Shown here piece after piece: positions 1 through 64,000 of a DNA stretch of 64,000 bases. Source of the stretch: Rhodoplanes sp. Z2-YC6860 (GTDB lineage: Bacteria; Pseudomonadota; Alphaproteobacteria; Rhizobiales; Xanthobacteraceae); contig NZ_CP007440.1 in assembly GCF_001579845.1 (NCBI RefSeq), positions 3,866,029 through 3,930,028 on the forward strand, given 5' to 3'. The stretch's first letter is position 1. Each line of letters begins with the position of its first letter. The notes under the pieces are model-generated. The model had not been told where the DNA came from. It saw only the letters and a list, made by a program, of their open reading frames with translations, and did no database searches. Both the position numbers and the translations under genes were made by a program.

Positions 1-165
1 GAATGCCTTCAGCCAGTCGATTCCCCGGAGCGTGAAATTAGCCGATCCAGCCGGGTCGATGCGAGCGCCCAACACGATGGAATCACCGGATTCGTCCGTG
101 CCGATCCGGGATTTATGGTGCGTATCTGAACCGCTGTTCAGGATCGCGGTTGGGGCAGGGAGAAC

Positions 166-242
166 TGGCGACCCCGGAGAGATTCGAACTCCCAGCCTAT
201 GGAATCGAAATCCATTGCTCTATCCAGTTGAGCTACGGGGCC
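166..242 (-). tRNA. tRNA-Arg (anticodon UCG)
   Basis: Read on the minus strand this folds into a full cloverleaf. The acceptor stem GGCCCCG pairs with CGGGGTC with one G-U pair, the discriminator is G, and CCA is encoded at 166-168. The anticodon loop is TTTCGAT, giving UCG, which reads the Arg codon CGA. The T arm carries TTCGAAT. No terminator is evident downstream of its 3' end. Confidence 0.95.
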
Positions 243-385
243 GCTGGGGTTGAGCTATAGCACAGCGGTTCGGCTTGGGAATCGCGGATCGCCGCGGCAG
301 GGGATATCAGGGTGGCCTTTTTCGCGCCGGAAAGTCGTCTAGCATCCGGTCGGGCGTGTGGGGCGCGAGGTGGGGAGTTTTGAGA

Positions 386-826
386 TTGTCGAGCGTCACG
401 GCCGGGCGTGCTTTCACGATCGTCGCGTTGCTGGCGGGGAGCTTGCTTGCAGGCTGCTCCGGCACGAGCATGGAGGGCTTTCAGTTCGGCAAGGCCAAGA
501 CCGAGCCGCCGCCCGATCCCATGAAGTTTCCGGCCGACTACAAGCCCGAGGTCGCCGACTTCCTGCGCAGAAACATCGAGAACCCCACCAAGATCCGCGA
601 CGCCTATATCGCGACGCCGGTGCTGAAGCAGGTCGGTAACACGCAGCAATACATCACCTGCGTTCGCTACAATCCGCGTGACAGCAAGAACCAATACGAA
701 GGCCCGACGCAGCGCTTCGTGATTTTCCTCTCCGGGGAAGTAAACCAGTTTTTGCCGGACAACCCGCAGATGTGCGCGGGGCTCGCCTATCAGCGCTACC
801 CGGAAATCGAAAACATGGTCCCCTGA
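386..826 (+). CDS. Putative small lipoprotein, unknown function
   Basis: The frame encodes about 146 residues with a basic N-terminus, a hydrophobic stretch and a lipobox ending LLAGC, so it should be exported and lipidated. The mature part is hydrophilic and contains two further cysteines (ITCVRY and PQMCAG). No ATG fits before the signal peptide. A GGGGAG motif at 372-377 best suits the TTG at 386, with a TTG at 380 as the alternative. I do not recognise the family; short lipoproteins like this are common in Rhizobiales. The coding call is firm because the signal peptide, lipobox and codon use agree, but the start is uncertain. Confidence 0.72.
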   Translation: MSSVTAGRAFTIVALLAGSLLAGCSGTSMEGFQFGKAKTEPPPDPMKFPADYKPEVADFLRRNIENPTKIRDAYIATPVLKQVGNTQQYITCVRYNPRDSKNQYEGPTQRFVIFLSGEVNQFLPDNPQMCAGLAYQRYPEIENMVP

Positions 827-983
827 AGCCCGCGTCGCCATGCGGGCCGGTGTTGCGATTTTGGCAGGCCGGCCCGGCGCGGCATGAAGGGTCAAGCCTT
901 GCTGGAGCGGCGAAAACCCAGCATGTTCCCGTCAAATTCGTTGCAAGCAGCGCGAGGAGGGGCTTCGCGCATCCGGAGGAACC

Positions 984-1871
984 ATGATCCAGGTCAAACG
1001 CTTCAGCCACGCCACCTTCGAGACCCCGGACATGGCACGGCAGACCGACTATTTCACGCAGGTGCTGGGCCTTGCCGTCGCGGGCAAGGAGAACGGCCAC
1101 GTGCATCTCGCCAGCAAGGTCGGCGATCTTGTTGTGCAACTGAATAAGTCGGATCAGTCGCGCTGCACCAAGCTGTCGTTCCAGGTCGATCCGCATACGT
1201 CGCTTGCCGACCTCAAGAAGGGGCTCGAGGCGGAAGGCATCAAGGGCGAGGAGCGCTCGGATGCCGCGCCTGGAATTGGCAAGGCCGTCGTATTCAAGGA
1301 CCCCAAGGGCACCGAGATCGAGATCTTCGCCGAGCAGAAGCAGATCACCGGCCCGCAGCAGGTCCCGGGCATCGGGCCGCTGAAGCTCGGCCATCTCGCT
1401 TTCTGCGTCGATGACTGCAAGAAGTACGCGGACTTCTACTGCAAGGTGCTGGGCTTCCGCGTCTCGGACTGGATCGAAAACTGGTTCGTCTTCCTGCGCT
1501 GCGGGCCCGACCATCACACCATCAACTTCGTGCGCGGCCAGCGCACCCAGATGCATCACGTCGCCTTCGAGCTGAAGGACTGGGCGCAGGTGCAGTCGGC
1601 GATGGATTTCCTCGGGCAGAAGAACATCAACCTGTCCTGGGGACCCGGGCGGCACGGTCCTGGGCACAACATCTACACTTACCATCGCAACCCGGACGAT
1701 CAGATCATCGAGATGTTCACCGAGCTCGACAAGATGCTCGACGAGTCGCTCGGCTATTTCGATCCGCGGCCGTGGCACCGAGACCATCCGCAGCGTCCGA
1801 AGGTGTGGGAAGGCGTGCGCGACATCTGGGGCCTGCCGCCGTCGCCGGATTACATGCGGCAGCGGCAATAA
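984..1871 (+). CDS. VOC-family extradiol dioxygenase-like protein
   Basis: A 295-residue, two-module vicinal-oxygen-chelate protein of the size of type I extradiol dioxygenases (catechol 2,3-dioxygenase or 2,3-dihydroxybiphenyl dioxygenase type). The C-terminal module shows the expected metal ligands: His in GHLAF, His in MHHVAFE and Glu in IIEMFTE. Such enzymes cleave catechols next to the hydroxyl groups using Fe(II) or Mn(II) in the cytoplasm. The start ATG follows a GGAGGAACC Shine-Dalgarno sequence. The gene stands alone, so the substrate cannot be inferred. A non-dioxygenase VOC role is possible, but the intact 2-His-1-Glu triad favours an enzyme. Confidence 0.82.
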   Translation: MIQVKRFSHATFETPDMARQTDYFTQVLGLAVAGKENGHVHLASKVGDLVVQLNKSDQSRCTKLSFQVDPHTSLADLKKGLEAEGIKGEERSDAAPGIGKAVVFKDPKGTEIEIFAEQKQITGPQQVPGIGPLKLGHLAFCVDDCKKYADFYCKVLGFRVSDWIENWFVFLRCGPDHHTINFVRGQRTQMHHVAFELKDWAQVQSAMDFLGQKNINLSWGPGRHGPGHNIYTYHRNPDDQIIEMFTELDKMLDESLGYFDPRPWHRDHPQRPKVWEGVRDIWGLPPSPDYMRQRQ

Positions 1872-1884
1872 CTGCCGAGGCACT

Positions 1885-1992
1885 GTCATTCCGGGGCGGC
1901 CCGCAGGGCCGAACCCGGAATCCAGCCGAGCAGGTGCTTTCTCCGGAACTGGATTCCGGGTTGGCGGGCTGTTGCCCGTGCCCCGGAATGAC
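1885..1992. repeat. Dispersed nested inverted repeat, family A copy 1
   Basis: The ends are GTCATTCCGGGG and CCCCGGAATGAC, perfect inverted copies. Inside them AACCCGGAATCCAGC and GGATTCCGGGTT form a second inverted pair, so the whole unit can fold into a long cruciform. A second copy of the same architecture lies at 13301-13406. It sits between converging genes (the VOC protein and the hydroxyacid dehydrogenase). It resembles REP/BIME-type intergenic palindromes. Confidence 0.85.
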
Positions 1993-2006
1993 CGCGGTGA
2001 GAGAAA

Positions 2007-2999
2007 CTACGCCGTCCGCCGCAGCTCCGACTTCAGCACGTCCGCGTTCACGACGTTGATCGGATCGCCGGCTGTATAGGCGGTGATCTGATCGAAGATG
2101 TCACTGAACTGCAGCTCGTATTCGTCGCGCGTGACGTAGCCGAGATGCGGCGTGCAGATCACATTGTCCATGTTGAGCAGCGGGTTCGCGGTGTCGCGCA
2201 TCGGCTCCTCCTCATAGACGTCGACCGCAGCCATCCCGGGCCGGCCTGCGCGCAGCGCCTCGACGAGCGCGCCGCGTTCGATCAGCGGCGCCCGGCTGGT
2301 GTTGACCATCAGCGCGGTGGGCTTCATGCGGCGGAGATCGTCGTAGGTCACGATGCCGCGCGTCGCGTCGACCAGCCGCATGTGCAGCGTGATGACGTCG
2401 CAGCGTTCGAAGAAGGCGAGCTTGCTGGGCGCAACCAGGTGGCCCTCGGCCTTGGCGCGCACCATCGACTGCGGCCGTGCCCAGACCACCACGTTCATGC
2501 CGAAGGCCTTGCCATAAGCGGCGACGGCCGCGCCGATCCGGCCATAGCCGAAGATGCCGAGCGTCTTGTTGCGCAGTGTCGATCCCACGCCGAGCTGCCA
2601 GGTGCCGGCCTTGAGCGAGGCCATCTGCTGCGGGATCTGGCGAAACGCCGCGATGATCAAGCCCCAGGTCAGCTCGGCGGTGGCGTAGGATGGCGTGCCG
2701 AGATGCATGTTCGACGACACCACGATGCCGAGCTTGGTGCAGGCGTCGATGTCGATATGCGGATAGACGCTGCGCTGGCTGATCAGCTTGAGCTTGGGCA
2801 GCCGCTCAAGAAGCGGCTCCTGGATCTTGGTGCGCTCGCGGATCAGCACCAGCGCCTCGGTGTCCTTCAGCCGCTCGGCAAGCGCGTCGACGTCCTGGAC
2901 GTGGTCGTTCCAAACCGTGACGTCATGGCCGTCGAGCTTCTTGAAGCAAGCGAGAGTCCGGACCGTATCGTGATAGTCGTCGAGAATTGAAATCTTCAT
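2007..2999 (-). CDS. D-2-hydroxyacid dehydrogenase family protein
   Basis: A 330-residue NAD(P)-dependent dehydrogenase of the 2-hydroxyacid/phosphoglycerate dehydrogenase family. The Rossmann motif FGYGRIG is near residue 150. The catalytic triad is visible as Arg in NTSRAPLI, Glu in YEEEPM and His in CTPHLGY. It should reduce a 2-keto acid to a D-2-hydroxyacid, or the reverse, in the cytoplasm. The start ATG at 2999 is the first in frame. The specific substrate is unknown: the family includes formate, glycerate, phosphoglycerate and lactate dehydrogenases. The neighbours give no pathway. Confidence 0.9.
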
Positions 3000-3244
3000 G
3001 GCACGCTGTTCCCCGCAGGCACCATAGCAGGTTGTCAGGCGTGCAGAAGTGCGGTGTGAGAGCGCGAATGGGTTTAATAAAGCCGATCAGGCCGTGGTCC
3101 CATCGCCAGGGAGGCAGAACTAACACGCAGGAATGACGAGTAATTTGCGAGCAATTAACGGGCCGGCTGCGGTTTAGGAGACTGTTTAGTCTGAAATGGC
3201 GACGGCGTTGCCGATGCGAACGAATTATGTAAATTCGCCGTGAT

Positions 3245-3321
3245 GGCCGGGTGGCGGAGAGGATACGCGAGAGGCCCGCAAACCTCATTAGCCTTGGTTC
3301 AATTCCAAGGCCCGGCCTCCA
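3245..3321 (+). tRNA. Degenerate tRNA-Cys-like element (GCA)
   Basis: A tRNA-like unit of 77 nt ends in encoded CCA after a U discriminator, a hallmark of tRNA-Cys. The 5' GGCCGGG pairs perfectly with CCCGGCC. The T arm has loop TTCAATT on a 6-bp stem, or equally an 8/5 acceptor/T split using a U-G pair at 3252/3310. The anticodon stem has only four pairs, GAGG with CCTC, plus an A-A mismatch. Its loop is 8 nt, CCCGCAAA, holds GCA and lacks U33. The D stem is about 3 bp. It is either a tRNA-Cys pseudogene or an unusual tRNA. Confidence 0.6.
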
Positions 3322-3474
3322 TCGTTTCCCTGATGTCGACGGACTCTCGGTGCAGCGTTCGCGCTTGCAGGGCGCGTGACCACGCGCTGATCGCCAAAGG
3401 CTTCACATTAATGAAGCGTCGCATACCGCGCCTGTAGGGCAGCGATCTGCGCGACATGACAGTCATTCGCCACA

Positions 3475-3648
3475 CTAAATAGGCTTTTGAGGCTGCTGCT
3501 GTTGCAAGACCTGGACACGTTTCCAGGTGTGATGCCCACATGGCTCACAGAAAAACACCCTGTGGCCAGGTTCTCGGCCCAGGGGCTGGATTTCGGTGGA
3601 AAAGGTCGTTGGGCCTGCGCAGTGTTCGCAGGGAACTTGGTCCGGCAT
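3475..3648 (-). CDS. 57-residue four-cysteine zinc-ribbon-like protein
   Basis: A small frame of 57 residues with two CxxC knuckles, CEHC near residues 7-10 and CEPC near residues 34-37, about 24 residues apart. That spacing fits a zinc ribbon. The tail is Gln- and Pro-rich. Start ATG is at 3648 and stop TAG at 3475. I do not recognise a named family. It lies in a run of small hypothetical genes on the same strand. The metal-binding role is inferred from cysteine spacing only. Confidence 0.62.
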   Translation of the reverse strand: MPDQVPCEHCAGPTTFSTEIQPLGREPGHRVFFCEPCGHHTWKRVQVLQQQQPQKPI

Positions 3649-3703
3649 AGAGCGCCCCTTCGGGGGTGAAAGACCTCCCGGCGGCCGTTCGTTCCTGCAT
3701 CGG

Positions 3704-3737
3704 GAAAATAAAAAACCCGCCGGTTGTTGGGGCAGGG
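3704..3737 (-). terminator. Rho-independent terminator (minus strand)
   Basis: On the minus strand a GC-rich hairpin (CCTGCC pairing with GGCGGG, 9-nt loop) is followed directly by TTTTTTATTTT. It lies 59 bases past the stop of the 62-residue gene at 3796-3984 and would end its transcript. Confidence 0.65.
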
Positions 3738-3795
3738 TCTCGTTTCCAGGTAAGCGAGGGCGGAGGCTTGCTCTTACACCCGGGTCATTCGGGGA

Positions 3796-3984
3796 TTACT
3801 TGGCGTATCCCTGAGAACGAAGCCAATCGATCTTCCGGTCGCCATTGATCCAGTCGTAGCAGTCATCACGGCTTTTCAGGCCCGTGATGTGCCGGTCTTC
3901 GTGGCCGGGGTAGGCGGCGAGAATTTGCCAGTCGTCTTCGCTGATGCGGACAGGTCTGAAGTCAACTTTTGCTTTTGCCATCAT
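3796..3984 (-). CDS. Small conserved-looking hypothetical protein
   Basis: A 62-residue, mildly charged soluble protein with Trp and Tyr residues spread along it (DDWQIL, DCYDWINGD, IDWLRSQGYAK). There is no signal peptide or membrane segment. Two adjacent ATG codons (3984 and 3981) could start it. A terminator at 3704-3737 follows. I cannot assign a function. Composition and the matched terminator support a real gene. Confidence 0.6.
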   Translation of the reverse strand: MMAKAKVDFRPVRISEDDWQILAAYPGHEDRHITGLKSRDDCYDWINGDRKIDWLRSQGYAK

Positions 3985-4108
3985 GTCTTATGCAGATGTT
4001 CGCGGGAAATAACAAATGCCCGATGCCGCATCGTCGTTGGGGGCATCGTCGAAGCCAGCGCAACGCAATCTCCACCGCATGAGGCTTACGAGAAGAGCTG
4101 CGCGACCT

Positions 4109-4361
4109 TCAGCATCGAGCCGTCGCATGGTGCAAATCGTACAGTTCGTGCACTTCGGCGACGATGGCGCGAAACAGCGCGCTGTAAGCCATCATGAGAT
4201 GCGGTTTGGCTGAGAATGTCGCCCTGCCATGGGGTTCCAGCGCCAATCACCGTGACATACTCGAGCTCCATCGTGGCCCGGCACGCTCGAGAATGAGCGT
4301 CTCCAACTGCTGTTTGGTCTTCTACTCTTTCATAAAACCGCGCCCCTGCTTGAGGAGCCAT
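4109..4361 (-). pseudogene. Possible frameshifted small hypothetical gene
   Basis: Two coding-looking stretches lie in different minus-strand frames. The first starts at ATG 4361 and reads through MELEYVTVIGAGTPW to about 4205. The second covers about 30 codons (AYSALFRAIVAEVHELYDLH) and ends at a TGA at 4109-4111. One inserted or lost base near 4203-4210 would join them. Both have plausible protein composition, whereas the first frame turns Arg/His-rich after the break. The family is unknown. It could instead be chance coding potential in a decayed intergenic region. Confidence 0.3.
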
Positions 4362-4562
4362 ATCATGAGCAAGGCGCCGAAATGAGGACCAAATCAAAAT
4401 CGCAATCGAAATGATCTGAGATGGCGAGCAGCCCCAATAGGGCTGCGGTGCCAGACGACGCGCGCGTTGTCCGTCGCGCTTGTCAGATGGCTCCATGAAC
4501 ATGCCCAAAAGAAGCACGCGATCTGTGCCGGCCGATCAGGCGGGCATGCCGCTCGGACAGGA

Positions 4563-4820
4563 CTAGACGAGCTTTGGCTGCGCTTTCTTGGTGAGCGGAT
4601 AATCCTTGCTGTCGTACAGGTCCCTGATGCGCGATCCATCGGATCGCTCATCGCCAGATTCCATCACGGTCCCGTCGAGAAATTCTCGAGGCATTTGCTC
4701 CACGGCAAATTGGATGGCTGCGGCAGCAGTGCTGAACCGACGATAGCCGACGGGGCGTTGTCCCGTCCGGCTCCGTGCAGGAAACAGGTCCGCGGGCGCG
4801 TCGTAGTCGAAGCTGCTCAT
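4563..4820 (-). CDS. Hypothetical protein, 85 residues
   Basis: The product is a soluble, polar 85-residue protein with no signal peptide, membrane segment or recognisable catalytic motif. It contains a short Arg/Gly/Tyr segment near residues 20-28 and an amphipathic AAAAIQFAVEQM helix near residues 32-43. It lies alone in a stretch of small minus-strand genes between the tRNA-like element at 3245 and rpsU. I cannot assign a function. Codon use and length favour a real gene. Confidence 0.55.
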   Translation of the reverse strand: MSSFDYDAPADLFPARSRTGQRPVGYRRFSTAAAAIQFAVEQMPREFLDGTVMESGDERSDGSRIRDLYDSKDYPLTKKAQPKLV

Positions 4821-5251
4821 GCGCTGTCCTAGGACTCATCGTGAGGGTTTCAAGCGGCTCCGCGACGTCGTCTGGCTGCGATCGACAGGATCACGGCCCA
4901 TATGCGGGCGGCATTAAATGGAACGACGTATCGCGCCAGCAATGGGACGGCAAAGCAAGGGAATTAACAATAGCAGCGTTCAGGCAAGCATGTCCCAACG
5001 ATCGCCGTTCGTCGATCGCTACGGCCACGCCCCCGAATATCCTGGACTTAGTTCCCAGCGGCCCCTACGGTTGTTTTGCTCCGGCGCGATACGCCGCGTC
5101 ACCCTCACGCTGACAAATCGCTTTTCGGCCGCGCACCCGACGAGTGCGGAGGAACGGTCCTGGCTGCTCGAGAGCCATAAGCGAGCGGAGGGCCGAGGCG
5201 TGCCGGGACTCAATCAACGGGTTTCTCTCGAATCAAAGAGAAGGATGTCTA
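4821..5251. other. Intergenic stretch, nothing convincing
   Basis: These 431 bases contain only overlapping open frames of skewed composition on both strands and no RNA gene that I recognise. The last part must hold the rpsU promoter and leader. The region looks AT-richer than the surrounding chromosome. Confidence 0.5.
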
Positions 5252-5536
5252 TTGCAGGTTCTCGTTCGCGATAACAACGTCGATCAAGCGCTTCGAGTCT
5301 TGAAGAAGAAGATGCAACGCGAAGGCGTCTTCCGCGAAATGAAGCAGCGCCGATCCTACGAGAAACCTTCGGAGCGCAAGGTGCGAGAACGGTCGGAAGC
5401 GATCCGTCGCGCCCGAAAGCTTGCAAGGAAGAAAGCGCAGCGCGAGGGGCTTCTTCCAGATACCCGGAAAAAACCCGACATCAAGAAGGGTACGCGACCA
5501 GCGTTTCCAAGTCCTTTTGGCTCGGCCACGCGGTGA
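5252..5536 (+). CDS. rpsU: 30S ribosomal protein S21
   Basis: The product starts [20 protein letters not shown] after the initiator and is the basic, helical S21 protein of the small ribosomal subunit, which helps mRNA engagement during initiation. The family start coincides with a TTG at 5252, preceded at about 7 bases by AGAGAAGGA (5237-5245), so I choose this non-ATG start over the upstream ATG at 5144. The 94-residue length includes a basic C-terminal extension ([13 protein letters not shown]) beyond the usual 70 or so. Rhizobiales often carry more than one rpsU; lying among decayed small genes, this may be a secondary copy. Confidence 0.9.
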
Positions 5537-5867
5537 GAGCGATCGGCGTCTCGGTCGAACGGTCGGCAAATCATCATTCAAGACAGACGCGCTGAGACCA
5601 AGACGATATCCCGCCGATGGCGGGAGCACCCGACCGAGCAATCACGTCTCCTCCGGAAGCCAAGCAGCACATCAGTGCCTGCGGCTGCTGCCGATGATCC
5701 TGGACCATCAGGGCAATCGCCTGCGGAATCGCGCTGATGCGTCAATCTGACTCAAGCCAAACGTCCGGTTTTGATTGCCGCGCATTGGCCGAAGGCCGCT
5801 CAGGCGCGCCGGGCCAAATTCTGCGCTGCCGGCTTCTTACTTGATTGAATTTACGGGATTTTTTGTG
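5537..5867. other. Intergenic stretch with one perfect hairpin
   Basis: No gene is supported in these 331 bases. CCCGCC at 5610-5615 and GGCGGG at 5619-5624 form a perfect 6-bp hairpin with a GAT loop. No T-run follows on either strand, so it is not a clear terminator for rpsU. Confidence 0.5.
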
Positions 5868-5942
5868 TGGCGTCCCCACCGGGAATCGAACCCGGGTCTT
5901 CACCGTGAAAGGGTGATGTCCTGACCGCTAGACGATGGGGAC
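5868..5942 (-). tRNA. tRNA-Glu (anticodon UUC)
   Basis: The minus strand forms a complete cloverleaf. The acceptor GTCCCCA pairs with TGGGGAC, the discriminator is G and CCA is encoded at 5868-5870. The anticodon stem TCACC/GGTGA holds loop CTTTCAC, giving UUC for Glu. The T arm has TTCGATT. Confidence 0.96.
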
Positions 5943-6056
5943 GCGGTCATGCCGGCATTTGGCGTGCCGACCTATAGAGGGCTTGGGCCGGGCCGGCAAG
6001 CGATAGCCTGAAAACCGGGGAAACCGGCTCCGATCCGGCGCAGGCCGGCCTGCCGG

Positions 6057-6515
6057 CTACCAGTGGCCGGTGTTCGGCATCGACGCCCAGGGTTCCGCGG
6101 GTGCCAGGGCCTTGCCCTTTTGCAGGAGCTCGACGGAGTGCTTATCGGGGGAGCGCACGAACGCCATGTTGCCGTCGCGCGGCGGCCGGTTGATGGTCAC
6201 GCCGCCCTTTTGCAGCTTGTCGCAGGTCGCATAGATATCATCGACCTCGTAGGCGAGATGGCCGAAGTAGCGTGCCTCGCCATAGTCCTCGCTGTCCCAG
6301 TTGTAGGTGAGCTCGACCATCGGCGCGTCCCGGCGGCCGGCGGCGATCGCAGCCTTGGCGGCCGGCGCATCCTCGGGGGCGGCCAGGAACACCAGCGTGT
6401 ACTTGTTCTTCTCGTCGGTCCGGCGGCGGACCTCCTCGAGGCCGAGGAGGTTGCAATAGAAATTCAGCGCTGCATCGAGATTGCGCACGCGCAGCATGGT
6501 GTGCAGGAATCGCAT
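6057..6515 (-). CDS. gloA: Lactoylglutathione lyase (glyoxalase I)
   Basis: A 152-residue single-domain VOC protein matching glyoxalase I, which isomerises the methylglyoxal-glutathione hemithioacetal to S-lactoylglutathione in the cytoplasm. Expected metal ligands are visible: His in FLHTMLRV, Glu in MVELTYNWD, His in GHLAYEV and Glu in SVELLQKG. The motif [14 protein letters not shown] is typical. I use the ATG at 6515 because it follows GGAGAAGGCGA and matches the family N-terminus; the frame extends 20 codons further upstream without support. It is monocistronic. Confidence 0.93.
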
Positions 6516-6664
6516 ATTCGCCTTCTCCGTGAGAGCACTCAGAAACCAACTGCCCTGTAGGGCATCCGGGGGCACGAAATATCAGGAAAACCCACCTGAG
6601 GGCAGCCCTGTGGCGTGCGGGTATGTCACAGCGAATTCCCAAACCTGCACGCTATGTAAGGCCG

Positions 6665-6736
6665 ATGACAACCGCACTCGTCGCATACGCAGCGTTTGGC
6701 GCTGTCGTGGCATACATCGTCATGCGCCCCATATAG
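6665..6736 (+). CDS. Possible 23-residue transmembrane micro-protein
   Basis: ATG at 6665 opens 23 codons ending in TAG. The product MTTALVAYAAFGAVVAYIVM plus RPI is almost entirely hydrophobic and would form one membrane helix with a basic C-terminal end. AAGG lies 4 bases upstream as a weak ribosome-binding site. It could be a regulatory membrane peptide or chance. Confidence 0.28.
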   Translation: MTTALVAYAAFGAVVAYIVMRPI

Positions 6737-6823
6737 CGTGCCCTGCAAGCCGCCAACCCGTAGCTCGTTCCCGAGTTTTGTGTAAAAATGGCTGGGCTGT
6801 AAGCTCGGCATACACCCGAGATG

Positions 6824-6855
6824 AGAAGCCCCGCCTCAGGCGAGGCGGGGCTTCT
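6824..6855. repeat. Perfect 14-bp hairpin
   Basis: AGAAGCCCCGCCTC and GAGGCGGGGCTTCT are perfect inverted copies around a 4-nt loop. It looks like the stem of a strong terminator, but neither strand has a T-run after it. It may end a transcript from the plus strand or stabilise a small RNA's 3' end. Confidence 0.6.
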
Positions 6856-7161
6856 TGGTATCGGGCCGAGAGGCGCTTCGCTTCGGGCCGGCCGTGATAT
6901 CCCCACGGCTCCATGACGGGATTGAGTCCACCGCGCGGGCTACAAAAATGTAATGCTGCTGTAAGGCGGCGTAGCGCGAAACCGGCCGGGCGAGCCGGCG
7001 CTGTATTTCCTCGGATGATTGAGCGGCGTGGATGCCACCCAAGAAAGGTTAGCTGGGAACAGTTTTGCGCTGGTCGGAACAACGGGAGGCTTTGGACGGT
7101 TCCTCGTCGTCTTTCCTAGAGAGCCGCCTCATCTCGGTGCGGCTCTTATGGGAGACACCCA

Positions 7162-7419
7162 ATGCAAGTCCTGGCCATTTTCACCGTGTGCGCGCTGATT
7201 TTGGACGCGTGCGCGGTCTTCATCTCGGCGATGGTCGAGAACTACTCACCTTCGACCAGTCTTTTCGTATTTCTCGGGCTTTTCGTGTTGGGCTTCATCA
7301 TCGCGTGGAAGGCCGCTGTCTACCTGACGGAAAGATTTCTCGTCTCCGACGCCCAGCGGACAGCGAACGAAGAGCATGTGAAGTCGGTCGACGCGAAGGT
7401 CGCCGTCGCGCGGCGATAG
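7162..7419 (+). CDS. Small two-helix membrane protein, unknown
   Basis: An 85-residue protein with two hydrophobic helices (about residues 1-25 and 33-55) and a charged cytoplasmic tail (TERFLVSDAQRTANEEH). I do not know its function. The ATG follows GGGAGA with good spacing. An 8-bp stem-loop at 7120-7146 sits immediately upstream in the leader and may affect expression. Confidence 0.65.
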   Translation: MQVLAIFTVCALILDACAVFISAMVENYSPSTSLFVFLGLFVLGFIIAWKAAVYLTERFLVSDAQRTANEEHVKSVDAKVAVARR

Positions 7420-8000
7420 CTCACTTCTTGGGATGATGGGATTGCTTGAGAGAGCTTCATCGCTGGCGCCTTAAGACCTCTGCCGCTCCTTGAGCGGTGT
7501 CGATGATCTGCGTGTTGTCATCGAACGTCATACTGAACCATTCGAGTCGTCAGTCCACGCCACGCTTCTGCACGTTGCAGATCGTTGGGTCGTGAAGCGG
7601 GGGATAGCCACCTCAGAGGTGGAAGATGGGCTGGCGGGATGCCGGAAAAGGGCACAGCTCTCCCGTACCGGACACGGTGACCCCGTACTCCTCGAGACAT
7701 CCAATCGCCCCCTGGCTCGTTCCCAAGATGTAAGCCCGGGAGGCGGCCAACCAACTCGGCATTCCGTCGGGCCTGGGCGTTCGACGACGGATATCTACGT
7801 CCCTCATCCTCCCGACTATCTCCGCTGCGTGCACCGCGATCGAGAAGTTGGTGCAGGAAGTGGAGGCTGCGGAAACCGTGCGGCTGGCTAGCGCAGGCTA
7901 TTGAGCTTGAATCAGAAATTGAATCCGGGGCCAGCGTGTGCAGAAATCGCGTCCGCTCGGTGTTCAATCGCGAGCAAGTCGTGAGAGGGACGATTTGGCA
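7420..8000. other. Intergenic stretch, possible gene debris
   Basis: There is no supported gene in these 581 bases. A plus-strand frame ending at the TGA near 7900 reads CTAIEKLVQEVEAAETVRLA, which looks like the helical end of a lost protein, but nothing upstream continues it. A 73-codon minus frame at 7613-7834 has unusual composition and its GGAGG abuts the ATG, so I do not call it. Confidence 0.4.
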
Positions 8001-8765
8001 ATGATCGCGTTCGATCTTGAGACCGCCATCCGGCGTTTGCGTGACCTGGTCGAAGAAGCACGCACCGTTGTGCCGTTCACGGGGGCGGGCATCTCCACCG
8101 AATGCGGTATTCCCGACTTCCGTTCGCCGGGCGGCATCTGGACCAAGATGCGACCCATCGAGTTCGGCGATTTTGTCGCAAGCCAGGAGGCGCGCGATGA
8201 AAGCTGGCGCCGGCGTTTTGCCATGGAAGAGCAGTTCGGCGGCGCCAAGCCCGGGCGCGGTCATCGGGCGCTGGCCGCGCTCTACAAAACCGGAAAGATC
8301 CCCGGGATCATCACCCAGAACATCGACAACCTGCATCAGACTTCGGGCTTTCTGCCCGGCGACGTGGTCGAGCTGCACGGCAACACGACCTACGCGACCT
8401 GTCTTGATTGTGCCAAACGATACGAACTAGCCTGGATCAAAGAGCGATTCGCGGCGTCCGGCGGTCAATCGCCCGACTGCCTGTCGTGCGGCGGCTATAT
8501 CAAAACCGCGACGGTGTCGTTCGGCCAAGCGATGCCTGAAGCGGCGATGCGCCGAGCCCAGGCGCTCGCCGAGTCCTGCGACGTGTTCATGGCGATTGGA
8601 TCATCGCTTGTCGTCTGGCCGGCCGCGGGATTTCCGCTGACAGCAAAACGAGCTGGCGCACGACTCGTCATCATCAATCGCGAGGCCACGGAATTCGATG
8701 ACATCGCCGATCTGGTCATCCATGACGACATTGGTGCGGTGCTCTCACCGTTCATCGCCCACTAG
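8001..8765 (+). CDS. cobB: NAD-dependent protein deacylase (sirtuin)
   Basis: A 254-residue class III deacetylase of the Sir2 family, which removes acyl groups from lysines using NAD+, releasing nicotinamide and O-acyl-ADP-ribose. Visible motifs are GAGISTECGIPDFRSP (NAD binding), TQNIDNLH, the catalytic His in VELHGN, two zinc knuckles (CLDC and CLSC) and GSSLVVWPAAGFP. The length is normal. I choose the ATG at 8001 over upstream frame because the family begins here and GAGAGGGACGA lies just before it. It is cytoplasmic; bacterial targets include acetyl-CoA synthetase. Confidence 0.93.
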   Translation: MIAFDLETAIRRLRDLVEEARTVVPFTGAGISTECGIPDFRSPGGIWTKMRPIEFGDFVASQEARDESWRRRFAMEEQFGGAKPGRGHRALAALYKTGKIPGIITQNIDNLHQTSGFLPGDVVELHGNTTYATCLDCAKRYELAWIKERFAASGGQSPDCLSCGGYIKTATVSFGQAMPEAAMRRAQALAESCDVFMAIGSSLVVWPAAGFPLTAKRAGARLVIINREATEFDDIADLVIHDDIGAVLSPFIAH

Positions 8766-8968
8766 GTGTTTTTCCGGAGGCTGCGCTGCAGCAGCTTGCT
8801 TTGTCAGCGCAATCACGCCGGAAAGATGGGCGATATCCACCTCTTTTTCACACGGCCCTTTACATTACGTTGCGGAACGACAGGCCGGGTGCGACTGTTG
8901 CGTTTGTTAGAGAGATTCGCGCAGCGTCCTTTCACAAGAGACGAAACCAGGGGCAGCCGAGCGTCACC

Positions 8969-9565
8969 ATGGCGTCGGACGAAATTTTAAAAGGCTTGGG
9001 GCTAGGGCCACAACCAGCTGGCGACGTCGGAGACGACGCGACGGCAACCATCATCGAGCTCTCTGGAGTCATCAAGTGGTTCGATGTCTCCAAAGGGTAC
9101 GGGTTCATCGTGCCGGACAACGGCTTGCCTGACATCCTGCTGCACGTGACATGCTTGCGGCGTGATGGCTTCCAGACCGCCTACGAAGGCGCGAGGATCG
9201 TCGCCGAGGTGCTGCAGCGTCCGAAGGGATTGCAGTGCTTTCGCATCCTGTCGATGGACGAGTCGACGGCGATCCATCCGTCGACGCTGCCGCCGGCGAG
9301 GACCCACGTCACGGTCACGCCGACCAGCGGACTCGAGCGGGCGGTCGTGAAGTGGTTCAACCGCCTTCGCGGCTTCGGGTTCTTGACCCGCGGCGAAGGG
9401 ACGCCGGACATCTTCGTGCACATGGAGACGCTGCGGCGCTTCGGCATTGCCGAGCTCCGGCCCGGTCAGACTGTGCTGGTTCGCTTTGGGCCCGGTTCCA
9501 AAGGCATGATGGCCGCCGAGGTGCGGCCGGACACCGGTGGTCCGCACGGTCCGTCCTCCCACTAG
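8969..9565 (+). CDS. Double cold-shock-domain protein
   Basis: A 198-residue protein with two cold-shock domains. The first (about residues 30-95) carries VIKWFDVSKGYGFIVPD; the second (about residues 125-190) carries AVVKWFNRLRGFGFLTRGEG and DIFVHMETLRR. Each has RNP1-like (KGYGFI, RGFGFL) and RNP2-like (ILLHV, IFVHM) motifs for single-stranded nucleic acid. A Pro/Thr-rich linker joins them. Tandem forms like this are common in Rhizobiales and act as RNA chaperones or regulators. I choose the ATG at 8969; the frame extends upstream with unrelated composition. A strong terminator follows at 9583-9617. Confidence 0.88.
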   Translation: MASDEILKGLGLGPQPAGDVGDDATATIIELSGVIKWFDVSKGYGFIVPDNGLPDILLHVTCLRRDGFQTAYEGARIVAEVLQRPKGLQCFRILSMDESTAIHPSTLPPARTHVTVTPTSGLERAVVKWFNRLRGFGFLTRGEGTPDIFVHMETLRRFGIAELRPGQTVLVRFGPGSKGMMAAEVRPDTGGPHGPSSH

Positions 9566-9582
9566 TTTGCCTGCAGTGAACG

Positions 9583-9617
9583 ACCATCGCGCCCTCCGGG
9601 GCGCGATGGTTTGTTTT
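9583..9617 (+). terminator. Rho-independent terminator
   Basis: ACCATCGCGCCC at 9583-9594 pairs perfectly with GGGCGCGATGGT at 9599-9610, and TTGTTTTT follows. It is a textbook terminator 17 bases past the stop of the cold-shock gene. Confidence 0.92.
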
Positions 9618-9794
9618 TGGCCAGGCCCGACTCCGGCGTTCTGGGCGGCCGAACACACGAAACCGTTATCGAACGAGTGTTCTGCTCCGGCGGGCGGGCT
9701 CATCTCCGCCCGATTCGTTGTGTTTTTCAGCCGGTCCGCCTATTGAGGGGGCCGCCGCGCCTACTGTTTCCACCGTTCCGGCCGGGAGTTCTTG

Positions 9795-10739
9795 ATGCGC
9801 ATTTGGCGTGCGAAGGTTTTTGCTGTCGCTCTGGTTCTGGCGACGGGGGGGCTCGGCGGACTACAGGCGATCAAGGCCGGGGCCCAGGAGGCCGGTCTCC
9901 TGGAGAAGCGCGAGTCGCTCTACAACAACATCTTCATCTTCGGTGATCGCGACCAGGTCACCATGACGTTCGGCCAGAACAAGCGCTACTACACCGAGAG
10001 CAGCATGAAGCTCTCCGACCCCGGCGGGCTCACGGTCGACTACACCCGCTTCATGACGCTCGGCGTCGCTTATCCGGAGAAGGTCGAGCGCATCGCCGAG
10101 ATCGGGCTCGGCGGCGGCCGCACGGTGTCCTACCTCAGCCAGACGCTGCCGGACGCCGGCATCCTGGCGATCGAGCTCGACAAGGACGTGGTCGATCTCG
10201 CGAAGAAGTATTTCAAGTTTCAGGAGAGCGCGCGGCTGCGCACCGTGGTGTCGGACGGTCGGGCCTATCTGCTGAAGGACCCCGAGAAATGGGACGTCAT
10301 TCTGATCGACGCCTATCGCGGACCGTTCGTGCCGTTCCACCTGCTGACGAAAGAGTTCTACACGCTGGTCAAATCGCGGCTCAATCCGGGTGGCGTCGTG
10401 GTGCAGAACATCGAGCCCTCGACCATGCTGTTCGACTCCGCGACCGCGACGCTGAAGAGCGTGTTTCCCTCGGTCGATCTCTATGACGGCGGCGGCAACA
10501 TCGTGGCGATCGGTTACGACGGGGCATCGATCCCGCAGTCCGAACTGATGGCGCGCGCGGCACGCGCGACCGAGCGTTGGAAGCCACGCTACGACTTCCG
10601 CCAGATGGCGTCCGAGCGCCGCGTGTTCACACGGCCGGCCGGCAAGGTCCTGACCGACGACTTCGCGCCGGTGGAGACGCTCCGCGCGATCGAGAAGAAC
10701 AATGAGAAGTGGAAAGAACAGACGGACGCGCCCCGCTGA
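9795..10739 (+). CDS. Exported spermidine-synthase-like methyltransferase-fold protein
   Basis: A 314-residue protein of the polyamine aminopropyltransferase fold. EIGLGGGRTVSYL and AIELDKDVV form the nucleotide/AdoMet pocket, and VSDGRAYL with LIDAYRGPFVPFHLLT matches the acceptor side. Unlike cytoplasmic SpeE it starts with a hydrophobic, cleavable-looking segment (about residues 4-30, ending AGAQEAG), so the catalytic domain may face the periplasm. The ATG at 9795 follows GGGAG. Its stop overlaps the next start by one base, so it is coupled to the membrane protein. The two resemble a split fused membrane/spermidine-synthase protein. The substrate is unknown. Confidence 0.78.
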   Translation: MRIWRAKVFAVALVLATGGLGGLQAIKAGAQEAGLLEKRESLYNNIFIFGDRDQVTMTFGQNKRYYTESSMKLSDPGGLTVDYTRFMTLGVAYPEKVERIAEIGLGGGRTVSYLSQTLPDAGILAIELDKDVVDLAKKYFKFQESARLRTVVSDGRAYLLKDPEKWDVILIDAYRGPFVPFHLLTKEFYTLVKSRLNPGGVVVQNIEPSTMLFDSATATLKSVFPSVDLYDGGGNIVAIGYDGASIPQSELMARAARATERWKPRYDFRQMASERRVFTRPAGKVLTDDFAPVETLRAIEKNNEKWKEQTDAPR

Positions 10740-11359
10740 TGTCGCACGCTTATTTGCGCGGAACATTGCTGCTGCTGCTCGCCCTGGTGCTCGGCTTTGC
10801 CCTGATGGGCTTCGAGATGCTGGGCAGCCGCTACCTCTATCCGTATTTCGGCGGCGGCATTAACACCTGGGCCTCGCTGATCGCGACCGTGCTGGTCGCG
10901 CTGATGCTGGGCTATCTGATCGGCGGCGCGCTGGTCGACCGCACCATGAGTCCGCGTCTGTGCGGCGGGCTGCTCGTCGTTGCCGGCGTCTATCTCTTTA
11001 CCATTCCGCTCTGGGTCGATCCGCTGTTCGGCTGGATCCTGACGGCCATCGGCGACGGCATGGCGGGCATCGTCTTTGCCGCGACGATCCTGCTGCTGCT
11101 GCCGCTGACGCTGATGAGTGTCTTTACGCCGTTCGCGGTGCGGCTGCTTCTCGTGTCGATCAGCTTCGGCGGCCGGATCGTCAGCTACGTCTACGGCGTG
11201 TCGACCATCGGCAACGTGCTCGGCACGCTGGTGACGACGTTCACGCTGGTGCCGTCGTTCGGCTCGCGCGCGCTGACCATGGTGTTCGCGGCCGTGACCA
11301 TCGCCTGCGGCCTGCTGATGGTCGTCGCCAACCGTTATCTGCACGGGGAAAAAGCATGA
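10739..11359 (+). CDS. Polytopic membrane protein of spermidine-synthase-like operon
   Basis: A 206-residue membrane protein with about six helices (from LLLLLALVLGFALMGFEML through LTMVFAAVTIACGLLMVV). MGFEMLGSRYLYPYFGG and TWASLIATVLVALMLGY are typical of the membrane half of fused MFS/spermidine-synthase proteins. Start ATG 10739 overlaps the preceding TGA by one base. Its own TGA overlaps the next ATG in ATGA, giving three coupled genes. It probably anchors or gates the enzyme encoded before it. Transport activity is unproven. Confidence 0.78.
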   Translation: MSHAYLRGTLLLLLALVLGFALMGFEMLGSRYLYPYFGGGINTWASLIATVLVALMLGYLIGGALVDRTMSPRLCGGLLVVAGVYLFTIPLWVDPLFGWILTAIGDGMAGIVFAATILLLLPLTLMSVFTPFAVRLLLVSISFGGRIVSYVYGVSTIGNVLGTLVTTFTLVPSFGSRALTMVFAAVTIACGLLMVVANRYLHGEKA

Positions 11360-12264
11360 AAGCGTGTGGCGTTGCTTTTGCTCTGGGCTTGCTTGCGACC
11401 GCCGCTCACGCCGATCCGGCGGTGATCGCATCCGCAGCCTATCCCGAAGGCCTGCTCTGGCACGGCGGCAAGCTCTACGTCACCGAGATGGGCGCCGACC
11501 GCGTCAGCATCATCGAGGACGGCGGCAACACGCGGCAGTTCTGGGAGATGCCGGGCTGCGGCCCGACGCAGATCGTGCCATTCGGCCCCACGGGTTTCAT
11601 CGTCGACTGCCATCTCGGCCGCGCGATGGTGGAGGTCACGGCCAACGGCACGACCGGCCGGCGCTTCGCGACCGCGCCGAACGGCACACCGTTGCAGGAC
11701 CCCAACGCCGGCACCAGCGACGGGCAGGGCGGCGCCTATTTCTCCGACGCCGGCATCTTCGATCTGTCCGCGCCGCCGACCGGCCGCGTCTACCATCTCA
11801 GCGCCATGGGCGTGATGACCGAGGTGGTGGGAAACATCCGCTACGCCAACGGCGTCAACTTCGATCCGGCAACCCGTACGCTGTACGTTTCGGAGCATCT
11901 GGCGCGGCGTGTCCACGCACTCACGCTCGACTCGCGTGAGCACGTGACGTCCCGGAAGGTGCTGATCGATTTCGCGCAGGTGCCGACCGCCCGCGACTAT
12001 TCCTATCCGCTGGCCGGGCCTGACGGCATCGCGCTCCGCCAGGGCCTCATAGCGGTGGCCGAATACGGCGAGGGCCGCGTGCATGTCTTCGACCGCGACG
12101 GCAAGCACCGGAACACGCTGAAGGTTTCGATGCCGTTCGTCGATACGGTGGTCTGGGACGGGGCCGGGAATCTGATCGCCGGCGGGGCCTTCCAGAACAC
12201 CCGGCCGCCGTTCGAGGGGGCGGTTGTCAAGTTTACCCCGGCAGAATGGGAAAAAGGGCCGTAA
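11356..12264 (+). CDS. Exported SMP-30/gluconolactonase-like beta-propeller
   Basis: A 302-residue protein with a signal peptide (MKACGVAFALGLLATAAHA). It is followed by repeated propeller blades of the form PEGLLWHGGKLYVTEMG, DGQGGAYFSDAG, RYANGVNFDPATRTLYVSE and GPDGIALRQGLIAVAEYGEG. This is the SMP-30/gluconolactonase/LRE-like fold, often a calcium-dependent lactonase or esterase in the periplasm. It starts in a 4-base ATGA overlap with the membrane gene, so it belongs to the same operon as the SpeE-like protein. The link between the three activities is not known. Confidence 0.8.
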   Translation: MKACGVAFALGLLATAAHADPAVIASAAYPEGLLWHGGKLYVTEMGADRVSIIEDGGNTRQFWEMPGCGPTQIVPFGPTGFIVDCHLGRAMVEVTANGTTGRRFATAPNGTPLQDPNAGTSDGQGGAYFSDAGIFDLSAPPTGRVYHLSAMGVMTEVVGNIRYANGVNFDPATRTLYVSEHLARRVHALTLDSREHVTSRKVLIDFAQVPTARDYSYPLAGPDGIALRQGLIAVAEYGEGRVHVFDRDGKHRNTLKVSMPFVDTVVWDGAGNLIAGGAFQNTRPPFEGAVVKFTPAEWEKGP

Positions 12265-12316
12265 CTGGCCTATCGCATTGACCGCGACCGGCGGTCCATG
12301 CGATTCACACCTCAAC

Positions 12317-12393
12317 CGGAGCATAGCGCAGTCCGGTAGCGCACCTCGTTTGGGACGAGGGGGTCGCAGGTTCGAATCCTGCTGCTCCGACCA
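12317..12393 (+). tRNA. tRNA-Pro (anticodon UGG)
   Basis: A complete cloverleaf. The acceptor CGGAGCA pairs with TGCTCCG, the discriminator is A and CCA is encoded at 12391-12393. The anticodon stem CCTCG/CGAGG holds loop TTTGGGA, giving UGG for Pro. The T arm has TTCGAAT. Confidence 0.96.
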
Positions 12394-12445
12394 GCTTTCG
12401 CTCTTCGAGCTTGCGCTCGGGAGCCACAACGGACCGAGCCGCTCG

Positions 12446-12751
12446 ATGACCGCACGAATCTACAGGCCTGCCAAGACCGCGATGCAGTCCGGCCATGCCA
12501 GGACCCGGGATTGGGTGCTCGATTACGAGCCGGAGGAGCCGCGCGTCGTTGAATCGCTGATGGGCTGGACCACCTCCGGCGACATGAAAAGCCAGCTCAA
12601 GCTGCGCTTTGCCACCAAGGAAGAAGCGGTGGCCTATGCCGAGCGTCACGGCATTCCCTATGAGGTGCACGAGGCGAAGTTCGCGCAGCGGCGCGGGCTG
12701 TCCTATGCGGACAATTTCTCGCCGACCCGGCGCGGTGCCTGGACGCATTAG
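12446..12751 (+). CDS. Complex I accessory subunit (NDUFS4-like)
   Basis: A 101-residue homologue of the NDUFS4/18-kDa subunit of respiratory complex I (ETC complex I subunit conserved region). The family pattern is clear: ARIYRPAKTAMQSG at the start, then W and E residues in WVLDYEP, SLMGWTTSGDM, LKLRFATKEEAVAYAERHG and a basic, aromatic C-terminus. This accessory subunit sits on the peripheral NADH-oxidising arm in alphaproteobacteria and mitochondria. The start ATG at 12446 matches the family. It follows tRNA-Pro by 52 bases, a common arrangement in Rhizobiales. Confidence 0.92.
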   Translation: MTARIYRPAKTAMQSGHARTRDWVLDYEPEEPRVVESLMGWTTSGDMKSQLKLRFATKEEAVAYAERHGIPYEVHEAKFAQRRGLSYADNFSPTRRGAWTH

Positions 12752-12883
12752 ACCGCTTCGCGGCTTTCGGACTCACTGACGCCGCTTCGCGGCTGTGGGA
12801 CCCATGAGCCGGGTTGCTAAATTCGCTATAGTCGCCCGCCGGGTGCCGCATGGGGCGGCGCCCACAGTTCAGGGCGGCCCTCC

Positions 12884-13285
12884 ATGCCTTCCAATTTGCG
12901 TTTCATGAATCCGTCGGCGATCGCCAAGCCCGGCGGCTACAGCCATGTCGTCGAGGCCACCGGCCCCGGCCGGATCGTCTACATCGCGGGCCAGCTCGGT
13001 TTGAAGCCCGACGGCAACATCGCCGGCGACTTCCGCGCCCAGGCGACGCAGGCGTTCGAGAATCTGAAAGCGGCCCTCGCGTCCGTCGGCGCGACCTTCA
13101 ACGATGTGGTCAAGCTCAACAATTATCTGGTCGATATTTCTGCGAACCTCGGCCACTACCGTGAGGTCCGCGACAAGTACGTCAACGTGAAGGAGCCGCC
13201 GGCCAGCACGACGGTCGCCGTGCCCGCGCTGGCGCGGCCCGATGCACTCTACGAGGTCGAGGCGGTGGTGATCCTCGCCAAGTGA
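12884..13285 (+). CDS. RidA-family enamine/imine deaminase
   Basis: A 133-residue RidA/YjgF/UK114-type protein. YIAGQLGLKPDGNIAGDF, QATQAFENLKAAL, DVVKLNNYLVDI and AVPALARPDALYEVEAVV match the trimeric chorismate-mutase-like fold. The Arg that binds the carboxylate in canonical RidA lies in ALARPD. The family hydrolyses reactive 2-aminoacrylate and similar imines. It is cytoplasmic. It is followed by a family A palindrome at 13301. Confidence 0.86.
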   Translation: MPSNLRFMNPSAIAKPGGYSHVVEATGPGRIVYIAGQLGLKPDGNIAGDFRAQATQAFENLKAALASVGATFNDVVKLNNYLVDISANLGHYREVRDKYVNVKEPPASTTVAVPALARPDALYEVEAVVILAK

Positions 13286-13300
13286 GTCACCAACTCCGAC

Positions 13301-13406
13301 GTCATTCCGGGGCACGCGCGAAAGCGCGTGAACCCGGAATCCAGCCAAGAGTCCGGAGTGTGCATCTGGATTCCGGGTTCGCGCCTTTGGCGCGCCCCGG
13401 AATGAC
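13301..13406. repeat. Dispersed nested inverted repeat, family A copy 2
   Basis: Same plan as 1885-1992: outer GTCATTCCGGGG and CCCCGGAATGAC, inner AACCCGGAATCCAGC and GGATTCCGGGTT. Similarity continues about 8 bases beyond the right end (GCGGTGAG). The central spacer differs. It again lies between converging genes. Confidence 0.85.
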
Positions 13407-13417
13407 AGCGGTGAGTG

Positions 13418-13897
13418 CTAGCCCACCGCGTTGAGCACTTTGCCGTTCTCGGCCGTCACAGGCTTCGCGTCGATCAGGATCACCGCGAGGATGCACGACT
13501 CCTTGCCGTTGTTGATCCAGTTGTGGATCGTGCCCCGCTGCACCATCACGTCGCCGGCTTTGAGATGAACTACGGTGCCGTCGAGGTCCATGTCGATCTC
13601 GCCCGCCATGCAGACGATGTAGTCGATGGAGTCGGTGCGATGATTGCGGGCTTGCACGCCCGGCTTGAACTCGATAACGCGGAAGATGGTGCCGCCGGGC
13701 AGCGTCGTCTGAACGGGACGGGCGCCCGCGTCCTCCTGCGCGTCGTTATTCGCCGGAAAGCCTTCGGTGGTCCAGATCGCGTGCGCCAGCGCGCCCGGCC
13801 GGCCCTCGCGGATGTTGCTGACGACCTCGTCGATCTTGGCGATCGCCTTGCCGTTCGCATCGTGGCCGGTGATCACCCGCCGCACTTTCAACGCCAT
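13418..13897 (-). CDS. Cupin-domain protein
   Basis: A 159-residue single-cupin protein. The C-terminal half has the barrel motifs: FKPGVQARNHRTDSIDYIV in motif 1 and GDVMVQRGTIHNWIN in motif 2, with His and Glu-equivalent positions for a metal. The N-terminal half (KVRRVITGHDANGKA) is typical of a Rhizobiales cupin group linked to gentisate-like or small-organic-acid metabolism. It stands alone next to a Bug receptor gene, and a binding or dioxygenase role cannot be separated from sequence. The ATG is at 13897. Confidence 0.82.
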   Translation of the reverse strand: MALKVRRVITGHDANGKAIAKIDEVVSNIREGRPGALAHAIWTTEGFPANNDAQEDAGARPVQTTLPGGTIFRVIEFKPGVQARNHRTDSIDYIVCMAGEIDMDLDGTVVHLKAGDVMVQRGTIHNWINNGKESCILAVILIDAKPVTAENGKVLNAVG

Positions 13898-14055
13898 CGT
13901 ACGCCTCCCTGAGCTGTTCTGTGAGCGGGCAGGACGCTATTGGGAAGCGCGATGTGCCGCAAGCCCGTGGGCTTTCGCCGAAGCGAATCCATGACTAGGT
14001 TTGCGGCGCTGCCGGCAAGAACGAGACAAGAGCAGCCGACGGGAGGAGTGCGACA

Positions 14056-15021
14056 ATGAAATCAATCAGGTTCGGTCTCGTGGCGCTCGCGCTGGCACTG
14101 CTCTCAGGACATGCCGTCGCACAGTCCTATCCGACGCATCCCGTGAAAATTCTTGTCACGATTCCGCCGGGCGGCGCGCCGGACATCGCGGCGCGGCTTC
14201 TCGCCCAGCGCATGAGCGAAACCATAGGCAGTTCGTTCTTTGTCGAGAACCGCTCCGGCGCCAACGGCAATGTCGCCGCCGATGCGATCGCCAAGGGCGA
14301 TCCCGACGGCTACACGCTGATCGTTGCCGCCGACAGCCTGCTCACGATCAATCCGCATGTCTATCCGTCGCTGCCTTATGATCCGCTGAAGGACCTCTTG
14401 CCGGTGTCGAGCATCGCCTCGAACCAGTTCTTCCTCTCGGTCAATCCGACACTGCCGGTGAAAACGGTGCCGGAGCTTGTCGAATACGCCAAGAAAGCCA
14501 AGCCGCCGCTGCCCTATGCGTCCGGTGGCAACGGCAGCCAGCATCAGCTTGGCATCGAGATGCTGAAGCAGCGCGCCGGCATCGATCTTCTGCACGTGCC
14601 CTATCGCGGCGGCGCGCCGGCCGGCATGGCGACGGTCGCCGGCGAGACCATGGTGGTGCTGGCGGGCGCCTCCAATGCCGGTCTGCTGAGGGGCGGGCAA
14701 CTGCGCGGACTCGCCACCACCGGGACGAAGCGCTCGCCGCTGTTTCCCGAACTGCCACCGATTGCCGACTACTATCCGGGATATGATCTGACGATCTGGA
14801 TCGGCTTGTTTGCACCGCCGGCGACACCAGAGCCGATCGTCACCAAGCTTCGCAATGAGGTGCAGAAAATATTGAAGGATCAGGATTTCCAGCAGAAGCT
14901 CAACGTGACCGGCGCGCTCGAGCCTTTGATCCTGTCACCGCAGGACTTCTCGGCGCTCATCAAGCGCGATTACGACAAATACGGCAAGCTCGTGCGCGAC
15001 GTCGGCGTGAAGATACAATAG
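14056..15021 (+). CDS. Bug/TctC-family solute receptor 1
   Basis: A 321-residue periplasmic receptor of the tripartite tricarboxylate transporter (Bug) family. It has a signal peptide ending GHAVAQ, then YPTHPVKILVTIPPGGAPD, FVENRSGANGNV, DPDGYTLI and VPYRGGAPAG, the usual ligand-loop motifs for carboxylates. No TctA or TctB gene is near, so it is an orphan receptor. The ATG at 14056 follows GGGAGGAG. It precedes and converges with an AAHS-type carrier, hinting at aromatic-acid uptake. Confidence 0.92.
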   Translation: MKSIRFGLVALALALLSGHAVAQSYPTHPVKILVTIPPGGAPDIAARLLAQRMSETIGSSFFVENRSGANGNVAADAIAKGDPDGYTLIVAADSLLTINPHVYPSLPYDPLKDLLPVSSIASNQFFLSVNPTLPVKTVPELVEYAKKAKPPLPYASGGNGSQHQLGIEMLKQRAGIDLLHVPYRGGAPAGMATVAGETMVVLAGASNAGLLRGGQLRGLATTGTKRSPLFPELPPIADYYPGYDLTIWIGLFAPPATPEPIVTKLRNEVQKILKDQDFQQKLNVTGALEPLILSPQDFSALIKRDYDKYGKLVRDVGVKIQ

Positions 15022-15039
15022 GACGAGCCGAGCTGGCCA

Positions 15040-16398
15040 TCACTGTGCTTCGCGCAGTTCCGGATTGGCATCGAGCCGTGCCGTGTTGAGCCGGTGGACG
15101 ATGAAGCAGATCACCGCGCCGAGCGCGAACGGCACGGCCGACCACATGTAAAGATTTTGAATCGGCATCCCGGCGAGTTGCGCGCCGACCAGTGGGCCGA
15201 CGATCGATCCGATCCGGCCGAGGCCAAGCTGCCAGCCGGAGCCGTTGGAGCGCAGCGACGTCGGATAGATCATGGCGCCGGCGACGTTGATGCCAGACTG
15301 GACACCGAGCACCAGAAATCCGGCAAAGAAAGTCGTGGTCAGCAGCACCACGGGCTGCGACGTCAGTCCGGCGAAGCCGATCGAACCGACGACCGGCACA
15401 GCAAGCGCGAACATGATGGAAATCGCGAGAAAGCGGTGGCGCTGCAGCCAGCCGCATAGCGCCAGCGATCCCACGGTGCCGCCGACTTGGAGCGCCGCGC
15501 CGGCGAGTGCCGCGGTGGCCGGCGGCAGCTTCGCCGCTGTCATCAGGGTCGGCGTCCAGCTCAGCAGGAAGAAGAAGCCCATCAGGTTCAGGGCAAACAC
15601 CAGCCACATCAGCGGCGTGATGATGGCGAGCCCCTGCTGGAACAGATAGGCGGGGTTGAATCCGGAAAACTGCTGCTTCTCGTCTTCGAGCTCGAAGCGC
15701 GCGTTCGGCGGCACCACGAAGTCCGGCCGGATGTCCTTGATCAGCCGTTCCATGGCGCCGCGATCACGCTCGCGCAGCGTCATGAATTTGATCGACTCCG
15801 GCAAGCCGAAGAATCCGGCAAGGCCGATGGCGATCGGCACGATCCCGCCGACCTGGAACAGGATCGGCCAGCCATGTTGCGGCACGAACACGGCGCTGAT
15901 GACGCCCGGAATGGCGCCGCCGATCGGCACGCAGCCGACTGCGATCAAAGCGAGTGTGGCGCGGAGCTTGCGCGGGGCGGATTCCGCGTTGATCGCGACG
16001 ACGTTGGGGATCACACCGCCGATCCCGACGCCGGCCAATAGCCGCAGCCAGAACATCTGCTGGAGATCGGTTGCGTAAGCGGCCCAGAAGGTGAAGATGC
16101 CGAACAGAAGGTTCGACCAGATCAGCGCCGCCTTGCGGCCATAGCGGTCGCCGATCCAGCCGAACAGCGCCGAACCGAACAGGATTCCGACAAGGCTCGC
16201 GCTGAACACGGGGCCCAGCGCATGCGGTGTGAGATGCCAGTCGCGAACCAGATACGGGGCGGCAAAGGCGATGGCGCCGATGTCGTAGCCGTCGATCAGA
16301 ACCAGGAAGAACGACCAGACGAGAAGCTTGATCTGAAAAGGCCCGAGGCCCCGTTCGTCCAGAAAGTGGGAAACGGGAACGACAGCTTGCTCTGCCAT
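15040..16398 (-). CDS. MFS transporter, aromatic acid:H+ symporter type
   Basis: A 452-residue, 12-helix major facilitator carrier. LVLIDGYDIGAIAFAAPYL in the first helix with its DGYD motif, and GWIGDRYGRKAALIW between helices 2 and 3, are diagnostic of the AAHS family (PcaK, BenK, MhpT), which import aromatic acids with protons. TLRSNGSGWQLGLGRIGSI is also typical. I choose the ATG at 16398, after GAGGAAAACTC; the frame reaches further upstream. Downstream on the same strand nothing follows, and upstream a family B repeat separates it from the aldolase/monooxygenase pair. Confidence 0.9.
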   Translation of the reverse strand: MAEQAVVPVSHFLDERGLGPFQIKLLVWSFFLVLIDGYDIGAIAFAAPYLVRDWHLTPHALGPVFSASLVGILFGSALFGWIGDRYGRKAALIWSNLLFGIFTFWAAYATDLQQMFWLRLLAGVGIGGVIPNVVAINAESAPRKLRATLALIAVGCVPIGGAIPGVISAVFVPQHGWPILFQVGGIVPIAIGLAGFFGLPESIKFMTLRERDRGAMERLIKDIRPDFVVPPNARFELEDEKQQFSGFNPAYLFQQGLAIITPLMWLVFALNLMGFFFLLSWTPTLMTAAKLPPATAALAGAALQVGGTVGSLALCGWLQRHRFLAISIMFALAVPVVGSIGFAGLTSQPVVLLTTTFFAGFLVLGVQSGINVAGAMIYPTSLRSNGSGWQLGLGRIGSIVGPLVGAQLAGMPIQNLYMWSAVPFALGAVICFIVHRLNTARLDANPELREAQ

Positions 16399-16539
16399 GA
16401 GTTTTCCTCGCCGGGCTGTTTTGTTTTTGTACTCGATACTTACTTCTCGGCTCTGACGATGGAAAGTGACAGTTCGGTCATTCGGAACGACATCGCCAGC
16501 GATGTGGACGTTGCGCTGCAACAAACTAATTCTCTCCCG

Positions 16540-16673
16540 GCCTCATGCTGAGGAGCCGCGCATGCCGCGGCGTCTCGAAGCATGAGGCCGCCCCATCCTT
16601 CGAGACGCATTGCCATAGCGCGTCGAAGACGCGCGTAAACGCGCTTGCGGCAATGCTCCTCAGGATGAGGCGG
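16540..16673. repeat. Dispersed palindromic repeat, family B
   Basis: Two linked inverted units. CCTCATGCTGAGGAGC pairs roughly with GTCTCGAAGCATGAGG (16540-16591), and CATCCTTCGAGACGC with GCTCCTCAGGATGAGG (16594-16670). This is a recognisable intergenic palindrome type in Bradyrhizobium-like genomes. A 21-base internal part (16615-16635) recurs at 22242-22262. It lies in the gap between the MFS and aldolase genes. Confidence 0.75.
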
Positions 16674-16701
16674 GGGCAGGCTCGCGTGCGTGGCGAAGGC
16701 A

Positions 16702-17466
16702 CTAGCCTTTCTTGTAGCCGCTGCGGTCGAAGTTCGAGAGCGTCGCCTGATACTCCTGCGGCACGTCGCAATCGCAGCGCAGGTGCCAGCGCCGCACCAG
16801 GTAGCTGAAGGCGTTGCCCTGGGAGTCGTTGCGGTTGGTGCGGCTTCTCTTTGCGGCGAGTTCCTCTTCCTTGACGAACAGCTTCGGCCCGCCGGCCTGC
16901 TCGGCCAGCATCTGGATGCGGCAGGCTTTTTCGAGCTTGATCGCGACAAACACCGCATGTTCGATGCTCGTGCCCGCGGTGACGATGCCGTGGTTGCGCA
17001 GGATCAGCGCGCTCTTGTCGCCAAGCGCGCGGGCGACGGCCTTGCCGCGCTCCTGGTTGACGATCAGGTCGGTCGTCTCCGAGAAGATCGGCACGCCGGC
17101 CGAGAACATGGTGCCGTCGTTGCTGATCGGCTGCAGCTCCTTGCCGAGCGAGGAGAATGCGACTGCGTGCTCGGGATGGGTGTGGATCACACAGTTGACG
17201 TCGGGCCGCGCCCGCATCACTTCGGAATGGATGTAGACTTCATTGTGCCGCGGCCACTCGCCGGACACCTTGTCGCCCTCGATGTCGACCGTGATGATGT
17301 TGTCATCGGTCATTTCCTCGATGCCGATGCAGCCGGGCTTCATCAGGAATTTGTTGGGTTCGCCCGGCAGCCGCGCCGAAATATGGCCCCAGACGTAATC
17401 GCCCTGGCCCTCGTCGACGAGAACCCGCCCGGCGTTGATCAGCTTCGCGCGCAGCTTGTCGGACAT
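16702..17466 (-). CDS. Class II aldolase/adducin-family protein 1
   Basis: A 254-residue class II aldolase-fold protein. Zinc ligands are visible: HTHPEH near residue 90 and His in LRNHGIVTAG near residue 150. The family includes fuculose-phosphate aldolase, ribulose-phosphate epimerase and several decarboxylases of aromatic catabolism. I choose the ATG at 17466. Its gap to the upstream FAD monooxygenase is only two bases, so the two are co-transcribed, which suggests catabolism of a hydroxylated acid rather than sugar. The substrate is unknown. Confidence 0.86.
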   Translation of the reverse strand: MSDKLRAKLINAGRVLVDEGQGDYVWGHISARLPGEPNKFLMKPGCIGIEEMTDDNIITVDIEGDKVSGEWPRHNEVYIHSEVMRARPDVNCVIHTHPEHAVAFSSLGKELQPISNDGTMFSAGVPIFSETTDLIVNQERGKAVARALGDKSALILRNHGIVTAGTSIEHAVFVAIKLEKACRIQMLAEQAGGPKLFVKEEELAAKRSRTNRNDSQGNAFSYLVRRWHLRCDCDVPQEYQATLSNFDRSGYKKG

Positions 17467-17468
17467 TT

Positions 17469-19118
17469 TTAACTCCCCAGCTTCTGTTGTCGGATTTCGT
17501 TGCATTGGCCGCGGACGGTGTCGATCAGCGCCATGGCGTCGGCGGGCTCCGTGTCGGCGCGCCATGCGACATGGCCGTCGGGGCGTACCAGCACCAGGCG
17601 GCGTTCGTAAGCGGCGAGCACCTTGTCGCCGGCGATGGCGTGCACGGTCAGCGGCACGTGGCGCTCAGTGGCCGCGCTCTCGATGCGAGCGGTGGACGGT
17701 GGTGCACTGCCGAGCTTGAGCAAGACGAAGCCGCGGCCGTAAAGGTCCAACGTCGAGCGGCCATCGTCGAGCCAGACATGAGGCGCGCGGGCGCCGGGCC
17801 GTGCGGTCTGGCTGTAGGGATGCGACACGTCGGGCGGCGCGGGCGTGCCGTCGGGCACGATCAGCGGCGAGTTGTCGTAGCGATAGCCGAGCATGATGCC
17901 GTTGGCGAACCACTCCTGGCGCATAATGCCGGCAAACCACTCGCCGTATTCCTTGCGGGCTGCACTGTTCTTCGGGCCGTTCAGAAAAATCTCCGGCCCG
18001 GGCAGGCGCTGGCGGGTCGACAGCATGCGGCGGAGATTGCGGCTCGCTTCCGCGACATTGCGCTGGCCGACCGGGCGGCGCTCGGCCTCGTACGAAGGCA
18101 GCAGCGACGGTCCGCCCCAGCCCTTGAGCACGGCTTCGAGCTTCCAGCCGAGGTCGACCGCATCGCCGATGCCGGTGTTCATGCCAAAGCCGCCGGTCGG
18201 CGACATCAGATGCGCGGCATCGCCGGCGACGAAGATGCGATAAGTCCCGTAGCGGTCGGCGACGAGTTCGCGACGCACCCAGCGCATCACCGACAGAACC
18301 TCGTATTTGAATTCACGGCCCATGGCGCGCGTCAGCGCGGCGCGGATGTCGTCCTCGGTGTGGGTCACCTTCTGCGGCGAGCCCACGATTGACATGCGAA
18401 AGCGGTCCTTGCCGTTGACCGCCACGATGGTGAGCCACACGCCTTCCGAACCGATGAAGATGAAGCGATAGCCTTTGCCCTTGTCGTGCAGCTCCGAGAA
18501 GTTTTCGCAGCGGAACATCACGTTGGTGGTGTAGGTGAGCGCCGCATTGCCGCTCATGCCGATGCCGAGTTGCTCGCGCACCGTGCTGCCGCCGCCGTCG
18601 GTGCCGACCATGTAGTCGGCCTCGATGGTCTCGGTCGCGCCGGTGACGCGGTCATGCACCCGGGCTTTGACGCCGTCGGGCCTTTCCTTGAAGGAGATCA
18701 GTTCGCAATTGTAGCGAAGCGTCACCTGCCGTGAGCGTTCGGCGAAACGGCGCAGGATCGGATCGAACATGTCCTGCGGCACGCGCTCGCGCTTCTGGGG
18801 GCTTTCTGGCGGGCAGGGCTCGAAGCCGCGGCCGGGAAATGGCTCTCGGCCAAGCTCATAGCCGTTGAGCGCGGTGAGGTAGACGTAGTCCTGCGGATAA
18901 TCGAGCGGGTAGGGCGCATCGCGCACCCAGTCGAGGATGCCCCAGCGCCGGCAGAACTCCATGGTGCGAATGCCCACGAGGTCCATCTTCGGCTGCTCGA
19001 TCGAGCCGTCGGTCATTTCGATGAGCGTGCACGGCACGCCGCGCCAGCCGAGCTCGCCCGCAAGAGCCAGGCCCACCGGCCCGCCACCGACGATCAGCAC
19101 CGGCACGCGTACGGTCAT
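17469..19118 (-). CDS. FAD-dependent aromatic monooxygenase
   Basis: A 549-residue class A flavoprotein monooxygenase. PVLIVGGGPVGLALAGELG binds FAD, YMVGTDGGGSTVREQLGI is the DG motif, and IFVAGDAAHLMSPTGGFGMN is the GD motif. A C-terminal thioredoxin-like part (about residues 440-549) matches phenol/MhpA/TfdB-type hydroxylases. It should hydroxylate an aromatic ring with NAD(P)H and O2. The start ATG at 19118 overlaps the stop of the short remnant at 19115-19288, and it is followed two bases later by the class II aldolase. Confidence 0.9.
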   Translation of the reverse strand: MTVRVPVLIVGGGPVGLALAGELGWRGVPCTLIEMTDGSIEQPKMDLVGIRTMEFCRRWGILDWVRDAPYPLDYPQDYVYLTALNGYELGREPFPGRGFEPCPPESPQKRERVPQDMFDPILRRFAERSRQVTLRYNCELISFKERPDGVKARVHDRVTGATETIEADYMVGTDGGGSTVREQLGIGMSGNAALTYTTNVMFRCENFSELHDKGKGYRFIFIGSEGVWLTIVAVNGKDRFRMSIVGSPQKVTHTEDDIRAALTRAMGREFKYEVLSVMRWVRRELVADRYGTYRIFVAGDAAHLMSPTGGFGMNTGIGDAVDLGWKLEAVLKGWGGPSLLPSYEAERRPVGQRNVAEASRNLRRMLSTRQRLPGPEIFLNGPKNSAARKEYGEWFAGIMRQEWFANGIMLGYRYDNSPLIVPDGTPAPPDVSHPYSQTARPGARAPHVWLDDGRSTLDLYGRGFVLLKLGSAPPSTARIESAATERHVPLTVHAIAGDKVLAAYERRLVLVRPDGHVAWRADTEPADAMALIDTVRGQCNEIRQQKLGS

Positions 19119-19288
19119 TTCCGCACCATGGCCCGGAACGTCGCGGCGGCGTTGCCTGTCACGCAAGCCGCAGCGGTGCTGCAAGCGGATGCCGCTCGCG
19201 CCGCCAGGACATTGGCTATGCCCGGGAGGATGACGGCGGGGCCGGGCTGGAACATCGTCCGGAATTCTTCTTGCGTCGGTTGCGACAT
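19115..19288 (-). pseudogene. Possible remnant of isocitrate lyase/PEP mutase-family gene
   Basis: A 57-codon frame starts at ATG 19288. It reads QEEFRTMFQPGPAVILPGIA then NVLAARAA, the typical start of the PEP mutase/isocitrate lyase family, and later CVTGNAAATFRAM, reminiscent of the VTGAGIANTFLGM strand. It ends at a TGA overlapping the monooxygenase ATG in ATGA. The family is normally about 280 residues, so this would be a truncated relic that still couples translation. The similarity is judged by eye only. Confidence 0.35.
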
Positions 19289-19351
19289 CTGCAAATGGTG
19301 CCGGATCGAGCGGCAAGTCTCAAGTGAAGCGCCCCCTCAAGTGAAGCTGGT

Positions 19352-20320
19352 TCAGGGAATGAGCACAACGGAGCCTGTGGTCTTGCGCGCCTCGACATCG
19401 CGGTGAGCCTGCGGCGCCTCGCGCAGCGGGTAGCTGTGGCTGATCTCGATCTTGATCTTGCCGCTCGCGACCATGGCGAACAGGTCGTCGGTGGTTTCCA
19501 GAAGGTCCGCGCGGGTCGCGGTGTAGTCGATCAGGCTCGGATGGGTGACGAACAGCGAGCCCATGTTGCCGAGTTGGCGCGCAGACACGGGCGGCGGGTC
19601 GCCGGAGGATTCGCCGAACGAGGCGAGGATGCCGCGTGGCCGCAGGCACTTCAGCGAGTTCTCGAACGTCACCTTGCCGATCGAGTCATAGACCACCGGC
19701 ACGCCCTTGCCACCGGTGATATCGCGCACATGCGCGGCAAAGTCGTCGTAGCGAAACACGTGATCGCAACCATGCGCCTTGGCGACCGCAACCTTGTCGT
19801 CGGAGCCGACCGTGCCGATCACAGTCGCGCCGAGATGCTTGGCCCACTGGCTGACGATCAGGCCCACACCGCCGGCCGCGGCGTGGATGACGATGGTGTC
19901 GCCGGGCTTCACCGCGTAGGTGGCCTTGAGCAGATAGCGCGCGGTCATGCCCCGCACCATCATGGACGCCGCGGTTTTTTCGTCGATGCCGTCGGGAAGT
20001 TTCACGGTGCGCGCGGCCGGCGCGATGCGGCCTTCGGCATAGGCGCAGTCCGGCCGCGCCACGGTGGCGACGCGGTCGCCGGGCTGGAAGTCGGTCACGC
20101 CTGGACCGACCGCATCGATCACTCCGGCGCTTTCGGTGCCGAGCCCGGACGGGAACGATTTCACCGAATGCTGGCCGCGGCGCACCAGGATATCGCGGAA
20201 GTTCAGCGCCACCGCGGTGTGGCGGATGCGGACTTCGCCTGCGCCGGGCTCCGGCAGGGGAATATCATTCCACTGCAAGACCTCGGGTCCGCCGTGCTGC
20301 TGAAACTGATAAGCCTTCAT
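19352..20320 (-). CDS. Zinc-less quinone oxidoreductase (MDR family)
   Basis: A 322-residue medium-chain dehydrogenase/reductase of the quinone oxidoreductase type. LNFRDILVRRGQ, GTESAGVIDAVGPGV, GDRVATV, IHAAAGGVGLIVSQWAKHLG (NADPH site) and YDSIGKVTFENSL are characteristic, and the zinc-binding cysteines of alcohol dehydrogenases are absent. It should reduce quinones or enones with NADPH in the cytoplasm. I use the ATG at 20320, which matches the family MKAYQFQQHGGPEVL start; the open frame extends much further upstream. Confidence 0.92.
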   Translation of the reverse strand: MKAYQFQQHGGPEVLQWNDIPLPEPGAGEVRIRHTAVALNFRDILVRRGQHSVKSFPSGLGTESAGVIDAVGPGVTDFQPGDRVATVARPDCAYAEGRIAPAARTVKLPDGIDEKTAASMMVRGMTARYLLKATYAVKPGDTIVIHAAAGGVGLIVSQWAKHLGATVIGTVGSDDKVAVAKAHGCDHVFRYDDFAAHVRDITGGKGVPVVYDSIGKVTFENSLKCLRPRGILASFGESSGDPPPVSARQLGNMGSLFVTHPSLIDYTATRADLLETTDDLFAMVASGKIKIEISHSYPLREAPQAHRDVEARKTTGSVVLIP

Positions 20321-20468
20321 GTGCTGCGCCTCCCGCCGCGCCGCAGTGATGGCATGGATGGGGCATGCGAAAAAGACCCCGAAAAAGCAGTCCGGCAACG
20401 CTTGCCGTGGGATGCCGCGCAAGGCAGCATGACGAAAATCAATCGCAACGAACTGGGAGGAAGGCGCC

Positions 20469-20969
20469 ATGGCCAAGGCCAAAGCGAAAGCCGGTTCACG
20501 AAGCAAGAAATCCGCGAGCCGCAGCGCTGCACGACGGAAGCCCGCAGCACGGCGCCGAGCCACGGCGGCTGCCAAGCAACGCCGGCCGCACAAGTTCGTC
20601 AAAAGCCACCATCGCGAGGAGGATTTCAAAGCCGACGGCTTGCGCACCTACGCGCATTATCGCGATCTTGGCGTTAAGGACGCGACCCACGGCATGGCCG
20701 TCGCCCATGTGATCCGCTTCCAGGGCCAGTGCGACCCCAAGCTGGTGTCGAAGGATCATCTGCACGAGGCCGACTTCCAGATGATCTACGTGCTCAAAGG
20801 CACGATCACCACCGAGATCAAAGGCGAGGGCGTGCATACGATGCACGCCGGTGACTGCTGGCTGCAGCCGCACAGCGTCGTGCACAAGGTGCTCGATTAT
20901 TCAGAAGGCTGCGAAGTGCTGGAAATCGTGATGCCGGCGAACTTCAAGACGGTCGAACTGGAAAAGTAA
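20469..20969 (+). CDS. Cupin protein with Lys/Arg/Ala-rich N-terminal tail
   Basis: A 166-residue protein. Residues 1-45 are a highly basic Lys/Arg/Ala/Ser tail, resembling histone H1-like or RNA-binding tails. The rest (from about residue 55) is a cupin: HLHEADFQMIYVLKG is motif 1 with His/Glu ligands and GDCWLQPHSVVHKVL is motif 2. The basic tail is unusual for cupins. Its stop TAA shares a base with the ATG of the next gene, so it is coupled to the HsaA-like enzyme. The function is unknown. Confidence 0.8.
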   Translation: MAKAKAKAGSRSKKSASRSAARRKPAARRRATAAAKQRRPHKFVKSHHREEDFKADGLRTYAHYRDLGVKDATHGMAVAHVIRFQGQCDPKLVSKDHLHEADFQMIYVLKGTITTEIKGEGVHTMHAGDCWLQPHSVVHKVLDYSEGCEVLEIVMPANFKTVELEK

Positions 20970-22168
20970 TGCCAGCGCTGGCCCGGCAAGACACTGCTCA
21001 GAACACCCCGACCTCCGACGAGATCATCGCGCGCGCCCGCGCGATGATCCCAACGCTCATGAAGCGCGCGCCGGATGGCGAGCGTGAGCGCAGACTGCCG
21101 AAAGAAACCATCGCCGAGATGCAGGCCGCAGGCCTGTTCAAGGTGCTGCAGCCCAAGCGTTGGGGCGGCTACGAGATGGACATGGGCACCTATTACGAGG
21201 TGCAGATGGCGCTCGGCGAGGGCGACATGTCGGTCGCCTGGGTCTACGGCGTGGTCGGCATCCATCCCTGGTTCGTCGCGCTGCTCGACGAGCGGGCCGA
21301 GCAGGAGATCTGGGGACAGGACAACACCACGCTCATTTGCTCGTCGCTGATGCCGACCGGGGTGGCGAAACCGGCCGACGGCGGCTTCCGGCTCAGCGGG
21401 CGGTGGAAATATGCGTCGGGGTCCGACCACTGCGCCTGGGCGTTTCTCGGCGGCATCGTGGAGGGCAGACCCGACGACCGGCGCATCTTCGTCATTCCGC
21501 GCCAGGACTACGAGATCATCGACACTTGGTACGTGCCGGGCCTCAAAGGCACCGGCAGCAACGACATCGAGATCAAGGATGTCTTCGTGCCGGAGTATCG
21601 GACCCAGAAATACGCCGACAGCTTCCGCGGCTACGGTCCCGGGCAGATGCTGAACACTAGCAATCTCTACAAGCTGCCGTTCGGACAGGTGTTCTTCCGC
21701 GGCGTCTCGACCGGTGCGATCGGCGCGCTCAAAGGCATGCTCGACGCCTATCTCGACTACGGCAAGAAGCGCATCCAGCGCGGGTCGGGCGCGGCGGCAT
21801 CCGAGGACATGACGGTTCAGATCACCTGCGCCGAGACCGCGGTCGCGATCGACGAGATGAAGACCATTCTGCACCGGAATTTCCACGAGCTGGAGCGCTA
21901 TGCGGCCAAAGGCGAAATGCCGCCGATGAAGCTGCGCCTGGAATACAAATTCCACAACGCCTGGGTGGCGGAGCGCTGCAGCCTGCTCGCCTCGCGGTTG
22001 TTCAAGGCGGCCGGCACCGCCGGCATGTCGGCGGACCTGCCGTTCGGGCGGTTTCACGCCGATATCACGGTGGGCCGACAGCACGTCTCCAACCAGTTCG
22101 ACCAGATCGCGAAAACCTACGGCGCGATGCTGTTCGGGATCGAAAACAACAAGGATTTTGTCCTCTAG
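20969..22168 (+). CDS. HsaA/acyl-CoA dehydrogenase-fold flavin monooxygenase
   Basis: A 399-residue protein of the acyl-CoA dehydrogenase fold, group D flavin monooxygenase type (HsaA, p-hydroxyphenylacetate hydroxylase C2). RRLPKETIAEMQAAGLFKVL, QPKRWGGYEMDM and GDMSVAWVYGVVGIHPW are typical, as is SGRWKYASGSDHCAWAFLGG. Its lack of the acyl-CoA dehydrogenase catalytic Glu is expected for this group. It would need a reductase supplying reduced flavin; none is adjacent. Start ATG 20969 overlaps the cupin stop. With the following FAA hydrolase it suggests a ring-degrading pathway. Confidence 0.86.
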   Translation: MPALARQDTAQNTPTSDEIIARARAMIPTLMKRAPDGERERRLPKETIAEMQAAGLFKVLQPKRWGGYEMDMGTYYEVQMALGEGDMSVAWVYGVVGIHPWFVALLDERAEQEIWGQDNTTLICSSLMPTGVAKPADGGFRLSGRWKYASGSDHCAWAFLGGIVEGRPDDRRIFVIPRQDYEIIDTWYVPGLKGTGSNDIEIKDVFVPEYRTQKYADSFRGYGPGQMLNTSNLYKLPFGQVFFRGVSTGAIGALKGMLDAYLDYGKKRIQRGSGAAASEDMTVQITCAETAVAIDEMKTILHRNFHELERYAAKGEMPPMKLRLEYKFHNAWVAERCSLLASRLFKAAGTAGMSADLPFGRFHADITVGRQHVSNQFDQIAKTYGAMLFGIENNKDFVL

Positions 22169-22241
22169 ATAGGCATTCCCACCACGGCTGCGCTTGGCTA
22201 ATGTCCGCGCCAAGCCTTAAGACACCAATGAGTTAATACCA

Positions 22242-22262
22242 ATAGCGCGTCGAAGACGCGCG
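22242..22262. repeat. Short fragment shared with repeat family B
   Basis: A 21-base segment, containing GCGCGTCGAAGACGCGCG, is identical to 16615-16635 inside the family B repeat. It is itself palindromic and lies 26 bases before the FAA hydrolase start. Confidence 0.8.
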
Positions 22263-22288
22263 CAATGCGCTGAAGGAGTGATACGCCT

Positions 22289-23167
22289 ATGAAGCTCTGC
22301 CGCTATGACGACGACCGGCTTGGTTTGGTGATCGGGGACCAGGTCCACGATGTCACGCAGGCGCAGACCGAAATCCGCAACTCCACGCCCTATACGGCCA
22401 AGGTCGATCCGGTGGTGGCGGCGCTGCCGCAATGGCGGAGCAAGCTCGAGGCGATGGCGAAGTCCGCGCCGGGCAAGCCCATTTCGCAGGTGAAGCTCCT
22501 GTCGCCGGTGGCGAAGCCGCCGAAGATTCTCGCGGCGCCCACCAATTACGGCAAGCACATCGAGGAGATGCAGAAGTTCCGCGACACCGTGCCGGGGCTC
22601 GCACGCTTCTCGCCGGATATCGAGAAAGCCGGCATCTTCCTGAAGTCCAACACCTCGCTGGTCGGCCCGTCCGAAGGCATCCCGATGCGCTTCCCCGACC
22701 GCCGCAACGATCATGAGGCCGAACTCTGCGTCATCATCGGCAAGCAGGGCAGCGATATCCCGAAGGAGAAGGCCTACGACTACATCGCGGGCTATTCGCT
22801 CGGCCTCGACATGACGGCGCGCGGCGCTGAGGACCGGAGCTTCCGGAAGTCGATCGACGGCTACACCGTGCTCGGCCCGTGGATGATCACCGCGGACGAG
22901 CTGCCCAATCCGGCCGACGTGCCGTTCGTGCTGCACGTCAACCAGGAAAAGCGCCAGGAGAGCAACACCAGCTTCCTGATTTTCGACATTCCGAAGCTGA
23001 TCGAGTTCGCCTCGAAGTTCTACACGCTCTATCCGGGCGACATTTATTATACCGGCACGCCGGAAGGCGTCGGCCCGGTGAAGCCCGGCGACACCGTGAC
23101 GATGAAGTCGCTGCCGCAGCTTGGCGAGCTGAAGATCCAAGTCAGGGCCCACGACATCAAGGCGTAG
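22289..23167 (+). CDS. Fumarylacetoacetate hydrolase-family protein
   Basis: A 292-residue FAH-family enzyme. FLKSNTSLVGPSEGI, HEAELCVIIGKQG, YDYIAGYSLGLDMTARGAE and YTGTPEGVGPVKPGDTV are the signature segments, and the acidic metal ligands (E in EAELCVIIG, D in LGLD) are present. The family hydrolyses or decarboxylates C-C bonds in ring-cleavage products such as acylpyruvates and 2-oxohept-3-enedioate. It follows the HsaA-like monooxygenase after 120 bases and may act downstream. AAGGAG precedes the ATG at a 10-base gap. Confidence 0.9.
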   Translation: MKLCRYDDDRLGLVIGDQVHDVTQAQTEIRNSTPYTAKVDPVVAALPQWRSKLEAMAKSAPGKPISQVKLLSPVAKPPKILAAPTNYGKHIEEMQKFRDTVPGLARFSPDIEKAGIFLKSNTSLVGPSEGIPMRFPDRRNDHEAELCVIIGKQGSDIPKEKAYDYIAGYSLGLDMTARGAEDRSFRKSIDGYTVLGPWMITADELPNPADVPFVLHVNQEKRQESNTSFLIFDIPKLIEFASKFYTLYPGDIYYTGTPEGVGPVKPGDTVTMKSLPQLGELKIQVRAHDIKA

Positions 23168-23226
23168 GTGCAGGGTCGAGCGCGGCCGAACGAAGCCGCG
23201 CCGGTAAAATACCTTGGGAGGATTTG

Positions 23227-24218
23227 GTGCGCTTCGTTCACCGGATGCGGACCTTGAGCCTTGTCTGCTTGCTCGCACTCGCGGGCAGCATCGCGACGGC
23301 CGTCGCGCAAAGCTGGCCGACGCGATTTGTCACGCTGGTCGTGCCGTTCGGCGCGGGCAGTGCTGCCGACACAGTGGCACGCATCCTCGCGGCCGATTGT
23401 CCGAGGTTCTGGGCCAACAGATGATCGTAGAGAATGTGGTCGGCGGCGGCATGGTTGGCATCAACCGTGTCGCCAAGGCGCCGGCCGACGGCTACCAGAT
23501 CGCGTTTGGCGGCGTCGACACTTTCGCGCAGAGCCAGTACCTGTTCAAAAATCCGGTGTTCAATTCGCGCACCGATTTCGCGCCTGCGGGCCTCGTCGTG
23601 GAGCAGCCGATCGTGCTCGTGGTGCGGAAGGACCTGCCGGTCAACAACGTTCGCGAATTCGTGGCTTACGTGAAAGCCAACCAGGCCAAGATGACGTTCG
23701 GCTCGGCCGGGGTCGGCGCGGGGCCGTATCTTGCCTGCGCCATGGTGACGGCGGCGATCGGCGCCACGTCCGTGACGCACGTGCCATATCGCAGTTCAGC
23801 CCAGGCGCTGCAGGACCTGATCGCAGGCTCCATCGATTACTATTGCCCGATCTCGGTTGCGGCGATGCCGCTGATCGCGGCCAACTCCGCCAAGGTCCTT
23901 GCGGTCCTGACTCGCGAGCGCTCGCCGCTGTTTCCTGACATGCCGACCGCGGCCGAGCAGGGCCTCGACATGGTCGATGGCTATTACTGGATGGCGCTTT
24001 CCCTGCCGAAGAACACGCCGGAGAACGTCGTCACGACACTGAACAAGGCGATCAGCGTCGCGCTCGACACGCCGGCCGTGCAGGCGCGGCTGAAGGATGT
24101 CGCAACCACCGCGGTGCCGGCAGAGCGGCGCTCGCCAGCCTATCTGCAAAAATACGTCGAGACCGAAACCGTGAAGTGGGCCGCTATCATGCGCGCGGCC
24201 GGAGTGCCGCAGCAGTAG
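23227..24218 (+). pseudogene. Bug/TctC-family receptor 2, frameshifted
   Basis: A GTG at 23227, 5 bases after GGAGG, opens a frame with a signal peptide (LVCLLALAGSIATAVAQ) and the Bug start (WPTRFVTLVVPFGAGSAADT). It ends prematurely near 23420. From about 23395 the next frame carries on with LSEVLGQQMIVENVVGGGMVG, PADGYQIAFGG and VPYRSSAQ to 24218. One base missing around GCGGCCGATTG (23389-23399) explains both. It is a real frameshift or a sequencing/assembly error. Without it the product would be a normal Bug receptor of about 330 residues. Confidence 0.85.
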
Positions 24219-24230
24219 GCTGCCAAGAAC

Positions 24231-24284
24231 TCATTTCTGCCAAGGAAGTCACTTCTGCCAAGGAAGTCATTTCTGCCAAGGAAG
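24231..24284. repeat. Three 18-bp tandem repeats duplicating a gene end
   Basis: Units start at 24231, 24249 and 24267: TCATTTCTGCCAAGGAAG, TCACTTCTGCCAAGGAAG and TCATTTCTGCCAAGGAAG, with a partial unit before them (about 24220-24230). Read on the minus strand each encodes LPWQK and a stop. The real gene ends in the first of these, so the terminal six codons have been tandemly duplicated. Confidence 0.95.
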
Positions 24285-25421
24285 ACCTGGCACCACGGTG
24301 CCGTTCTTCCAGGTCAGGATCGAATACTGCAGATCGCGCTGATCACCCTTGGCGTCGAACGCGACCTTGCCGATCGCGGTGTCGAAGGTCACGGAGCGAA
24401 GCTGCGCCACCACCGCTTTCTGATCGCCGCTGCCGGCCAGGCGCACCGCTTCCGCAAAGGTCTGCACCGCGGCGATGTTCGACAAGGCGACGATATCGGG
24501 GATGATCTCGGCTTTCTGCAGTTGAGCGACGGCCTTCAGATAGTTGGGATCGTTCAGCGAGTCGATCGGCGCGATGATCTGGATGCCTTCGGCCTTGTCG
24601 CGGAAGCCGCGCCAGAAGCCCGCGGCAAGCAACTGCTGCCCGCCCATCAGAAGCGCCTTGATGCCGCGCTCTCGCAGCTTGCCGATGAACTCGCTGGCTT
24701 GCTGGACGTCGAGCGCCATGTAGATGATGTCCGGCGCGCTCTTTTGCAGCTTGTCGACCAGGCGGTCATAGGCACCGGTGACGTCGGCAAGCGACTCCAT
24801 GTGCATGAGCGTCTTTTGCTGCGGCGACAGCGCGGCATCGATGAGTTTGGCCTCCGCGCGGCGATTGAAGAATTCACCGAACACCACCGCGACCTTCTTC
24901 CCGGCCTGCTCGCGGGCGAGATACGTGGCAAGCGCCTGCGCCGCCTGCTCGTCGTTGGCAATCATGCGGAAGACGGTGTTGGGATTGTTCTGGGTCAGCT
25001 CGACGGTCGGCACCGTCGGGACGAATTCGATGATGCCGGAGTTTCCGTAGCCCGGCGCAGCGTCCATGGCGACCAGCGGACAAATCGGACCGATGACGTA
25101 GCGAACATTGCTTTCGACGTGACGCTTCACCACGGTCGGCGCCATGCCGGCATCGCAACGGTCGTCGGCGACGACGGGTTCGATCGGAACGCCCAGAAGA
25201 CCACCCGCCGCGTTGATGTCGGCGACCGCGATCTCGACTGCCTTGGCGGCAGGCTTGCCGAAGGCCGACACCGCGCCGGTCAGCGGCACCGCGACGCCGA
25301 GCGGCACCTTGCCAGTGGCGCATTGTGCGGGACAAGGCTCGTCGGCTTTCAGGCTCGGCGTTGTGCCGAAAACGCCGGTGGCAGCGACCAATGCAATCGC
25401 AGCCCAATCACTTTTCTTCAT
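24267..25421 (-). CDS. Branched-chain amino acid-type ABC substrate-binding protein
   Basis: A 384-residue periplasmic binding protein of the LivJ/LivK type. It has a signal peptide (AIALVAATGVFGTTPSLKA), and the mature part starts near DEPCPAQCATGKVPLGVAVP. PLTGAVSAFGKPAAKAVEIA, DINAAGGLLGVPIEPVVAD and YVIGPICPLVAMDAAPGYG are characteristic. It has an N-terminal CxxxC pair that could form a disulfide. No permease or ATPase genes are adjacent, so its partners are elsewhere. Its last six codons lie in a tandem repeat. The ligand may be any amino or organic acid. Confidence 0.9.
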   Translation of the reverse strand: MKKSDWAAIALVAATGVFGTTPSLKADEPCPAQCATGKVPLGVAVPLTGAVSAFGKPAAKAVEIAVADINAAGGLLGVPIEPVVADDRCDAGMAPTVVKRHVESNVRYVIGPICPLVAMDAAPGYGNSGIIEFVPTVPTVELTQNNPNTVFRMIANDEQAAQALATYLAREQAGKKVAVVFGEFFNRRAEAKLIDAALSPQQKTLMHMESLADVTGAYDRLVDKLQKSAPDIIYMALDVQQASEFIGKLRERGIKALLMGGQQLLAAGFWRGFRDKAEGIQIIAPIDSLNDPNYLKAVAQLQKAEIIPDIVALSNIAAVQTFAEAVRLAGSGDQKAVVAQLRSVTFDTAIGKVAFDAKGDQRDLQYSILTWKNGTVVPGLPWQK

Positions 25422-25612
25422 CTTTCCAGGTCCTCGCGTCGGATGTAACGCAAGTGGCGTCGCCCGGCACTATAGGACCAGAGAACGAACGGAGGATGAA
25501 GGGGGTTTGCAGCGTGTCGCCGCTGCATCCAGGGCAGAGGTTGCTTTTTACCGATGCACGGATGGTCCGGGGGGAAATGGGCACAGCCCGGCCGCCGTTT
25601 TCGACCCCTCGA

Positions 25613-25777
25613 TCAGGTCTTGTCGGTGTTCAGCCGGGTTTTCACCTCGGCTCTGAGTTTCTGACCCTGATGGTGCACCTCTTGGTAAAGCTGCGCACCG
25701 TTACGGCCGTCAAAAACGACTTCGTCGACAGCCCAGGCCACCACAACAATCAGAAGAAACAGCGCAAGCGCTCGCAT
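25613..25777 (-). CDS. Small single-helix membrane protein
   Basis: A 54-residue protein with one N-terminal hydrophobic helix (RALALFLLIVVVAWAV) and a charged tail (QGQKLRAEVKTRLN) that could form a short coiled coil. I choose the ATG at 25777, preceded by AGGTGG, over the upstream start at 25813. I do not recognise a function. It may be anchored with its tail in the periplasm or cytoplasm. Confidence 0.58.
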   Translation of the reverse strand: MRALALFLLIVVVAWAVDEVVFDGRNGAQLYQEVHHQGQKLRAEVKTRLNTDKT

Positions 25778-25987
25778 GATGTCCACCTGAATGGCTTGCC
25801 AGATGATCGGCACAGTAACGCGCGAATGGCTGCGAGGGTTCCCGCGGTGCAGGCTTGTCGGCCATTGGCCCTGCCGGTGCGAAGAACGGCGCCGGGATAC
25901 GCATCAGGGCCAAGGATTTGTGCGGAACTCACCGAGTGTTAACCGGCGAAAGTCATCGTCGACAGAACCGATTCGTGGAGTTGCTTT

Positions 25988-26206
25988 GTGAGTGCCGAGA
26001 TCATCCGCCTCGACGACTTTCGTCTTCAGCCCGCCAACGACGACATCGATTGCGACATGGTCACGGCCATCGACGTGGCGATCCGGGACCTGCGCGAGAT
26101 CCTTCAGTTTTGGGGCAGCGAAGGCGCACGCGCGCGGACGCAAGAGTGCGAGCGCATGTTGACGCGGGTGTTCAACAACGGCGTGACGTCACCGCCGGCG
26201 TCCTGA
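25988..26206 (+). CDS. Hypothetical protein, 72 residues
   Basis: A small acidic protein starting with GTG at 25988. SAEIIRLDDFRLQPANDD at the start is a motif often seen in short Rhizobiales hypotheticals. An amphipathic helix (AIDVAIRDLREILQFW) follows. No membrane segment or cysteine cluster is present. The function is unknown. Confidence 0.55.
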   Translation: MSAEIIRLDDFRLQPANDDIDCDMVTAIDVAIRDLREILQFWGSEGARARTQECERMLTRVFNNGVTSPPAS

Positions 26207-26271
26207 TCGCGCGTCACGCACGCAGCAGAACCTGCGCGGCCCGCGTAGGTTGGACGCGCCGAGATCGCCGG

Positions 26272-27279
26272 TCACGGCGAATGGTTCGTGTCCCAGCGCG
26301 CCTCGGTCATGCCGGGCGCGAAGATTTCCTCGACCGTACCGTGCCGCGGCGCGAGGCCCTGCTCGAAGGACCAGCGCAGCATCGCCTCGAGCTCCTTGCG
26401 GTTGGAGCTGGCGCCGTAGGGCCACATGTTCGGGCCCATGACGTCGTAAGCGCGCCGGAGATCGTCCGAGAGCCATGGCAGCATGGAATAGAACATGCCG
26501 GTCGACTTGATCTCCTCGGCGGCAAGATTGCGCGCCGTGAGGCACGCCTTGAAGATGTTGCCGGCGAGCCACGGGTGCTGCTCGGCGAGCGTCTTGCGCA
26601 CCGCCATCAAGTGCATGATCGGGAACATGCCGGTCTTGCGGAAATAGGCCTCCTCGGCGGCGCGATAGTCCGGAAACAGGCGGTCCACGTTGGGGGCCTT
26701 CTCGGCGTAGCAGCGCGGCTGCACCGCCGTGATGAGCGCGTCGATCTCACCGTCCGCGAGCATTCCGGACAGCGTCTTGTCCGGCGGAATGGTTTGAAGC
26801 TCGATCTCCTTGGGGAGCGTGATCGGCGTGCGCTCGCCGCGGCCGGGCTTCTGCAGGCCGCCATTGCGCCAGCGGATCTCCGAGGTCTTCACACCGTACT
26901 CGTCCGACAGGATGCCTCGGATCCAGAGCGCCGCGGTCATCTGATATTCCGGCACGCCGACGATCTTGCCACGCAGGTCGGCGGGCTCGCGGATGCCGCG
27001 GTCGGTGCGGATGTAGATGTCGCCATGCCGGAACACGCGCGACACGAAGGCCGGGATCGCCACGTATTTCGTATCGCCGCGCAGCGCGGTGAGGATGTGC
27101 GAGCTCGCCGAGAGCTCGGTGACGTCGAAATCCTGCGTGCCGTAGACCCGCGGGAACAGCTCCTCCGGACGCAGCGGGAAGAAATTGCAGTCGCAGCCTT
27201 CGACCGGCACACGGCCGCTGATGATCGGGTTCAAGCGGTCGTATGGACAGCACGCGAAGCTGATTTGCAGTTTGGACAC
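26272..27279 (-). CDS. 4,5-dihydroxyphthalate decarboxylase-like protein
   Basis: A 335-residue protein of the family that includes 4,5-dihydroxyphthalate decarboxylase, which has a periplasmic-binding-protein-like fold. YDRLNPIISGRV, DVTELSASSHILTAL, FVSRVFRHGDIYI and VGVPEYQMTAALWIRGILSDE are typical segments. There is no signal peptide, so it is cytoplasmic. It may decarboxylate a dihydroxylated aromatic acid. It diverges from a luciferase-type monooxygenase at 27417, and the two may share control. Related proteins are often annotated as ABC solute receptors, an alternative. Confidence 0.83.
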   Translation of the reverse strand: MSKLQISFACCPYDRLNPIISGRVPVEGCDCNFFPLRPEELFPRVYGTQDFDVTELSASSHILTALRGDTKYVAIPAFVSRVFRHGDIYIRTDRGIREPADLRGKIVGVPEYQMTAALWIRGILSDEYGVKTSEIRWRNGGLQKPGRGERTPITLPKEIELQTIPPDKTLSGMLADGEIDALITAVQPRCYAEKAPNVDRLFPDYRAAEEAYFRKTGMFPIMHLMAVRKTLAEQHPWLAGNIFKACLTARNLAAEEIKSTGMFYSMLPWLSDDLRRAYDVMGPNMWPYGASSNRKELEAMLRWSFEQGLAPRHGTVEEIFAPGMTEARWDTNHSP

Positions 27280-27416
27280 CAGCCATCTCCGGAGGGTATG
27301 GACCGCCGGCTGGCGGTCTTCATTTTATTGTGCCAGTTTTTTTAGACTGCGCCATGCCGGATCGCGCATGCGCGAGCCGCCATTCCATTCACGCCGATCC
27401 TACGAGCGTCCATCGC

Positions 27417-28742
27417 ATGTCTCAGTCGCCCACCATGCATCTCGCCGCCGACCTGTCGTTCCTCCATACAGACTATCTGTGGCGGCTGCCCGGGTCATGG
27501 GTGGGGTACGATTACTACAGCACATCGGAATTTTACGAAGAGATCGCCCGCATCGCGCAGCGTGGCTGCATGGACATGCTGTTCTTCGGCGACACCGGCG
27601 GAACGCCGGAGGATTTCGGCGGCAGCCACGAGGCGCCGGTGCGCTATGGCGCCAAATGGCCGCGCCATGACATGGCGCCCATGATTCCGCTGATGGCGAA
27701 GGCGGCGCCGAACGTGGGGTTCGCCATCACGATGTCGACCACCTACCACCATCCGTTTTATGTCGCGCGTTTCTTCAATGCGCTCGACCACGTCACGCGC
27801 GGCCGGATCGCCTGGAACGTCGTGACGTCCGCCTATAAGAACGAGGCCGCGAACTACGGCTTCGACGAGATGATGGACCACGACACCCGTTATCTGCGGG
27901 CCGAGGAATTCGTCGAGGTGGCATTCAAGCTCTGGAACAGCGTGGAGCCAGGCGCGTTCATCGGCGATCGCGAGACGGGCATCTTCGCCGACCCCTCGAA
28001 GGTGCATCGCATCGATCACCGCGGGACATACTTCAACGTGCGCGGACCGCTGCCGGCGCTGCCGTCGCCGCAGCACCGGCCGGTGATCATCCAGGCCGGC
28101 TTGTCGGGCCCGGGCATGGATCTCGCTGCGCGTTACTCCGACTTGCAGTTCAGCACCAGGCGCACGGTGCCCAGCATGCAGCAGCATCGCGGAGCGCTCG
28201 ACCAGAAGCTCCAGGCGTTCGGCCGCGATCCGCGCGACGTCGGCATCCTCTGGTCGATCCGGATCCAGGTCGCGGACTCCGACGCGGACGCGCAGGAGAA
28301 GGAGCGGCGTTATCTCGAAGCGATTCCGCCACAGGCCGGGCTGGTCGAACTGTCGGCGCAATACAACGTCGATTTCTCCAAGGCGCGGCCGGGCATGAAA
28401 CTCGCCGATTTCGCCGACGAGGTGCGCAATCAGAAGGGCAACTACGGCAGCTTCGATGAACTGCTCAAGACCACCGATCCATCGCAGACCGTGGACGAGT
28501 TCGGGCGGCGGTTTCTGGTGGATCGCATCCTGGTTGCGGCCGGCACCCCGAAGAAGATCGCCGACAAGCTGGAGGAGATGCACGCCGCAAGCGGCTCGAA
28601 CGGCGGCTTCATCCTGGGGCGCGGCTATTCCGCGATGGACAACATCCGCGAGTTCGTCGAGCACGTCGTTCCCGAACTGCAGCGGCGCGGCCTCGCGAAG
28701 AAGGCCTATACCGGACAAACGCTGCGCGAGAACCTGAATTAG
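27417..28742 (+). CDS. LLM-class flavin-dependent monooxygenase (NtaA/SnaA/DszA type)
   Basis: A 441-residue bacterial-luciferase-like TIM-barrel enzyme. WRLPGSWVGYDYY, FGDTGGTPEDFGGS, FAITMSTTYHHPFYVARFF, LDHVTRGRIAWNVVTSAYK and QAGLSGPGMDLAARYSD are the family landmarks. Such enzymes use FMNH2 and O2 to oxidise sulfur, nitrogen or carbon substrates such as nitrilotriacetate, dibenzothiophene or sulfonates. A separate flavin reductase is needed and is not adjacent. The start could be ATG 27417 or 27435; I take 27417. It is divergent from the decarboxylase-like gene. Confidence 0.88.
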   Translation: MSQSPTMHLAADLSFLHTDYLWRLPGSWVGYDYYSTSEFYEEIARIAQRGCMDMLFFGDTGGTPEDFGGSHEAPVRYGAKWPRHDMAPMIPLMAKAAPNVGFAITMSTTYHHPFYVARFFNALDHVTRGRIAWNVVTSAYKNEAANYGFDEMMDHDTRYLRAEEFVEVAFKLWNSVEPGAFIGDRETGIFADPSKVHRIDHRGTYFNVRGPLPALPSPQHRPVIIQAGLSGPGMDLAARYSDLQFSTRRTVPSMQQHRGALDQKLQAFGRDPRDVGILWSIRIQVADSDADAQEKERRYLEAIPPQAGLVELSAQYNVDFSKARPGMKLADFADEVRNQKGNYGSFDELLKTTDPSQTVDEFGRRFLVDRILVAAGTPKKIADKLEEMHAASGSNGGFILGRGYSAMDNIREFVEHVVPELQRRGLAKKAYTGQTLRENLN

Positions 28743-28752
28743 CGCGCTACCG

Positions 28753-29721
28753 TCACTGCGAGCGCGCAAGATCGTCCAGGATCGGTCCCCAGGTCTGCTG
28801 CTCCTGTTGGATGAAGGTCTGCGTGTCGGCCGGCGACAGCGGGTGGGTGTAGCTGCCGAGCGCGGCGAGCTTGGTGCGCACGTCCGGACTGGTAAGGACC
28901 TTGCGCAAGTCGGCATTGACCTTCTGCACGATTGCGTCCGGCGTGCCGAGCGGCGCCACCAAAGCAAGCCAGCCGGCGCTGCGGAATTTCGGGACGGTTT
29001 CAGCCGCAGCGGCGAGATCGGGAAACTCCGCGAGACGGCTTTCCGAGCCGACCGCGATGCCGCGAAGGCGCCCGCCTTGCATGGCGCCGATCAGAGCTGT
29101 GCCACCTTCGATCAGCATGCTGACGCGTCCGGTGGAAAGGTCGCCCATGGCCGCCGCCGGGCCGCCGGAGTAGGGGACCATCAAAAGCTTGATGCCGGCA
29201 CGGCGTTCAAGCAATTCGCCGGTCAGATGGCTTTGGCGGCCGCGTCCGGCCACCGCGTAGGAGATTTCGCCGGGCTTCTCTTTCGCGAGCGCAATGAGGT
29301 CGGCGAGCGAATGGATGCCGGTCTCCGGCGAGACCGTGATGAACATCGGCTGCTCGCTCACGAAACTGACGGGAACGAAATCCCGCGGCACCTGCGCCGG
29401 AATGTTCGGTGCCGCGCCCTTCATAGTCACGAACGTCGAGGAGACGGCCATGAAGAACGTATAGCCGTCCGGCGTCGCGCCGGACGCCGCGCGCGCAGCG
29501 AGCGACCCGCCGGCACCCGGCTGGTTCATCACCACGATCTGCTGCGACCATTGCTGACCGAGCGCCTCGGCGACCACGCGAAGGATGACGTCCGGCGCGC
29601 TGCCCGGAGCGGAGTCGGAGATGATCTTGACCGGCCCCGAGGGGTAGTTCTGGGCGGACGCGGGCAATGCGGTCGGCAAGACGAGACTGCCGATCACGGC
29701 TGCGATTGCGACGAGTTTCAC
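28753..29721 (-). CDS. Bug/TctC-family solute receptor 3
   Basis: A 322-residue orphan tripartite tricarboxylate-type receptor. I start it at the GTG at 29721, 7 bases after AGGAG, giving a clean signal peptide (KLVAIAAVIGSLVLPTALPA then SAQ). An ATG at 29742 in frame is less well placed. Mature motifs include VKIISDSAPGSAPDVILRVV, MNQPGAGGSLAARAA, TPDGYTFF and VPYSGGPAAAMGDL. It converges on the luciferase-type enzyme and diverges from a class II aldolase at 29931, a receptor/aldolase pairing seen again at 42594-44414. Confidence 0.92.
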   Translation of the reverse strand: MKLVAIAAVIGSLVLPTALPASAQNYPSGPVKIISDSAPGSAPDVILRVVAEALGQQWSQQIVVMNQPGAGGSLAARAASGATPDGYTFFMAVSSTFVTMKGAAPNIPAQVPRDFVPVSFVSEQPMFITVSPETGIHSLADLIALAKEKPGEISYAVAGRGRQSHLTGELLERRAGIKLLMVPYSGGPAAAMGDLSTGRVSMLIEGGTALIGAMQGGRLRGIAVGSESRLAEFPDLAAAAETVPKFRSAGWLALVAPLGTPDAIVQKVNADLRKVLTSPDVRTKLAALGSYTHPLSPADTQTFIQQEQQTWGPILDDLARSQ

Positions 29722-29930
29722 AAGCCATCTCCTGGGGTGCATCGAGAGTCGGAAAAACAAGCAGGGATCATGCCATGCTTCCCGGACGTCGCCCACGAGA
29801 GGAACGCGAATAAGCTCCATGAAGGGGCGACACAAAAGGTATGCACCCGGCCGACGGGATTTGGCGTCGACTTCGTGGCATGATGCGCAATCATAAGACT
29901 GCGAAATTGAAATAACACCGAGGAAACGTC

Positions 29931-30707
29931 ATGACCCCGCCGGCCACGCCATTGCGGCAAGACCTTCAAGGAACCCGGTTTTCCGAGGCCGAATGGGCGG
30001 CTCGTATCGATCTGGCGGCGGCTTATCGAGCGGCCGCGGTCTACGGCTGGAGCAACCTGATCTACAATCACATCGCGCTGCGGGTGCCGGGCGAAGCCGA
30101 GCACTTCCTGTTCAAGCCGCATGAGCTGATGTTCGAGGAGGTGACGGCGTCCTGCTTGCTCAAGGTCGATCTGAAGGGCAACTCGGTCGACGGTACAGGC
30201 CGCAAGCCGCATCCTGGCTTCACCATCCATGCATCGGTTCTGCAGGCCCGCCCGGATGTCCAATGCGTGGTGCACGTTCATCCCGAGGAAGGGATCGCGA
30301 TGTCGGCGCATGGCGAGGGCCTCAAGCCGATCTCGCAGGACTCGATGCATTTCTACAATCGCGTCGGCTACAACGACTACGACGGTCAGGCTAGCCCGAC
30401 CGATCAGCGCAAGAAGATGGTCGCCGACCTGGGCCAGCATTGGGCCCTGATCCTGCGCAATCACGGGCTCCTGACCTGCGCGAACAGTGCTGCGCTTGCG
30501 ATCATGCTGATGAAGTATCTGGTGATGTCCTGCCGCACGCAGCTCGTGCTGGAAGCGTCCGGCGCACCGATCATCATCCCGCCGGCTGCGGTCTGCGAAG
30601 CGGCGGCGAAGCGTTGGGAAGTGCAATACGCCAAGGCGCATCCGACAGCGGAGTGGGACTCGGTGCTGCGCATGCTGGACAGGATCAATCCGGGCTATCG
30701 CGACTGA
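29931..30707 (+). CDS. Class II aldolase/adducin-family protein 2
   Basis: A 258-residue class II aldolase-fold protein with zinc ligands in VVHVHPEEG and LRNHGLLTC. YGWSNLIYNHIALRVPGE and FLFKPHELMFEEVTASCLLK are typical of the family branch found beside organic-acid transport genes. It starts at ATG 29931 after GAGGAAACGTC. It is followed after 80 bases by Bug receptor 4, so it is likely part of a small uptake and catabolism unit. The substrate is unknown, and a decarboxylase role is as likely as an aldol cleavage. Confidence 0.87.
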   Translation: MTPPATPLRQDLQGTRFSEAEWAARIDLAAAYRAAAVYGWSNLIYNHIALRVPGEAEHFLFKPHELMFEEVTASCLLKVDLKGNSVDGTGRKPHPGFTIHASVLQARPDVQCVVHVHPEEGIAMSAHGEGLKPISQDSMHFYNRVGYNDYDGQASPTDQRKKMVADLGQHWALILRNHGLLTCANSAALAIMLMKYLVMSCRTQLVLEASGAPIIIPPAAVCEAAAKRWEVQYAKAHPTAEWDSVLRMLDRINPGYRD

Positions 30708-30787
30708 GCGGACCCGCCGCATCGCACTCGGCGACACCATCAAGAACGAGAACAGCGGCGCGATCGGTGCTCGCTGAGGTGAGGAAT

Positions 30788-31807
30788 ATGCGTTCATCTT
30801 CGACCATGCAGGCCGCTGCGATTTCGGCTTTCGTTCTTCTGGCTCCGGCGGCTTTGGCGCAGCCCGCGCCGGATTTCTACAAAGGCAAGGTCGTCGCCAT
30901 CGTGATGGGGACCGGTCCCGGCGGTTCGTACGACCTCTATGGCCGGATCATCGCAGCCCATCTCGGGCGGATGATCCCCGGCAATCCCAAGGTCATCGTC
31001 GAGCAGATGCCGGGCGCCGGCGGGATCATCGCCGGCAATTACATCTTCAACACGGGTCCGCAGGACGGCACCAAGATCCTGATGTCGCATCCGTTGCCGC
31101 TGATCGAGAAGCTCGAGCCCAATGGCGTGCGATACGAATCCGCGAAGTTCCAGTGGCTCGGCACCTACGATTCCATCAACCAGGTGATGGCGCTGTGGCA
31201 CACCGCGCCTGCGCTGAGTCTTGCCGATCCGAAGGCCAAGGACCTGGTGCTCGGCTCGTTCAACAAGACGCATCTGAGCTATCAGTGGGCGATGATGGCG
31301 AAGAACGTGCTCGGTGCGAGCTACAAGGTCATCACCGGCTATCCGAGCGGCAACCACCTCGACCTCGCGATGGAGCGTGGCGAGATCAGCGGCTGGGTGG
31401 TGGCGTGGGAAAATCTGACCGGCACCAAGCCCGATTGGCTTGCCCAGAAGAAGGTGGTCCTGCCCATGCAGTTCGCCCCGGCACGGATGAGCGATCTGCC
31501 GGATGTGCCGACGCTGGGCGAGCTTGCGCCGGCGGACAAGAAAGACATCGTCGATTTCGTCGTCAGCGGCACGCCGTTCTCGCGGGCACTCGCGGTCGGC
31601 CCGCAGGTGCCGGCAGACCGCGTGGCGGTCCTGCGCCGTGCGTTCGACGATCTCATGCGCGACGAGGCATTTCTCGCCGACGCCGCCAAGCTCAAGCTCG
31701 GAATCGAGCCCCGCAATGCCGAGCAGGTCCAGGCGATGGTCAGCAAGATCGTCAGCGCGACGCCGGAACTGGTCACGCGCGTCAGGCAGGCGATCGGGCA
31801 GGAATAG
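30788..31807 (+). CDS. Divergent Bug-like solute receptor 4
   Basis: A 339-residue exported protein with signal peptide MQAAAISAFVLLAPAALA. DFYKGKVVAIVMGTGPGGSY, YGRIIAAHLGRMIPGNPKV and EQMPGAGGIIAGNYIFN, with GPQDGTKI in place of the usual PADGYTL, mark the long, divergent Bug branch common in Bradyrhizobium. Its ligand is unknown. The ATG at 30788 follows GAGGAAT-like spacing (GAGGA at 30781). It probably forms an operon with class II aldolase 2. Confidence 0.86.
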   Translation: MRSSSTMQAAAISAFVLLAPAALAQPAPDFYKGKVVAIVMGTGPGGSYDLYGRIIAAHLGRMIPGNPKVIVEQMPGAGGIIAGNYIFNTGPQDGTKILMSHPLPLIEKLEPNGVRYESAKFQWLGTYDSINQVMALWHTAPALSLADPKAKDLVLGSFNKTHLSYQWAMMAKNVLGASYKVITGYPSGNHLDLAMERGEISGWVVAWENLTGTKPDWLAQKKVVLPMQFAPARMSDLPDVPTLGELAPADKKDIVDFVVSGTPFSRALAVGPQVPADRVAVLRRAFDDLMRDEAFLADAAKLKLGIEPRNAEQVQAMVSKIVSATPELVTRVRQAIGQE

Positions 31808-31820
31808 GAATACGTTTAGT

Positions 31821-32666
31821 TCACAAATGCTCGCCAAGGAATCGCAAGATCTTCGGCGCAACGAGTGAACAATAGCTGCCGTGCTCCTCGATTGGATCGG
31901 TGATCCAGAAATGCCCGGCACCCGGCACGGCGATCGCTCGTGCATAGAAGTTGGCGTTCTTTAACGCGGAAAGAAATGCCGCGCCTTGTGTGGAGGCGTC
32001 GACGATGTCGTCGTGGGTGCCGTCGATGAGCAAGAATCGCGTTTCATTGCGGTCCATCGTGGCGTAGCTGATCGGCGATGCGTCGAAATACACGCGCCTG
32101 TTTTGTCGAGGCGGGACGCCGAGGAACTTCTCGGTGAACTGGTCTGCGGAGCGAGTCGTCTGGTCGTGCGTCCACTGCGCCAGCAGATCATAAACGCCGT
32201 AAAAGCCGATGACGGCCTTGACCTGGGCGGACGCTCCGTTGTGCGGATCGGCGGGATACCGATCGCGAAACATCGGCTCATTCCGCGCCAAGGCGACCAT
32301 CGAGCTGAGATGGGCGCCCGCGGAATCGCCCATCATGGCGATACGGCCGGGATCGATGCCGAATTTTGCGGCATTGGATCGGACGTACTGAACGCCGGAC
32401 CGCACGTCGCAAACGGCTTCCGGAAATGTTTTGGCGGTCGGCTTCGACAATCGGTAGCTGACCGCAAAAAGGGCATAGCCGCGTTGCGCCAGGTATGGTC
32501 CCCATAACTGATATCGCGAGCGGGCTCCGGTTTGCCATGCGCCGCCATGCGCTGCGACGATCACCGGCGCCGGTTCAGCCATCTTGGGACGATACAGATC
32601 GCCATGAAGCGCGATGCCGTCGTGCTCGGCGAATACGATGTCTTTGTGCGTTTCTACGTCGGGCAT
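31821..32666 (-). CDS. Alpha/beta hydrolase (HSL-type esterase)
   Basis: A 281-residue hormone-sensitive-lipase-like hydrolase. HGGAWQTGARS is the oxyanion-hole motif, GDSAGAHLSS holds the nucleophile Ser, and DGTHDDIV with GAGHFWITD supply Asp and His of the triad. There is no signal peptide, so it is cytoplasmic. It should cleave small esters or carbamates. It converges on Bug receptor 4 and diverges from Bug receptor 5. The start ATG at 32666 is the first in frame. Confidence 0.9.
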   Translation of the reverse strand: MPDVETHKDIVFAEHDGIALHGDLYRPKMAEPAPVIVAAHGGAWQTGARSRYQLWGPYLAQRGYALFAVSYRLSKPTAKTFPEAVCDVRSGVQYVRSNAAKFGIDPGRIAMMGDSAGAHLSSMVALARNEPMFRDRYPADPHNGASAQVKAVIGFYGVYDLLAQWTHDQTTRSADQFTEKFLGVPPRQNRRVYFDASPISYATMDRNETRFLLIDGTHDDIVDASTQGAAFLSALKNANFYARAIAVPGAGHFWITDPIEEHGSYCSLVAPKILRFLGEHL

Positions 32667-32673
32667 TGCGAAC

Positions 32674-32697
32674 CTATGTTTTCATCTATGTTTTCAT
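32674..32697. repeat. 12-bp tandem duplication in divergent promoter region
   Basis: CTATGTTTTCAT occurs twice back to back (32674-32685 and 32686-32697), starting 7 bases upstream of the esterase start codon. It may be a duplicated operator half or promoter element. Confidence 0.85.
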
Positions 32698-32786
32698 GGA
32701 GCGCGCCACGCCCATCTTCTGGCTTATGTTGTGCGCACTCAAGTCACATGACATTGTCGACGAGCCGGCCATGGAAAGGCAGTTCG

Positions 32787-33758
32787 ATGCGTATCGCTCA
32801 TCTGGCTCTCGCCATAGGCTTGGCCCTTGCCCAACAGACGCCAGCGCGTGCGCAGGAGGATTGGCCGGCGCGGCCGATACGCATCGTTGTGCCCGGAGGG
32901 CCCGGTGGCGGCTTTGACACCAGCGCTCGTATCATCGCGGACAAACTCGGGCCGGCCTTGAAGGGGACGGTCATCGTTGAAAATAGGCCGGGGGCTGGAA
33001 CGCTGATCGGGACGGACGCGGTCCTCAAGTCACCGGCAGATGGCTACACGTTGTTGCTGGGCGGTTTATCGAATATTGCGTTGAATGTCGGGCTGTATCC
33101 CAATCTCTCGTACGATCCTCTCAAGGATTTTGTATCCGCCGGGCTTGCCGTCAGTTGGTCCTTCACTCTGGTGTCGCGCAACGATCTGCCGCAGAAAACG
33201 CTTTCTGAAACCATCGCTTTTGCACGGTCAAACCCGGACAAGATCACCTACGGTTCAACCGGAAACGGTACGGGCCAGCACATCGCGATGGCGGTGACGG
33301 CCAACCTCGCCAACGTGAAGATGCAGCACGTGCCATATCGCAGTGCGGCCGCGGCCTATCAGGACATCCTGGGCGGGCGGGTCGACCTCATGTTCGACAA
33401 CACGTCGACGGCCATGGCCTTGGTCAAAAGCGGCAAGGTTCATCCGCTCGCAGTCTCGTCTCTTGCGCGGCAGCCGGTTCACCCCGATGTCCCGACTGTC
33501 GCCGAGACAGGCGTGGCCCAACTCGACATGGAGACTTGGTTCGGCATTTTCGTTCGCGCCGAGACCCCGCCGGCGATCGTCGCGAAACTCCGTGCTGCCA
33601 TGAAAATTGTGACGGATGACCCTGCGGTTGTCGCGACGTTTGATCAGACCGGAGGTCGGACGCTGCATCTGACTTCCGCGGAGACCGAAACGTTGGTTCG
33701 CAACGATATCCAGCGCTGGAAGAAGCTTCTGAACGACGCGGGAATCAGGGGCGAGTAG
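32787..33758 (+). CDS. Bug/TctC-family solute receptor 5
   Basis: A 323-residue receptor. The signal peptide ends QQTPARAQEDW. WPARPIRIVVPGGPGGGFDT, ENRPGAGTLIGTDAV, PADGYTLLLG and VPYRSAAAAYQDILGG are classical Bug motifs. I choose the ATG at 32787 after GAAAGG (32774-32779); the frame is open upstream without support. Base composition is slightly lower in GC than its neighbours. No membrane subunits are near. Confidence 0.92.
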   Translation: MRIAHLALAIGLALAQQTPARAQEDWPARPIRIVVPGGPGGGFDTSARIIADKLGPALKGTVIVENRPGAGTLIGTDAVLKSPADGYTLLLGGLSNIALNVGLYPNLSYDPLKDFVSAGLAVSWSFTLVSRNDLPQKTLSETIAFARSNPDKITYGSTGNGTGQHIAMAVTANLANVKMQHVPYRSAAAAYQDILGGRVDLMFDNTSTAMALVKSGKVHPLAVSSLARQPVHPDVPTVAETGVAQLDMETWFGIFVRAETPPAIVAKLRAAMKIVTDDPAVVATFDQTGGRTLHLTSAETETLVRNDIQRWKKLLNDAGIRGE

Positions 33759-33893
33759 GCGGCCTCGCTTGTCGCATTGGCCTGGGCGCGTACTTCAGCC
33801 GTTGTCCACCGGAGGTATTGGGCGTTGGCTTGTTGGTCGAAATTGTCGGCGCTACGATCATCGCGTTGTGTGGTGTTTAGTAAGGGGTGTGCG

Positions 33894-34325
33894 ATGAATG
33901 CGCGTGCTGGTGATCTGAGGGTGATCGAAGAAGACGCGGTTGAGGAAGTCGGGCAAAGGATTCTCGGATTAATTCAGCGGACCGCCGCAATCGCGGAGCA
34001 AAACACGCGCAATGCTCGTGACGCTGCGGATGGACTTGCTTTCCAACTCAAGGCGGCCGAGGAGAGGATCAGGGATTTGGAGACGCGCGCCAGGGATTTG
34101 GAGGGCGCTCTGAGGTTCCAATACGCTCGTGCCGATCGCGCCGAAGAATGGTTGAAGCGGATATCCAGCGAAATCGCGCAACACTTGCCCTCCAATCAGC
34201 ACACAGCAGCGCCTCCCGAGACGGCGGCGCCATCGGCGGTACGACCGCACCCGCCGACAGCTCCCGTTGCGGCACCTCATCCTGACATCGAGCTTTATGT
34301 GAAGGGCCGTCGCAAGGTCAGCTGA
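33894..34325 (+). CDS. Coiled-coil hypothetical protein
   Basis: A 143-residue soluble protein. Residues 10-100 are helical and heptad-like (AEQNTRNARDAADGLAFQLK, AEERIRDLETRARDLEG), predicting a coiled coil. A Pro/Ala-rich stretch and a short basic end follow. There is no signal peptide or membrane segment. The ATG at 33894 is the best start. A rho-independent terminator follows at 34367-34398. The function is unknown; it may be a structural or scaffold protein. Confidence 0.6.
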   Translation: MNARAGDLRVIEEDAVEEVGQRILGLIQRTAAIAEQNTRNARDAADGLAFQLKAAEERIRDLETRARDLEGALRFQYARADRAEEWLKRISSEIAQHLPSNQHTAAPPETAAPSAVRPHPPTAPVAAPHPDIELYVKGRRKVS

Positions 34326-34366
34326 TCCACGATGCGGGGTTAGTCCCTAAGGTTCCGGACGGCGCC

Positions 34367-34398
34367 CGGTCGGTCGATAAGATCGCCCGGGTTTTTTT
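34367..34398 (+). terminator. Rho-independent terminator
   Basis: The inner stem CGAT/ATCG (34375-34378, 34382-34385) is extended by further G-C pairs with one mismatch, and seven T residues follow at 34392-34398. It lies about 40 bases after the coiled-coil gene. Confidence 0.7.
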
Positions 34399-34508
34399 GT
34401 CGCGTGGACCAGCTGGGACCAGGCGGGAGCCGCTGAAAATAACGAGAACAAACGAGACAAGCGCAACGTGGAATTGCCGCGCTGTTTTCTCGTAAGTCGT
34501 TGAACGGT

Positions 34509-34585
<77 letters not shown>

Positions 34586-34847
34586 TAACCACGCCGGCGG
34601 CCACTGCTGCTTGATTTACCCGGCCGGGGCCGCCACGCCTAGGGCGCTTGTGCATCGCCGCAGGGCTTAAGTCCAGCCGCAGCCACCCAGTCTAATTCAC
34701 AATTCCTATCAAACAGATGAACCTTTCCGGTTGCGGCTGCGACAAAGCTTCGCCGGCGCCCGGCCACGACCTCGACACGATTCGGGCTTGTGATTTGATG
34801 GTCATCCCGCGGAAATTTGACCAGCCGCGGGGGAGGAGGATTCCGCC

Positions 34848-37800
34848 ATGCTCGCGTCCGCCCGCGTCGGCCTGTTCGCCGCGCTCGTCACCCTTGTATC
34901 CATTTTCCTGAATTCCGGCGCGGCATTGGCCGCCGACAAGCCGTTCCAGCGCTCCGAGCTTGCGGACAGCGCGATCAGGCTCGAGGCCCAGATCAAGAGC
35001 GACGCGGGTTCGGCCTCGAAGCCGCTGGCGCAGCTGCGCCGCGACGTGGACGCGGCCTTCCAGAAGAACGACGTGCGCAATGCGGTGCCGCTCCTGGGTC
35101 AGATCATCGCGCAGGCGCCGAACGAGAGCGTGACCTGGCTGCGTCTCGCTCGCGCCACACTGCTCCTGCGGGCCCCCAACGACCGTGAGCGCGATGAAGT
35201 CCTCCAGCGCGCCGCGACCGCGGCCTACGTCGCCTATCAGCGGGCCGGCAATCGGAACGAGGAGGCCGACGCTCTCACGGTGATCGGTAGGAGCTTCGCC
35301 GAGCGGCGCATCTGGCGGCCTGCGCTTGATGCTTTGCGGCTGTCGCTGGAAACCCGTGAAGTCGCCGAGACGCGCGCCACCTACGAGAAAATGCGCGAGG
35401 ACCATGGCTTCCGCATGCTCGACTACTCGGTCGACTCGGATGCGGCTTCGCCGCGTGCCTGCATCCAGTTCTCCGAGGAGCTGCCGGCGAAACGCACCGA
35501 CTTCTCGCCATTCGTTGTGGTCGCAGGCTTAGACAAGCCGGCGCTTTCGGCCGACGACAAACAACTTTGCGTCGAAGGGCTCAAGCACGGCGAGCGTTAT
35601 CAGGTGACGGTCCGTGCGGGCCTGCCGTCGACCGTCAAGGAGACGCTGTCGAAGTCCGCCGACCTTTCGATCTATGTGCGCGACCGCAAGCCGTTCGCGC
35701 GTTTTGCCAGCAAGGCCTATGTGCTGCCGCGCACCGGTCAGCGCGGCATCCCGGTGGTCAGCGTCAACACCAAGGCGGTGAACATCGCGGTCTATCGTAT
35801 CAGCGACCGCAACCTGATCGAGACCGTGCTCGGCCGCGATTTCCAGCGCAATCTCGAGCAGTACGATATCGATCGTCTGACCGACAGCCGCGCCATGAAG
35901 GTGTGGAGCGGTGAGCTCGCGGTCGAGCAGACGTTGAACGTCGATGTGACGACCGCCTTTCCGGTCGATCAGGCGGTCGGCGACATGCAGCCCGGCGTCT
36001 ATGTGATGACCGCCGACGTCAACGGCGCGACGAACGACACCTACGATTCGATCTCGACCCAGTGGTTCATCGTCTCCGACATGGGGCTGACGGCCTATTC
36101 GGGCAGCGACGGCATCAACGTGTTCGTCAACTCGCTCGCCTCGACCGAGCCCAAGGGCCAGATCGAGGTGCGGCTGATGTCGCGCGGCAATGAGGTGCTC
36201 GGCACCAAGCGCACTGACGCCGCCGGCCGCGTGCAGTTCGAGGCGGGGCTTAGCCGGGGCGAGGGCGCGCTTGCGCCCGCCATGCTGGTCGCGACGGACA
36301 GCAAGGGCGATTACGGCTTCCTAAATCTCAAAGGGCCGGCATTCGACCTCAGCGACCGCGGTGTCTCGGGCCGGCCGCCGGCCACGGGGCTCGATGCCTT
36401 CGTCACCACCGAGCGCGGCGTTTATCGCACCGGCGAGACCGTGCACATCACCTCGCTGCTGCGCGATCCGCAGGGCGTGGCGGCGCAGAACGTGCCGTTG
36501 ACCGTGGTGGTCGAGCGGCCGGACGGCCTGGAGTATCGCCGTGTCGCGCTGAGTGACCTCGGCATGGGCGGCTATTCGCTCAGCATGCCGATCTCGACGG
36601 CGGCGACGACCGGCACCTGGCGCGTGCGCGCCTTCACCGATCCGAAGCGGCCTTCAGTGGGCGAGACCACCTTCCTGGTCGAAGACTATGTGCCGGATCG
36701 GCTCGAGTTCGATCTTGCGGCGCCCGCCGGGAAGATCACGCGGGCCAACCCGACCACGCTCACGGTCGACGGCCGTTATCTCTATGGCGCGCCGGCTTCG
36801 AACCTCGATCTCGAAGGCGAGGTGGTGATCCAGGCCGCGAAGGAGCGGCCGGGGCTCGCCGGCTATCAGTTCGGCGTCACCGACGAGGATGTCGCGACCG
36901 TCCGCCAGCCGCTGGAGGATATGCCGCAGACCGATGACAACGGCAAAGCAAGCTTCGACGTCGCGCTCGACAAGCTGCCGGAAACCTCGCGGCCGCTTGA
37001 GGCGCAAGTGATCGTGCGGCTCGCCGAATCCGGCGGTCGCGCGGTCGAACGGAAGATCACGCTGCCGATTGTTGCAGCCGGCAACATGATCGGCGTGAAG
37101 CCGCTGTTCCAGGGTAGTTCGCTCGGCGAGGGCGAAAAGGCGAACTTTGACGTCGTGCTCGTCGATCGCGACGGCAAGATGCTGGCGGCGAAAGGGCTGC
37201 GTTATGAGCTTCTCAAGATCGAGTCGCGCTATCAGTGGTACCGCCGCGACGGCCGCTGGGACTACGAGGCGATCAAGCTCACGCGCCGCGTTGCCGACGG
37301 CAGGCTCGACCTGAAGGGCGGCGAGCCCGGCCGCATTTCATCGCCGGTGCAATGGGGCCGCTATCGTCTCGAAGTATCGAGCGCTGACGCGAGCGGGCCG
37401 ACGACGTCGATCAGCTTCGACGCGGGCTTCTACTCGGACGCGACGGCGGATACGCCGGACCTCCTGGAGATCGCGCTCGACAAGCCCGAATACAAGGCGG
37501 GCGAGTCGATGACGGTTGCGGTCACGGCGCGCACGGCGGGCCGCATCACGCTCAACGTGATGGGCGAGAAGCTGCTCTCGACCGTGACCCAGGACGTGCA
37601 GCCCGGCACCGCGAAAATTCCGTTGAAGGTCGGCTCCGACTGGGGCACCGGCGCCTACGTGGTCGCGACCTTGCGCCGCCCGCTCGATGCGCGCGCCCAG
37701 CGCATGCCGGGCCGCGCCATCGGCGTGCAGTGGTTCTCGATCGACAAGAAGGCGCACACGCTTGCGGTCGACATGACCTTGCCGCAACTGATCCGGCCGA

Positions 37801-40064
37801 ACACCAAGCTCCGCATCCCGGTCAAGATCGACGGTCTTGGCTGGACCGATACGGCGCGGATCGTCGTCGCCGCGGTTGACGTCGGCATTCTCAACCTCAC
37901 CAACTACAAGCCGCCGGCGCCGGACAACTATTATCTCGGCCAGCGCCAGCTTTCCGCCGAGGTCCGCGACCTCTACGGCCAGCTCATCGACGGCATGCAG
38001 GGCACCCGCGGCCAGATCAGGACCGGCGGCGACGAAGGCGGCCAGCTCAACGGCAGCCCGCCGACGCAGGCGCCGCTCGCGCTCTATTCCGGCGTGATCG
38101 ACGTCAGCTCCGGCAAGGCCGAGATCGAGTTCGACATCCCGGCCTTCTCCGGCACGGTCCGCGTCATGGCGGTGGCCTGGAGCAAGGACAAGGTCGGCCG
38201 CGCCAACGGCGACGTCACGGTGCGCGACCCTGTCGTGCTGACAGCCACGCTGCCGCGTTTCCTGCTGACGGGCGACCGCGGCACCATGAACCTCGACCTG
38301 GACAACGTGGAAGGCCAGGCCGGTGCCTACAGCGTCACGACCACGGCGGAGGGCGCTGTGACCATCGGCGGTGATGCGTCGAAGACCTTGCAGCTTCGCG
38401 CCAAGCAGCGTGACCGGCTCACCATGCAGCTCAACGCACAAGGCTCGGGCGCGGGCACCGTCAAGGTTGCGATCAAAGGACCGGGCGACTTCGCCCTTGA
38501 ACGCAGCTACGGCATGAACGTCAAGCCTGCGACGCAGGTGCTGACGCGGCGCACGGTGAAGACCATCGCCAAGGGCGAAAGCCTGACGGTGTCGAACGAC
38601 TTGTTTGCCGATCTGGTGCCCAACACCGGCGCGGTGGCGATTTCGGTCGGCGTGCCCACCGCGCTCGATGCGGCGACTTTGCTCAAGGCGCTGGACCGCT
38701 ATCCGTTCGGCTGCTCCGAGCAGATCACCAGCCGGGCGATGCCGCTGCTCTATGTCAACGACCTCGCCAGCGCCGCGCATCTGGCGCTGGACGACGCCGT
38801 CGACCAGCGCATCCGCGACGCCATCGAGCGGGTGCTGGCGCGGCAGTCATCGAACGGCTCGTTCGGCCTGTGGGGCATCGGCGGCGACGACGCCTGGCTC
38901 GACGCCTATGTCACGGACTTCCTGACACGGGCGAAGGAGAAGGGCTTTGCGGTGCCGGACACGGCCTTCAAGCTCGCGCTCGACCGGCTGCGCAACGTGG
39001 TCGCGAACGCCCAGGACGTGTCGAAGGACGGCGGCCGCAATCTCGCCTATGCGCTTTACGTGCTGGCGCGGAACGGCATCGCGCCGCTCGGCGATCTGCG
39101 CTATCTCGCCGATGCCAAGCTCGGCGATATCGGCACGCCGATCGCCAAGGCGCAGATCGCCGCGGCCCTGGGGCTGCTCGGCGATCGCACCCGCGCCGAA
39201 ACGGTCTACAAGTCGGCGCTCGACGATCTCAAGCCGCCGGCGCAACCGGAGCTGTTCAGCCGCGAGGATTACGGCTCGACGCTCCGCGATGCGGCGGCGC
39301 TGGTGACGCTCGCGAGCGAAGCCGGCGGCTCGAAGCCGATGATCGTCAATGCCGTGCAGAAGATCGAGCAGGCGAGGGCGCGCACCGGCTACACCTCCAC
39401 GCAGGAGAACGCCTGGATGGTGATGGCGGCGCGGGCCATGGCGAAAGAAGCGGGAGGCGTGTCGCTCGATGTTTCTGGTAGCGCGCAGAAAGGTCCGCTG
39501 TTCCGAAGCGTCAAGGCAGCGGAGCTTGGTCAGCCACTCAAAGTAACCAACACCGGCGAGGGCGAGGTGCAGGCGGTGCTGTCGGTGTCCGGCGCGCCGA
39601 CCGTCGCCGAGCCTGCCGCCGAGAACGGCTTCAAGATCGAGCGGCTCTATTACACGCTCGACGGCGAAGCGTCCGACCCGAAGACGGCCAAGCAGAACCA
39701 GCGCTTCGTCGTGGTGCTGAAGGTCACCGAGCCGCAGCCGCAGTTCGGCCGCGTCATGGTCGCCGACTATCTGCCGGCGGGCTTCGAGATCGACAATCCG
39801 CGGCTGGTTTCGTCGGGTGACACCGGCACGCTGTCGTGGATCGCCGACGCCAAGGCTCCGACTTATTCGGAATTCCGCGACGAGCGCTTCAGTGCGGCGT
39901 TCGAACGGGGGCCGAAGGATGCCCCGGTGTTCACCGTGGCCTACGTGGTGCGCGCGGTTTCGCCGGGCCGCTACGTGCTGCCGCAGGCCTATGTCGAGGA
40001 CATGTACCGGCCGGACCGTTTCGGCCGCACCGAGACGGGGTCGATCGAAGTCTCGGCGAAGTGA
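34848..40064 (+). CDS. Bacterial alpha-2-macroglobulin with thioester
   Basis: A 1738-residue exported alpha-2-macroglobulin. The signal peptide (FAALVTLVSIFLNSGAALA) lacks a lipobox, so it may be soluble in the periplasm. Macroglobulin-like domains fill the first two thirds (RGVYRTGETVHITSLLRDPQ in the MG3 region; SAKVYVL-like strands). The CxEQ thioester Cys-Ser-Glu-Gln is intact at residues 1289-1292 (YPFGCSEQ), followed by the alpha-helical thioester domain (QSSNGSFGLWGIGGDDAWLD). Such proteins trap proteases that breach the outer membrane. It precedes pbpC by 7 bases, the classic pair in which wall repair accompanies protease trapping. Confidence 0.95.
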   Translation: MLASARVGLFAALVTLVSIFLNSGAALAADKPFQRSELADSAIRLEAQIKSDAGSASKPLAQLRRDVDAAFQKNDVRNAVPLLGQIIAQAPNESVTWLRLARATLLLRAPNDRERDEVLQRAATAAYVAYQRAGNRNEEADALTVIGRSFAERRIWRPALDALRLSLETREVAETRATYEKMREDHGFRMLDYSVDSDAASPRACIQFSEELPAKRTDFSPFVVVAGLDKPALSADDKQLCVEGLKHGERYQVTVRAGLPSTVKETLSKSADLSIYVRDRKPFARFASKAYVLPRTGQRGIPVVSVNTKAVNIAVYRISDRNLIETVLGRDFQRNLEQYDIDRLTDSRAMKVWSGELAVEQTLNVDVTTAFPVDQAVGDMQPGVYVMTADVNGATNDTYDSISTQWFIVSDMGLTAYSGSDGINVFVNSLASTEPKGQIEVRLMSRGNEVLGTKRTDAAGRVQFEAGLSRGEGALAPAMLVATDSKGDYGFLNLKGPAFDLSDRGVSGRPPATGLDAFVTTERGVYRTGETVHITSLLRDPQGVAAQNVPLTVVVERPDGLEYRRVALSDLGMGGYSLSMPISTAATTGTWRVRAFTDPKRPSVGETTFLVEDYVPDRLEFDLAAPAGKITRANPTTLTVDGRYLYGAPASNLDLEGEVVIQAAKERPGLAGYQFGVTDEDVATVRQPLEDMPQTDDNGKASFDVALDKLPETSRPLEAQVIVRLAESGGRAVERKITLPIVAAGNMIGVKPLFQGSSLGEGEKANFDVVLVDRDGKMLAAKGLRYELLKIESRYQWYRRDGRWDYEAIKLTRRVADGRLDLKGGEPGRISSPVQWGRYRLEVSSADASGPTTSISFDAGFYSDATADTPDLLEIALDKPEYKAGESMTVAVTARTAGRITLNVMGEKLLSTVTQDVQPGTAKIPLKVGSDWGTGAYVVATLRRPLDARAQRMPGRAIGVQWFSIDKKAHTLAVDMTLPQLIRPNTKLRIPVKIDGLGWTDTARIVVAAVDVGILNLTNYKPPAPDNYYLGQRQLSAEVRDLYGQLIDGMQGTRGQIRTGGDEGGQLNGSPPTQAPLALYSGVIDVSSGKAEIEFDIPAFSGTVRVMAVAWSKDKVGRANGDVTVRDPVVLTATLPRFLLTGDRGTMNLDLDNVEGQAGAYSVTTTAEGAVTIGGDASKTLQLRAKQRDRLTMQLNAQGSGAGTVKVAIKGPGDFALERSYGMNVKPATQVLTRRTVKTIAKGESLTVSNDLFADLVPNTGAVAISVGVPTALDAATLLKALDRYPFGCSEQITSRAMPLLYVNDLASAAHLALDDAVDQRIRDAIERVLARQSSNGSFGLWGIGGDDAWLDAYVTDFLTRAKEKGFAVPDTAFKLALDRLRNVVANAQDVSKDGGRNLAYALYVLARNGIAPLGDLRYLADAKLGDIGTPIAKAQIAAALGLLGDRTRAETVYKSALDDLKPPAQPELFSREDYGSTLRDAAALVTLASEAGGSKPMIVNAVQKIEQARARTGYTSTQENAWMVMAARAMAKEAGGVSLDVSGSAQKGPLFRSVKAAELGQPLKVTNTGEGEVQAVLSVSGAPTVAEPAAENGFKIERLYYTLDGEASDPKTAKQNQRFVVVLKVTEPQPQFGRVMVADYLPAGFEIDNPRLVSSGDTGTLSWIADAKAPTYSEFRDERFSAAFERGPKDAPVFTVAYVVRAVSPGRYVLPQAYVEDMYRPDRFGRTETGSIEVSAK

Positions 40065-40071
40065 CGTTTCG

Positions 40072-42138
40072 ATGAAGCTCGGCCGCATCATCCTCTGTGT
40101 CGCCGGCGCGGCGGTCATAGCCGCGGCGCTCGGCAGCGTATGGTGGGTGCGGTCGTTGCCGCCGGCGTCGACGCTCGCCGAACTTGACGTCTCGACGCAG
40201 GTGGTCGATCGCAACGGGCATCTGCTGCGCGCCTATGCGACGCCGGACGGACGCTGGCGCTTGCCGGCGACTGTGGAGGATGTCGATCCGCGCTTCGTCG
40301 ACATGCTGCTTGCCTACGAGGACCGGCGCTTCCGCGATCACGCCGGCGTCGATCCGCTGGCGATGGCGCGCGCTGCCTGGCAATGGGTCGGCAACGGTCG
40401 CGTCATTTCCGGCGGCTCGACCGTGACCATGCAGGTGGCGCGGTTGCTCGAGCCGCGTCCGGATCGGACCGTCCTCGCCAAGCTTCGTCAGCTCGCCCGA
40501 GCCATCGCGCTCGAGCGGCAGTTCAGCAAGAACGAGATTCTTTCGCTGTATCTGACGCTGGCTCCTTACGGCGGCAATCTCGAAGGCGTGCGCGCGGCGT
40601 CGCTGGCTTACTTCGGCAAGGAGCCGAAGAAGCTTTCGCTGTCCGAAGCCGCGCTGCTCGTGGCTTTGCCGCAGTCGCCTGGATCGCGCCGCCCGGATCG
40701 TGCGGCCGAGGCAGCGCAGCGCGCCCGCGATCGTGTGCTCGATCGCATCGCCGCGTCGGGCAAGATGCCGCCCGACGAGGTCGCTTACGCCAAGCGCGAT
40801 CTCGTGCCAGGTGTGCGCCGCGCCATGCCGACGCTCGCGCCTCACGCGTCCGATCAGGCGGTGGCGGCTGCGCCCAAGCTGAAGCTGCACCGGCTGACCA
40901 TCAACGTGGCTTTCCAGAAGAGCCTCGAAGACCTCGCCCGCGAGCGCGCCCGCGCGCTCGGCCCCGATCTGTCGGTCGCCATCGTCGCTGTCGATAACGC
41001 GACCGGTGAAGTGCTCGCCCGCGTCGCCTCGTCCGACTATTTCGACGTTCGACGCCAGGGTCAGGTCGATCTGACCGACGCGCTGCGCTCGCCCGGCTCG
41101 ACGCTGAAGCCGTTCATCTACGGCCTCGCGTTCGAGGATGGCATCGCGCATCCCGAGACCATGATCGAGGACCGGCCGGTGCGTTACGGCGCGTATGCGC
41201 CGGAGAATTTCGATCAGACCTTCCAGGGCACGGTCACGGCGCGCCGCGCGCTGCAGCTCTCGCTCAACGTGCCGGCAGTGTCGCTGCTCGACAGCGTCGG
41301 CGCCAACCGATTGAACGCGCGGCTGACGCAGGCCGGCGCATCGCTGGTGCTGCCGAAGGGCGAGGCGCCGGGGCTGGCCATGGCGCTCGGCGGCTTGGGC
41401 ATCAAGCTCTCCGACCTGACCATGCTCTACGTGGGGCTCGCTCGCGGCGGCGATGCCGTGCCGCTCGTCGAGCGCGTCACCAAGGCCGAACCCGCCGCAC
41501 CACGGCGGCTGCTCGATCACGTCGCCGCCTGGTACATCGGCAATGTGCTGTCCGGCACGCCGCCGCCGGAGAACGCCGCCGGCGGCCGCATCGCCTACAA
41601 GACGGGCACCTCTTACGGATTCCGCGATGCGTGGTCGGTCGGCTTCGACGGCAAGCGCACCATTGGCGTCTGGGTCGGCCGCGCCGACGGCGCGCCGGTG
41701 CCGGGCCTGATCGGCCGTGCCGCCGCGGCGCCGATCCTGTTCGACGCTTTTGCGCGAATGGGGCAGGGCACCGCGCCTCTGCCTGTCGCGCCGAAGGGCG
41801 CGCTGTTTACTTCGTCCTCGAAGCTGCCGCTGCCGCTCCGGCACTTCCGGCCGAACGGCGCCGTCGCGAGCGACAACGGCGTCACACCGCTTCGCATCAT
41901 GTATCCGCCGAACAACGCGCGGGTGGAGCTTGCCACGTTCGACGGCAAGCTCGATCCGTTGGCGCTGAAGGTCTCGGGCGGCGTTGAGCCGCTCACCCTG
42001 CTGGTCAACGGCCTGCCCGCAACTGCGCGCGCCGAACGCCGCACGCTGCTGGTCGATCCCGACGGGCCGGGTTTCGTCCGTCTCACCGTGATCGACGCCA
42101 AAGGCGCAGTCGACAGCGTGATGGTGCGCTTGCAATAG
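40072..42138 (+). CDS. pbpC: Penicillin-binding protein 1C
   Basis: A 688-residue bifunctional peptidoglycan synthase with an N-terminal membrane anchor (IILCVAGAAVIAAALGSVWW). The glycosyltransferase GT51 motif is AYEDRRFRDHAGVDPLAM, with GGSTVTMQVARL. The transpeptidase Ser343 lies in SPGSTLKP, SLN follows in LQLSLNVPA, and Lys510 is in YKTGTSYG. A C-terminal beta domain of the PBP1C type (about residues 590-688) closes it. It is active in the periplasm. The start ATG at 40072 is 7 bases after the macroglobulin stop, supporting co-expression. Confidence 0.95.
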   Translation: MKLGRIILCVAGAAVIAAALGSVWWVRSLPPASTLAELDVSTQVVDRNGHLLRAYATPDGRWRLPATVEDVDPRFVDMLLAYEDRRFRDHAGVDPLAMARAAWQWVGNGRVISGGSTVTMQVARLLEPRPDRTVLAKLRQLARAIALERQFSKNEILSLYLTLAPYGGNLEGVRAASLAYFGKEPKKLSLSEAALLVALPQSPGSRRPDRAAEAAQRARDRVLDRIAASGKMPPDEVAYAKRDLVPGVRRAMPTLAPHASDQAVAAAPKLKLHRLTINVAFQKSLEDLARERARALGPDLSVAIVAVDNATGEVLARVASSDYFDVRRQGQVDLTDALRSPGSTLKPFIYGLAFEDGIAHPETMIEDRPVRYGAYAPENFDQTFQGTVTARRALQLSLNVPAVSLLDSVGANRLNARLTQAGASLVLPKGEAPGLAMALGGLGIKLSDLTMLYVGLARGGDAVPLVERVTKAEPAAPRRLLDHVAAWYIGNVLSGTPPPENAAGGRIAYKTGTSYGFRDAWSVGFDGKRTIGVWVGRADGAPVPGLIGRAAAAPILFDAFARMGQGTAPLPVAPKGALFTSSSKLPLPLRHFRPNGAVASDNGVTPLRIMYPPNNARVELATFDGKLDPLALKVSGGVEPLTLLVNGLPATARAERRTLLVDPDGPGFVRLTVIDAKGAVDSVMVRLQ

Positions 42139-42227
42139 AAGCGCGGCTGCCATGTCGCAGCCAGCGCCGGTTTTCACCGTGGCGCCGGCCCTGTAACGTC
42201 CGTCCCCAGAAAACAGGGGAACGCTCG

Positions 42228-42551
42228 ATGCTGCTCGATCATCGCACCTATACGCTTCGGCCTGGCACGCTGCGCAAGCAGTTGGCGCTGTACGAAAAGC
42301 ACGGGCTTGCTGCGCAAAAGCGGCACTTCGGCGAACCGCTCGCCTGGCTCGTCAGCGAGACTGGCGACGTCAACAGCTACGTTCACATCTGGGTCTACGA
42401 GGACGCCGCCGACCGCACGCGACGACGCGAAGCGCTGTTCAAGGACCCGGAATGGCTCAAGTATCTCGAAATGAATGCCGAGGCCGGTTACCTGCTCAAG
42501 CAGGAAAGCAAGTTGATGTCGCCTGCCTCCTTCGCGCCGATCAAGCGCTGA
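42228..42551 (+). CDS. NIPSNAP-family protein
   Basis: A 107-residue ferredoxin-like alpha/beta dimer of the NIPSNAP type. DHRTYTLRPGTLRKQLALYE and YVHIWVYEDAADRTRRREAL match the family. Its biochemical role is unclear; neighbours of this type often occur with catabolic genes. The ATG at 42228 follows AGGGGAACG. It is followed by Bug receptor 6 and class II aldolase 3. Confidence 0.84.
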   Translation: MLLDHRTYTLRPGTLRKQLALYEKHGLAAQKRHFGEPLAWLVSETGDVNSYVHIWVYEDAADRTRRREALFKDPEWLKYLEMNAEAGYLLKQESKLMSPASFAPIKR

Positions 42552-42593
42552 GCGGGCGGGAGCTGGGAAGATCGATTCAGAGGGAGGGCGAAC

Positions 42594-43574
42594 TTGGTGG
42601 GATCGGGATTTAGGCGTGCTGCGCTGATGGCGGCTTTCGCGGCAGCGGTCGGTTTAAGTGTGCCGGCTTCGGCGCAGGATTTTCCATCGCGGCCGGTGCG
42701 GATGATCATGGGCTTCGGCCCCGGCGGGCTCGCCGATATCGCGGGCCGCGCGATCGGCCAGGTCATGTCGCAATCGATCGGTCAGCCGGTGGTGATCGAG
42801 AACATGCCGGGCGCCGGCGCCTCGGTTGCGTCGTTGGCGCTGGCGCGGGCTCAGCCCGACGGCCACACCATCATGTGGGTGTCGAGCCAGAACGCGATCG
42901 CGCCATCGATGTTCAAGTCGTTGCCTTACGACTGGTCGCGTGACTTCGCGGCGATCGGCCCGATGGCCACGTTCGATTTCGTGCTGTTTGTGAAGAAGGA
43001 CAGCCCGCTCAAAACCGTGAAGGACGTGATCGAGGCCGCCAAGGCCAATCCGGACAAGTTCAACTTCGGCTCGATCGCGGTCGGCACCGCGCAGAATCTG
43101 TCGATGCTGAAGTTCGTGTCCATGGCGGGTCTGAGTGTGCCTGTGGTCGCGCATCGCACCACCGGTGACGTCATGACGGGGGTGCTCTCGGGCACCATCC
43201 AGGCAGCCATCGAGACCATTCCGGGCGCGATCGGCCAGATCAAGGACGGCCAGATGCGTGCGATTGCCGTATCGTCGACCGAGCGGAACCCGTTCCTGCC
43301 GGATGTGCCGACCATCGCCGAAAGTGGCGTGGCGGGTTATCGGACTTACTCATGGAACGGCATGGTGGCGCCGGCCAAGACGCCACAGGCCGTCATCCAG
43401 CGCCTCAACAAGGAAATCAACGCCGCGATTGCGACCCCGGAGGTCCAGCAGCGGTTCCGTGAACTGATCATGGTGCCACGCACTGGGACGCCGGCAGACC
43501 TGCAGAAAATCTATGACGAGGACGTTCCGTTCTGGCGTCAGATCATCACAGAGGCCAAGATACAGCCCAACTGA
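42594..43574 (+). CDS. Bug/TctC-family solute receptor 6
   Basis: A 326-residue orphan receptor with signal peptide LMAAFAAAVGLSVPASAQ. FPSRPVRMIMGFGPGGLADI, IENMPGAGASVASLAL, QPDGHTIM and the HRTTGDVMTGVLSGTI loop mark the family, with His-Arg-Thr-Thr replacing the usual PYRG. The start may be TTG at 42594 or GTG at 42597, both after GGGAGG; no ATG is better. It is followed after 27 bases by class II aldolase 3, repeating the receptor/aldolase pairing. Confidence 0.9.
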   Translation: MVGSGFRRAALMAAFAAAVGLSVPASAQDFPSRPVRMIMGFGPGGLADIAGRAIGQVMSQSIGQPVVIENMPGAGASVASLALARAQPDGHTIMWVSSQNAIAPSMFKSLPYDWSRDFAAIGPMATFDFVLFVKKDSPLKTVKDVIEAAKANPDKFNFGSIAVGTAQNLSMLKFVSMAGLSVPVVAHRTTGDVMTGVLSGTIQAAIETIPGAIGQIKDGQMRAIAVSSTERNPFLPDVPTIAESGVAGYRTYSWNGMVAPAKTPQAVIQRLNKEINAAIATPEVQQRFRELIMVPRTGTPADLQKIYDEDVPFWRQIITEAKIQPN

Positions 43575-43601
43575 CTCGATCATTCAATCAAGGAGACCGG
43601 C

Positions 43602-44414
43602 ATGAACACCGTTCCGAAGATCGACACCAAGCATGCGGAGTCCGCGCCGCCCCCAGGCATGGATCCGGCCGAGTGGGAGACCCGCGTCGATCTCGCGGCG
43701 TGCTACCGGCTGGTCGACATGTATGGGATGACCGATCTGCACCTCAACCACATCTCGGCGCGCGTGCCAGGCAAGGAGGAGCACTTCCTCATTAATCCGT
43801 TCGGCTTGATGTACGAAGAGATCACCGCGTCGTCGCTGATCAAGGTCGACCTCGACGGCAAGATCATCGCGAATGCCAATCCGCAGTACACGGTGAATCT
43901 GCCGGGTTACGTGATCCACAGCGCGATCCATGGCGCGCGCCACGACGTGAAGTGCGTGCTGCACACCCACACCAATGCCGGCATGGCGGTGTCGGTGCTC
44001 AAATGCGGGCTGCTGCCGCTGACCCAGACCGCGATGCGTTGGGGCAAGATCGCCTATCACGACTTCGAGGGCGTGGTGGTCGATCTCGACGAGCGGGCGC
44101 GGCTCGTCCAGAACCTCGGTGACTGCGAGGTGATGATCCTGCGCAATCATGGTCTGCTCGCCTGCGGCATCACCATCGGCCAAGCGTTCAACAGCATCTA
44201 CCGGTTGGAGCGTGCCTGTCAGACCCAGTTGATGGCGATGGCCTGCAACAGCGAGATGGTGATGCCGCCGCAGGAAGTGATCACCAGGTCGAACACCCAG
44301 CTCTCGGTGATGCCGTCGCCCGACGCCTCCGGCAAGAAGCGTCCGCACGGCTCGCTGGAGTGGCCGGCGCTGAAGCGGATGCTCGACCGCCGCGATCCGT
44401 CCTACAAGACCTGA
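43602..44414 (+). CDS. Class II aldolase/adducin-family protein 3
   Basis: A 270-residue class II aldolase-fold protein. VLHTHTNAGMAVSVL and LRNHGLLACGITIGQ carry the zinc His residues, and MYGMTDLHLNHISARVPGKE is the N-terminal motif. It resembles aldolase 2 more than aldolase 1. It follows Bug receptor 6 closely, so the two are probably co-transcribed. The substrate is unknown; a hydroxy-acid aldolase or decarboxylase is likely. Confidence 0.88.
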   Translation: MNTVPKIDTKHAESAPPPGMDPAEWETRVDLAACYRLVDMYGMTDLHLNHISARVPGKEEHFLINPFGLMYEEITASSLIKVDLDGKIIANANPQYTVNLPGYVIHSAIHGARHDVKCVLHTHTNAGMAVSVLKCGLLPLTQTAMRWGKIAYHDFEGVVVDLDERARLVQNLGDCEVMILRNHGLLACGITIGQAFNSIYRLERACQTQLMAMACNSEMVMPPQEVITRSNTQLSVMPSPDASGKKRPHGSLEWPALKRMLDRRDPSYKT

Positions 44415-44430
44415 ACGATTTGGATTGGAG

Positions 44431-45300
44431 CTACTGGCGCAGGGACGCAGCCGCGTTCCTGCGTTCTGCTGAGGCCACCGTGTTATAGAGAAGCATGGTG
44501 ACGGTCATCGGCCCGACGCCGCCGGGCACGGGCGTGATGAGCGAAGCTTTCTCGGAGACGCCCGCGAAGTCGACGTCGCCGACCAGCTTGCCGTCGGGCA
44601 AGCGATTGATCCCGACATCGATGACCACCGCGCCGGTCTTGATCATCTGAGGCACGATCAGGTTGGGCTTTCCGGCCGCGACCACCAGGATATCCGCCAG
44701 GATCGTGAATTGCGCCAGATCCCGCGTCTTGGCGTGGCAGATGCAAACGGTCGCGTCGTGCTGCATCAGCATCAACGCCATCGGCTTGCCGACGATGTTG
44801 CTCGCTCCGACCACCACGACGTTCTTGCCTTCCAGGGCGACGCCTTCGTGCTCCAGCATCTTGACGACACCGTAGGGTGTGCAGGGCGGGAACACGGTGT
44901 TGCCGACGACCAGGCCGCCGACGTTGTAGAGGTGGAAGCCGTCGACGTCCTTGTCGGCCGAAATGGTGCGCAGGATTTCGGAGATCGCGAACTGCGGCGG
45001 CAGCGGTAGCTGGACGAGGATGCCGTGAACGTCTTCTCTGTCATTGAGCTCTGAGATGAGGTCCAGGACGGCGCGAGGATCAGCATCGGTGGGAAAATCG
45101 TAGCGGAACGAGTGGATGCCGACGTCGGCGCAAGCCTTGATCTTGTTTCTCACATAGACCGCCGAAGCGGGGTTGTTGCCGACGACGATCACAGCCAGTC
45201 CCGGAACCACCCGCTGCGCAGCGAGCGCTTCGACGCGAACCTTCAGGTCTTTGCGGATTTCCGCAGAAACGGCGACGCCGTTGATGATTTTTGCAGTCAT
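44431..45300 (-). CDS. folD: Methylenetetrahydrofolate dehydrogenase/cyclohydrolase
   Basis: A 289-residue bifunctional FolD, interconverting methylene-, methenyl- and formyl-tetrahydrofolate with NADP. Catalytic Tyr and Lys are in VYVRNKIKA, QLPLPPQF binds folate and PVPGGVGPMTVTMLL is the C-terminal signature. The NADP loop reads VVGASNIVGKPM, with Ala where most FolD have Arg (GRS), which could alter cofactor preference. It is monocistronic. The upstream 300 bases hold no recognisable folate or ZTP riboswitch. Confidence 0.95.
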   Translation of the reverse strand: MTAKIINGVAVSAEIRKDLKVRVEALAAQRVVPGLAVIVVGNNPASAVYVRNKIKACADVGIHSFRYDFPTDADPRAVLDLISELNDREDVHGILVQLPLPPQFAISEILRTISADKDVDGFHLYNVGGLVVGNTVFPPCTPYGVVKMLEHEGVALEGKNVVVVGASNIVGKPMALMLMQHDATVCICHAKTRDLAQFTILADILVVAAGKPNLIVPQMIKTGAVVIDVGINRLPDGKLVGDVDFAGVSEKASLITPVPGGVGPMTVTMLLYNTVASAERRNAAASLRQ

Positions 45301-45609
45301 GTTCTTCCAGGTCGCCGTGTCGGGGATAACGGCAGCTCGCTTGATGTCGTCTTCAAGTTCTATTCGTTAGCTGTTGGGCCTCTAAATCGCCAGCGTGGGC
45401 AGAGCCTCAAAAAGAGCGGCGCCGGCGGGGTCGCCGCCGGTCATTGCATCGGGGCAGACCCGCGTTATGAGGCCCGACCGGTTCTGACCGCAATTTTGCC
45501 GCAGGATTAAGGGCTTAGGTGAGACAATTAGCAGTCCAGTGTGGCTTTACGACCCTTTCCCCACCGGGGCGACTTCAATATGGTCCGGCTCGATTGTGGG
45601 ATTCTGGGG
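45301..45609. other. Intergenic region between divergent genes
   Basis: These 309 bases separate folD from the ArnT-like operon. I see no RNA gene or clear terminator. The promoter for each operon must be here. An in-frame ATG at 45580 and an upstream start at 45541 could lengthen the ArnT-like protein. Confidence 0.5.
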
Positions 45610-47331
45610 ATGTCGACCACCGCCACCAGCAAAAATCAGCGAGCCGTTTCGGCGGGCGGCCTGACCGCGATCGTCGATTACGCGGTGTCGTCGCACGCCC
45701 GCGCCGTCGCGGTGCTGATCGTGACTGCGCTGCTGGCCTTTCTGCCGGGCTTTTTCCAGATCCCACCGACCGACCGCGACGAAGCCCGCTTCGCCCAGGC
45801 CAGCAAGCAGATGCTGGAGACCGGCGAATATGTCGACATCCATTTCCAGGATGAGGTTCGCTACAAGAAGCCGGTCGGCATCTACTGGCTGCAAGTGGGC
45901 GTGGTCAAAACCGCCAGTGCGCTCGGGGTCCGCGACGCGCAGACCACCATCTGGCTTTATCGCATTCCGTCCCTGCTCGGCGCCATCGGCGCGGTGCTGA
46001 TGACCTATTGGGCGGCGCTCGCCTTCGTGTCGCGCCGCGCCGCAGTGCTGGCCGGGCTGATGATGGCGACGTCGATTCTGCTCGGCGTCGAGGCGCGGCT
46101 CGCCAAGACCGACGCCGTGCTGCTGCTGACGACGACCGCCGCCATGGGTGCGCTGGCGCGCGCCTATCTGGCCGATCGCAGGGCTGTGCCGTCATCCGGT
46201 TGGGCGCTGCCGGCGATCTTCTGGACCGCACTCGGCATAGGGATGCTGATCAAAGGTCCGCTGATCGTGATGTTTGTTGCCCTGGCGATTCTGGCGGTCG
46301 GGATTGCGGACCGCTCGGTCAAATGGCTTTGGGCGTTGAAGCCCATTCCCGGCGTGATCTGGTTCTGCGTTCTGGTGCTGCCGTGGTTTCTCGCGATCAT
46401 GGGCCGCGCCGGCAATGCGTTTCTCGCCGAGTCGGTCGGCCAGGATCTCCTCAGCAAGATCATCAGCGTGCAGGAGGCCCATGGCGCGCCGCCCGGCTAC
46501 TACCTGCTGCTGTTCTGGCTGACGTTCTGGCCCGGCGCGACGCTGGGACTGATGGCGTTGCCCGGCATCTGGAATGCCAGGCATGAAAAGGGCGCGAAGT
46601 TCTTGCTGGCCTGGATCGTGCCGGCCTGGATCCTGCTCGAACTCGTCATCACCAAGCTGCCGCACTACGTGCTGCCGCTCTATCCGGCCATCGCAATCCT
46701 GATCGCAGGCGTGGTCGACACCCGTGTGCTGGCACGGCAGCCTTGGCTCGTGCGCGGCACCGGCACGTGGTTCTTCATGCCGATGCTGCTCGGTGTGGGC
46801 TTGGTGATCGCCTCGATCGTCTTCAGCCGTCAGCTCGGGTTGCTGGCCTGGCCGTTCTTCGTCGCGTCGATGATTTTCGGGCTGTGGGCGTGGCGGCTCT
46901 ATGCCGCCGACGGTGCCGAATACTCGCTGATGCGTGGCTTCGTTGCCGCGTTGCTGCTCTCGTTCGGCACATATGCGTTTATCCTTCCGTCGCTCTCCAC
47001 TGCGTTTCCGAGCGCGGCGGTCGCACAGATGCTGCGTGAGGCCAACTGCAAGAATCCGGTGCTGGCCGCGGCCGGCTATCACGAGCCGAGTCTGGTGTTC
47101 CTGGTGGGCACCGACACCAAGCTGGTCGACGGTTCCGACGCCGCTGACTTCCTGCGCGCCGGCGGCTGCCGCTTCGCTCTGGTCGAGAAGGGCAATGAGC
47201 GGGCTTTCCTGCGGAGAGCCGAGCAGATCGGGCTCCGCTATTCGGCGCCGCAGCGCTTCGACGGCTACAACTACTCGGCCGGTCGTGCCATTTCGATCGG
47301 CGTCTATCAGGCCGCCGAGAACGCGCCGTGA
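45610..47331 (+). CDS. ArnT-like glycosyltransferase (GT39/GT83)
   Basis: A 573-residue inner-membrane glycosyltransferase with about 12 helices and the acidic motif of polyprenyl-phosphate-sugar-using enzymes (IPPTDRDEARFAQASKQM near residue 55). KKPVGIYWLQ, ARLAKTDAVLLLTTTAAM and KLPHYVLPLYPA match ArnT and Rgt proteins. It would transfer a sugar from a lipid carrier to lipid A or LPS core on the periplasmic face. It leads a four-gene operon. The start is taken at ATG 45610; 45580 and 45541 are possible. In Rhizobium the comparable enzymes add galacturonic acid; the actual sugar is not known here. Confidence 0.88.
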   Translation: MSTTATSKNQRAVSAGGLTAIVDYAVSSHARAVAVLIVTALLAFLPGFFQIPPTDRDEARFAQASKQMLETGEYVDIHFQDEVRYKKPVGIYWLQVGVVKTASALGVRDAQTTIWLYRIPSLLGAIGAVLMTYWAALAFVSRRAAVLAGLMMATSILLGVEARLAKTDAVLLLTTTAAMGALARAYLADRRAVPSSGWALPAIFWTALGIGMLIKGPLIVMFVALAILAVGIADRSVKWLWALKPIPGVIWFCVLVLPWFLAIMGRAGNAFLAESVGQDLLSKIISVQEAHGAPPGYYLLLFWLTFWPGATLGLMALPGIWNARHEKGAKFLLAWIVPAWILLELVITKLPHYVLPLYPAIAILIAGVVDTRVLARQPWLVRGTGTWFFMPMLLGVGLVIASIVFSRQLGLLAWPFFVASMIFGLWAWRLYAADGAEYSLMRGFVAALLLSFGTYAFILPSLSTAFPSAAVAQMLREANCKNPVLAAAGYHEPSLVFLVGTDTKLVDGSDAADFLRAGGCRFALVEKGNERAFLRRAEQIGLRYSAPQRFDGYNYSAGRAISIGVYQAAENAP

Positions 47332-48176
47332 GCGCAGTCGGCGGCCTCAGCGACAGCATGCGCGCAGCGACACCGTGGTTGCGGCAAATTCAAGCCAACG
47401 CGCAGGGGACGCTGGCGACGCTGTTTCGCCCACGGCGCCGGGAGCTCGCTTGGCCGAGCATCGGACAGCTGGCGTTGTTCGTTGCCGGCGGCGCGATCCT
47501 CGTGCTTGCCGTGATGGTGCAGCTCGACGGCTGGTCGCTCGCCAATGTCCGGAGACTGCCGGTGAGCCTCATCGAGGCATTCGACCGCTTCACCGATCTG
47601 GGCTTGGGCGGTGTCTTCCTGTGGCCGCTCGGCCTCGTGCTGATCGGGCTTGCCCTGATCGACACACCGGCCATGCCGCGCTGGACGCGACTCGTGCTGG
47701 CCGCCTGGAGCGTGCGGCTCGGTTTTGTCTTCACGGCGATTGCCTTGCCGGGGCTGTTCGCCGCCATCATCAAGCGGATCATCGGCCGCGCCCGGCCGTT
47801 CGTCGGTGGCGCTGACCCGTACCTCTTCATGCCGTTTCATTGGCGGGCCGATTACGCCAGCCTGCCGTCAGGCCATGCCACGACGGCCTTTGCGGCGCTG
47901 GTGGCGATCGGGGCGGTGTTCCCGCAGGCCCGGGCCCTGATGTGGATCTACGCGGTCTTGATCGCGATCAGCCGGGTGGTGGTCTCGGCGCACCATCCGA
48001 GCGACGTGGTGGCGGGCGCCATCGTGGGCGCCGCCGGCGCCTGGCTGGTGCGGCAGTGGTTTGCGGCTCGGGGCCTGGGTTTTGCGGTCACGGCCCATGG
48101 GGCCATCAGGCCGATGCCCGGGCCCGGCCTGCCGCGGATCATCAAAGCGCTTGCCCGCCGCCTGCACGCTGCCTAG
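47328..48176 (+). CDS. PAP2-family membrane phosphatase
   Basis: A 282-residue membrane protein with the three phosphatase motifs: KRIIGRARP, PSGHATTAF and SRVVVSAHHPSDV. About six helices surround an active site facing the periplasm. Its GTG start overlaps the ArnT-like stop by four bases, so it is translationally coupled. It could dephosphorylate undecaprenyl diphosphate or remove a lipid A phosphate so that a sugar can be attached (LpxE/LpxF-like). Which of these cannot be decided from sequence alone. Confidence 0.9.
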   Translation: MSAVGGLSDSMRAATPWLRQIQANAQGTLATLFRPRRRELAWPSIGQLALFVAGGAILVLAVMVQLDGWSLANVRRLPVSLIEAFDRFTDLGLGGVFLWPLGLVLIGLALIDTPAMPRWTRLVLAAWSVRLGFVFTAIALPGLFAAIIKRIIGRARPFVGGADPYLFMPFHWRADYASLPSGHATTAFAALVAIGAVFPQARALMWIYAVLIAISRVVVSAHHPSDVVAGAIVGAAGAWLVRQWFAARGLGFAVTAHGAIRPMPGPGLPRIIKALARRLHAA

Positions 48177-48187
48177 AAGCACGCGGA

Positions 48188-48940
48188 ATGAGCCAATTTG
48201 TCTCACCTATCGCTGCGCCCACGCCCGCCATTTCCGTCGTCGTCCCGGTCCGGAACGAGGCGGGGAATGTGGCGCCTTTGGTGGCCGAGATCGCCGCGGC
48301 GCTCGCCGGCCGGAGCTTCGAGGTCATCTACGTCAATGACGGTTCGACCGACTCGACCGGCGACGAGTTGAAGAAGCTGCAGGCGCAATATCCCTGGCTG
48401 CGCCAGATCCGACACGCGCAATCCTGCGGTCAGTCGGCGGCGGTGCGCTCGGGCACGCTCGCGGCGCGCGGCGCCACTATCGTGACGCTCGACGGCGACG
48501 GCCAGAACGATCCGACATTTCTGCCGAAGCTCGTTGACGCCCTCACGCAAGGCGCGCCGAGAGTGGGCCTGATCGCCGGTCAGCGCGTCGGCCGCAAGGA
48601 CACCGGCTTCAAGCGTTTCCAGTCTCGGGTCGCCAACGCGGTCCGCGGCGCGATCTTGCGCGACGGCACCCGCGACACAGGCTGCGGGCTCAAGGCCTTT
48701 CCGCGCGATATCGGTCTGGCCTTGCCTTACTTCGATGGTCTCCACCGCTTCCTGCCGGCGCTGATGCGACGCGAGGGCAAGGAGGTCGGCTATGTCGACG
48801 TGATCGACCGGCCGCGCCATTCCGGCGTCTCGAATTACGGTTTCTTCGATCGCCTGTGGGTCGGCATTCTCGATCTCGCCGGCGTGTGGTGGCTGATCCG
48901 CCGCAAGAAGCGCGTGCCCGAGTCCACGGAGATTTCTTGA
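48188..48940 (+). CDS. Polyprenyl-phosphate glycosyltransferase (RgtE/ArnC/DPM-like)
   Basis: A 250-residue GT2 transferase. ISVVVPVRNEAGNVAPLVAE starts the GT-A fold, VIYVNDGSTDSTGDEL holds the DGSTD motif, and TLDGDGQNDP supplies the DXD metal site. It has no multi-helix C-terminal membrane domain, only a short hydrophobic end (LWVGILDLAGVWWLI). It should load a sugar from a nucleotide donor onto polyprenyl phosphate at the cytoplasmic face, making the donor for the ArnT-like enzyme. Its stop shares a base with the next ATG. Confidence 0.9.
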   Translation: MSQFVSPIAAPTPAISVVVPVRNEAGNVAPLVAEIAAALAGRSFEVIYVNDGSTDSTGDELKKLQAQYPWLRQIRHAQSCGQSAAVRSGTLAARGATIVTLDGDGQNDPTFLPKLVDALTQGAPRVGLIAGQRVGRKDTGFKRFQSRVANAVRGAILRDGTRDTGCGLKAFPRDIGLALPYFDGLHRFLPALMRREGKEVGYVDVIDRPRHSGVSNYGFFDRLWVGILDLAGVWWLIRRKKRVPESTEIS

Positions 48941-49284
48941 TGCTTATTTCGATCGGACAAGAAATCAGCGCCATCTTCTACGACGCGTTCGTCGCCAAGT
49001 TCGACTTCTGGCTGGTGTTCGGCATCGTCGCGCAGCTGTTCTTCGGCGCGCGCTTCATCGTGCAATGGATCGTCAGCGAGCGCGCCGGCAAGAGCGTGAT
49101 CCCATTCGCGTTCTGGTTCTTCTCGATGGGCGGTGGCCTGATGACGCTGGTCTACGGCATCGTGAAGCGCGAGCCGGTGATCATCGTGGGGCAGGGCCTG
49201 TCGACGATCATCTACGTCCGCAACATCATGCTGATCTTCAAGGAGCGCAAGGCGGCGCAGGCCTCCGACGCCGCTCGAACCTAG
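48940..49284 (+). CDS. Lipid A biosynthesis N-terminal-domain protein (LABN/RgtF-like)
   Basis: A 114-residue membrane protein with three helices (FWLVFGIVAQLFFGARFIVQ, VIPFAFWFFSMGGGLMTLVY and IIVGQGLSTIIYVRNIMLIF). The QWIVSERAGKSVIPFAFWFF segment is the LABN signature. It overlaps the glycosyltransferase stop by one base. In Rhizobium the RgtF protein next to RgtE has this domain and supports dodecaprenyl-phosphate-GalA formation. A scaffold or lipid-flipping role is inferred, not shown. Confidence 0.88.
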   Translation: MLISIGQEISAIFYDAFVAKFDFWLVFGIVAQLFFGARFIVQWIVSERAGKSVIPFAFWFFSMGGGLMTLVYGIVKREPVIIVGQGLSTIIYVRNIMLIFKERKAAQASDAART

Positions 49285-50726
49285 CCGCCAAGCAGCGCCG
49301 GTGGGCGCTTCGCCACCCATTGCGTCGCCTGATCGTAGGCGTAAGCGAGCTGCAGGCAGGCGAAGTCGCGGTGGTTTGGCGAAACGATCTGCATGCCCAT
49401 CGGCAGGCCCGCGCAGTTGAATCCGACGGGAACGCCGATCGCGGGGCAGCTCGACATGGTCACGGGGATCATCACCTCCATCCAGCGGTGATAGGTGTCC
49501 ATGGTGCGGCCGCCGACCTGTTTCGGCCAGTCCGTGTTGGCGTCGAACGGGAACACTGACGCCGACGGCATGATCCAGTGGTCGTAACGGTCAAAGAACG
49601 TGCGCAGCGCATGATACCAGGCCGTGCGCACCACATCGGCGTCGTAGATGTCGTAGGCTTTGAGTTTCTCGCCGTTCTCGACCTCGAACTGCGCCTCGGG
49701 CTTCATCAGCGCGCGCTTGGCGGGATCCTTGTAGAGCGCCTTCAGCGCCGAGCCGGACTGCCAGGCGCGGAGAATCTTCCAGTTCTCCCACACCGGCTCG
49801 ATCGGATAATCGGGCACGGCCTCCTCGACGATGCAGCCGAGTTGCTCCAGCACCTTGAGGGCGGCCTTGCAGAGCTCGGCGACGCCCGGATCGTAGGGAA
49901 TGTGCCCGCCGAAATCGCCGGCCCAGGCGATGCGCACGCCCTTGAGGTCGTGCTTCAGCGATTCCGTATACCGAACCGGGTCCTGCCGGTTCGACAGCGG
50001 TGCGCGCGGGTCGTAGCCCGCCTGAGTCCACAGCAGCATCGCCAGATCGGACACGTTGCGCGCCATCGGGCCGGGCGTGCCCATCACGGCGTAGAAGCCG
50101 TCGAGTTGCTGCGCCGGGACGCGGCCGAACGAAGGGCGCAGGCCAAACAGATTGTTGTAGGCCGCAGGGTTGCGCAGCGAGCCGCCATGGTCGGTGCCGT
50201 CGGCGACCGGGAGCATGTGCAACGCCGTGGCGACCGCGCCGCCGCCGGTCGAGCCGCCGGCGGTCTTGCTCTGGTCGTAGGCGTTGAGTGTCCGCCCGAA
50301 CACGTCGTTGTAGGTGTTGGAGCCGAGCCCGAATTCCGGCGTGTTGGTCTTGCCGATGATGATCGAGCCCGCGCGCTTGACGCGCTCGACGATGATCGCG
50401 TCGGTCGTCGGAACGAAATCCTTGAAGATGCGGGAGCCTTGGGTGGTGGTGATGCCCTTGGTCGCGGTCAGGTCCTTGATCGCCTGCGGAAAGCCGTGCA
50501 TCCAGCCGCGGCCTTCGCCACGCGCAAGCTGCTCGTCACGCTCTTTCGCCCGTTGCAGCAAGGCGCCGCGATCCTGCAGCGAGACGATGGCGTTGACCTT
50601 GGGATTGATGATGTCGATGTGATCGAGATAGGCGGTCATCACCTCGACACAGGACACTTGCTTGGCGTGGATGGCGCGCGACAGCACGAGCGCATCCATC
50701 ATGACGATGTCGGACGGCGTTCCCAT
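49281..50726 (-). CDS. Amidase signature-family hydrolase
   Basis: A 481-residue amidase. The catalytic triad is visible: Lys in QAIKDLTATKG, the cis-Ser in GGSTGGGAVA and the nucleophile Ser in GTDHGGSLRNPA. It should hydrolyse an amide to acid and ammonia in the cytoplasm. The ATG at 50726 is 3 bases from the metC stop on the same strand, so it is co-transcribed with metC. Its 3' end overlaps that of the LABN gene by four bases. The substrate is unknown. GatA is excluded by context. Confidence 0.9.
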   Translation of the reverse strand: MGTPSDIVMMDALVLSRAIHAKQVSCVEVMTAYLDHIDIINPKVNAIVSLQDRGALLQRAKERDEQLARGEGRGWMHGFPQAIKDLTATKGITTTQGSRIFKDFVPTTDAIIVERVKRAGSIIIGKTNTPEFGLGSNTYNDVFGRTLNAYDQSKTAGGSTGGGAVATALHMLPVADGTDHGGSLRNPAAYNNLFGLRPSFGRVPAQQLDGFYAVMGTPGPMARNVSDLAMLLWTQAGYDPRAPLSNRQDPVRYTESLKHDLKGVRIAWAGDFGGHIPYDPGVAELCKAALKVLEQLGCIVEEAVPDYPIEPVWENWKILRAWQSGSALKALYKDPAKRALMKPEAQFEVENGEKLKAYDIYDADVVRTAWYHALRTFFDRYDHWIMPSASVFPFDANTDWPKQVGGRTMDTYHRWMEVMIPVTMSSCPAIGVPVGFNCAGLPMGMQIVSPNHRDFACLQLAYAYDQATQWVAKRPPALLGG

Positions 50727-50729
50727 CGG

Positions 50730-51929
50730 TCAGCGCACCGCAGCCATGGCGGCAAAGCCGCGCTCGAGATCGGCGATCAGATCGCCCGTGTCTTCCAGGC
50801 CGATGTGGAAGCGGATCGACGGGCCGCCGGGCTGAAATTTGGTCGCGGTCCGGTAGTCGTCCACATCGAACGGAATGGCGAGGCTTTCGAAGCCACCCCA
50901 GGACGCGCCGATGCCATAGAGCGACAGCCCGTTGAGGAATGCCATCACGGCTTTTTCGGGGATGGGCTTCAACACGATCGTGAACAATCCACAGGCGCCG
51001 GTGTAGTCGCGTTTCCAGATGGCATGGCCTGGATGGCTCGGCAGAGCAGGGTGCAGCACCTTCAGCACCTCGGGCCGCTGCTCGAACCATTTGGCGACCG
51101 TCAGGCCGGATTGATGGTGGCGCGCCAATCGCACCGCGAGTGTGCGCAATCCCCGCAAGCCCAGATTCATATCGTCCGGGCCAACGCAGAGCCCCATGCC
51201 GTAGGCGGTGTCTTTCAACCGCTGCACGGTCTTTTGGTTGGCCGACACAGTGCCGAGCATCAGGTCGGAATGACCGCCGATGTATTTGGTGCCGGACTGG
51301 ATCGAGAGATCGACGCCCTTTTCCAGCGCCCGGCAGTAGAGCGGGCTTGCCCAGGTGTTGTCGGCAAGCACCACTGCGCCGCGCGCATGGGCGACTTCGG
51401 CAATCGCGGGAATGTCCTGCATCTCGAAGGTGAGCGAACCGGGCGCCTCGCAGAATACCGCCGCGGTGTTCGGCCGCATCAGCCTGGCGATATCCTTGCC
51501 GATCAGCGGATCGTAGTAGGTCGTGCTCACGCCGAACCGCGTCAATGTGCTGTCACAGAACTTCCGGGTCGGACCATAGGCGCTGTCGCTGACCAGAAGG
51601 TGATCACCGGACTTGAGCGCAGAGAGCAGTGCGGTCGAGATCGCGGCAAGCCCGGAGGGCAGGAGCGCAACGCCGGCGCAGGCCGGTCCTTCGATCTCCT
51701 GGATGGCGGTTTCCAGCGCTTCCGAAGTGGGCGTGCCACGCCGCCCATAGGAATACCGCCCGCGTCCGCGGAGGTAGTCCTCCGCCGTTTGATAGAGCAG
51801 TGTCGAGGCATGATAGACAGGCGTGTTGACGTAGCCGTGATGCGCGTGCGGGTTGCGGCCACCGACCGTCACCAGTGTTTCGAGTTTGAGATCGGCTTGC
51901 GCCAGCTTCCCGCTCTCAGGCCTGTTCAT
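50730..51929 (-). CDS. metC: Cystathionine beta-lyase
   Basis: A 399-residue PLP enzyme of the Cys/Met metabolism family, cleaving cystathionine to homocysteine, pyruvate and ammonia. Landmarks are TPVYHASTLLY, RYSYGRRGTPTSEALE, LPSGLAAISTAL, LADNTWASPL, the PLP Lys in SGTKYIGGHSD and the C-terminal PSIRFHIGLED. The ATG at 51929 follows GAAGG; a GTG at 51968 would add 13 residues. It diverges from aapJ, an arrangement also found around the aap operon in Rhizobiales. Confidence 0.93.
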   Translation of the reverse strand: MNRPESGKLAQADLKLETLVTVGGRNPHAHHGYVNTPVYHASTLLYQTAEDYLRGRGRYSYGRRGTPTSEALETAIQEIEGPACAGVALLPSGLAAISTALLSALKSGDHLLVSDSAYGPTRKFCDSTLTRFGVSTTYYDPLIGKDIARLMRPNTAAVFCEAPGSLTFEMQDIPAIAEVAHARGAVVLADNTWASPLYCRALEKGVDLSIQSGTKYIGGHSDLMLGTVSANQKTVQRLKDTAYGMGLCVGPDDMNLGLRGLRTLAVRLARHHQSGLTVAKWFEQRPEVLKVLHPALPSHPGHAIWKRDYTGACGLFTIVLKPIPEKAVMAFLNGLSLYGIGASWGGFESLAIPFDVDDYRTATKFQPGGPSIRFHIGLEDTGDLIADLERGFAAMAAVR

Positions 51930-52103
51930 CGCTGTGAAACCTTCGTCATTCCCGACATTTACGGCCACCCGTCAGAAGATCGCAACCCCTTGACCTTGCT
52001 GCCCTGCCGTTCTGTGATGCAGCATCGAGGGGATTAGGGCGGAATCTGGCGCGGCCGCGAGGGATGCGTGGCCCGCCGCTCTGCATTGTGGGAGCTTGCG
52101 ATC

Positions 52104-53120
52104 ATGAAACGCCTGGTTTTCGCCCTTGCGCTGGCAGCCGCTCTTGGCGCTGCGGCCCAGCCGGCCTCGGCCCAGACGCTCAACACCGTGAAATCGCGAG
52201 GTACGCTGAATTGCGGTTCCAACGGCACGCTCGCGGGCTTCGGCCTGCCAGATTCGCAAGGCCGGTGGACCGGCCTCGACGTCGATCTGTGCAGAGCCAT
52301 TGCGGCCGCAATTTTCAACGATCCGAGCAAGGTCAAGTTTGCACCGTTGACCGCGAAGGATCGCTTCACCGCGCTGCAGTCGGGCGAGGTCGATCTTCTG
52401 GCCCGCAACACCACCTGGTCGATGTCGCGTGACACCTCGCTCGGGCTCAATTTCACCGGCGTCAACTACTACGACGGTCAGGGCTTCATCGTGCGCAAAG
52501 CTCTGAAGGTGAACTCGGCGCTGGAGTTGAACGACGCCGCGGTCTGCGTGCAGCAAGGCACCACCACCGAGCTCAATCTCGCGGACTACTTCCGCGCCAA
52601 CAAGATGAAGCTCAAGACCGTGACGTTCGCGACCGCGGACGAGGCGCTCAAATCGTATGACGCGAGCCGTTGCGATGCCTACACCACCGACGCTTCGGGG
52701 CTCGCCGGCGAGCGCCTTCGGCTTGCCAATCCCGGAGATCATGTGGTGCTGCCGGAAATCATCTCGAAGGAGCCGCTCGGACCGGCGGTCCGCCACGGCG
52801 ATGACCAGTGGTTCGATATCGTGAAGTGGACGCACTTCGCCATGGTCAATGCCGAGGAGCTCGGCGTCACCAAGGCCAATGTCGACGACATGGTGAAATC
52901 CGAAAACCCGGACATCAAGCGTCTGCTCGGCACCGAAGGCAAGTTCGGCGAGGCGCTCGGGCTCACCAACGACTGGGCGGTGCGTATCATCAAGCAGGTC
53001 GGCAATTACGGCGAGGTGTTCGAGAAGAATGTGGGGCAGGGCTCGCCGCTCAAGATCGCCCGCGGTCTGAATGCGTTGTGGAACAAGGGCGGATTGCAAT
53101 ACGCGCCGCCGGTGCGATGA
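52104..53120 (+). CDS. aapJ: General L-amino acid ABC transporter binding protein
   Basis: A 338-residue periplasmic amino-acid receptor. The signal peptide is LALAAALGAAAQPASAQ. TLNTVKSRGTLNCGSNGTLA, GRWTGLDVDLCRAIAAAIF and TTWSMSRDTSLGLNFTGVNY match AapJ, which feeds a broad-specificity transporter. I choose the ATG at 52104; the frame opens 12 codons earlier. It is first in aapJQMP and diverges from metC. Confidence 0.95.
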   Translation: MKRLVFALALAAALGAAAQPASAQTLNTVKSRGTLNCGSNGTLAGFGLPDSQGRWTGLDVDLCRAIAAAIFNDPSKVKFAPLTAKDRFTALQSGEVDLLARNTTWSMSRDTSLGLNFTGVNYYDGQGFIVRKALKVNSALELNDAAVCVQQGTTTELNLADYFRANKMKLKTVTFATADEALKSYDASRCDAYTTDASGLAGERLRLANPGDHVVLPEIISKEPLGPAVRHGDDQWFDIVKWTHFAMVNAEELGVTKANVDDMVKSENPDIKRLLGTEGKFGEALGLTNDWAVRIIKQVGNYGEVFEKNVGQGSPLKIARGLNALWNKGGLQYAPPVR

Positions 53121-53153
53121 GGCTGCGGCTTCCGCAATGAGAGACGGAAGCCG

Positions 53154-54347
53154 ATGACGAACGTCGACTCGAGCGCCAGCACCCCGCGGCCCAAACCGCC
53201 TCTGATCTATGATCCGAAAGTGCGCAGCATCGCCTATCAGGCGGTGCTGTGCGCGGTCATCGCTTTTCTCGCCTGGGGCGCGATCTACAACGCTGCTGAG
53301 AATCTCGCCCGCGCCAAGATCGCGTCGGGTTTCGGGTTCTGGGAGAACACCGCGGGCTTCGATATCAGTCAAAGCCTGATCGATTATTCGATCACTTCGA
53401 CATACGGCCGCGCCTTCTGGGTCGGGCTTCTGAACACGCTTCTGGTCGCCGCGCTGGGGATCGTGTTTGCGACCATTCTTGGCTTCATCGTCGGCATCGC
53501 GCGGTTGTCCAAGAACTGGCTGGTTGCGAAGCTTGCCGGCGGCTATGTCGAGATCATCCGCAACGTACCGCTCTTGCTGCAGCTTCTGTTCTGGTACAAC
53601 GCCGTGCTGAGAGCGCTGCCCGGCACCCGTGACAGCCTTGCGTTTCCCGGCGGCGCCTTCCTCAACAACCGCGGCCTGTTCCTGCCGCAACCGGTGTTCC
53701 AGCCGGCAGCGCGCTGGACGCTGGTTGCGTTCTTGGCAGGCGTCGTCGTGGCGTTCATCTATCGCGCATGGGCTCATCGCCGGCAAATGAGCACCGGCCA
53801 GCAAGCACCCGTGCTCTGGGTGGCGCTCGCGCTGGTCGTCGCGGTGCCTCTCGTGGTGTTCGCCATCACAGGCTTTCCGGTGCAGTTCACCTTCCCCGAG
53901 GCTGGGCGCTTCAACATTCGCGGCGGCATCGAGATCCTGCCGGAGTTCATGGCGTTGCTGTTCGGGCTTGTGATCTACACTGCGGCCTTTATCGCAGAAG
54001 TGGTCCGGGCCGGCATCGTGTCGGTGGCGAGAGGACAGACCGAGGCGGCCTATTCGCTGGGGCTGCGTCCCGGACCGACGCTGCGACTGGTCGTGGTGCC
54101 GCAGGCGATGCGCGTGATCGTGCCGCCGCTCACCAACCAGTATCTCAACCTCACCAAGAATTCCTCGCTCGCGGTCGCTATCGGATATCCAGATCTCGTG
54201 CAGATCTTTGCCGGCACGGTGCTCAACCAGACCGGTCAGGCCGTCGAGGTGATCGCCATCACCATGGCGGTCTATCTCGCGATCAGCCTCGTCACGTCGG
54301 GCCTGATGAATCTCTACAACCGCCGCATCGCCCTGGTGGAGCGCTGA
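53154..54347 (+). CDS. aapQ: General L-amino acid ABC transporter permease
   Basis: A 397-residue inner-membrane permease of the His/Glu/Gln/Arg family. TYGRAFWVGLLNTLLVAALG and the coupling segment EAAYSLGLRPGPTLRLVVVP (EAA loop) are clear. It has about eight helices with a long insertion, as in other AapQ proteins. It pairs with AapM. Confidence 0.95.
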   Translation: MTNVDSSASTPRPKPPLIYDPKVRSIAYQAVLCAVIAFLAWGAIYNAAENLARAKIASGFGFWENTAGFDISQSLIDYSITSTYGRAFWVGLLNTLLVAALGIVFATILGFIVGIARLSKNWLVAKLAGGYVEIIRNVPLLLQLLFWYNAVLRALPGTRDSLAFPGGAFLNNRGLFLPQPVFQPAARWTLVAFLAGVVVAFIYRAWAHRRQMSTGQQAPVLWVALALVVAVPLVVFAITGFPVQFTFPEAGRFNIRGGIEILPEFMALLFGLVIYTAAFIAEVVRAGIVSVARGQTEAAYSLGLRPGPTLRLVVVPQAMRVIVPPLTNQYLNLTKNSSLAVAIGYPDLVQIFAGTVLNQTGQAVEVIAITMAVYLAISLVTSGLMNLYNRRIALVER

Positions 54348-54365
54348 GCCAATGAGAAACTTGGC

Positions 54366-55544
54366 ATGAGCGAGATGGCCACGACGACCGATGCTGCAAC
54401 GATGGCAGGTCCGCCGTTCTACATGCGTAAAGAGCCGATCGCGCCGCTGCCGCCGCCGCGCCGCGAGGCTGGCGCGCTCGGCTGGATGCGGCAGAACCTG
54501 TTTTCGTCGCCGCTCAATATCATGCTCACACTCCTGTGTGTGTTCCTGGTCGTCTGGATCGTGCCGCCGCTCGTCAAATTTCTAGTCGTCGATGCGGTTT
54601 GGGAGGGCGCGACCCGTGCCGACTGCCTGGTGCGACCCGACCATCCTGAGATGGGCGCGTGCTGGCCCTTCGTGGCGGACCGCATCAACTTCTTTGTCTA
54701 CGGGTTCTATCCGATCGATCAGCGCTGGCGGGTCAACGGCTTCTTCGCGCTGCTCGCGTTCGGCATTGTCTGGATGGCCTGGCTTGATGCGCCGTTGCGG
54801 AAGCTCGGCGCTTTCTACTTCTTCATCGTGATGCCGGTCGCGTCGGTCATCCTGCTGCGGGGCTTTCCGATGCTTGGTCTGCCCCGTGTGTCGACCGAGC
54901 AATGGGGCGGCGTCCTGGTCACCATCGTGGTCGCGGCGGTCGGCATTGTCGCCTCGCTGCCGCTCGGCATTCTGCTCGCGCTCGGTCGCCGCTCGCACAT
55001 GCCCGCGGTGCGGCTGTTCTCGGTGGTGTTCATCGAGTTCGTGCGTGGCGTGCCGCTGATCACCGTGCTGTTCATGGCGAGCGTGATGCTGCCGCTGTTC
55101 GTGCCTGAAAGCTGGTCGCCGGATAAACTGCTTCGAGCGCTGGTCGGCGTCGCCTTGTTCTCGGCGGCCTATATGGCCGAGGTGGTGCGTGCAGGCCTGC
55201 AGGCCATACCCAAAGGCCAGATCGAGGCTGCGGATGCGCTCGGCTTGGGCTACTGGCGCGCCATGCGCCTGATCGTGCTGCCGCAGGCTTTGCGCATCAC
55301 CATCCCCAACATCGTCAACTCCACCGTGTCGCTGTTCAAGGACACGACCCTCGTGTTCGTCGTTGGCATCTTCGATTTCCTAAAGACGATCGAGGCCGCG
55401 CGCACCGATCCGATCTGGGCGACGCCGGTGACCAGCACCACCGGCTATGCCTTTGCGGCAATCTTCTATCTTATCTGCTGCTACGGGATGTCGCGCTACT
55501 CGCGCATGGTGGAGGCGCGGCTCGACAGAGGCGACAAGCGATGA
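54366..55544 (+). CDS. aapM: General L-amino acid ABC transporter permease
   Basis: A 392-residue permease. [20 protein letters not shown] and the EAA loop [20 protein letters not shown] mark it as AapM. N-terminal Pro/Arg-rich residues precede a first helix ([20 protein letters not shown]). It has a periplasmic stretch with two cysteines ([18 protein letters not shown]), typical of the subunit. Confidence 0.95.
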
Positions 55545-55566
55545 GGCGAGCCACGATGAGGTCAGC

Positions 55567-56313
55567 ATGGCGGTGAATTCCGAAACCGCGATCGAGATGG
55601 CCGGCGTGCACAAGTGGTACGGCGAATTCCATGTGCTTCGCGACATCAATCTCACCGTCGGCAAGGGCGAGCGCATCGTGATCTGCGGGCCGTCGGGCTC
55701 CGGCAAGTCGACCATGATCCGTTGCATCAATCGCCTCGAGGAGCACCAGAAGGGCCGGATCGTCGTCAACAGCACCGAGCTCACTGATGACCTGAAGAAG
55801 ATCGACGAGGTGCGCCGCGAGGTCGGCATGGTGTTCCAGCACTTCAATCTGTTTCCGCATCTCACCGTGCTGGAGAATCTGACGCTGGCGCCGATCTGGG
55901 TGCGCAAGATGCCCAAGCGTCAGGCCGAGGAAGTGGCGATGAACTACCTCACACGAGTCAAGATCCCGGACCAGGCCGGCAAGTATCCGGGTCAGCTTTC
56001 CGGCGGCCAGCAGCAGCGCGTCGCGATTGCGCGCGCGCTCTGCATGAGCCCCAAGATCATGCTGTTCGATGAGCCAACGTCGGCGCTTGACCCGGAAATG
56101 GTCAAGGAGGTGCTCGACACCATGGTGCAACTCGCCGAGTCGGGTATGACCATGCTCGTCGTCACCCACGAGATGGGCTTTGCCCGGCAGGTTGCCAACC
56201 GCATCGTGTTCATGGATGAAGGCCAGATCGTCGAAGCGAATGCTCCGAAGGAGTTCTTCGACAACCCGCAGCACGAGCGTACGAAGCTGTTCTTGAGTCA
56301 AATTTTGCACTGA
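55567..56313 (+). CDS. aapP: General L-amino acid ABC transporter ATPase
   Basis: A 248-residue polar amino acid ABC ATPase. Walker A is GPSGSGKST, the Q-loop lies in MVFQHFNLF, the signature is [15 protein letters not shown], Walker B is [14 protein letters not shown] and the H-loop is VTHEMGF. I choose the ATG at 55567, 22 bases after the aapM stop. It powers AapQM. Confidence 0.96.
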
Positions 56314-56600
56314 GCAAGAGGCAGTCGGGGACGGCACTTCGTCGGGGGAGGCCGGCCGGCCGCTGTTGCGGAAACAACGGGGCGCTTGTTTTTGCGGCAG
56401 CCGTCGTCGAGCGGGTGCCTTCGAGCGCATCCGGTTTTGTGTCCGAAAAATTCCCTTTCTGCGTTCGTGAAGATGTTTTGTTAAGCAGTTGATCGGGCGC
56501 GGGGTCGAGCAACCGTCGAATTAACAACGTCTTCACCGATCCTTTGTTAGCTGATGCTGGGTGCGACTGTGTCCTTTGAAAGCTGCTTTGGGACATTCAT

Positions 56601-57680
56601 ATGCGCACCGAAACAGTCCTCTCGGATATTCTGGATTCGGACCGTAACTCTTTCAACTTGGTCCGGCTTGTTGCGGCACTCAGTGTGCTCGTCTCGCATT
56701 CCTGTTCGATGCTGACGGCGGCAAAAAGTTCGGAGCCGCTTGCCGATCTGACGCACTTTTCGCTGGGACAGCACGCGGTGAACGCGTTCTTTGTCATCTC
56801 AGGCTTGACGCTCGCCCAAAGCCTGACGCGAAAGCCCGACCTCGCGCAGTTTGCAAAGGCTCGCTTCCTCAGAATCGTTCCCGGCCTCTTTGTCTATGGG
56901 CTGCTGTTCGCCTTCGTGGCCGGGCCGTTCCTCACATCCGTACGTCTGATCAGTTATTTTACCGACCTCCACACCTGGCTTTATCCGGCGGCCGTCATGT
57001 TGGAGTTTGCGAAGGCCAGTCCGCCGCCTCACATCTTTTCGGGCGCGGCGTTTTCGGAGGCCGTCAACAATCCGCTCTGGACTATCAAATACGAGATCCT
57101 GGCTTACGTCGGGTTGGCGATTCTGTATCGCGTCGGCCTTCTGCATAAGACGCCAGTCTTGCTGGTTGTCTTGGGCTTGGCCTTCACCATGCTCGTGGTC
57201 CTGGGACCTGCTCCGGACGATGGTCCCGCATCGTTCAACCATGCCGCCCGCTACGGGTTTTGCTTTCTGCTTGGCGTGGTCGCTCACCATTTTCGGGATC
57301 GTGTTCCCGTCTCGCCATGGCTTTTGATCGCATCGGCGGGTTTAGCGTATGTGTGTGCTGAGACGAGGTTTGAGGGCGCAGCCTATATGATCCTGGCGGC
57401 GCATTTGGTTCTCGTCGCCGGCGCCCGAGACTATGGAGTGCTGACTGCGTTCTGCCGCAAGACCGACCTTTCATACGGCGTGTACATCTACGGCTGGCCG
57501 GTTCAGCAATCTCTGGTCGCGCTTATCCCAGGCATCGGAGTGGCAAGCCTAATGGTTCTGGCGCTTGCGATCGTGCCGGTCTTCGCTGCGGCGTCGTGGC
57601 GTTGGGTTGAGAAGCCTGCGCTACGGCTCAAGCGGGTCGAGACGCGAGGGCTGTTGTCCCGGGTCAGGCTCGCCTTCTAG
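56601..57680 (+). CDS. Membrane O-acyltransferase (acyltransferase 3 family)
   Basis: A 359-residue polytopic protein of the OatA/NodX/OafA type. FNLVRLVAALSVLVSHSCSM holds the family Arg and His near the N-terminus, and FFVISGLTLAQSL follows. RFLRIVPGLFVYGLLFAFV and WTIKYEILAYVGLAILYRVG are further marks. It has about ten helices and transfers acyl groups to surface sugars. Its upstream 280 bases are lower in GC than its neighbours, and it stands alone, so acquisition by transfer is possible. The sugar target is unknown. Confidence 0.9.
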   Translation: MRTETVLSDILDSDRNSFNLVRLVAALSVLVSHSCSMLTAAKSSEPLADLTHFSLGQHAVNAFFVISGLTLAQSLTRKPDLAQFAKARFLRIVPGLFVYGLLFAFVAGPFLTSVRLISYFTDLHTWLYPAAVMLEFAKASPPPHIFSGAAFSEAVNNPLWTIKYEILAYVGLAILYRVGLLHKTPVLLVVLGLAFTMLVVLGPAPDDGPASFNHAARYGFCFLLGVVAHHFRDRVPVSPWLLIASAGLAYVCAETRFEGAAYMILAAHLVLVAGARDYGVLTAFCRKTDLSYGVYIYGWPVQQSLVALIPGIGVASLMVLALAIVPVFAAASWRWVEKPALRLKRVETRGLLSRVRLAF

Positions 57681-57754
57681 TCTCCGCCAACTGGCGGGGA
57701 GTGGGCCAATCGAGTAGCCTCGCTCGAAAGCAAGTCTGTTTCGGGGAGGCGACG

Positions 57755-58702
57755 ATGATGCGCAGGCTTTGGCTTGCTGCCACACTGCTGGTCGCAGCAA
57801 CGTCTTTGGCGACTGCGCAAACCTATCCCACGCGGCCGATCAACATGGTCGTGCCGTTTCCGCCCGGCGGCAACACCGACTTGATGGCGCGCGCGCTGCA
57901 AACCGAACTGGCAAAAGCGCTGGGTGGCTCGGTGATCATCAGCAACAAGGGTGGTGCGGCCGGCACCATCGGGCTGCTCGATATCGTGAAGGCCGAGCCG
58001 GACGGCTACACCATCGCGCTCACGCCGAACAACCCGGTCACCGCGCAGCCGCACATGCAGGCGAATCTGCGCTTCGGTCTCGACACCTTCCGTTACATTT
58101 GCCTGACCTATTACACGCCCTATGTGCTGATGGCGGGGCCGCAGGCGCCGTTCAAGACCTTCGCCGAGTTTGTGGCATTCGCAAAGGCCAAGCCCGAGAA
58201 CCTGGTCTATGGCCATCCGGGTGTCGCGAGCCAGCCGCACCTCGTGATGCTCGGCGTGCTGAAGGCGGTGGGAGTCGATGGTCTCGGCGTGCCATTCCAG
58301 GGCGCAGGGCCGATGTCGCACGCGCTTCTGGGCGGCACCATCATGGCGATCACAGAAAGTCCGGCGGTGGCGAAGGCCAGCAATCTGCCGGTGTTGGCCG
58401 CGGTCTCGGCGGAACGCATTGCGAGCCTGCCCGATGTGCCGACGATGAAAGAGCTCGGCTACCCCACGATCGGCTTCACGGCCGGCGGGCTGATCGCGCC
58501 GGCTAAGACCTCCGATGCCGCCGCAAGCGTTCTGGAAAAGGCCTGCGCCACCGCGGCGGCCGCGCCCGAATACAAAGCGATCGTCGAGCGCCTCGGCGCC
58601 GAACCGCGTTATCTGCCGGGCCATGAATTCCGCAAAATGTTCGAGGAGGATTCGCGCGCGAGCGCCGAAGCAATCCGCGGCGCGGGCCTTGGAGTGAAGT
58701 GA
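57755..58702 (+). CDS. Bug/TctC-family solute receptor 7
   Basis: A 315-residue orphan receptor. The signal peptide is RRLWLAATLLVAATSLATAQ. YPTRPINMVVPFPPGGNTD, ISNKGGAAGTIGLLDIV and EPDGYTIALTPNNPV are clear Bug motifs. The ATG at 57755 follows GGGGAGG with a 6-base gap. No neighbours of the same pathway are evident. Confidence 0.92.
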   Translation: MMRRLWLAATLLVAATSLATAQTYPTRPINMVVPFPPGGNTDLMARALQTELAKALGGSVIISNKGGAAGTIGLLDIVKAEPDGYTIALTPNNPVTAQPHMQANLRFGLDTFRYICLTYYTPYVLMAGPQAPFKTFAEFVAFAKAKPENLVYGHPGVASQPHLVMLGVLKAVGVDGLGVPFQGAGPMSHALLGGTIMAITESPAVAKASNLPVLAAVSAERIASLPDVPTMKELGYPTIGFTAGGLIAPAKTSDAAASVLEKACATAAAAPEYKAIVERLGAEPRYLPGHEFRKMFEEDSRASAEAIRGAGLGVK

Positions 58703-58748
58703 ACGAGGCGCACTTGCACCATGCGGACTTCGTCTGTACGCAGCCGTC

Positions 58749-59285
58749 ATGTCCGATGTGATTGCTGTCGAGCTTCATCCCCATTCACCGCGCAGGGCCG
58801 AGATGGCGCGAGCCGAAACCGTGCGCCTCCACGGCGCGCTGGGGAGCGTGCTGACGACGGTGCATCACATCGGCTCGACGTCCATTCCCGGTATCATGGC
58901 CAAGCCGATCGTCGATCTCATTCCGGTCGCCTCGGACCTGGCGAGCCTCGATCGGGCCATGCCGCGCGTCGAAGCGCTTGGCTATGAATGTCTCGGTGAG
59001 TTCGGGCTGGCCGGACGGCGCTACTGCCGGCGCAACGATCCCGTCACCGGCAAGCGCGCGTACCAATTGCACTGTTACGCGGAGGGGTGGCCCGACATCG
59101 ATCGGCATGTCGCCTTCGCGGACTACCTCCGCCTCCATCCGCTGATTGCGAAAGAATACGAGGCCGAGAAGGTCCGGGCTGCCGCGCTGCATCCAGACAA
59201 CATGTTCGACTACAACGATGCCAAGAACGATTGGATCAAGCGGACCGAGCAGGACGCGCTTCGCTGGTGGCGGGCGCGGGGCTGA
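58749..59285 (+). CDS. GrpB-family nucleotidyltransferase-like protein
   Basis: A 178-residue member of the GrpB/UPF0157 family, related to nucleotidyltransferases. VHHIGSTSIPGIMAKPIVDL is the diagnostic motif, with the GST and D-x-I residues of the fold, and FADYLRLHPLIAKEYEAEK is also typical. The cellular role of the family is not firmly known; some members are fused to CoaE. It may modify small metabolites or RNA. Confidence 0.85.
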   Translation: MSDVIAVELHPHSPRRAEMARAETVRLHGALGSVLTTVHHIGSTSIPGIMAKPIVDLIPVASDLASLDRAMPRVEALGYECLGEFGLAGRRYCRRNDPVTGKRAYQLHCYAEGWPDIDRHVAFADYLRLHPLIAKEYEAEKVRAAALHPDNMFDYNDAKNDWIKRTEQDALRWWRARG

Positions 59286-59318
59286 TGGTTTCGGTCAATC
59301 CTTGCCGATCCTGGTCAT

Positions 59319-60356
59319 TCAATGAGCCAGCGCGCCGTTGGCCTGTTTCCAGGCATTGATGCCGCCCTCGATATGGCAGGCGCTGGTGAGGCCGGCATCC
59401 TGCGCGGCCTGGACCGCCATGGCTGAGCGTTCTCCGAATGCGCAGTAGAACAGGAGCCGTTTGTTGGTCGACACGGCGAGCTCGTGAAGCGTGCCGCCGG
59501 CGCTGATGTTTTCCTGCAGGCTCGGATAGGGCACGTGCAGCGAGCCTGGAATGGTGCCATGCCGCTCGCGCTCGCTCTTCTCGCGCAGGTCGATCATGGC
59601 AACGCTGGGGCTGCCGATCAGGCCCAGCGCCTGCGCGGCGCTGACCGCCCAGCCGCGGCGCGCGACCTCTTCCTGATGCAGGCCGACCTTCATGTTGGCA
59701 GGGATCGCCACGTCCATCATCTTGGGGTTGGCGAGCTTCAGGTTGTTCATCACCGCGACGTATTCGTCGATCGATTTCACCTGCAGGCGCGGGTTGAACG
59801 CCTTTTCCTCGCCGATGGTCGAGACGGTATCGCCTTTGTAGTCGTGGGCCGGGTAGACCAGCGTCGTCTCCGGCAGTTTCAGAAGCCGGCCGAAGATCGA
59901 CTCGTATTGCGCGCGCGGATCGCCGTTCTGGAAATCGGTGCGGCCGGTGCCGCGAATGAGCAACGTGTCGCCGGTGAACACCCGATCCGGCATCACGAAG
60001 CTGTAGGAGTCGTCGGTGTGGCCTGGTGTGTAGAGCACGTCGAGGGCCATCCCCTCGATGGTCAGCTTGTCGCCGTCGGCAAGCCGCATCGAGACGACGT
60101 CGGCCTTGGTCTGCTCGCCCATCACGGTGATGCAGTGGGTCTTGTCGCGCAGCGCACCGAGCCCCGTGATGTGGTCGGCGTGCATGTGGGTGTCGACCGC
60201 TTTGACGAGTTTCAGATCGAGCTCTTTGACGAGCGAGAGATAGCGGTCGACCTTCTCGATCACCGGATCGATGATCAGCGCCTCGCCGCCGCGACGGCTC
60301 GCCATCAGATAGGAGTAAGTGCCGGACGTCTGGTCGAACAACTGGCGAAAGATCAT
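59319..60356 (-). CDS. Persulfide dioxygenase/rhodanese fusion
   Basis: A 345-residue protein. The N-terminal metallo-beta-lactamase domain (about residues 1-230) has THMHADHITG, YTPGHTDDS and YPAHDYKG metal motifs, matching ETHE1-type persulfide dioxygenases. The C-terminal rhodanese domain (about residues 245-345) has active Cys305 in FYCAFGERSA. The fusion oxidises glutathione persulfide to sulfite and transfers sulfane sulfur. It lies 49 bases after the SDR gene and near sseA and cysK, so it belongs to a sulfur cluster. Confidence 0.92.
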   Translation of the reverse strand: MIFRQLFDQTSGTYSYLMASRRGGEALIIDPVIEKVDRYLSLVKELDLKLVKAVDTHMHADHITGLGALRDKTHCITVMGEQTKADVVSMRLADGDKLTIEGMALDVLYTPGHTDDSYSFVMPDRVFTGDTLLIRGTGRTDFQNGDPRAQYESIFGRLLKLPETTLVYPAHDYKGDTVSTIGEEKAFNPRLQVKSIDEYVAVMNNLKLANPKMMDVAIPANMKVGLHQEEVARRGWAVSAAQALGLIGSPSVAMIDLREKSERERHGTIPGSLHVPYPSLQENISAGGTLHELAVSTNKRLLFYCAFGERSAMAVQAAQDAGLTSACHIEGGINAWKQANGALAH

Positions 60357-60405
60357 AGCCCATTCTCCCGCTCGATATCGCAGTAGAATAGCGCGCCTGC
60401 GTCTA

Positions 60406-61167
60406 TCAGGCTATGTAGATCATCTTTCTCGTCATGCCACCATCAACAGTGAAATTTGCTCCGGTAATGAAGCCGGATTTCTCCCGATCGAGCAGGAAAG
60501 CAACCGTTTCGGCGACGTCCTGCGGCCTGCCGACGCGGCCGGCCGGGTGCTGCAGATGGTCGCGGCGCTTGAGCTTGTTGTAGTCGTTGGTGGCGATCCA
60601 GCCGGGGCTCACGCAATTGACGCGCACGTCGGGACCGAGGCTGATGGCGAGGGCATGCGTGAGGGCCACCAGCCCGCCCTTGGACGCCGCATAGGACTCC
60701 GTGTTCGGCTCCGACATCAGCGCGCGGCTCGATGCCACCGTGACGATCGAGCCTTTCGCGGCGCGAAGCGCGCGTTGCGCCTCGCGGGCGAGCAGGAAGG
60801 TCGAGGTGAGGTTGGTGTCGATCACATACCGCCAGTCGTCGAGCGTCATCCGTCGCAGCGGCCGGCGAACCATGACACCCGCATTCGCCACCACCGCGTC
60901 GAGCCGGCCGAAGCGCTCGATCCCAAGCCGCACCGCGTCGCGCACCGCGTCTTCATCGGCTGCGTCGCCTTCGATCGTGGCCGCCGAGCGCGCCCAGCCG
61001 CGGAATTGCTGGGCCAGCCGCGACTTCGGCAGGTCGAACGCGGTCACGCACCAGCCGGCTTCCAGCAGGTGCAACGCAATGGTGCGGCCGATGCCCCTGG
61101 CCGCTCCGGTGACCAGCGCAACAGGGCGGACCGCCCGGGCCGGCGCGCGCGTTCGTGATCGCGCCAT
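60406..61167 (-). CDS. Short-chain dehydrogenase/reductase
   Basis: A 253-residue SDR oxidoreductase. VALVTGAARGIGRTIALHLL is the cofactor site, VVANAGVMVRRP follows, Ser in VTVASSRAL with Tyr and Lys in ESYAASKGGL form the catalytic set, and NCVSPGWIAT is conserved. The substrate is unknown. The ATG at 61167 is only two bases from the sseA stop, so it is co-transcribed with sseA. It may act on a sulfur compound, but context alone does not show this. Confidence 0.9.
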   Translation of the reverse strand: MARSRTRAPARAVRPVALVTGAARGIGRTIALHLLEAGWCVTAFDLPKSRLAQQFRGWARSAATIEGDAADEDAVRDAVRLGIERFGRLDAVVANAGVMVRRPLRRMTLDDWRYVIDTNLTSTFLLAREAQRALRAAKGSIVTVASSRALMSEPNTESYAASKGGLVALTHALAISLGPDVRVNCVSPGWIATNDYNKLKRRDHLQHPAGRVGRPQDVAETVAFLLDREKSGFITGANFTVDGGMTRKMIYIA

Positions 61168-61169
61168 CG

Positions 61170-62030
61170 CTACTCTTTCGTCGTGATCGGCAAGTCCGGC
61201 CGTCCGCCCCATTCGGTCCAGGAGCCGTCATAGAGCGCTTTCGGCGCCTTACCGATGGCATCGAGCGCGAACCACAGCGTGGCCGCCGTGACCCCGGATC
61301 CGCAGCTTGTGATGATCGGCTTGTCGAGATCGACGCCGCCCGCGGTGAAGCGCTCGGTGATCTTGTCGGGCGCGATCAGCCGGCCGTTCTCGACGAGTTC
61401 GCTCGACGGCACGTTCTTGGCGCCGGGCATATGGCCGGAGCGGATGCCCGGCCGCGGCTCGATGTCCTCGCCGCGGAAGCGCCCGGCCGGCCGCGCATCG
61501 ACCACCTGGGCGGTGCTGTCGAGCAGCGCCATCTGCACGTCGGGGACGCCGGCGACGACCCTGGTGTTCAGCTCCGCGTCGAATTTGCGCGGCGTCCGCT
61601 TCACCGCGCCGGATTCGGTCGGCCGGCCTTCGGCCTTCCATTTCGGCAGGCCGCCGTCGAGGATGTAGACGTTCTTGGCGCCGAAGATGCGGAAGGTCCA
61701 CCACACCCGCGGCGAGCCGCCGAGCCCCGACCCGTCATAGACCACGATGGTGTCGTCGCGGCCCACGCCGAGCGCGCCGACGTCCTTGGAGAACTGTTTC
61801 GCTCCCGGCAGCATATGGGGCAGGTCGGTCGAGTGATCGGCGATGGCGTCGATGTCAAAGAACACCGCGCCCGGGATATGGGCGGCGAGGAATTCGGCCT
61901 TGGCGTCGCGTTTCAGCGCCGGCAGGTAGAACGAGCCATCGACGATCGAGACCTCGGGCTCGCCCAGGCGGGCGGCGAGCCAGTCGGTGGTGACCAGGTT
62001 CTTGCTTGAAGGCGGGCGGGTCTCGGCCAT
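61170..62030 (-). CDS. sseA: 3-mercaptopyruvate sulfurtransferase
   Basis: A 286-residue two-domain rhodanese. The active loop is CGSGVTA (Cys243), the sequence type of mercaptopyruvate sulfurtransferase rather than thiosulfate sulfurtransferase. The C-terminal YDGSWTEWG is diagnostic. It transfers sulfur from 3-mercaptopyruvate to acceptors such as thioredoxin or cyanide. It is followed by the SDR gene with a 2-base gap and lies 244 bases after cysK. Confidence 0.94.
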   Translation of the reverse strand: MAETRPPSSKNLVTTDWLAARLGEPEVSIVDGSFYLPALKRDAKAEFLAAHIPGAVFFDIDAIADHSTDLPHMLPGAKQFSKDVGALGVGRDDTIVVYDGSGLGGSPRVWWTFRIFGAKNVYILDGGLPKWKAEGRPTESGAVKRTPRKFDAELNTRVVAGVPDVQMALLDSTAQVVDARPAGRFRGEDIEPRPGIRSGHMPGAKNVPSSELVENGRLIAPDKITERFTAGGVDLDKPIITSCGSGVTAATLWFALDAIGKAPKALYDGSWTEWGGRPDLPITTKE

Positions 62031-62274
62031 GTTCTCTCCGTCGCGGGCTCCCCTGCGTCTTGAGGGACCAGCATATCGCTAACCGGCAGGGAGGGTGCAA
62101 CCCGGGAAGTTGGTCGCGGACGCCAGCCTACACCAACGCAATCCGGACCCGGCGGTTCGGTGCTCTTCTTCTCAACCTGGGTGACCCGCACGGGCCGGGC
62201 TCGCCGGTGGACCGCTCTTGTCTGGATCTGGCAGGCCGAGCCCGCAATGTCGATGAACTGCGCCCGGCGGGTGG

Positions 62275-63315
62275 CTACACCTTCTCGAACGGAATCTCGA
62301 CGTCCGGCGTCTTCTCGATCCAGGCCGGCACTGGCAGGTTCTTCGAGCGCAGGAAAGCCGGGTTGAACAGCTTCGACTGGTAACGCGTACCGCTGTCGCA
62401 AAGGATCGTCACGATCGTGTGGCCCGGTCCAAGCTCCTTGGCGAGCCGGATCGCGCCGACCACGTTGACGCCCGACGAGCCGCCAAGGCAGAGGCCCTCG
62501 TGCTCCAGCAGATCGAAGATCACCGGCACGGCCTCTTCGTCGGGAATGAGATAGGCCTTGTCGACCGTAATGTCGTTGATGATCGGCGTGACGCGGCCGA
62601 GTCCGATGCCCTCGGTGATCGAGCCGCCTTCGGTGGCCTTGGCCTCGCCACTGGTGAACAGGTTGTACATCGCGGCACCCCGCGGGTCGGCGCAGCCAAT
62701 GACGATGTCGCGCTTCTTCTCGCGCAGGAAGATCGAGGTGCCGGCGAGCGTGCCGCCGGTGCCGACGGAGCAGATGAAGCCGTCGACCTTGCCTTGGGTC
62801 TGCTCCCAGATTTCGGGGCCGGTCGACAGATAATGCGCCAGACGGTTGTCGCGGTTGTTCCACTGGTCGGCGAAAAGCACGCCGTTCGGCTCGGTCTTGC
62901 GCAGTTGATCGGCGAGGCGGCGGGCCACGTGTTGATAGTTGTTCGGATTGCTGTAGGGCAGCGCCGGCACCTCGACCAGTTCGGCGCCGCAGAGCCGCAG
63001 CATGTCCTTCTTTTCCTGGCTCTGAGTGTTGGGGATGACGATGAGCGTGCGATAGCCGCGCGCTGCCGCCACCACCGCAAGGCCAATGCCGGTGTTGCCT
63101 GCGGTGCCTTCGACCACAAGCCCGCCGGGCTTGAGGTCGCCGCGCTTCTCGGCCTCCAGGATCATCTGCTTGCCGGGCCGGTCCTTCACCGAACCGCCAG
63201 GATTCATGAACTCGGCCTTGCCCAGGATGGTGCAGCCGGTCGCGGCCGAAGCGCGCTCAAGCTTGATCAGCGGGGTGTGACCGATCGCGTCGACGACGCC
63301 GTTACGGATTTGCAT
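62275..63315 (-). CDS. cysK: Cysteine synthase
   Basis: A 346-residue PLP-dependent O-acetylserine sulfhydrylase. PLP Lys in NPGGSVKDRP, the phosphate loop EGTAGNTGIG, SVGTGGTLAGTS and the Ser of LCLGGSSGVN are present. It makes cysteine from O-acetylserine and sulfide. It heads a minus-strand group with sseA, the SDR and the persulfide dioxygenase. The length is slightly above the usual 310-325, with a C-terminal extension (PAWIEKTPDVEIPFEKV). Confidence 0.94.
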   Translation of the reverse strand: MQIRNGVVDAIGHTPLIKLERASAATGCTILGKAEFMNPGGSVKDRPGKQMILEAEKRGDLKPGGLVVEGTAGNTGIGLAVVAAARGYRTLIVIPNTQSQEKKDMLRLCGAELVEVPALPYSNPNNYQHVARRLADQLRKTEPNGVLFADQWNNRDNRLAHYLSTGPEIWEQTQGKVDGFICSVGTGGTLAGTSIFLREKKRDIVIGCADPRGAAMYNLFTSGEAKATEGGSITEGIGLGRVTPIINDITVDKAYLIPDEEAVPVIFDLLEHEGLCLGGSSGVNVVGAIRLAKELGPGHTIVTILCDSGTRYQSKLFNPAFLRSKNLPVPAWIEKTPDVEIPFEKV

Positions 63316-63422
63316 GATGATTCCGGGCGGTTCGCAGAGACTGAGAACCTAGTGGACGCCCGGTTCCGGGACAAGGCCGGGCGACTCGTGAGAAAAATCT
63401 GCTTCGGTTGGGGAGGGACGCG

Positions 63423-64000
63423 ATGCCGATCACGCGGCGGACGTTGCTCGACGCGGTGGCCCGTCTTGGCGGCGCCGCCGCGGTCTACGAAGCGCTGGTG
63501 GCCTGGGACTTCCTGCGTGCCCCGCCGGCGATGGCCGCGCCCCTCGAGCTTGCGAAAGCGTCGGGTACCGGCAGAACCGTCGCGATCTTGGGAGCGGGGG
63601 TCGCGGGGCTTTGTGCCGCCTATGAGCTCGACCGCGCGGGCTATGTTTGCACCGTACTCGAGGCGAGCAAGCGGCCCGGCGGGCGGAGCCTGACGCTGCG
63701 TCGTGGCGACACCTTCCAGGAGATGGGCGGGCCGGTGCAGGAATGCCGCTTCGACGAAGGGCTCTGGCTGAATGCGGGGCCTGGCCGCATCCCGCATCAA
63801 CACACGCATCTGATCGACTACTGCCGACGCTTCGGCGTCGCGCTGCAGCCTTACATCTTCGCAAGCCGCGCCAACCTCTTTCATAGCGGCACGCTCGGCA
63901 ACGGCCGCACCATGCAGGTGCGCCGGGCCTACTACGATCTGCAGGGCCAGATCGCCGAGCTGCTCGACAAATGCGTCGTGAAGCCGGACATGGACCTGCC
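63423..64000 (+). CDS. FAD-dependent amine oxidase, 5' part
   Basis: The first roughly 192 codons of a flavin amine oxidase; the gene runs past the window. The N-terminus ITRRTLLDAVARLGGAAAVY resembles a twin-arginine signal (RR then hydrophobic). RTVAILGAGVAGLCAAYELD is the FAD site, VLEASKRPGGRSLTLRRG the next, and DTFQEMGGPVQEC follows. ATG 63423 follows GGGGAGGGAC. It would oxidise an amine or amino acid in the periplasm. The missing 3' part prevents naming the substrate. Confidence 0.88.
   Translation, partial: MPITRRTLLDAVARLGGAAAVYEALVAWDFLRAPPAMAAPLELAKASGTGRTVAILGAGVAGLCAAYELDRAGYVCTVLEASKRPGGRSLTLRRGDTFQEMGGPVQECRFDEGLWLNAGPGRIPHQHTHLIDYCRRFGVALQPYIFASRANLFHSGTLGNGRTMQVRRAYYDLQGQIAELLDKCVVKPDMDL

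What the first reader, a model, noticed from the sequence alone, without database searches (positions are those of the whole stretch)
3245..3321. Unusual tRNA-Cys-like element with an 8-nt anticodon loop and no U33
Acceptor and T arms are perfect, with U73-CCA as in tRNA-Cys, yet the anticodon loop is CCCGCAAA on a 4-bp stem with an A-A mismatch, and the acceptor-T stack totals 13 bp (7/6 or 8/5), as in tRNA-Sec-type folds. If expressed it could be a non-standard tRNA, a regulatory tRNA mimic or a pseudogene. It lies beside a run of small hypothetical and decayed genes, which would fit a tRNA-associated accessory region.
Basis: partly seen in the sequence, partly recalled or inferred. Interest (0 to 1): 0.7.

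Follow-up and report, generated by a model that had tools for sequence, protein, structure and literature searches.

The report
Conserved second cysteine tRNA, odd anticodon
The odd tRNA-like sequence belongs to a conserved family of second cysteine tRNAs in Bradyrhizobium, Rhodopseudomonas, Nitrobacter and their relatives, which keep what the charging enzyme reads but have changed what the ribosome reads, so they may carry cysteine for something other than ordinary protein synthesis.

Summary
In detail: window 3245-3321(+) is a complete cloverleaf with U73-CCA, a 7/6 acceptor-T stack, a 4-bp anticodon stem and an 8-nt loop CCCGCAAA without U33. It is not a chance fold, and the family is not decaying. 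It belongs to a conserved family of second tRNA-Cys-like genes found, in my samples, only in the window's own bacterial family (Bradyrhizobium, Rhodopseudomonas, Nitrobacter, Afipia, Tardiphaga, Pseudolabrys). The same genome also has a canonical tRNA-Cys(GCA), one clear CysRS, and a second odd copy.

In the family GCA and U73 are almost invariant. An extra base 5' of the anticodon makes an 8-nt loop, usually closed by a covarying 32:38 pair. G18G19 and U33, and less often purine 37, are lost, and T-stem pair 51-63 differs from canonical tRNA-Cys. The common site lies between carA and carB. In eight genomes an odd Gly-like tRNA occurs, in all eight within 1 kb of the Cys-like gene.

Best reading (0.45): a Cys-accepting tRNA diverted from ordinary decoding, like the cell-wall tRNA-Gly of Staphylococcus. 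Rivals: a frameshifting or recoding tRNA, or a regulatory decoy. No expression or charging data were available. New variant of a known kind.

The parts
3245..3321 (+). whole element: tRNA-Cys-like gene with 8-nt anticodon loop, CCA encoded
   Evidence: ARAGORN; covariance model and relatives; second copy in the genome
3245..3251 (+). acceptor stem, 5' strand GGCCGGG (G1, G2, C3 are part of the published Cys identity set)
   Evidence: identity set from PMC9976931
3254..3268 (+). D arm: stem GCG (3254-3256) / CGC (3266-3268); D loop keeps a GG in this copy
   Evidence: GG lost in 90 of 121 distinct family sequences
3271..3286 (+). anticodon arm: stem GAGG (3271-3274) / CCTC (3283-3286), loop CCCGCAAA (3275-3282)
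   Evidence: covariation in relatives
3278..3280 (+). GCA triplet, conserved in 98 of 99 distinct relatives's set
3292..3310 (+). T arm: 6-bp CCTTGG/CCAAGG with loop TTCAATT
   Evidence: pair 51-63 comparison
3311..3321 (+). acceptor 3' strand CCCGGCC, discriminator U73 (3318), CCA (3319-3321)
   Evidence: U73 in 99 of 99 distinct relatives

Best explanation
The element is a member of a conserved family of second tRNA-Cys genes (shown by comparison). Most likely it is transcribed, processed, and charged with cysteine by the cell's only clear CysRS, which reads U73, C3-G70 and G34C35A36 (inferred from published identity rules and near-invariant positions). The reshaped anticodon loop (one extra base before the anticodon, usually closed by a 32:38 pair), the frequent loss of G18G19 and U33, the occasional loss of purine 37, and the changed T-stem pair 51-63 would make it a poor substrate for EF-Tu and the decoding site (inferred). 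Cys-tRNA made on it would be kept from routine translation and serve as an amino-acid donor or charge signal for a non-ribosomal step (inferred; no user enzyme identified). The linked Gly-like odd tRNA of some relatives, which has lost two EF-Tu pairs described as strong, suggests a process that draws on both Cys and Gly in those genomes.
For: Almost invariant CysRS determinants: U73 99 of 99, G70 99 of 99, GCA 98 of 99, CCA 98 of 99 distinct sequences in a set whose search pattern fixed none of these; identity set from PMC9976931. Relaxed decoding features: GG in the D loop in 31 of 121 family sequences against 26 of 26 canonical; U33 in 98 of 120, purine 37 in 86 of 120; in the 55 found by BLAST or covariance model, GG 22, U33 39, A37 49. 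Pair 51-63 is U-A (53) or A-U (2) in 55 of 55, against C-G in 26 of 26 canonical; pairs 49:65, 50:64 and 51:63 set EF-Tu affinity (PMC11231383 passages). Covarying anticodon stem including 32:38. Selection: tRNA 0.89 identical against 0.40 and 0.39 in the flanks of 17 loci not chosen by a letter pattern. One strong CysRS match in each of 12 of 12 genomes. Gly-like odd tRNA within 1 kb of the Cys-like gene in 8 of 8 genomes that have it, with C49-G65 and A51-U63 in place of G49-U65 and G51-C63, the pairs named as strong EF-Tu pairs and replaced in S. aureus non-proteinogenic tRNA-Gly (PMC4052509 passages).
Against: No expression, processing or charging data. No enzyme that would use the product was found, and I did not search for one. 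The window copy itself keeps GG in the D loop and A37, so on those points it is normal. Position 71 is U in 22 of 99, so one identity pair is weakened. U33 is kept in most of the family. The effect of U51-A63 on EF-Tu binding was not looked up in numbers. The Gly-like partner occurs in only 8 of 291 genomes, 7 of them one genus, so those are not independent. An 8-nt anticodon loop need not prevent decoding: a yeast mitochondrial tRNA-Thr has one and decodes (PMC7609411 passages).
Confidence: 0.45

Rival explanations
1. Regulatory or decoy tRNA mimic: the RNA is made but acts uncharged or through binding (of CysRS, a processing enzyme, a tRNase or a charge sensor), and GCA and U73 are kept because they bind CysRS.
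For: The same conservation pattern and the relaxed core fit a CysRS-binding decoy as well. The loop is remodelled yet GCA is kept.
Against: CCA is encoded in 98 of 99, which suits a chargeable RNA. No regulatory target known.
Confidence: 0.25
2. Recoding tRNA: it decodes Cys or a four-base site and causes or allows +1 frameshifting at particular messages.
For: An extra base in the anticodon loop is the hallmark of well-studied +1-frameshifting tRNAs (PMC7803779 passages). U33 and A37 are kept in much of the family.
Against: No four-base anticodon is conserved: the bases on either side of GCA vary. Base 37 is T in 31 of 120, whereas virtually all natural tRNAs have a purine there (PMC7803779). 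32:38 is usually paired, closing a 6-base loop. G18G19 is often lost. I did not look for frameshift sites.
Confidence: 0.2
3. Pseudogene or chance cloverleaf left from a duplicated tRNA-Cys.
For: The window copy scores under Rfam's tRNA cut-off, has an A-A mismatch and sits away from the common locus; folding energy is unremarkable. Six of the 11 same-genus genomes gave no BLASTN match.
Against: Relatives at 94% and 91% identity carry the same 8-nt loop in two other genomes of the genus. The family is maintained with compensatory changes and evolves more slowly than its flanks. By hand count 192 of 291 sampled family genomes have at least two matches to the model, canonical gene included.
Confidence: 0.05

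Closest known systems
Canonical tRNA-Cys(GCA)
   Same: GGCC start, D stem, GCA, U73, CCA; same genome carries it (L034)
   Different: Canonical has a 7-nt loop, GG in the D loop and C51-G63; the odd family has an 8-nt loop, often no GG, and U51-A63
Non-proteinogenic tRNA-Gly of Staphylococcus aureus (PMC4052509, passages)
   Same: Second isoacceptors with G18G19 replaced and altered EF-Tu pairs in the T stem, still charged by the ordinary synthetase; the proposed mode of working here
   Different: Glycine not cysteine; those are known to feed peptidoglycan bridges. From memory, their anticodon loops are of normal length. No Fem-type partner is known here, and none was searched for
+1-frameshifting tRNAs such as SufB2 (PMC7803779, passages)
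   Same: Extra base in the anticodon loop
   Different: Those arose as suppressor mutants in laboratory selections; here the loop is a natural, conserved trait, usually with a paired 32:38
Yeast mitochondrial tRNA-Thr(UAG) with an 8-nt loop (PMC7609411, passages)
   Same: Natural tRNA with an enlarged 8-nt anticodon loop
   Different: It decodes reassigned CUN codons in mitochondria; different origin and identity
selC* tRNA-Cys and allo-tRNAs (PMC7609411, section 5 read)
   Same: Minor noncanonical bacterial tRNAs; selC* types keep U73 and often GCA
   Different: Those have 8/4 or 9/3 acceptor-T stacks and a longer variable arm; this family is 7/5 or 7/6 with a short variable region

Membership tests
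tRNA-Cys (cysteine isoacceptor by identity elements) | U73, G2-C71, C3-G70, G34 C35 A36 | tested here: met
   All present in the window copy; in 99 distinct relatives U73 99, G70 99, GCA 98, C71 77 with the other 22 U71
tRNA-Cys (cysteine isoacceptor by identity elements) | Charged with cysteine in the cell | not testable with these tools
   needs charging assay
Canonical decoding elongator tRNA | 7-nt anticodon loop with U33 | tested here: not met
   8-nt loop CCCGCAAA, C before GCA
Canonical decoding elongator tRNA | G18G19 in the D loop | tested here: met
   GG in the window copy's D loop; absent from 90 of 121 relatives
tRNA-Sec / selC* tRNA-Cys | Long variable arm and elongated acceptor (8 bp) | tested here: not met
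   Variable region of about 4-5 bases; best fold has 7/6 stack; an 8/5 reading needs a U.G pair
allo-tRNA | 8/4 or 9/3 stack with serine-type features | tested here: not met
   7/6 here, 7/5 in many relatives
[quoted passage not shown]
+1-frameshifting tRNA | Causes +1 frameshifting | not testable with these tools
   needs reporter or in vitro assay
Dedicated non-ribosomal tRNA (as S. aureus tRNA-Gly) | Loss of G18G19 | tested here: inconclusive
   Not lost in the window copy; lost in 90 of 121 relatives
Dedicated non-ribosomal tRNA (as S. aureus tRNA-Gly) | T-stem pairs weak for EF-Tu | tested here: inconclusive
   51-63 is U-A in 53 and A-U in 2 of 55 family sequences, C-G in 26 of 26 canonical; affinity not measured
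Dedicated non-ribosomal tRNA (as S. aureus tRNA-Gly) | A non-ribosomal enzyme that uses the charged tRNA | not tested
   no search for such enzymes was made
tRNA pseudogene | Relaxed constraint | tested here: not met
   Family tRNA 0.89 identical, flanks 0.40 and 0.39 in 17 loci; covariation. Not tested within the window's own species

The most novel reading that the evidence does not exclude
A whole bacterial clade keeps a dedicated cysteine tRNA, in some genomes linked to a dedicated glycine tRNA, that is charged by the ordinary synthetase but structurally exempted from decoding, and feeds an undescribed tRNA-dependent, non-ribosomal pathway.
Probability: 0.35. Interest if true: 0.88.

Novelty: new variant of a known kind. 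Interest (0 to 1): 0.7.

Why it matters
Natural tRNAs with 8-nt anticodon loops are rare (my recollection, with one mitochondrial case in the passages read), and tRNAs set aside for non-ribosomal work are known from few systems. This family is common in well-studied soil, photosynthetic and nodulating bacteria, so it can be tested with existing genetics. It would offer either a new tRNA-dependent pathway for cysteine or a natural frameshifting or recoding tRNA, and it shows which tRNA features selection keeps when charging may be needed but ordinary decoding is not.

Tried and rejected
Chance fold: rejected by conservation. Decaying pseudogene: rejected for the family. tRNA-Sec-like: rejected for lack of a long variable arm and for the 7/5 stack in many relatives. 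Phage or plasmid origin: no match in the phage collection for the window copy or in the plasmid collection for a Bradyrhizobium copy. Integration-site reading: no second copy of the 3' end in the window at up to 3 mismatches. Leader of carB: rejected, because 7 of 81 loci with at least 3 kb downstream lack CarB within 3 kb. Obligate methyltransferase-tRNA pair: a homologue (E 1e-60 or better) is present in three genomes with a single R1 match (G071, G027, G016), so the linkage is read as inherited order. sRNA-Xcc1 (RF02221): 18.9 bits, E = 1, full length, not listed for a Bradyrhizobium copy or copy 2; treated as chance. Sigma-70 promoter and terminator scan of 3000-3500: nothing found; other promoter types are not covered. 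Fold energy: z only -1.70 for the window copy and -1.12 for the canonical tRNA-Cys, so not used as an argument. The first conservation profile was misleading in two blocks at 1.00, because its loci had been chosen by a pattern that fixes those letters; one search repeats it on 17 loci found by BLAST or covariance model.

Limits: the regular expression demanded the 3' end and paired or near-paired ends, so counts of U73 and CCA come only; one search's loci were chosen by a pattern that fixed GGCCCGGTGGCGGA, ACGC and CYTGGTTCRA. The canonical genes were read with a pattern that fixed the 7-nt loop (47 of 50 loci read, 26 distinct), so their loop length is not a test. The count of genomes with two or more matches (192 of 291) is my hand count of the rows by subtraction; most second matches were not read base by base, and one match can be either form. 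The class survey used a stricter threshold and few genomes of the same order outside the family. Names of unnamed genera are inferences. In one search the sixth sequence (L162) had wrong coordinates, a 56-base stretch without the 3' end, and is not used.

Full report
WHAT IS THERE. Window 3245-3321(+) reads as a full cloverleaf of 77 bases, encoded CCA included. The acceptor stem is GGCCGGG/CCCGGCC, the D stem GCG/CGC, the anticodon stem GAGG/CCTC with an A-A mismatch at its base, the anticodon loop CCCGCAAA (8 nt, GCA inside, C before it), and the T arm a 6-bp CCTTGG/CCAAGG stem with loop TTCAATT; U73-CCA follows. ARAGORN cannot assign it (anticodon 'cgca'), and Rfam's generic tRNA model gives 26.4 bits, under its 29-bit cut-off. 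The free energy is only mildly better than shuffled sequence (z = -1.70), so the case rests on comparison.

SAME GENOME. The window lies in an 8.19-Mb single-contig genome. A second copy, 86% identical, lies at C1:4341454-4341532(-). It has five stem pairs CGGGG/CCCCG plus two inner pairs TT/AA around CCGCAA. A canonical tRNA-Cys(GCA) is at C1:3979449-3979522(-). The Pfam CysRS catalytic-domain model gives one strong match (360 bits or more) in each of 12 of 12 genomes examined, the window's own included; the other matches are partial, 43 bits or less, and look like related synthetases (naming them is my inference).

RELATIVES. BLASTN found matches in 5 of 11 genomes of the genus (own included) and 17 of 296 of the family. 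A covariance model (R1, 17 sequences) also matches canonical tRNA-Cys, at a lower score (76.4 bits in the own genome, against 93 and 86.5 for the two odd copies). In 291 family genomes, searched with a completeness floor of 90%, 285 have at least one match at E <= 1e-9; by my hand count of the rows, 6 have none, 93 have one and the remaining 192 have two or more. All g24 rows but one (G324) show two. Contig lengths shared identify g24 as Bradyrhizobium (93,091 and 858,927 bases) and g28 as Rhodopseudomonas (131,150 bases). Across 389 genomes of the class, 278 match at E <= 1e-12; outside the family the rows shown have one match each except G422 and G452, which have two, and the listed matches there that I checked are 74 nt long, as the canonical gene is. 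That list was cut, and only five matching genomes of the same order but another family were among the rows. So the odd form is, as far as sampled, confined to this one family of Alphaproteobacteria.

WHAT IS CONSERVED. From all loci then held, a filter gave 122 distinct sequences; leaving out the own canonical gene, 121 remain. Because that filter demanded the 3' end, the fairer set is the 120 loci, whose pattern fixed neither the anticodon nor the 3' end. One was cut by a contig end; 99 distinct remain: at least 6 of 7 acceptor pairs in 99, U73 in 99, G70 in 99, CCA in 98, GCA in 98, position 71 C in 77 and T in 22. The single sequence without GCA reads GTGTAA in the loop (L195). The published bacterial cysteine identity set is U73, G2-C71, C3-G70, G34, C35, A36 (PMC9976931, passages read): what CysRS reads is kept, apart from the 2-71 wobble in 22.

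WHAT IS NOT CONSERVED. Among the 121, a GG in the D loop remains in 31, while 26 of 26 distinct canonical tRNA-Cys have it. In the 120 scorable loops the base before GCA is U in 98, C in 19, A in 3; the base after it is A in 86, T in 31, C in 3; the D-loop insert varies from 4 to 12 bases. In the 55 of these found by BLAST or the covariance model rather than by the pattern, the picture is milder: GG in 22, U33 in 39 (C 15, A 1), base 37 A in 49 (T 4, C 2). T-stem pair 51-63 is U-A in 53 and A-U in 2 of those 55, while it is C-G in 26 of 26 canonical ones. The window copy keeps the GG and A37 but not U33.

THE LOOP. Against the canonical loop, which was CUGCAAA in 20 and UUGCAAA in 6 of the 26 distinct sequences read (the reading pattern fixed this form), the family has one extra base 5' of the anticodon. 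Positions 32 and 38 form a Watson-Crick or G-U pair in 101 of 120, closing a 6-base loop such as GUGCAA, GUGCAU or CCGCAA. On 52 distinct arms of equal length, 93.7% of cells pair (shuffled mean 80.6%), 60 cells carry double changes against 15.3 in shuffles, 0 of 500 shuffles as high, and sliding the partners destroys this; the two coarser measures are weaker (6 of 7 pairs with double changes, 28 of 500 shuffles as high; 18 further pair types, 11 of 500). Pair 32:38 alone shows six standard types. On the 17 founding sequences the whole cloverleaf gives 98.0% paired cells and 32 doubly changed cells against 8.9, 0 of 500; further pair types there do not stand out (153 of 500). In the window copy 32.38 is C.A and the loop is open at 8 bases; the same form occurs in two other genomes of the genus (L003, L004), so it is a stable subform.

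SELECTION. In 17 loci found by BLAST or the covariance model, mean pairwise identity is 0.89 over the tRNA (1.0 in the first acceptor strand, 0.96 in the T arm with the 3' acceptor strand, about 0.8 in the D and anticodon arms) against 0.40 upstream and 0.39 downstream. An earlier profile of 44 Bradyrhizobium-like loci agrees outside the blocks that its search pattern had fixed: 0.77-0.98 in the rest of the tRNA except the D loop at 0.64, and mostly 0.6 or less in the flanks, with one upstream block of 0.70. Both sets were found by similarity, so the contrast is somewhat favoured by the choice.

LOCATION. In 113 of 142 loci with at least 900 bp upstream, a SAM-dependent methyltransferase gene (Pfam Methyltransf_11) begins within 1 kb upstream on the same strand, at 40-100% identity to the query; in 74 of 81 loci with at least 3 kb downstream, carB follows within 3 kb; 86 of the 152 loci have both. 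In the 11 loci read in detail that have it, the tRNA starts 55-124 bases after the methyltransferase stop; the twelfth has no such gene there. The order carA - cupin - (dps) - methyltransferase - tRNA - carB is therefore taken as ancestral. The methyltransferase is also present in three genomes with a single R1 match, and in the window's genome it lies 1.66 Mb away without the tRNA beside it, so its linkage looks inherited rather than obligatory. The window copy, copy 2 and the copies in two sister genomes share essentially nothing beyond the tRNA at corresponding positions, so the gene has relocated in this genus. Its present neighbours are ordinary: a 2-hydroxyacid dehydrogenase and, further off, ribosomal protein S21 and tRNA-Glu.

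A GLY-LIKE COMPANION. ARAGORN found nine other tRNAs in the 152 loci (1,020 kb); seven are themselves odd. Six of these are one Gly-like family with a 6-base loop TTCCAG or TTCCAA, near the Cys-like gene in three records named Nitrobacter, one further record, G139 (g19) and G118 (g40); the seventh, beside copy 2 in the window's genome, has a 5-base loop and no encoded CCA. A family-wide BLAST of the first type hit 8 of 291 genomes, once each. Reading the loci shows a Cys-like odd tRNA in all eight within 1 kb (gaps of 105-870 bases for seven, and's coordinates 107 for the eighth). Seven of the eight are genus g19, probably Nitrobacter (inference from arrangement and size), so these are not independent events. 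Its T stem has C49-G65 and A51-U63 where the three canonical tRNA-Gly of the window's genome have G49-U65 and G51-C63 (four Gly-like sequences typed). A review names precisely G49-U65 and G51-C63 as strong EF-Tu pairs, replaced in S. aureus tRNA-Gly isoacceptors that may escape to cell-wall synthesis and that also replace G18G19 (PMC4052509, passages read). The Gly-like tRNA keeps its G18G19.

INTERPRETATION. Shown: a real, conserved, structurally constrained second tRNA-Cys family with a re-modelled loop. Inferred: charging by CysRS; poor decoding; non-ribosomal use. I put 0.45 on a diverted Cys donor or charge signal, 0.25 on a regulatory mimic, 0.2 on a recoding or frameshifting tRNA, 0.05 on a relic and 0.05 on something else. 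An expanded anticodon loop is the hallmark of +1-frameshifting tRNAs (PMC7803779, passages read), but no four-base anticodon is conserved here. A yeast mitochondrial tRNA-Thr with an 8-nt loop does decode (PMC7609411, one section and passages read), so the loop by itself decides nothing. The three T-stem pairs that set EF-Tu affinity include 51:63 (PMC11231383, passages read); whether U51-A63 weakens it here I did not find in numbers.

NOVELTY. My ten full-text searches listed no paper whose title or opening lines describe this family; two of them returned nothing. They cover only open-licence papers, I read only listings and the passages named, and the original article on tRNAs with novel cloverleafs (Mukai et al. 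2017) was seen only through the review PMC7609411, so description elsewhere is possible. I rate it a new variant of a known kind.

Noticed in passing
L082 (relative +945), L086, L122, L145, L162, L223; also L303-L310: A Gly-like tRNA family with a 6-base anticodon loop and changed EF-Tu pairs, always within 1 kb of the odd Cys-like tRNA in the eight genomes that have it.
   Followed up: partly
L002:1781-1850 (-), own genome: A tRNA-like gene with a 5-base anticodon loop and no encoded CCA, about 200 bases upstream of odd copy 2; 43.9 bits with Rfam's tRNA model.
   Followed up: no
L091:3998-4071 (-), own genome: Another Gly-like odd tRNA candidate, 35.7 bits with Rfam's tRNA model and not called by ARAGORN.
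   Followed up: no
L106 and L110 (G330, Bradyrhizobium by genus): Two further Gly-like tRNA candidates with mismatched stems that ARAGORN does not call; 47.7 and 30.7 bits.
   Followed up: no
L111:4001-4141 (+): Two tandem tRNA-like sequences, the first with a very short anticodon loop around GTGA, the second lacking a complete acceptor stem in the model match.
   Followed up: no
L081 and L303 (second copy): Genomes G139 and G090 carry a second paralogue of the Cys-like tRNA with a CCGCAAA loop on a 6-bp stem.
   Followed up: no
L195: A family member with GTGTAA in the loop instead of GCA, the only one of 99 distinct.
   Followed up: no
L082, L107 and other loci, upstream of the tRNA: A conserved SAM-dependent methyltransferase gene of unknown role between carA and carB.
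   Followed up: partly
L168 (JAUEPE010000011.1, titled Frankia sp. RB7): The record carries a Bradyrhizobium-like carA-cupin-dps-methyltransferase-tRNA-carB locus, so its organism name is probably wrong.
   Followed up: no
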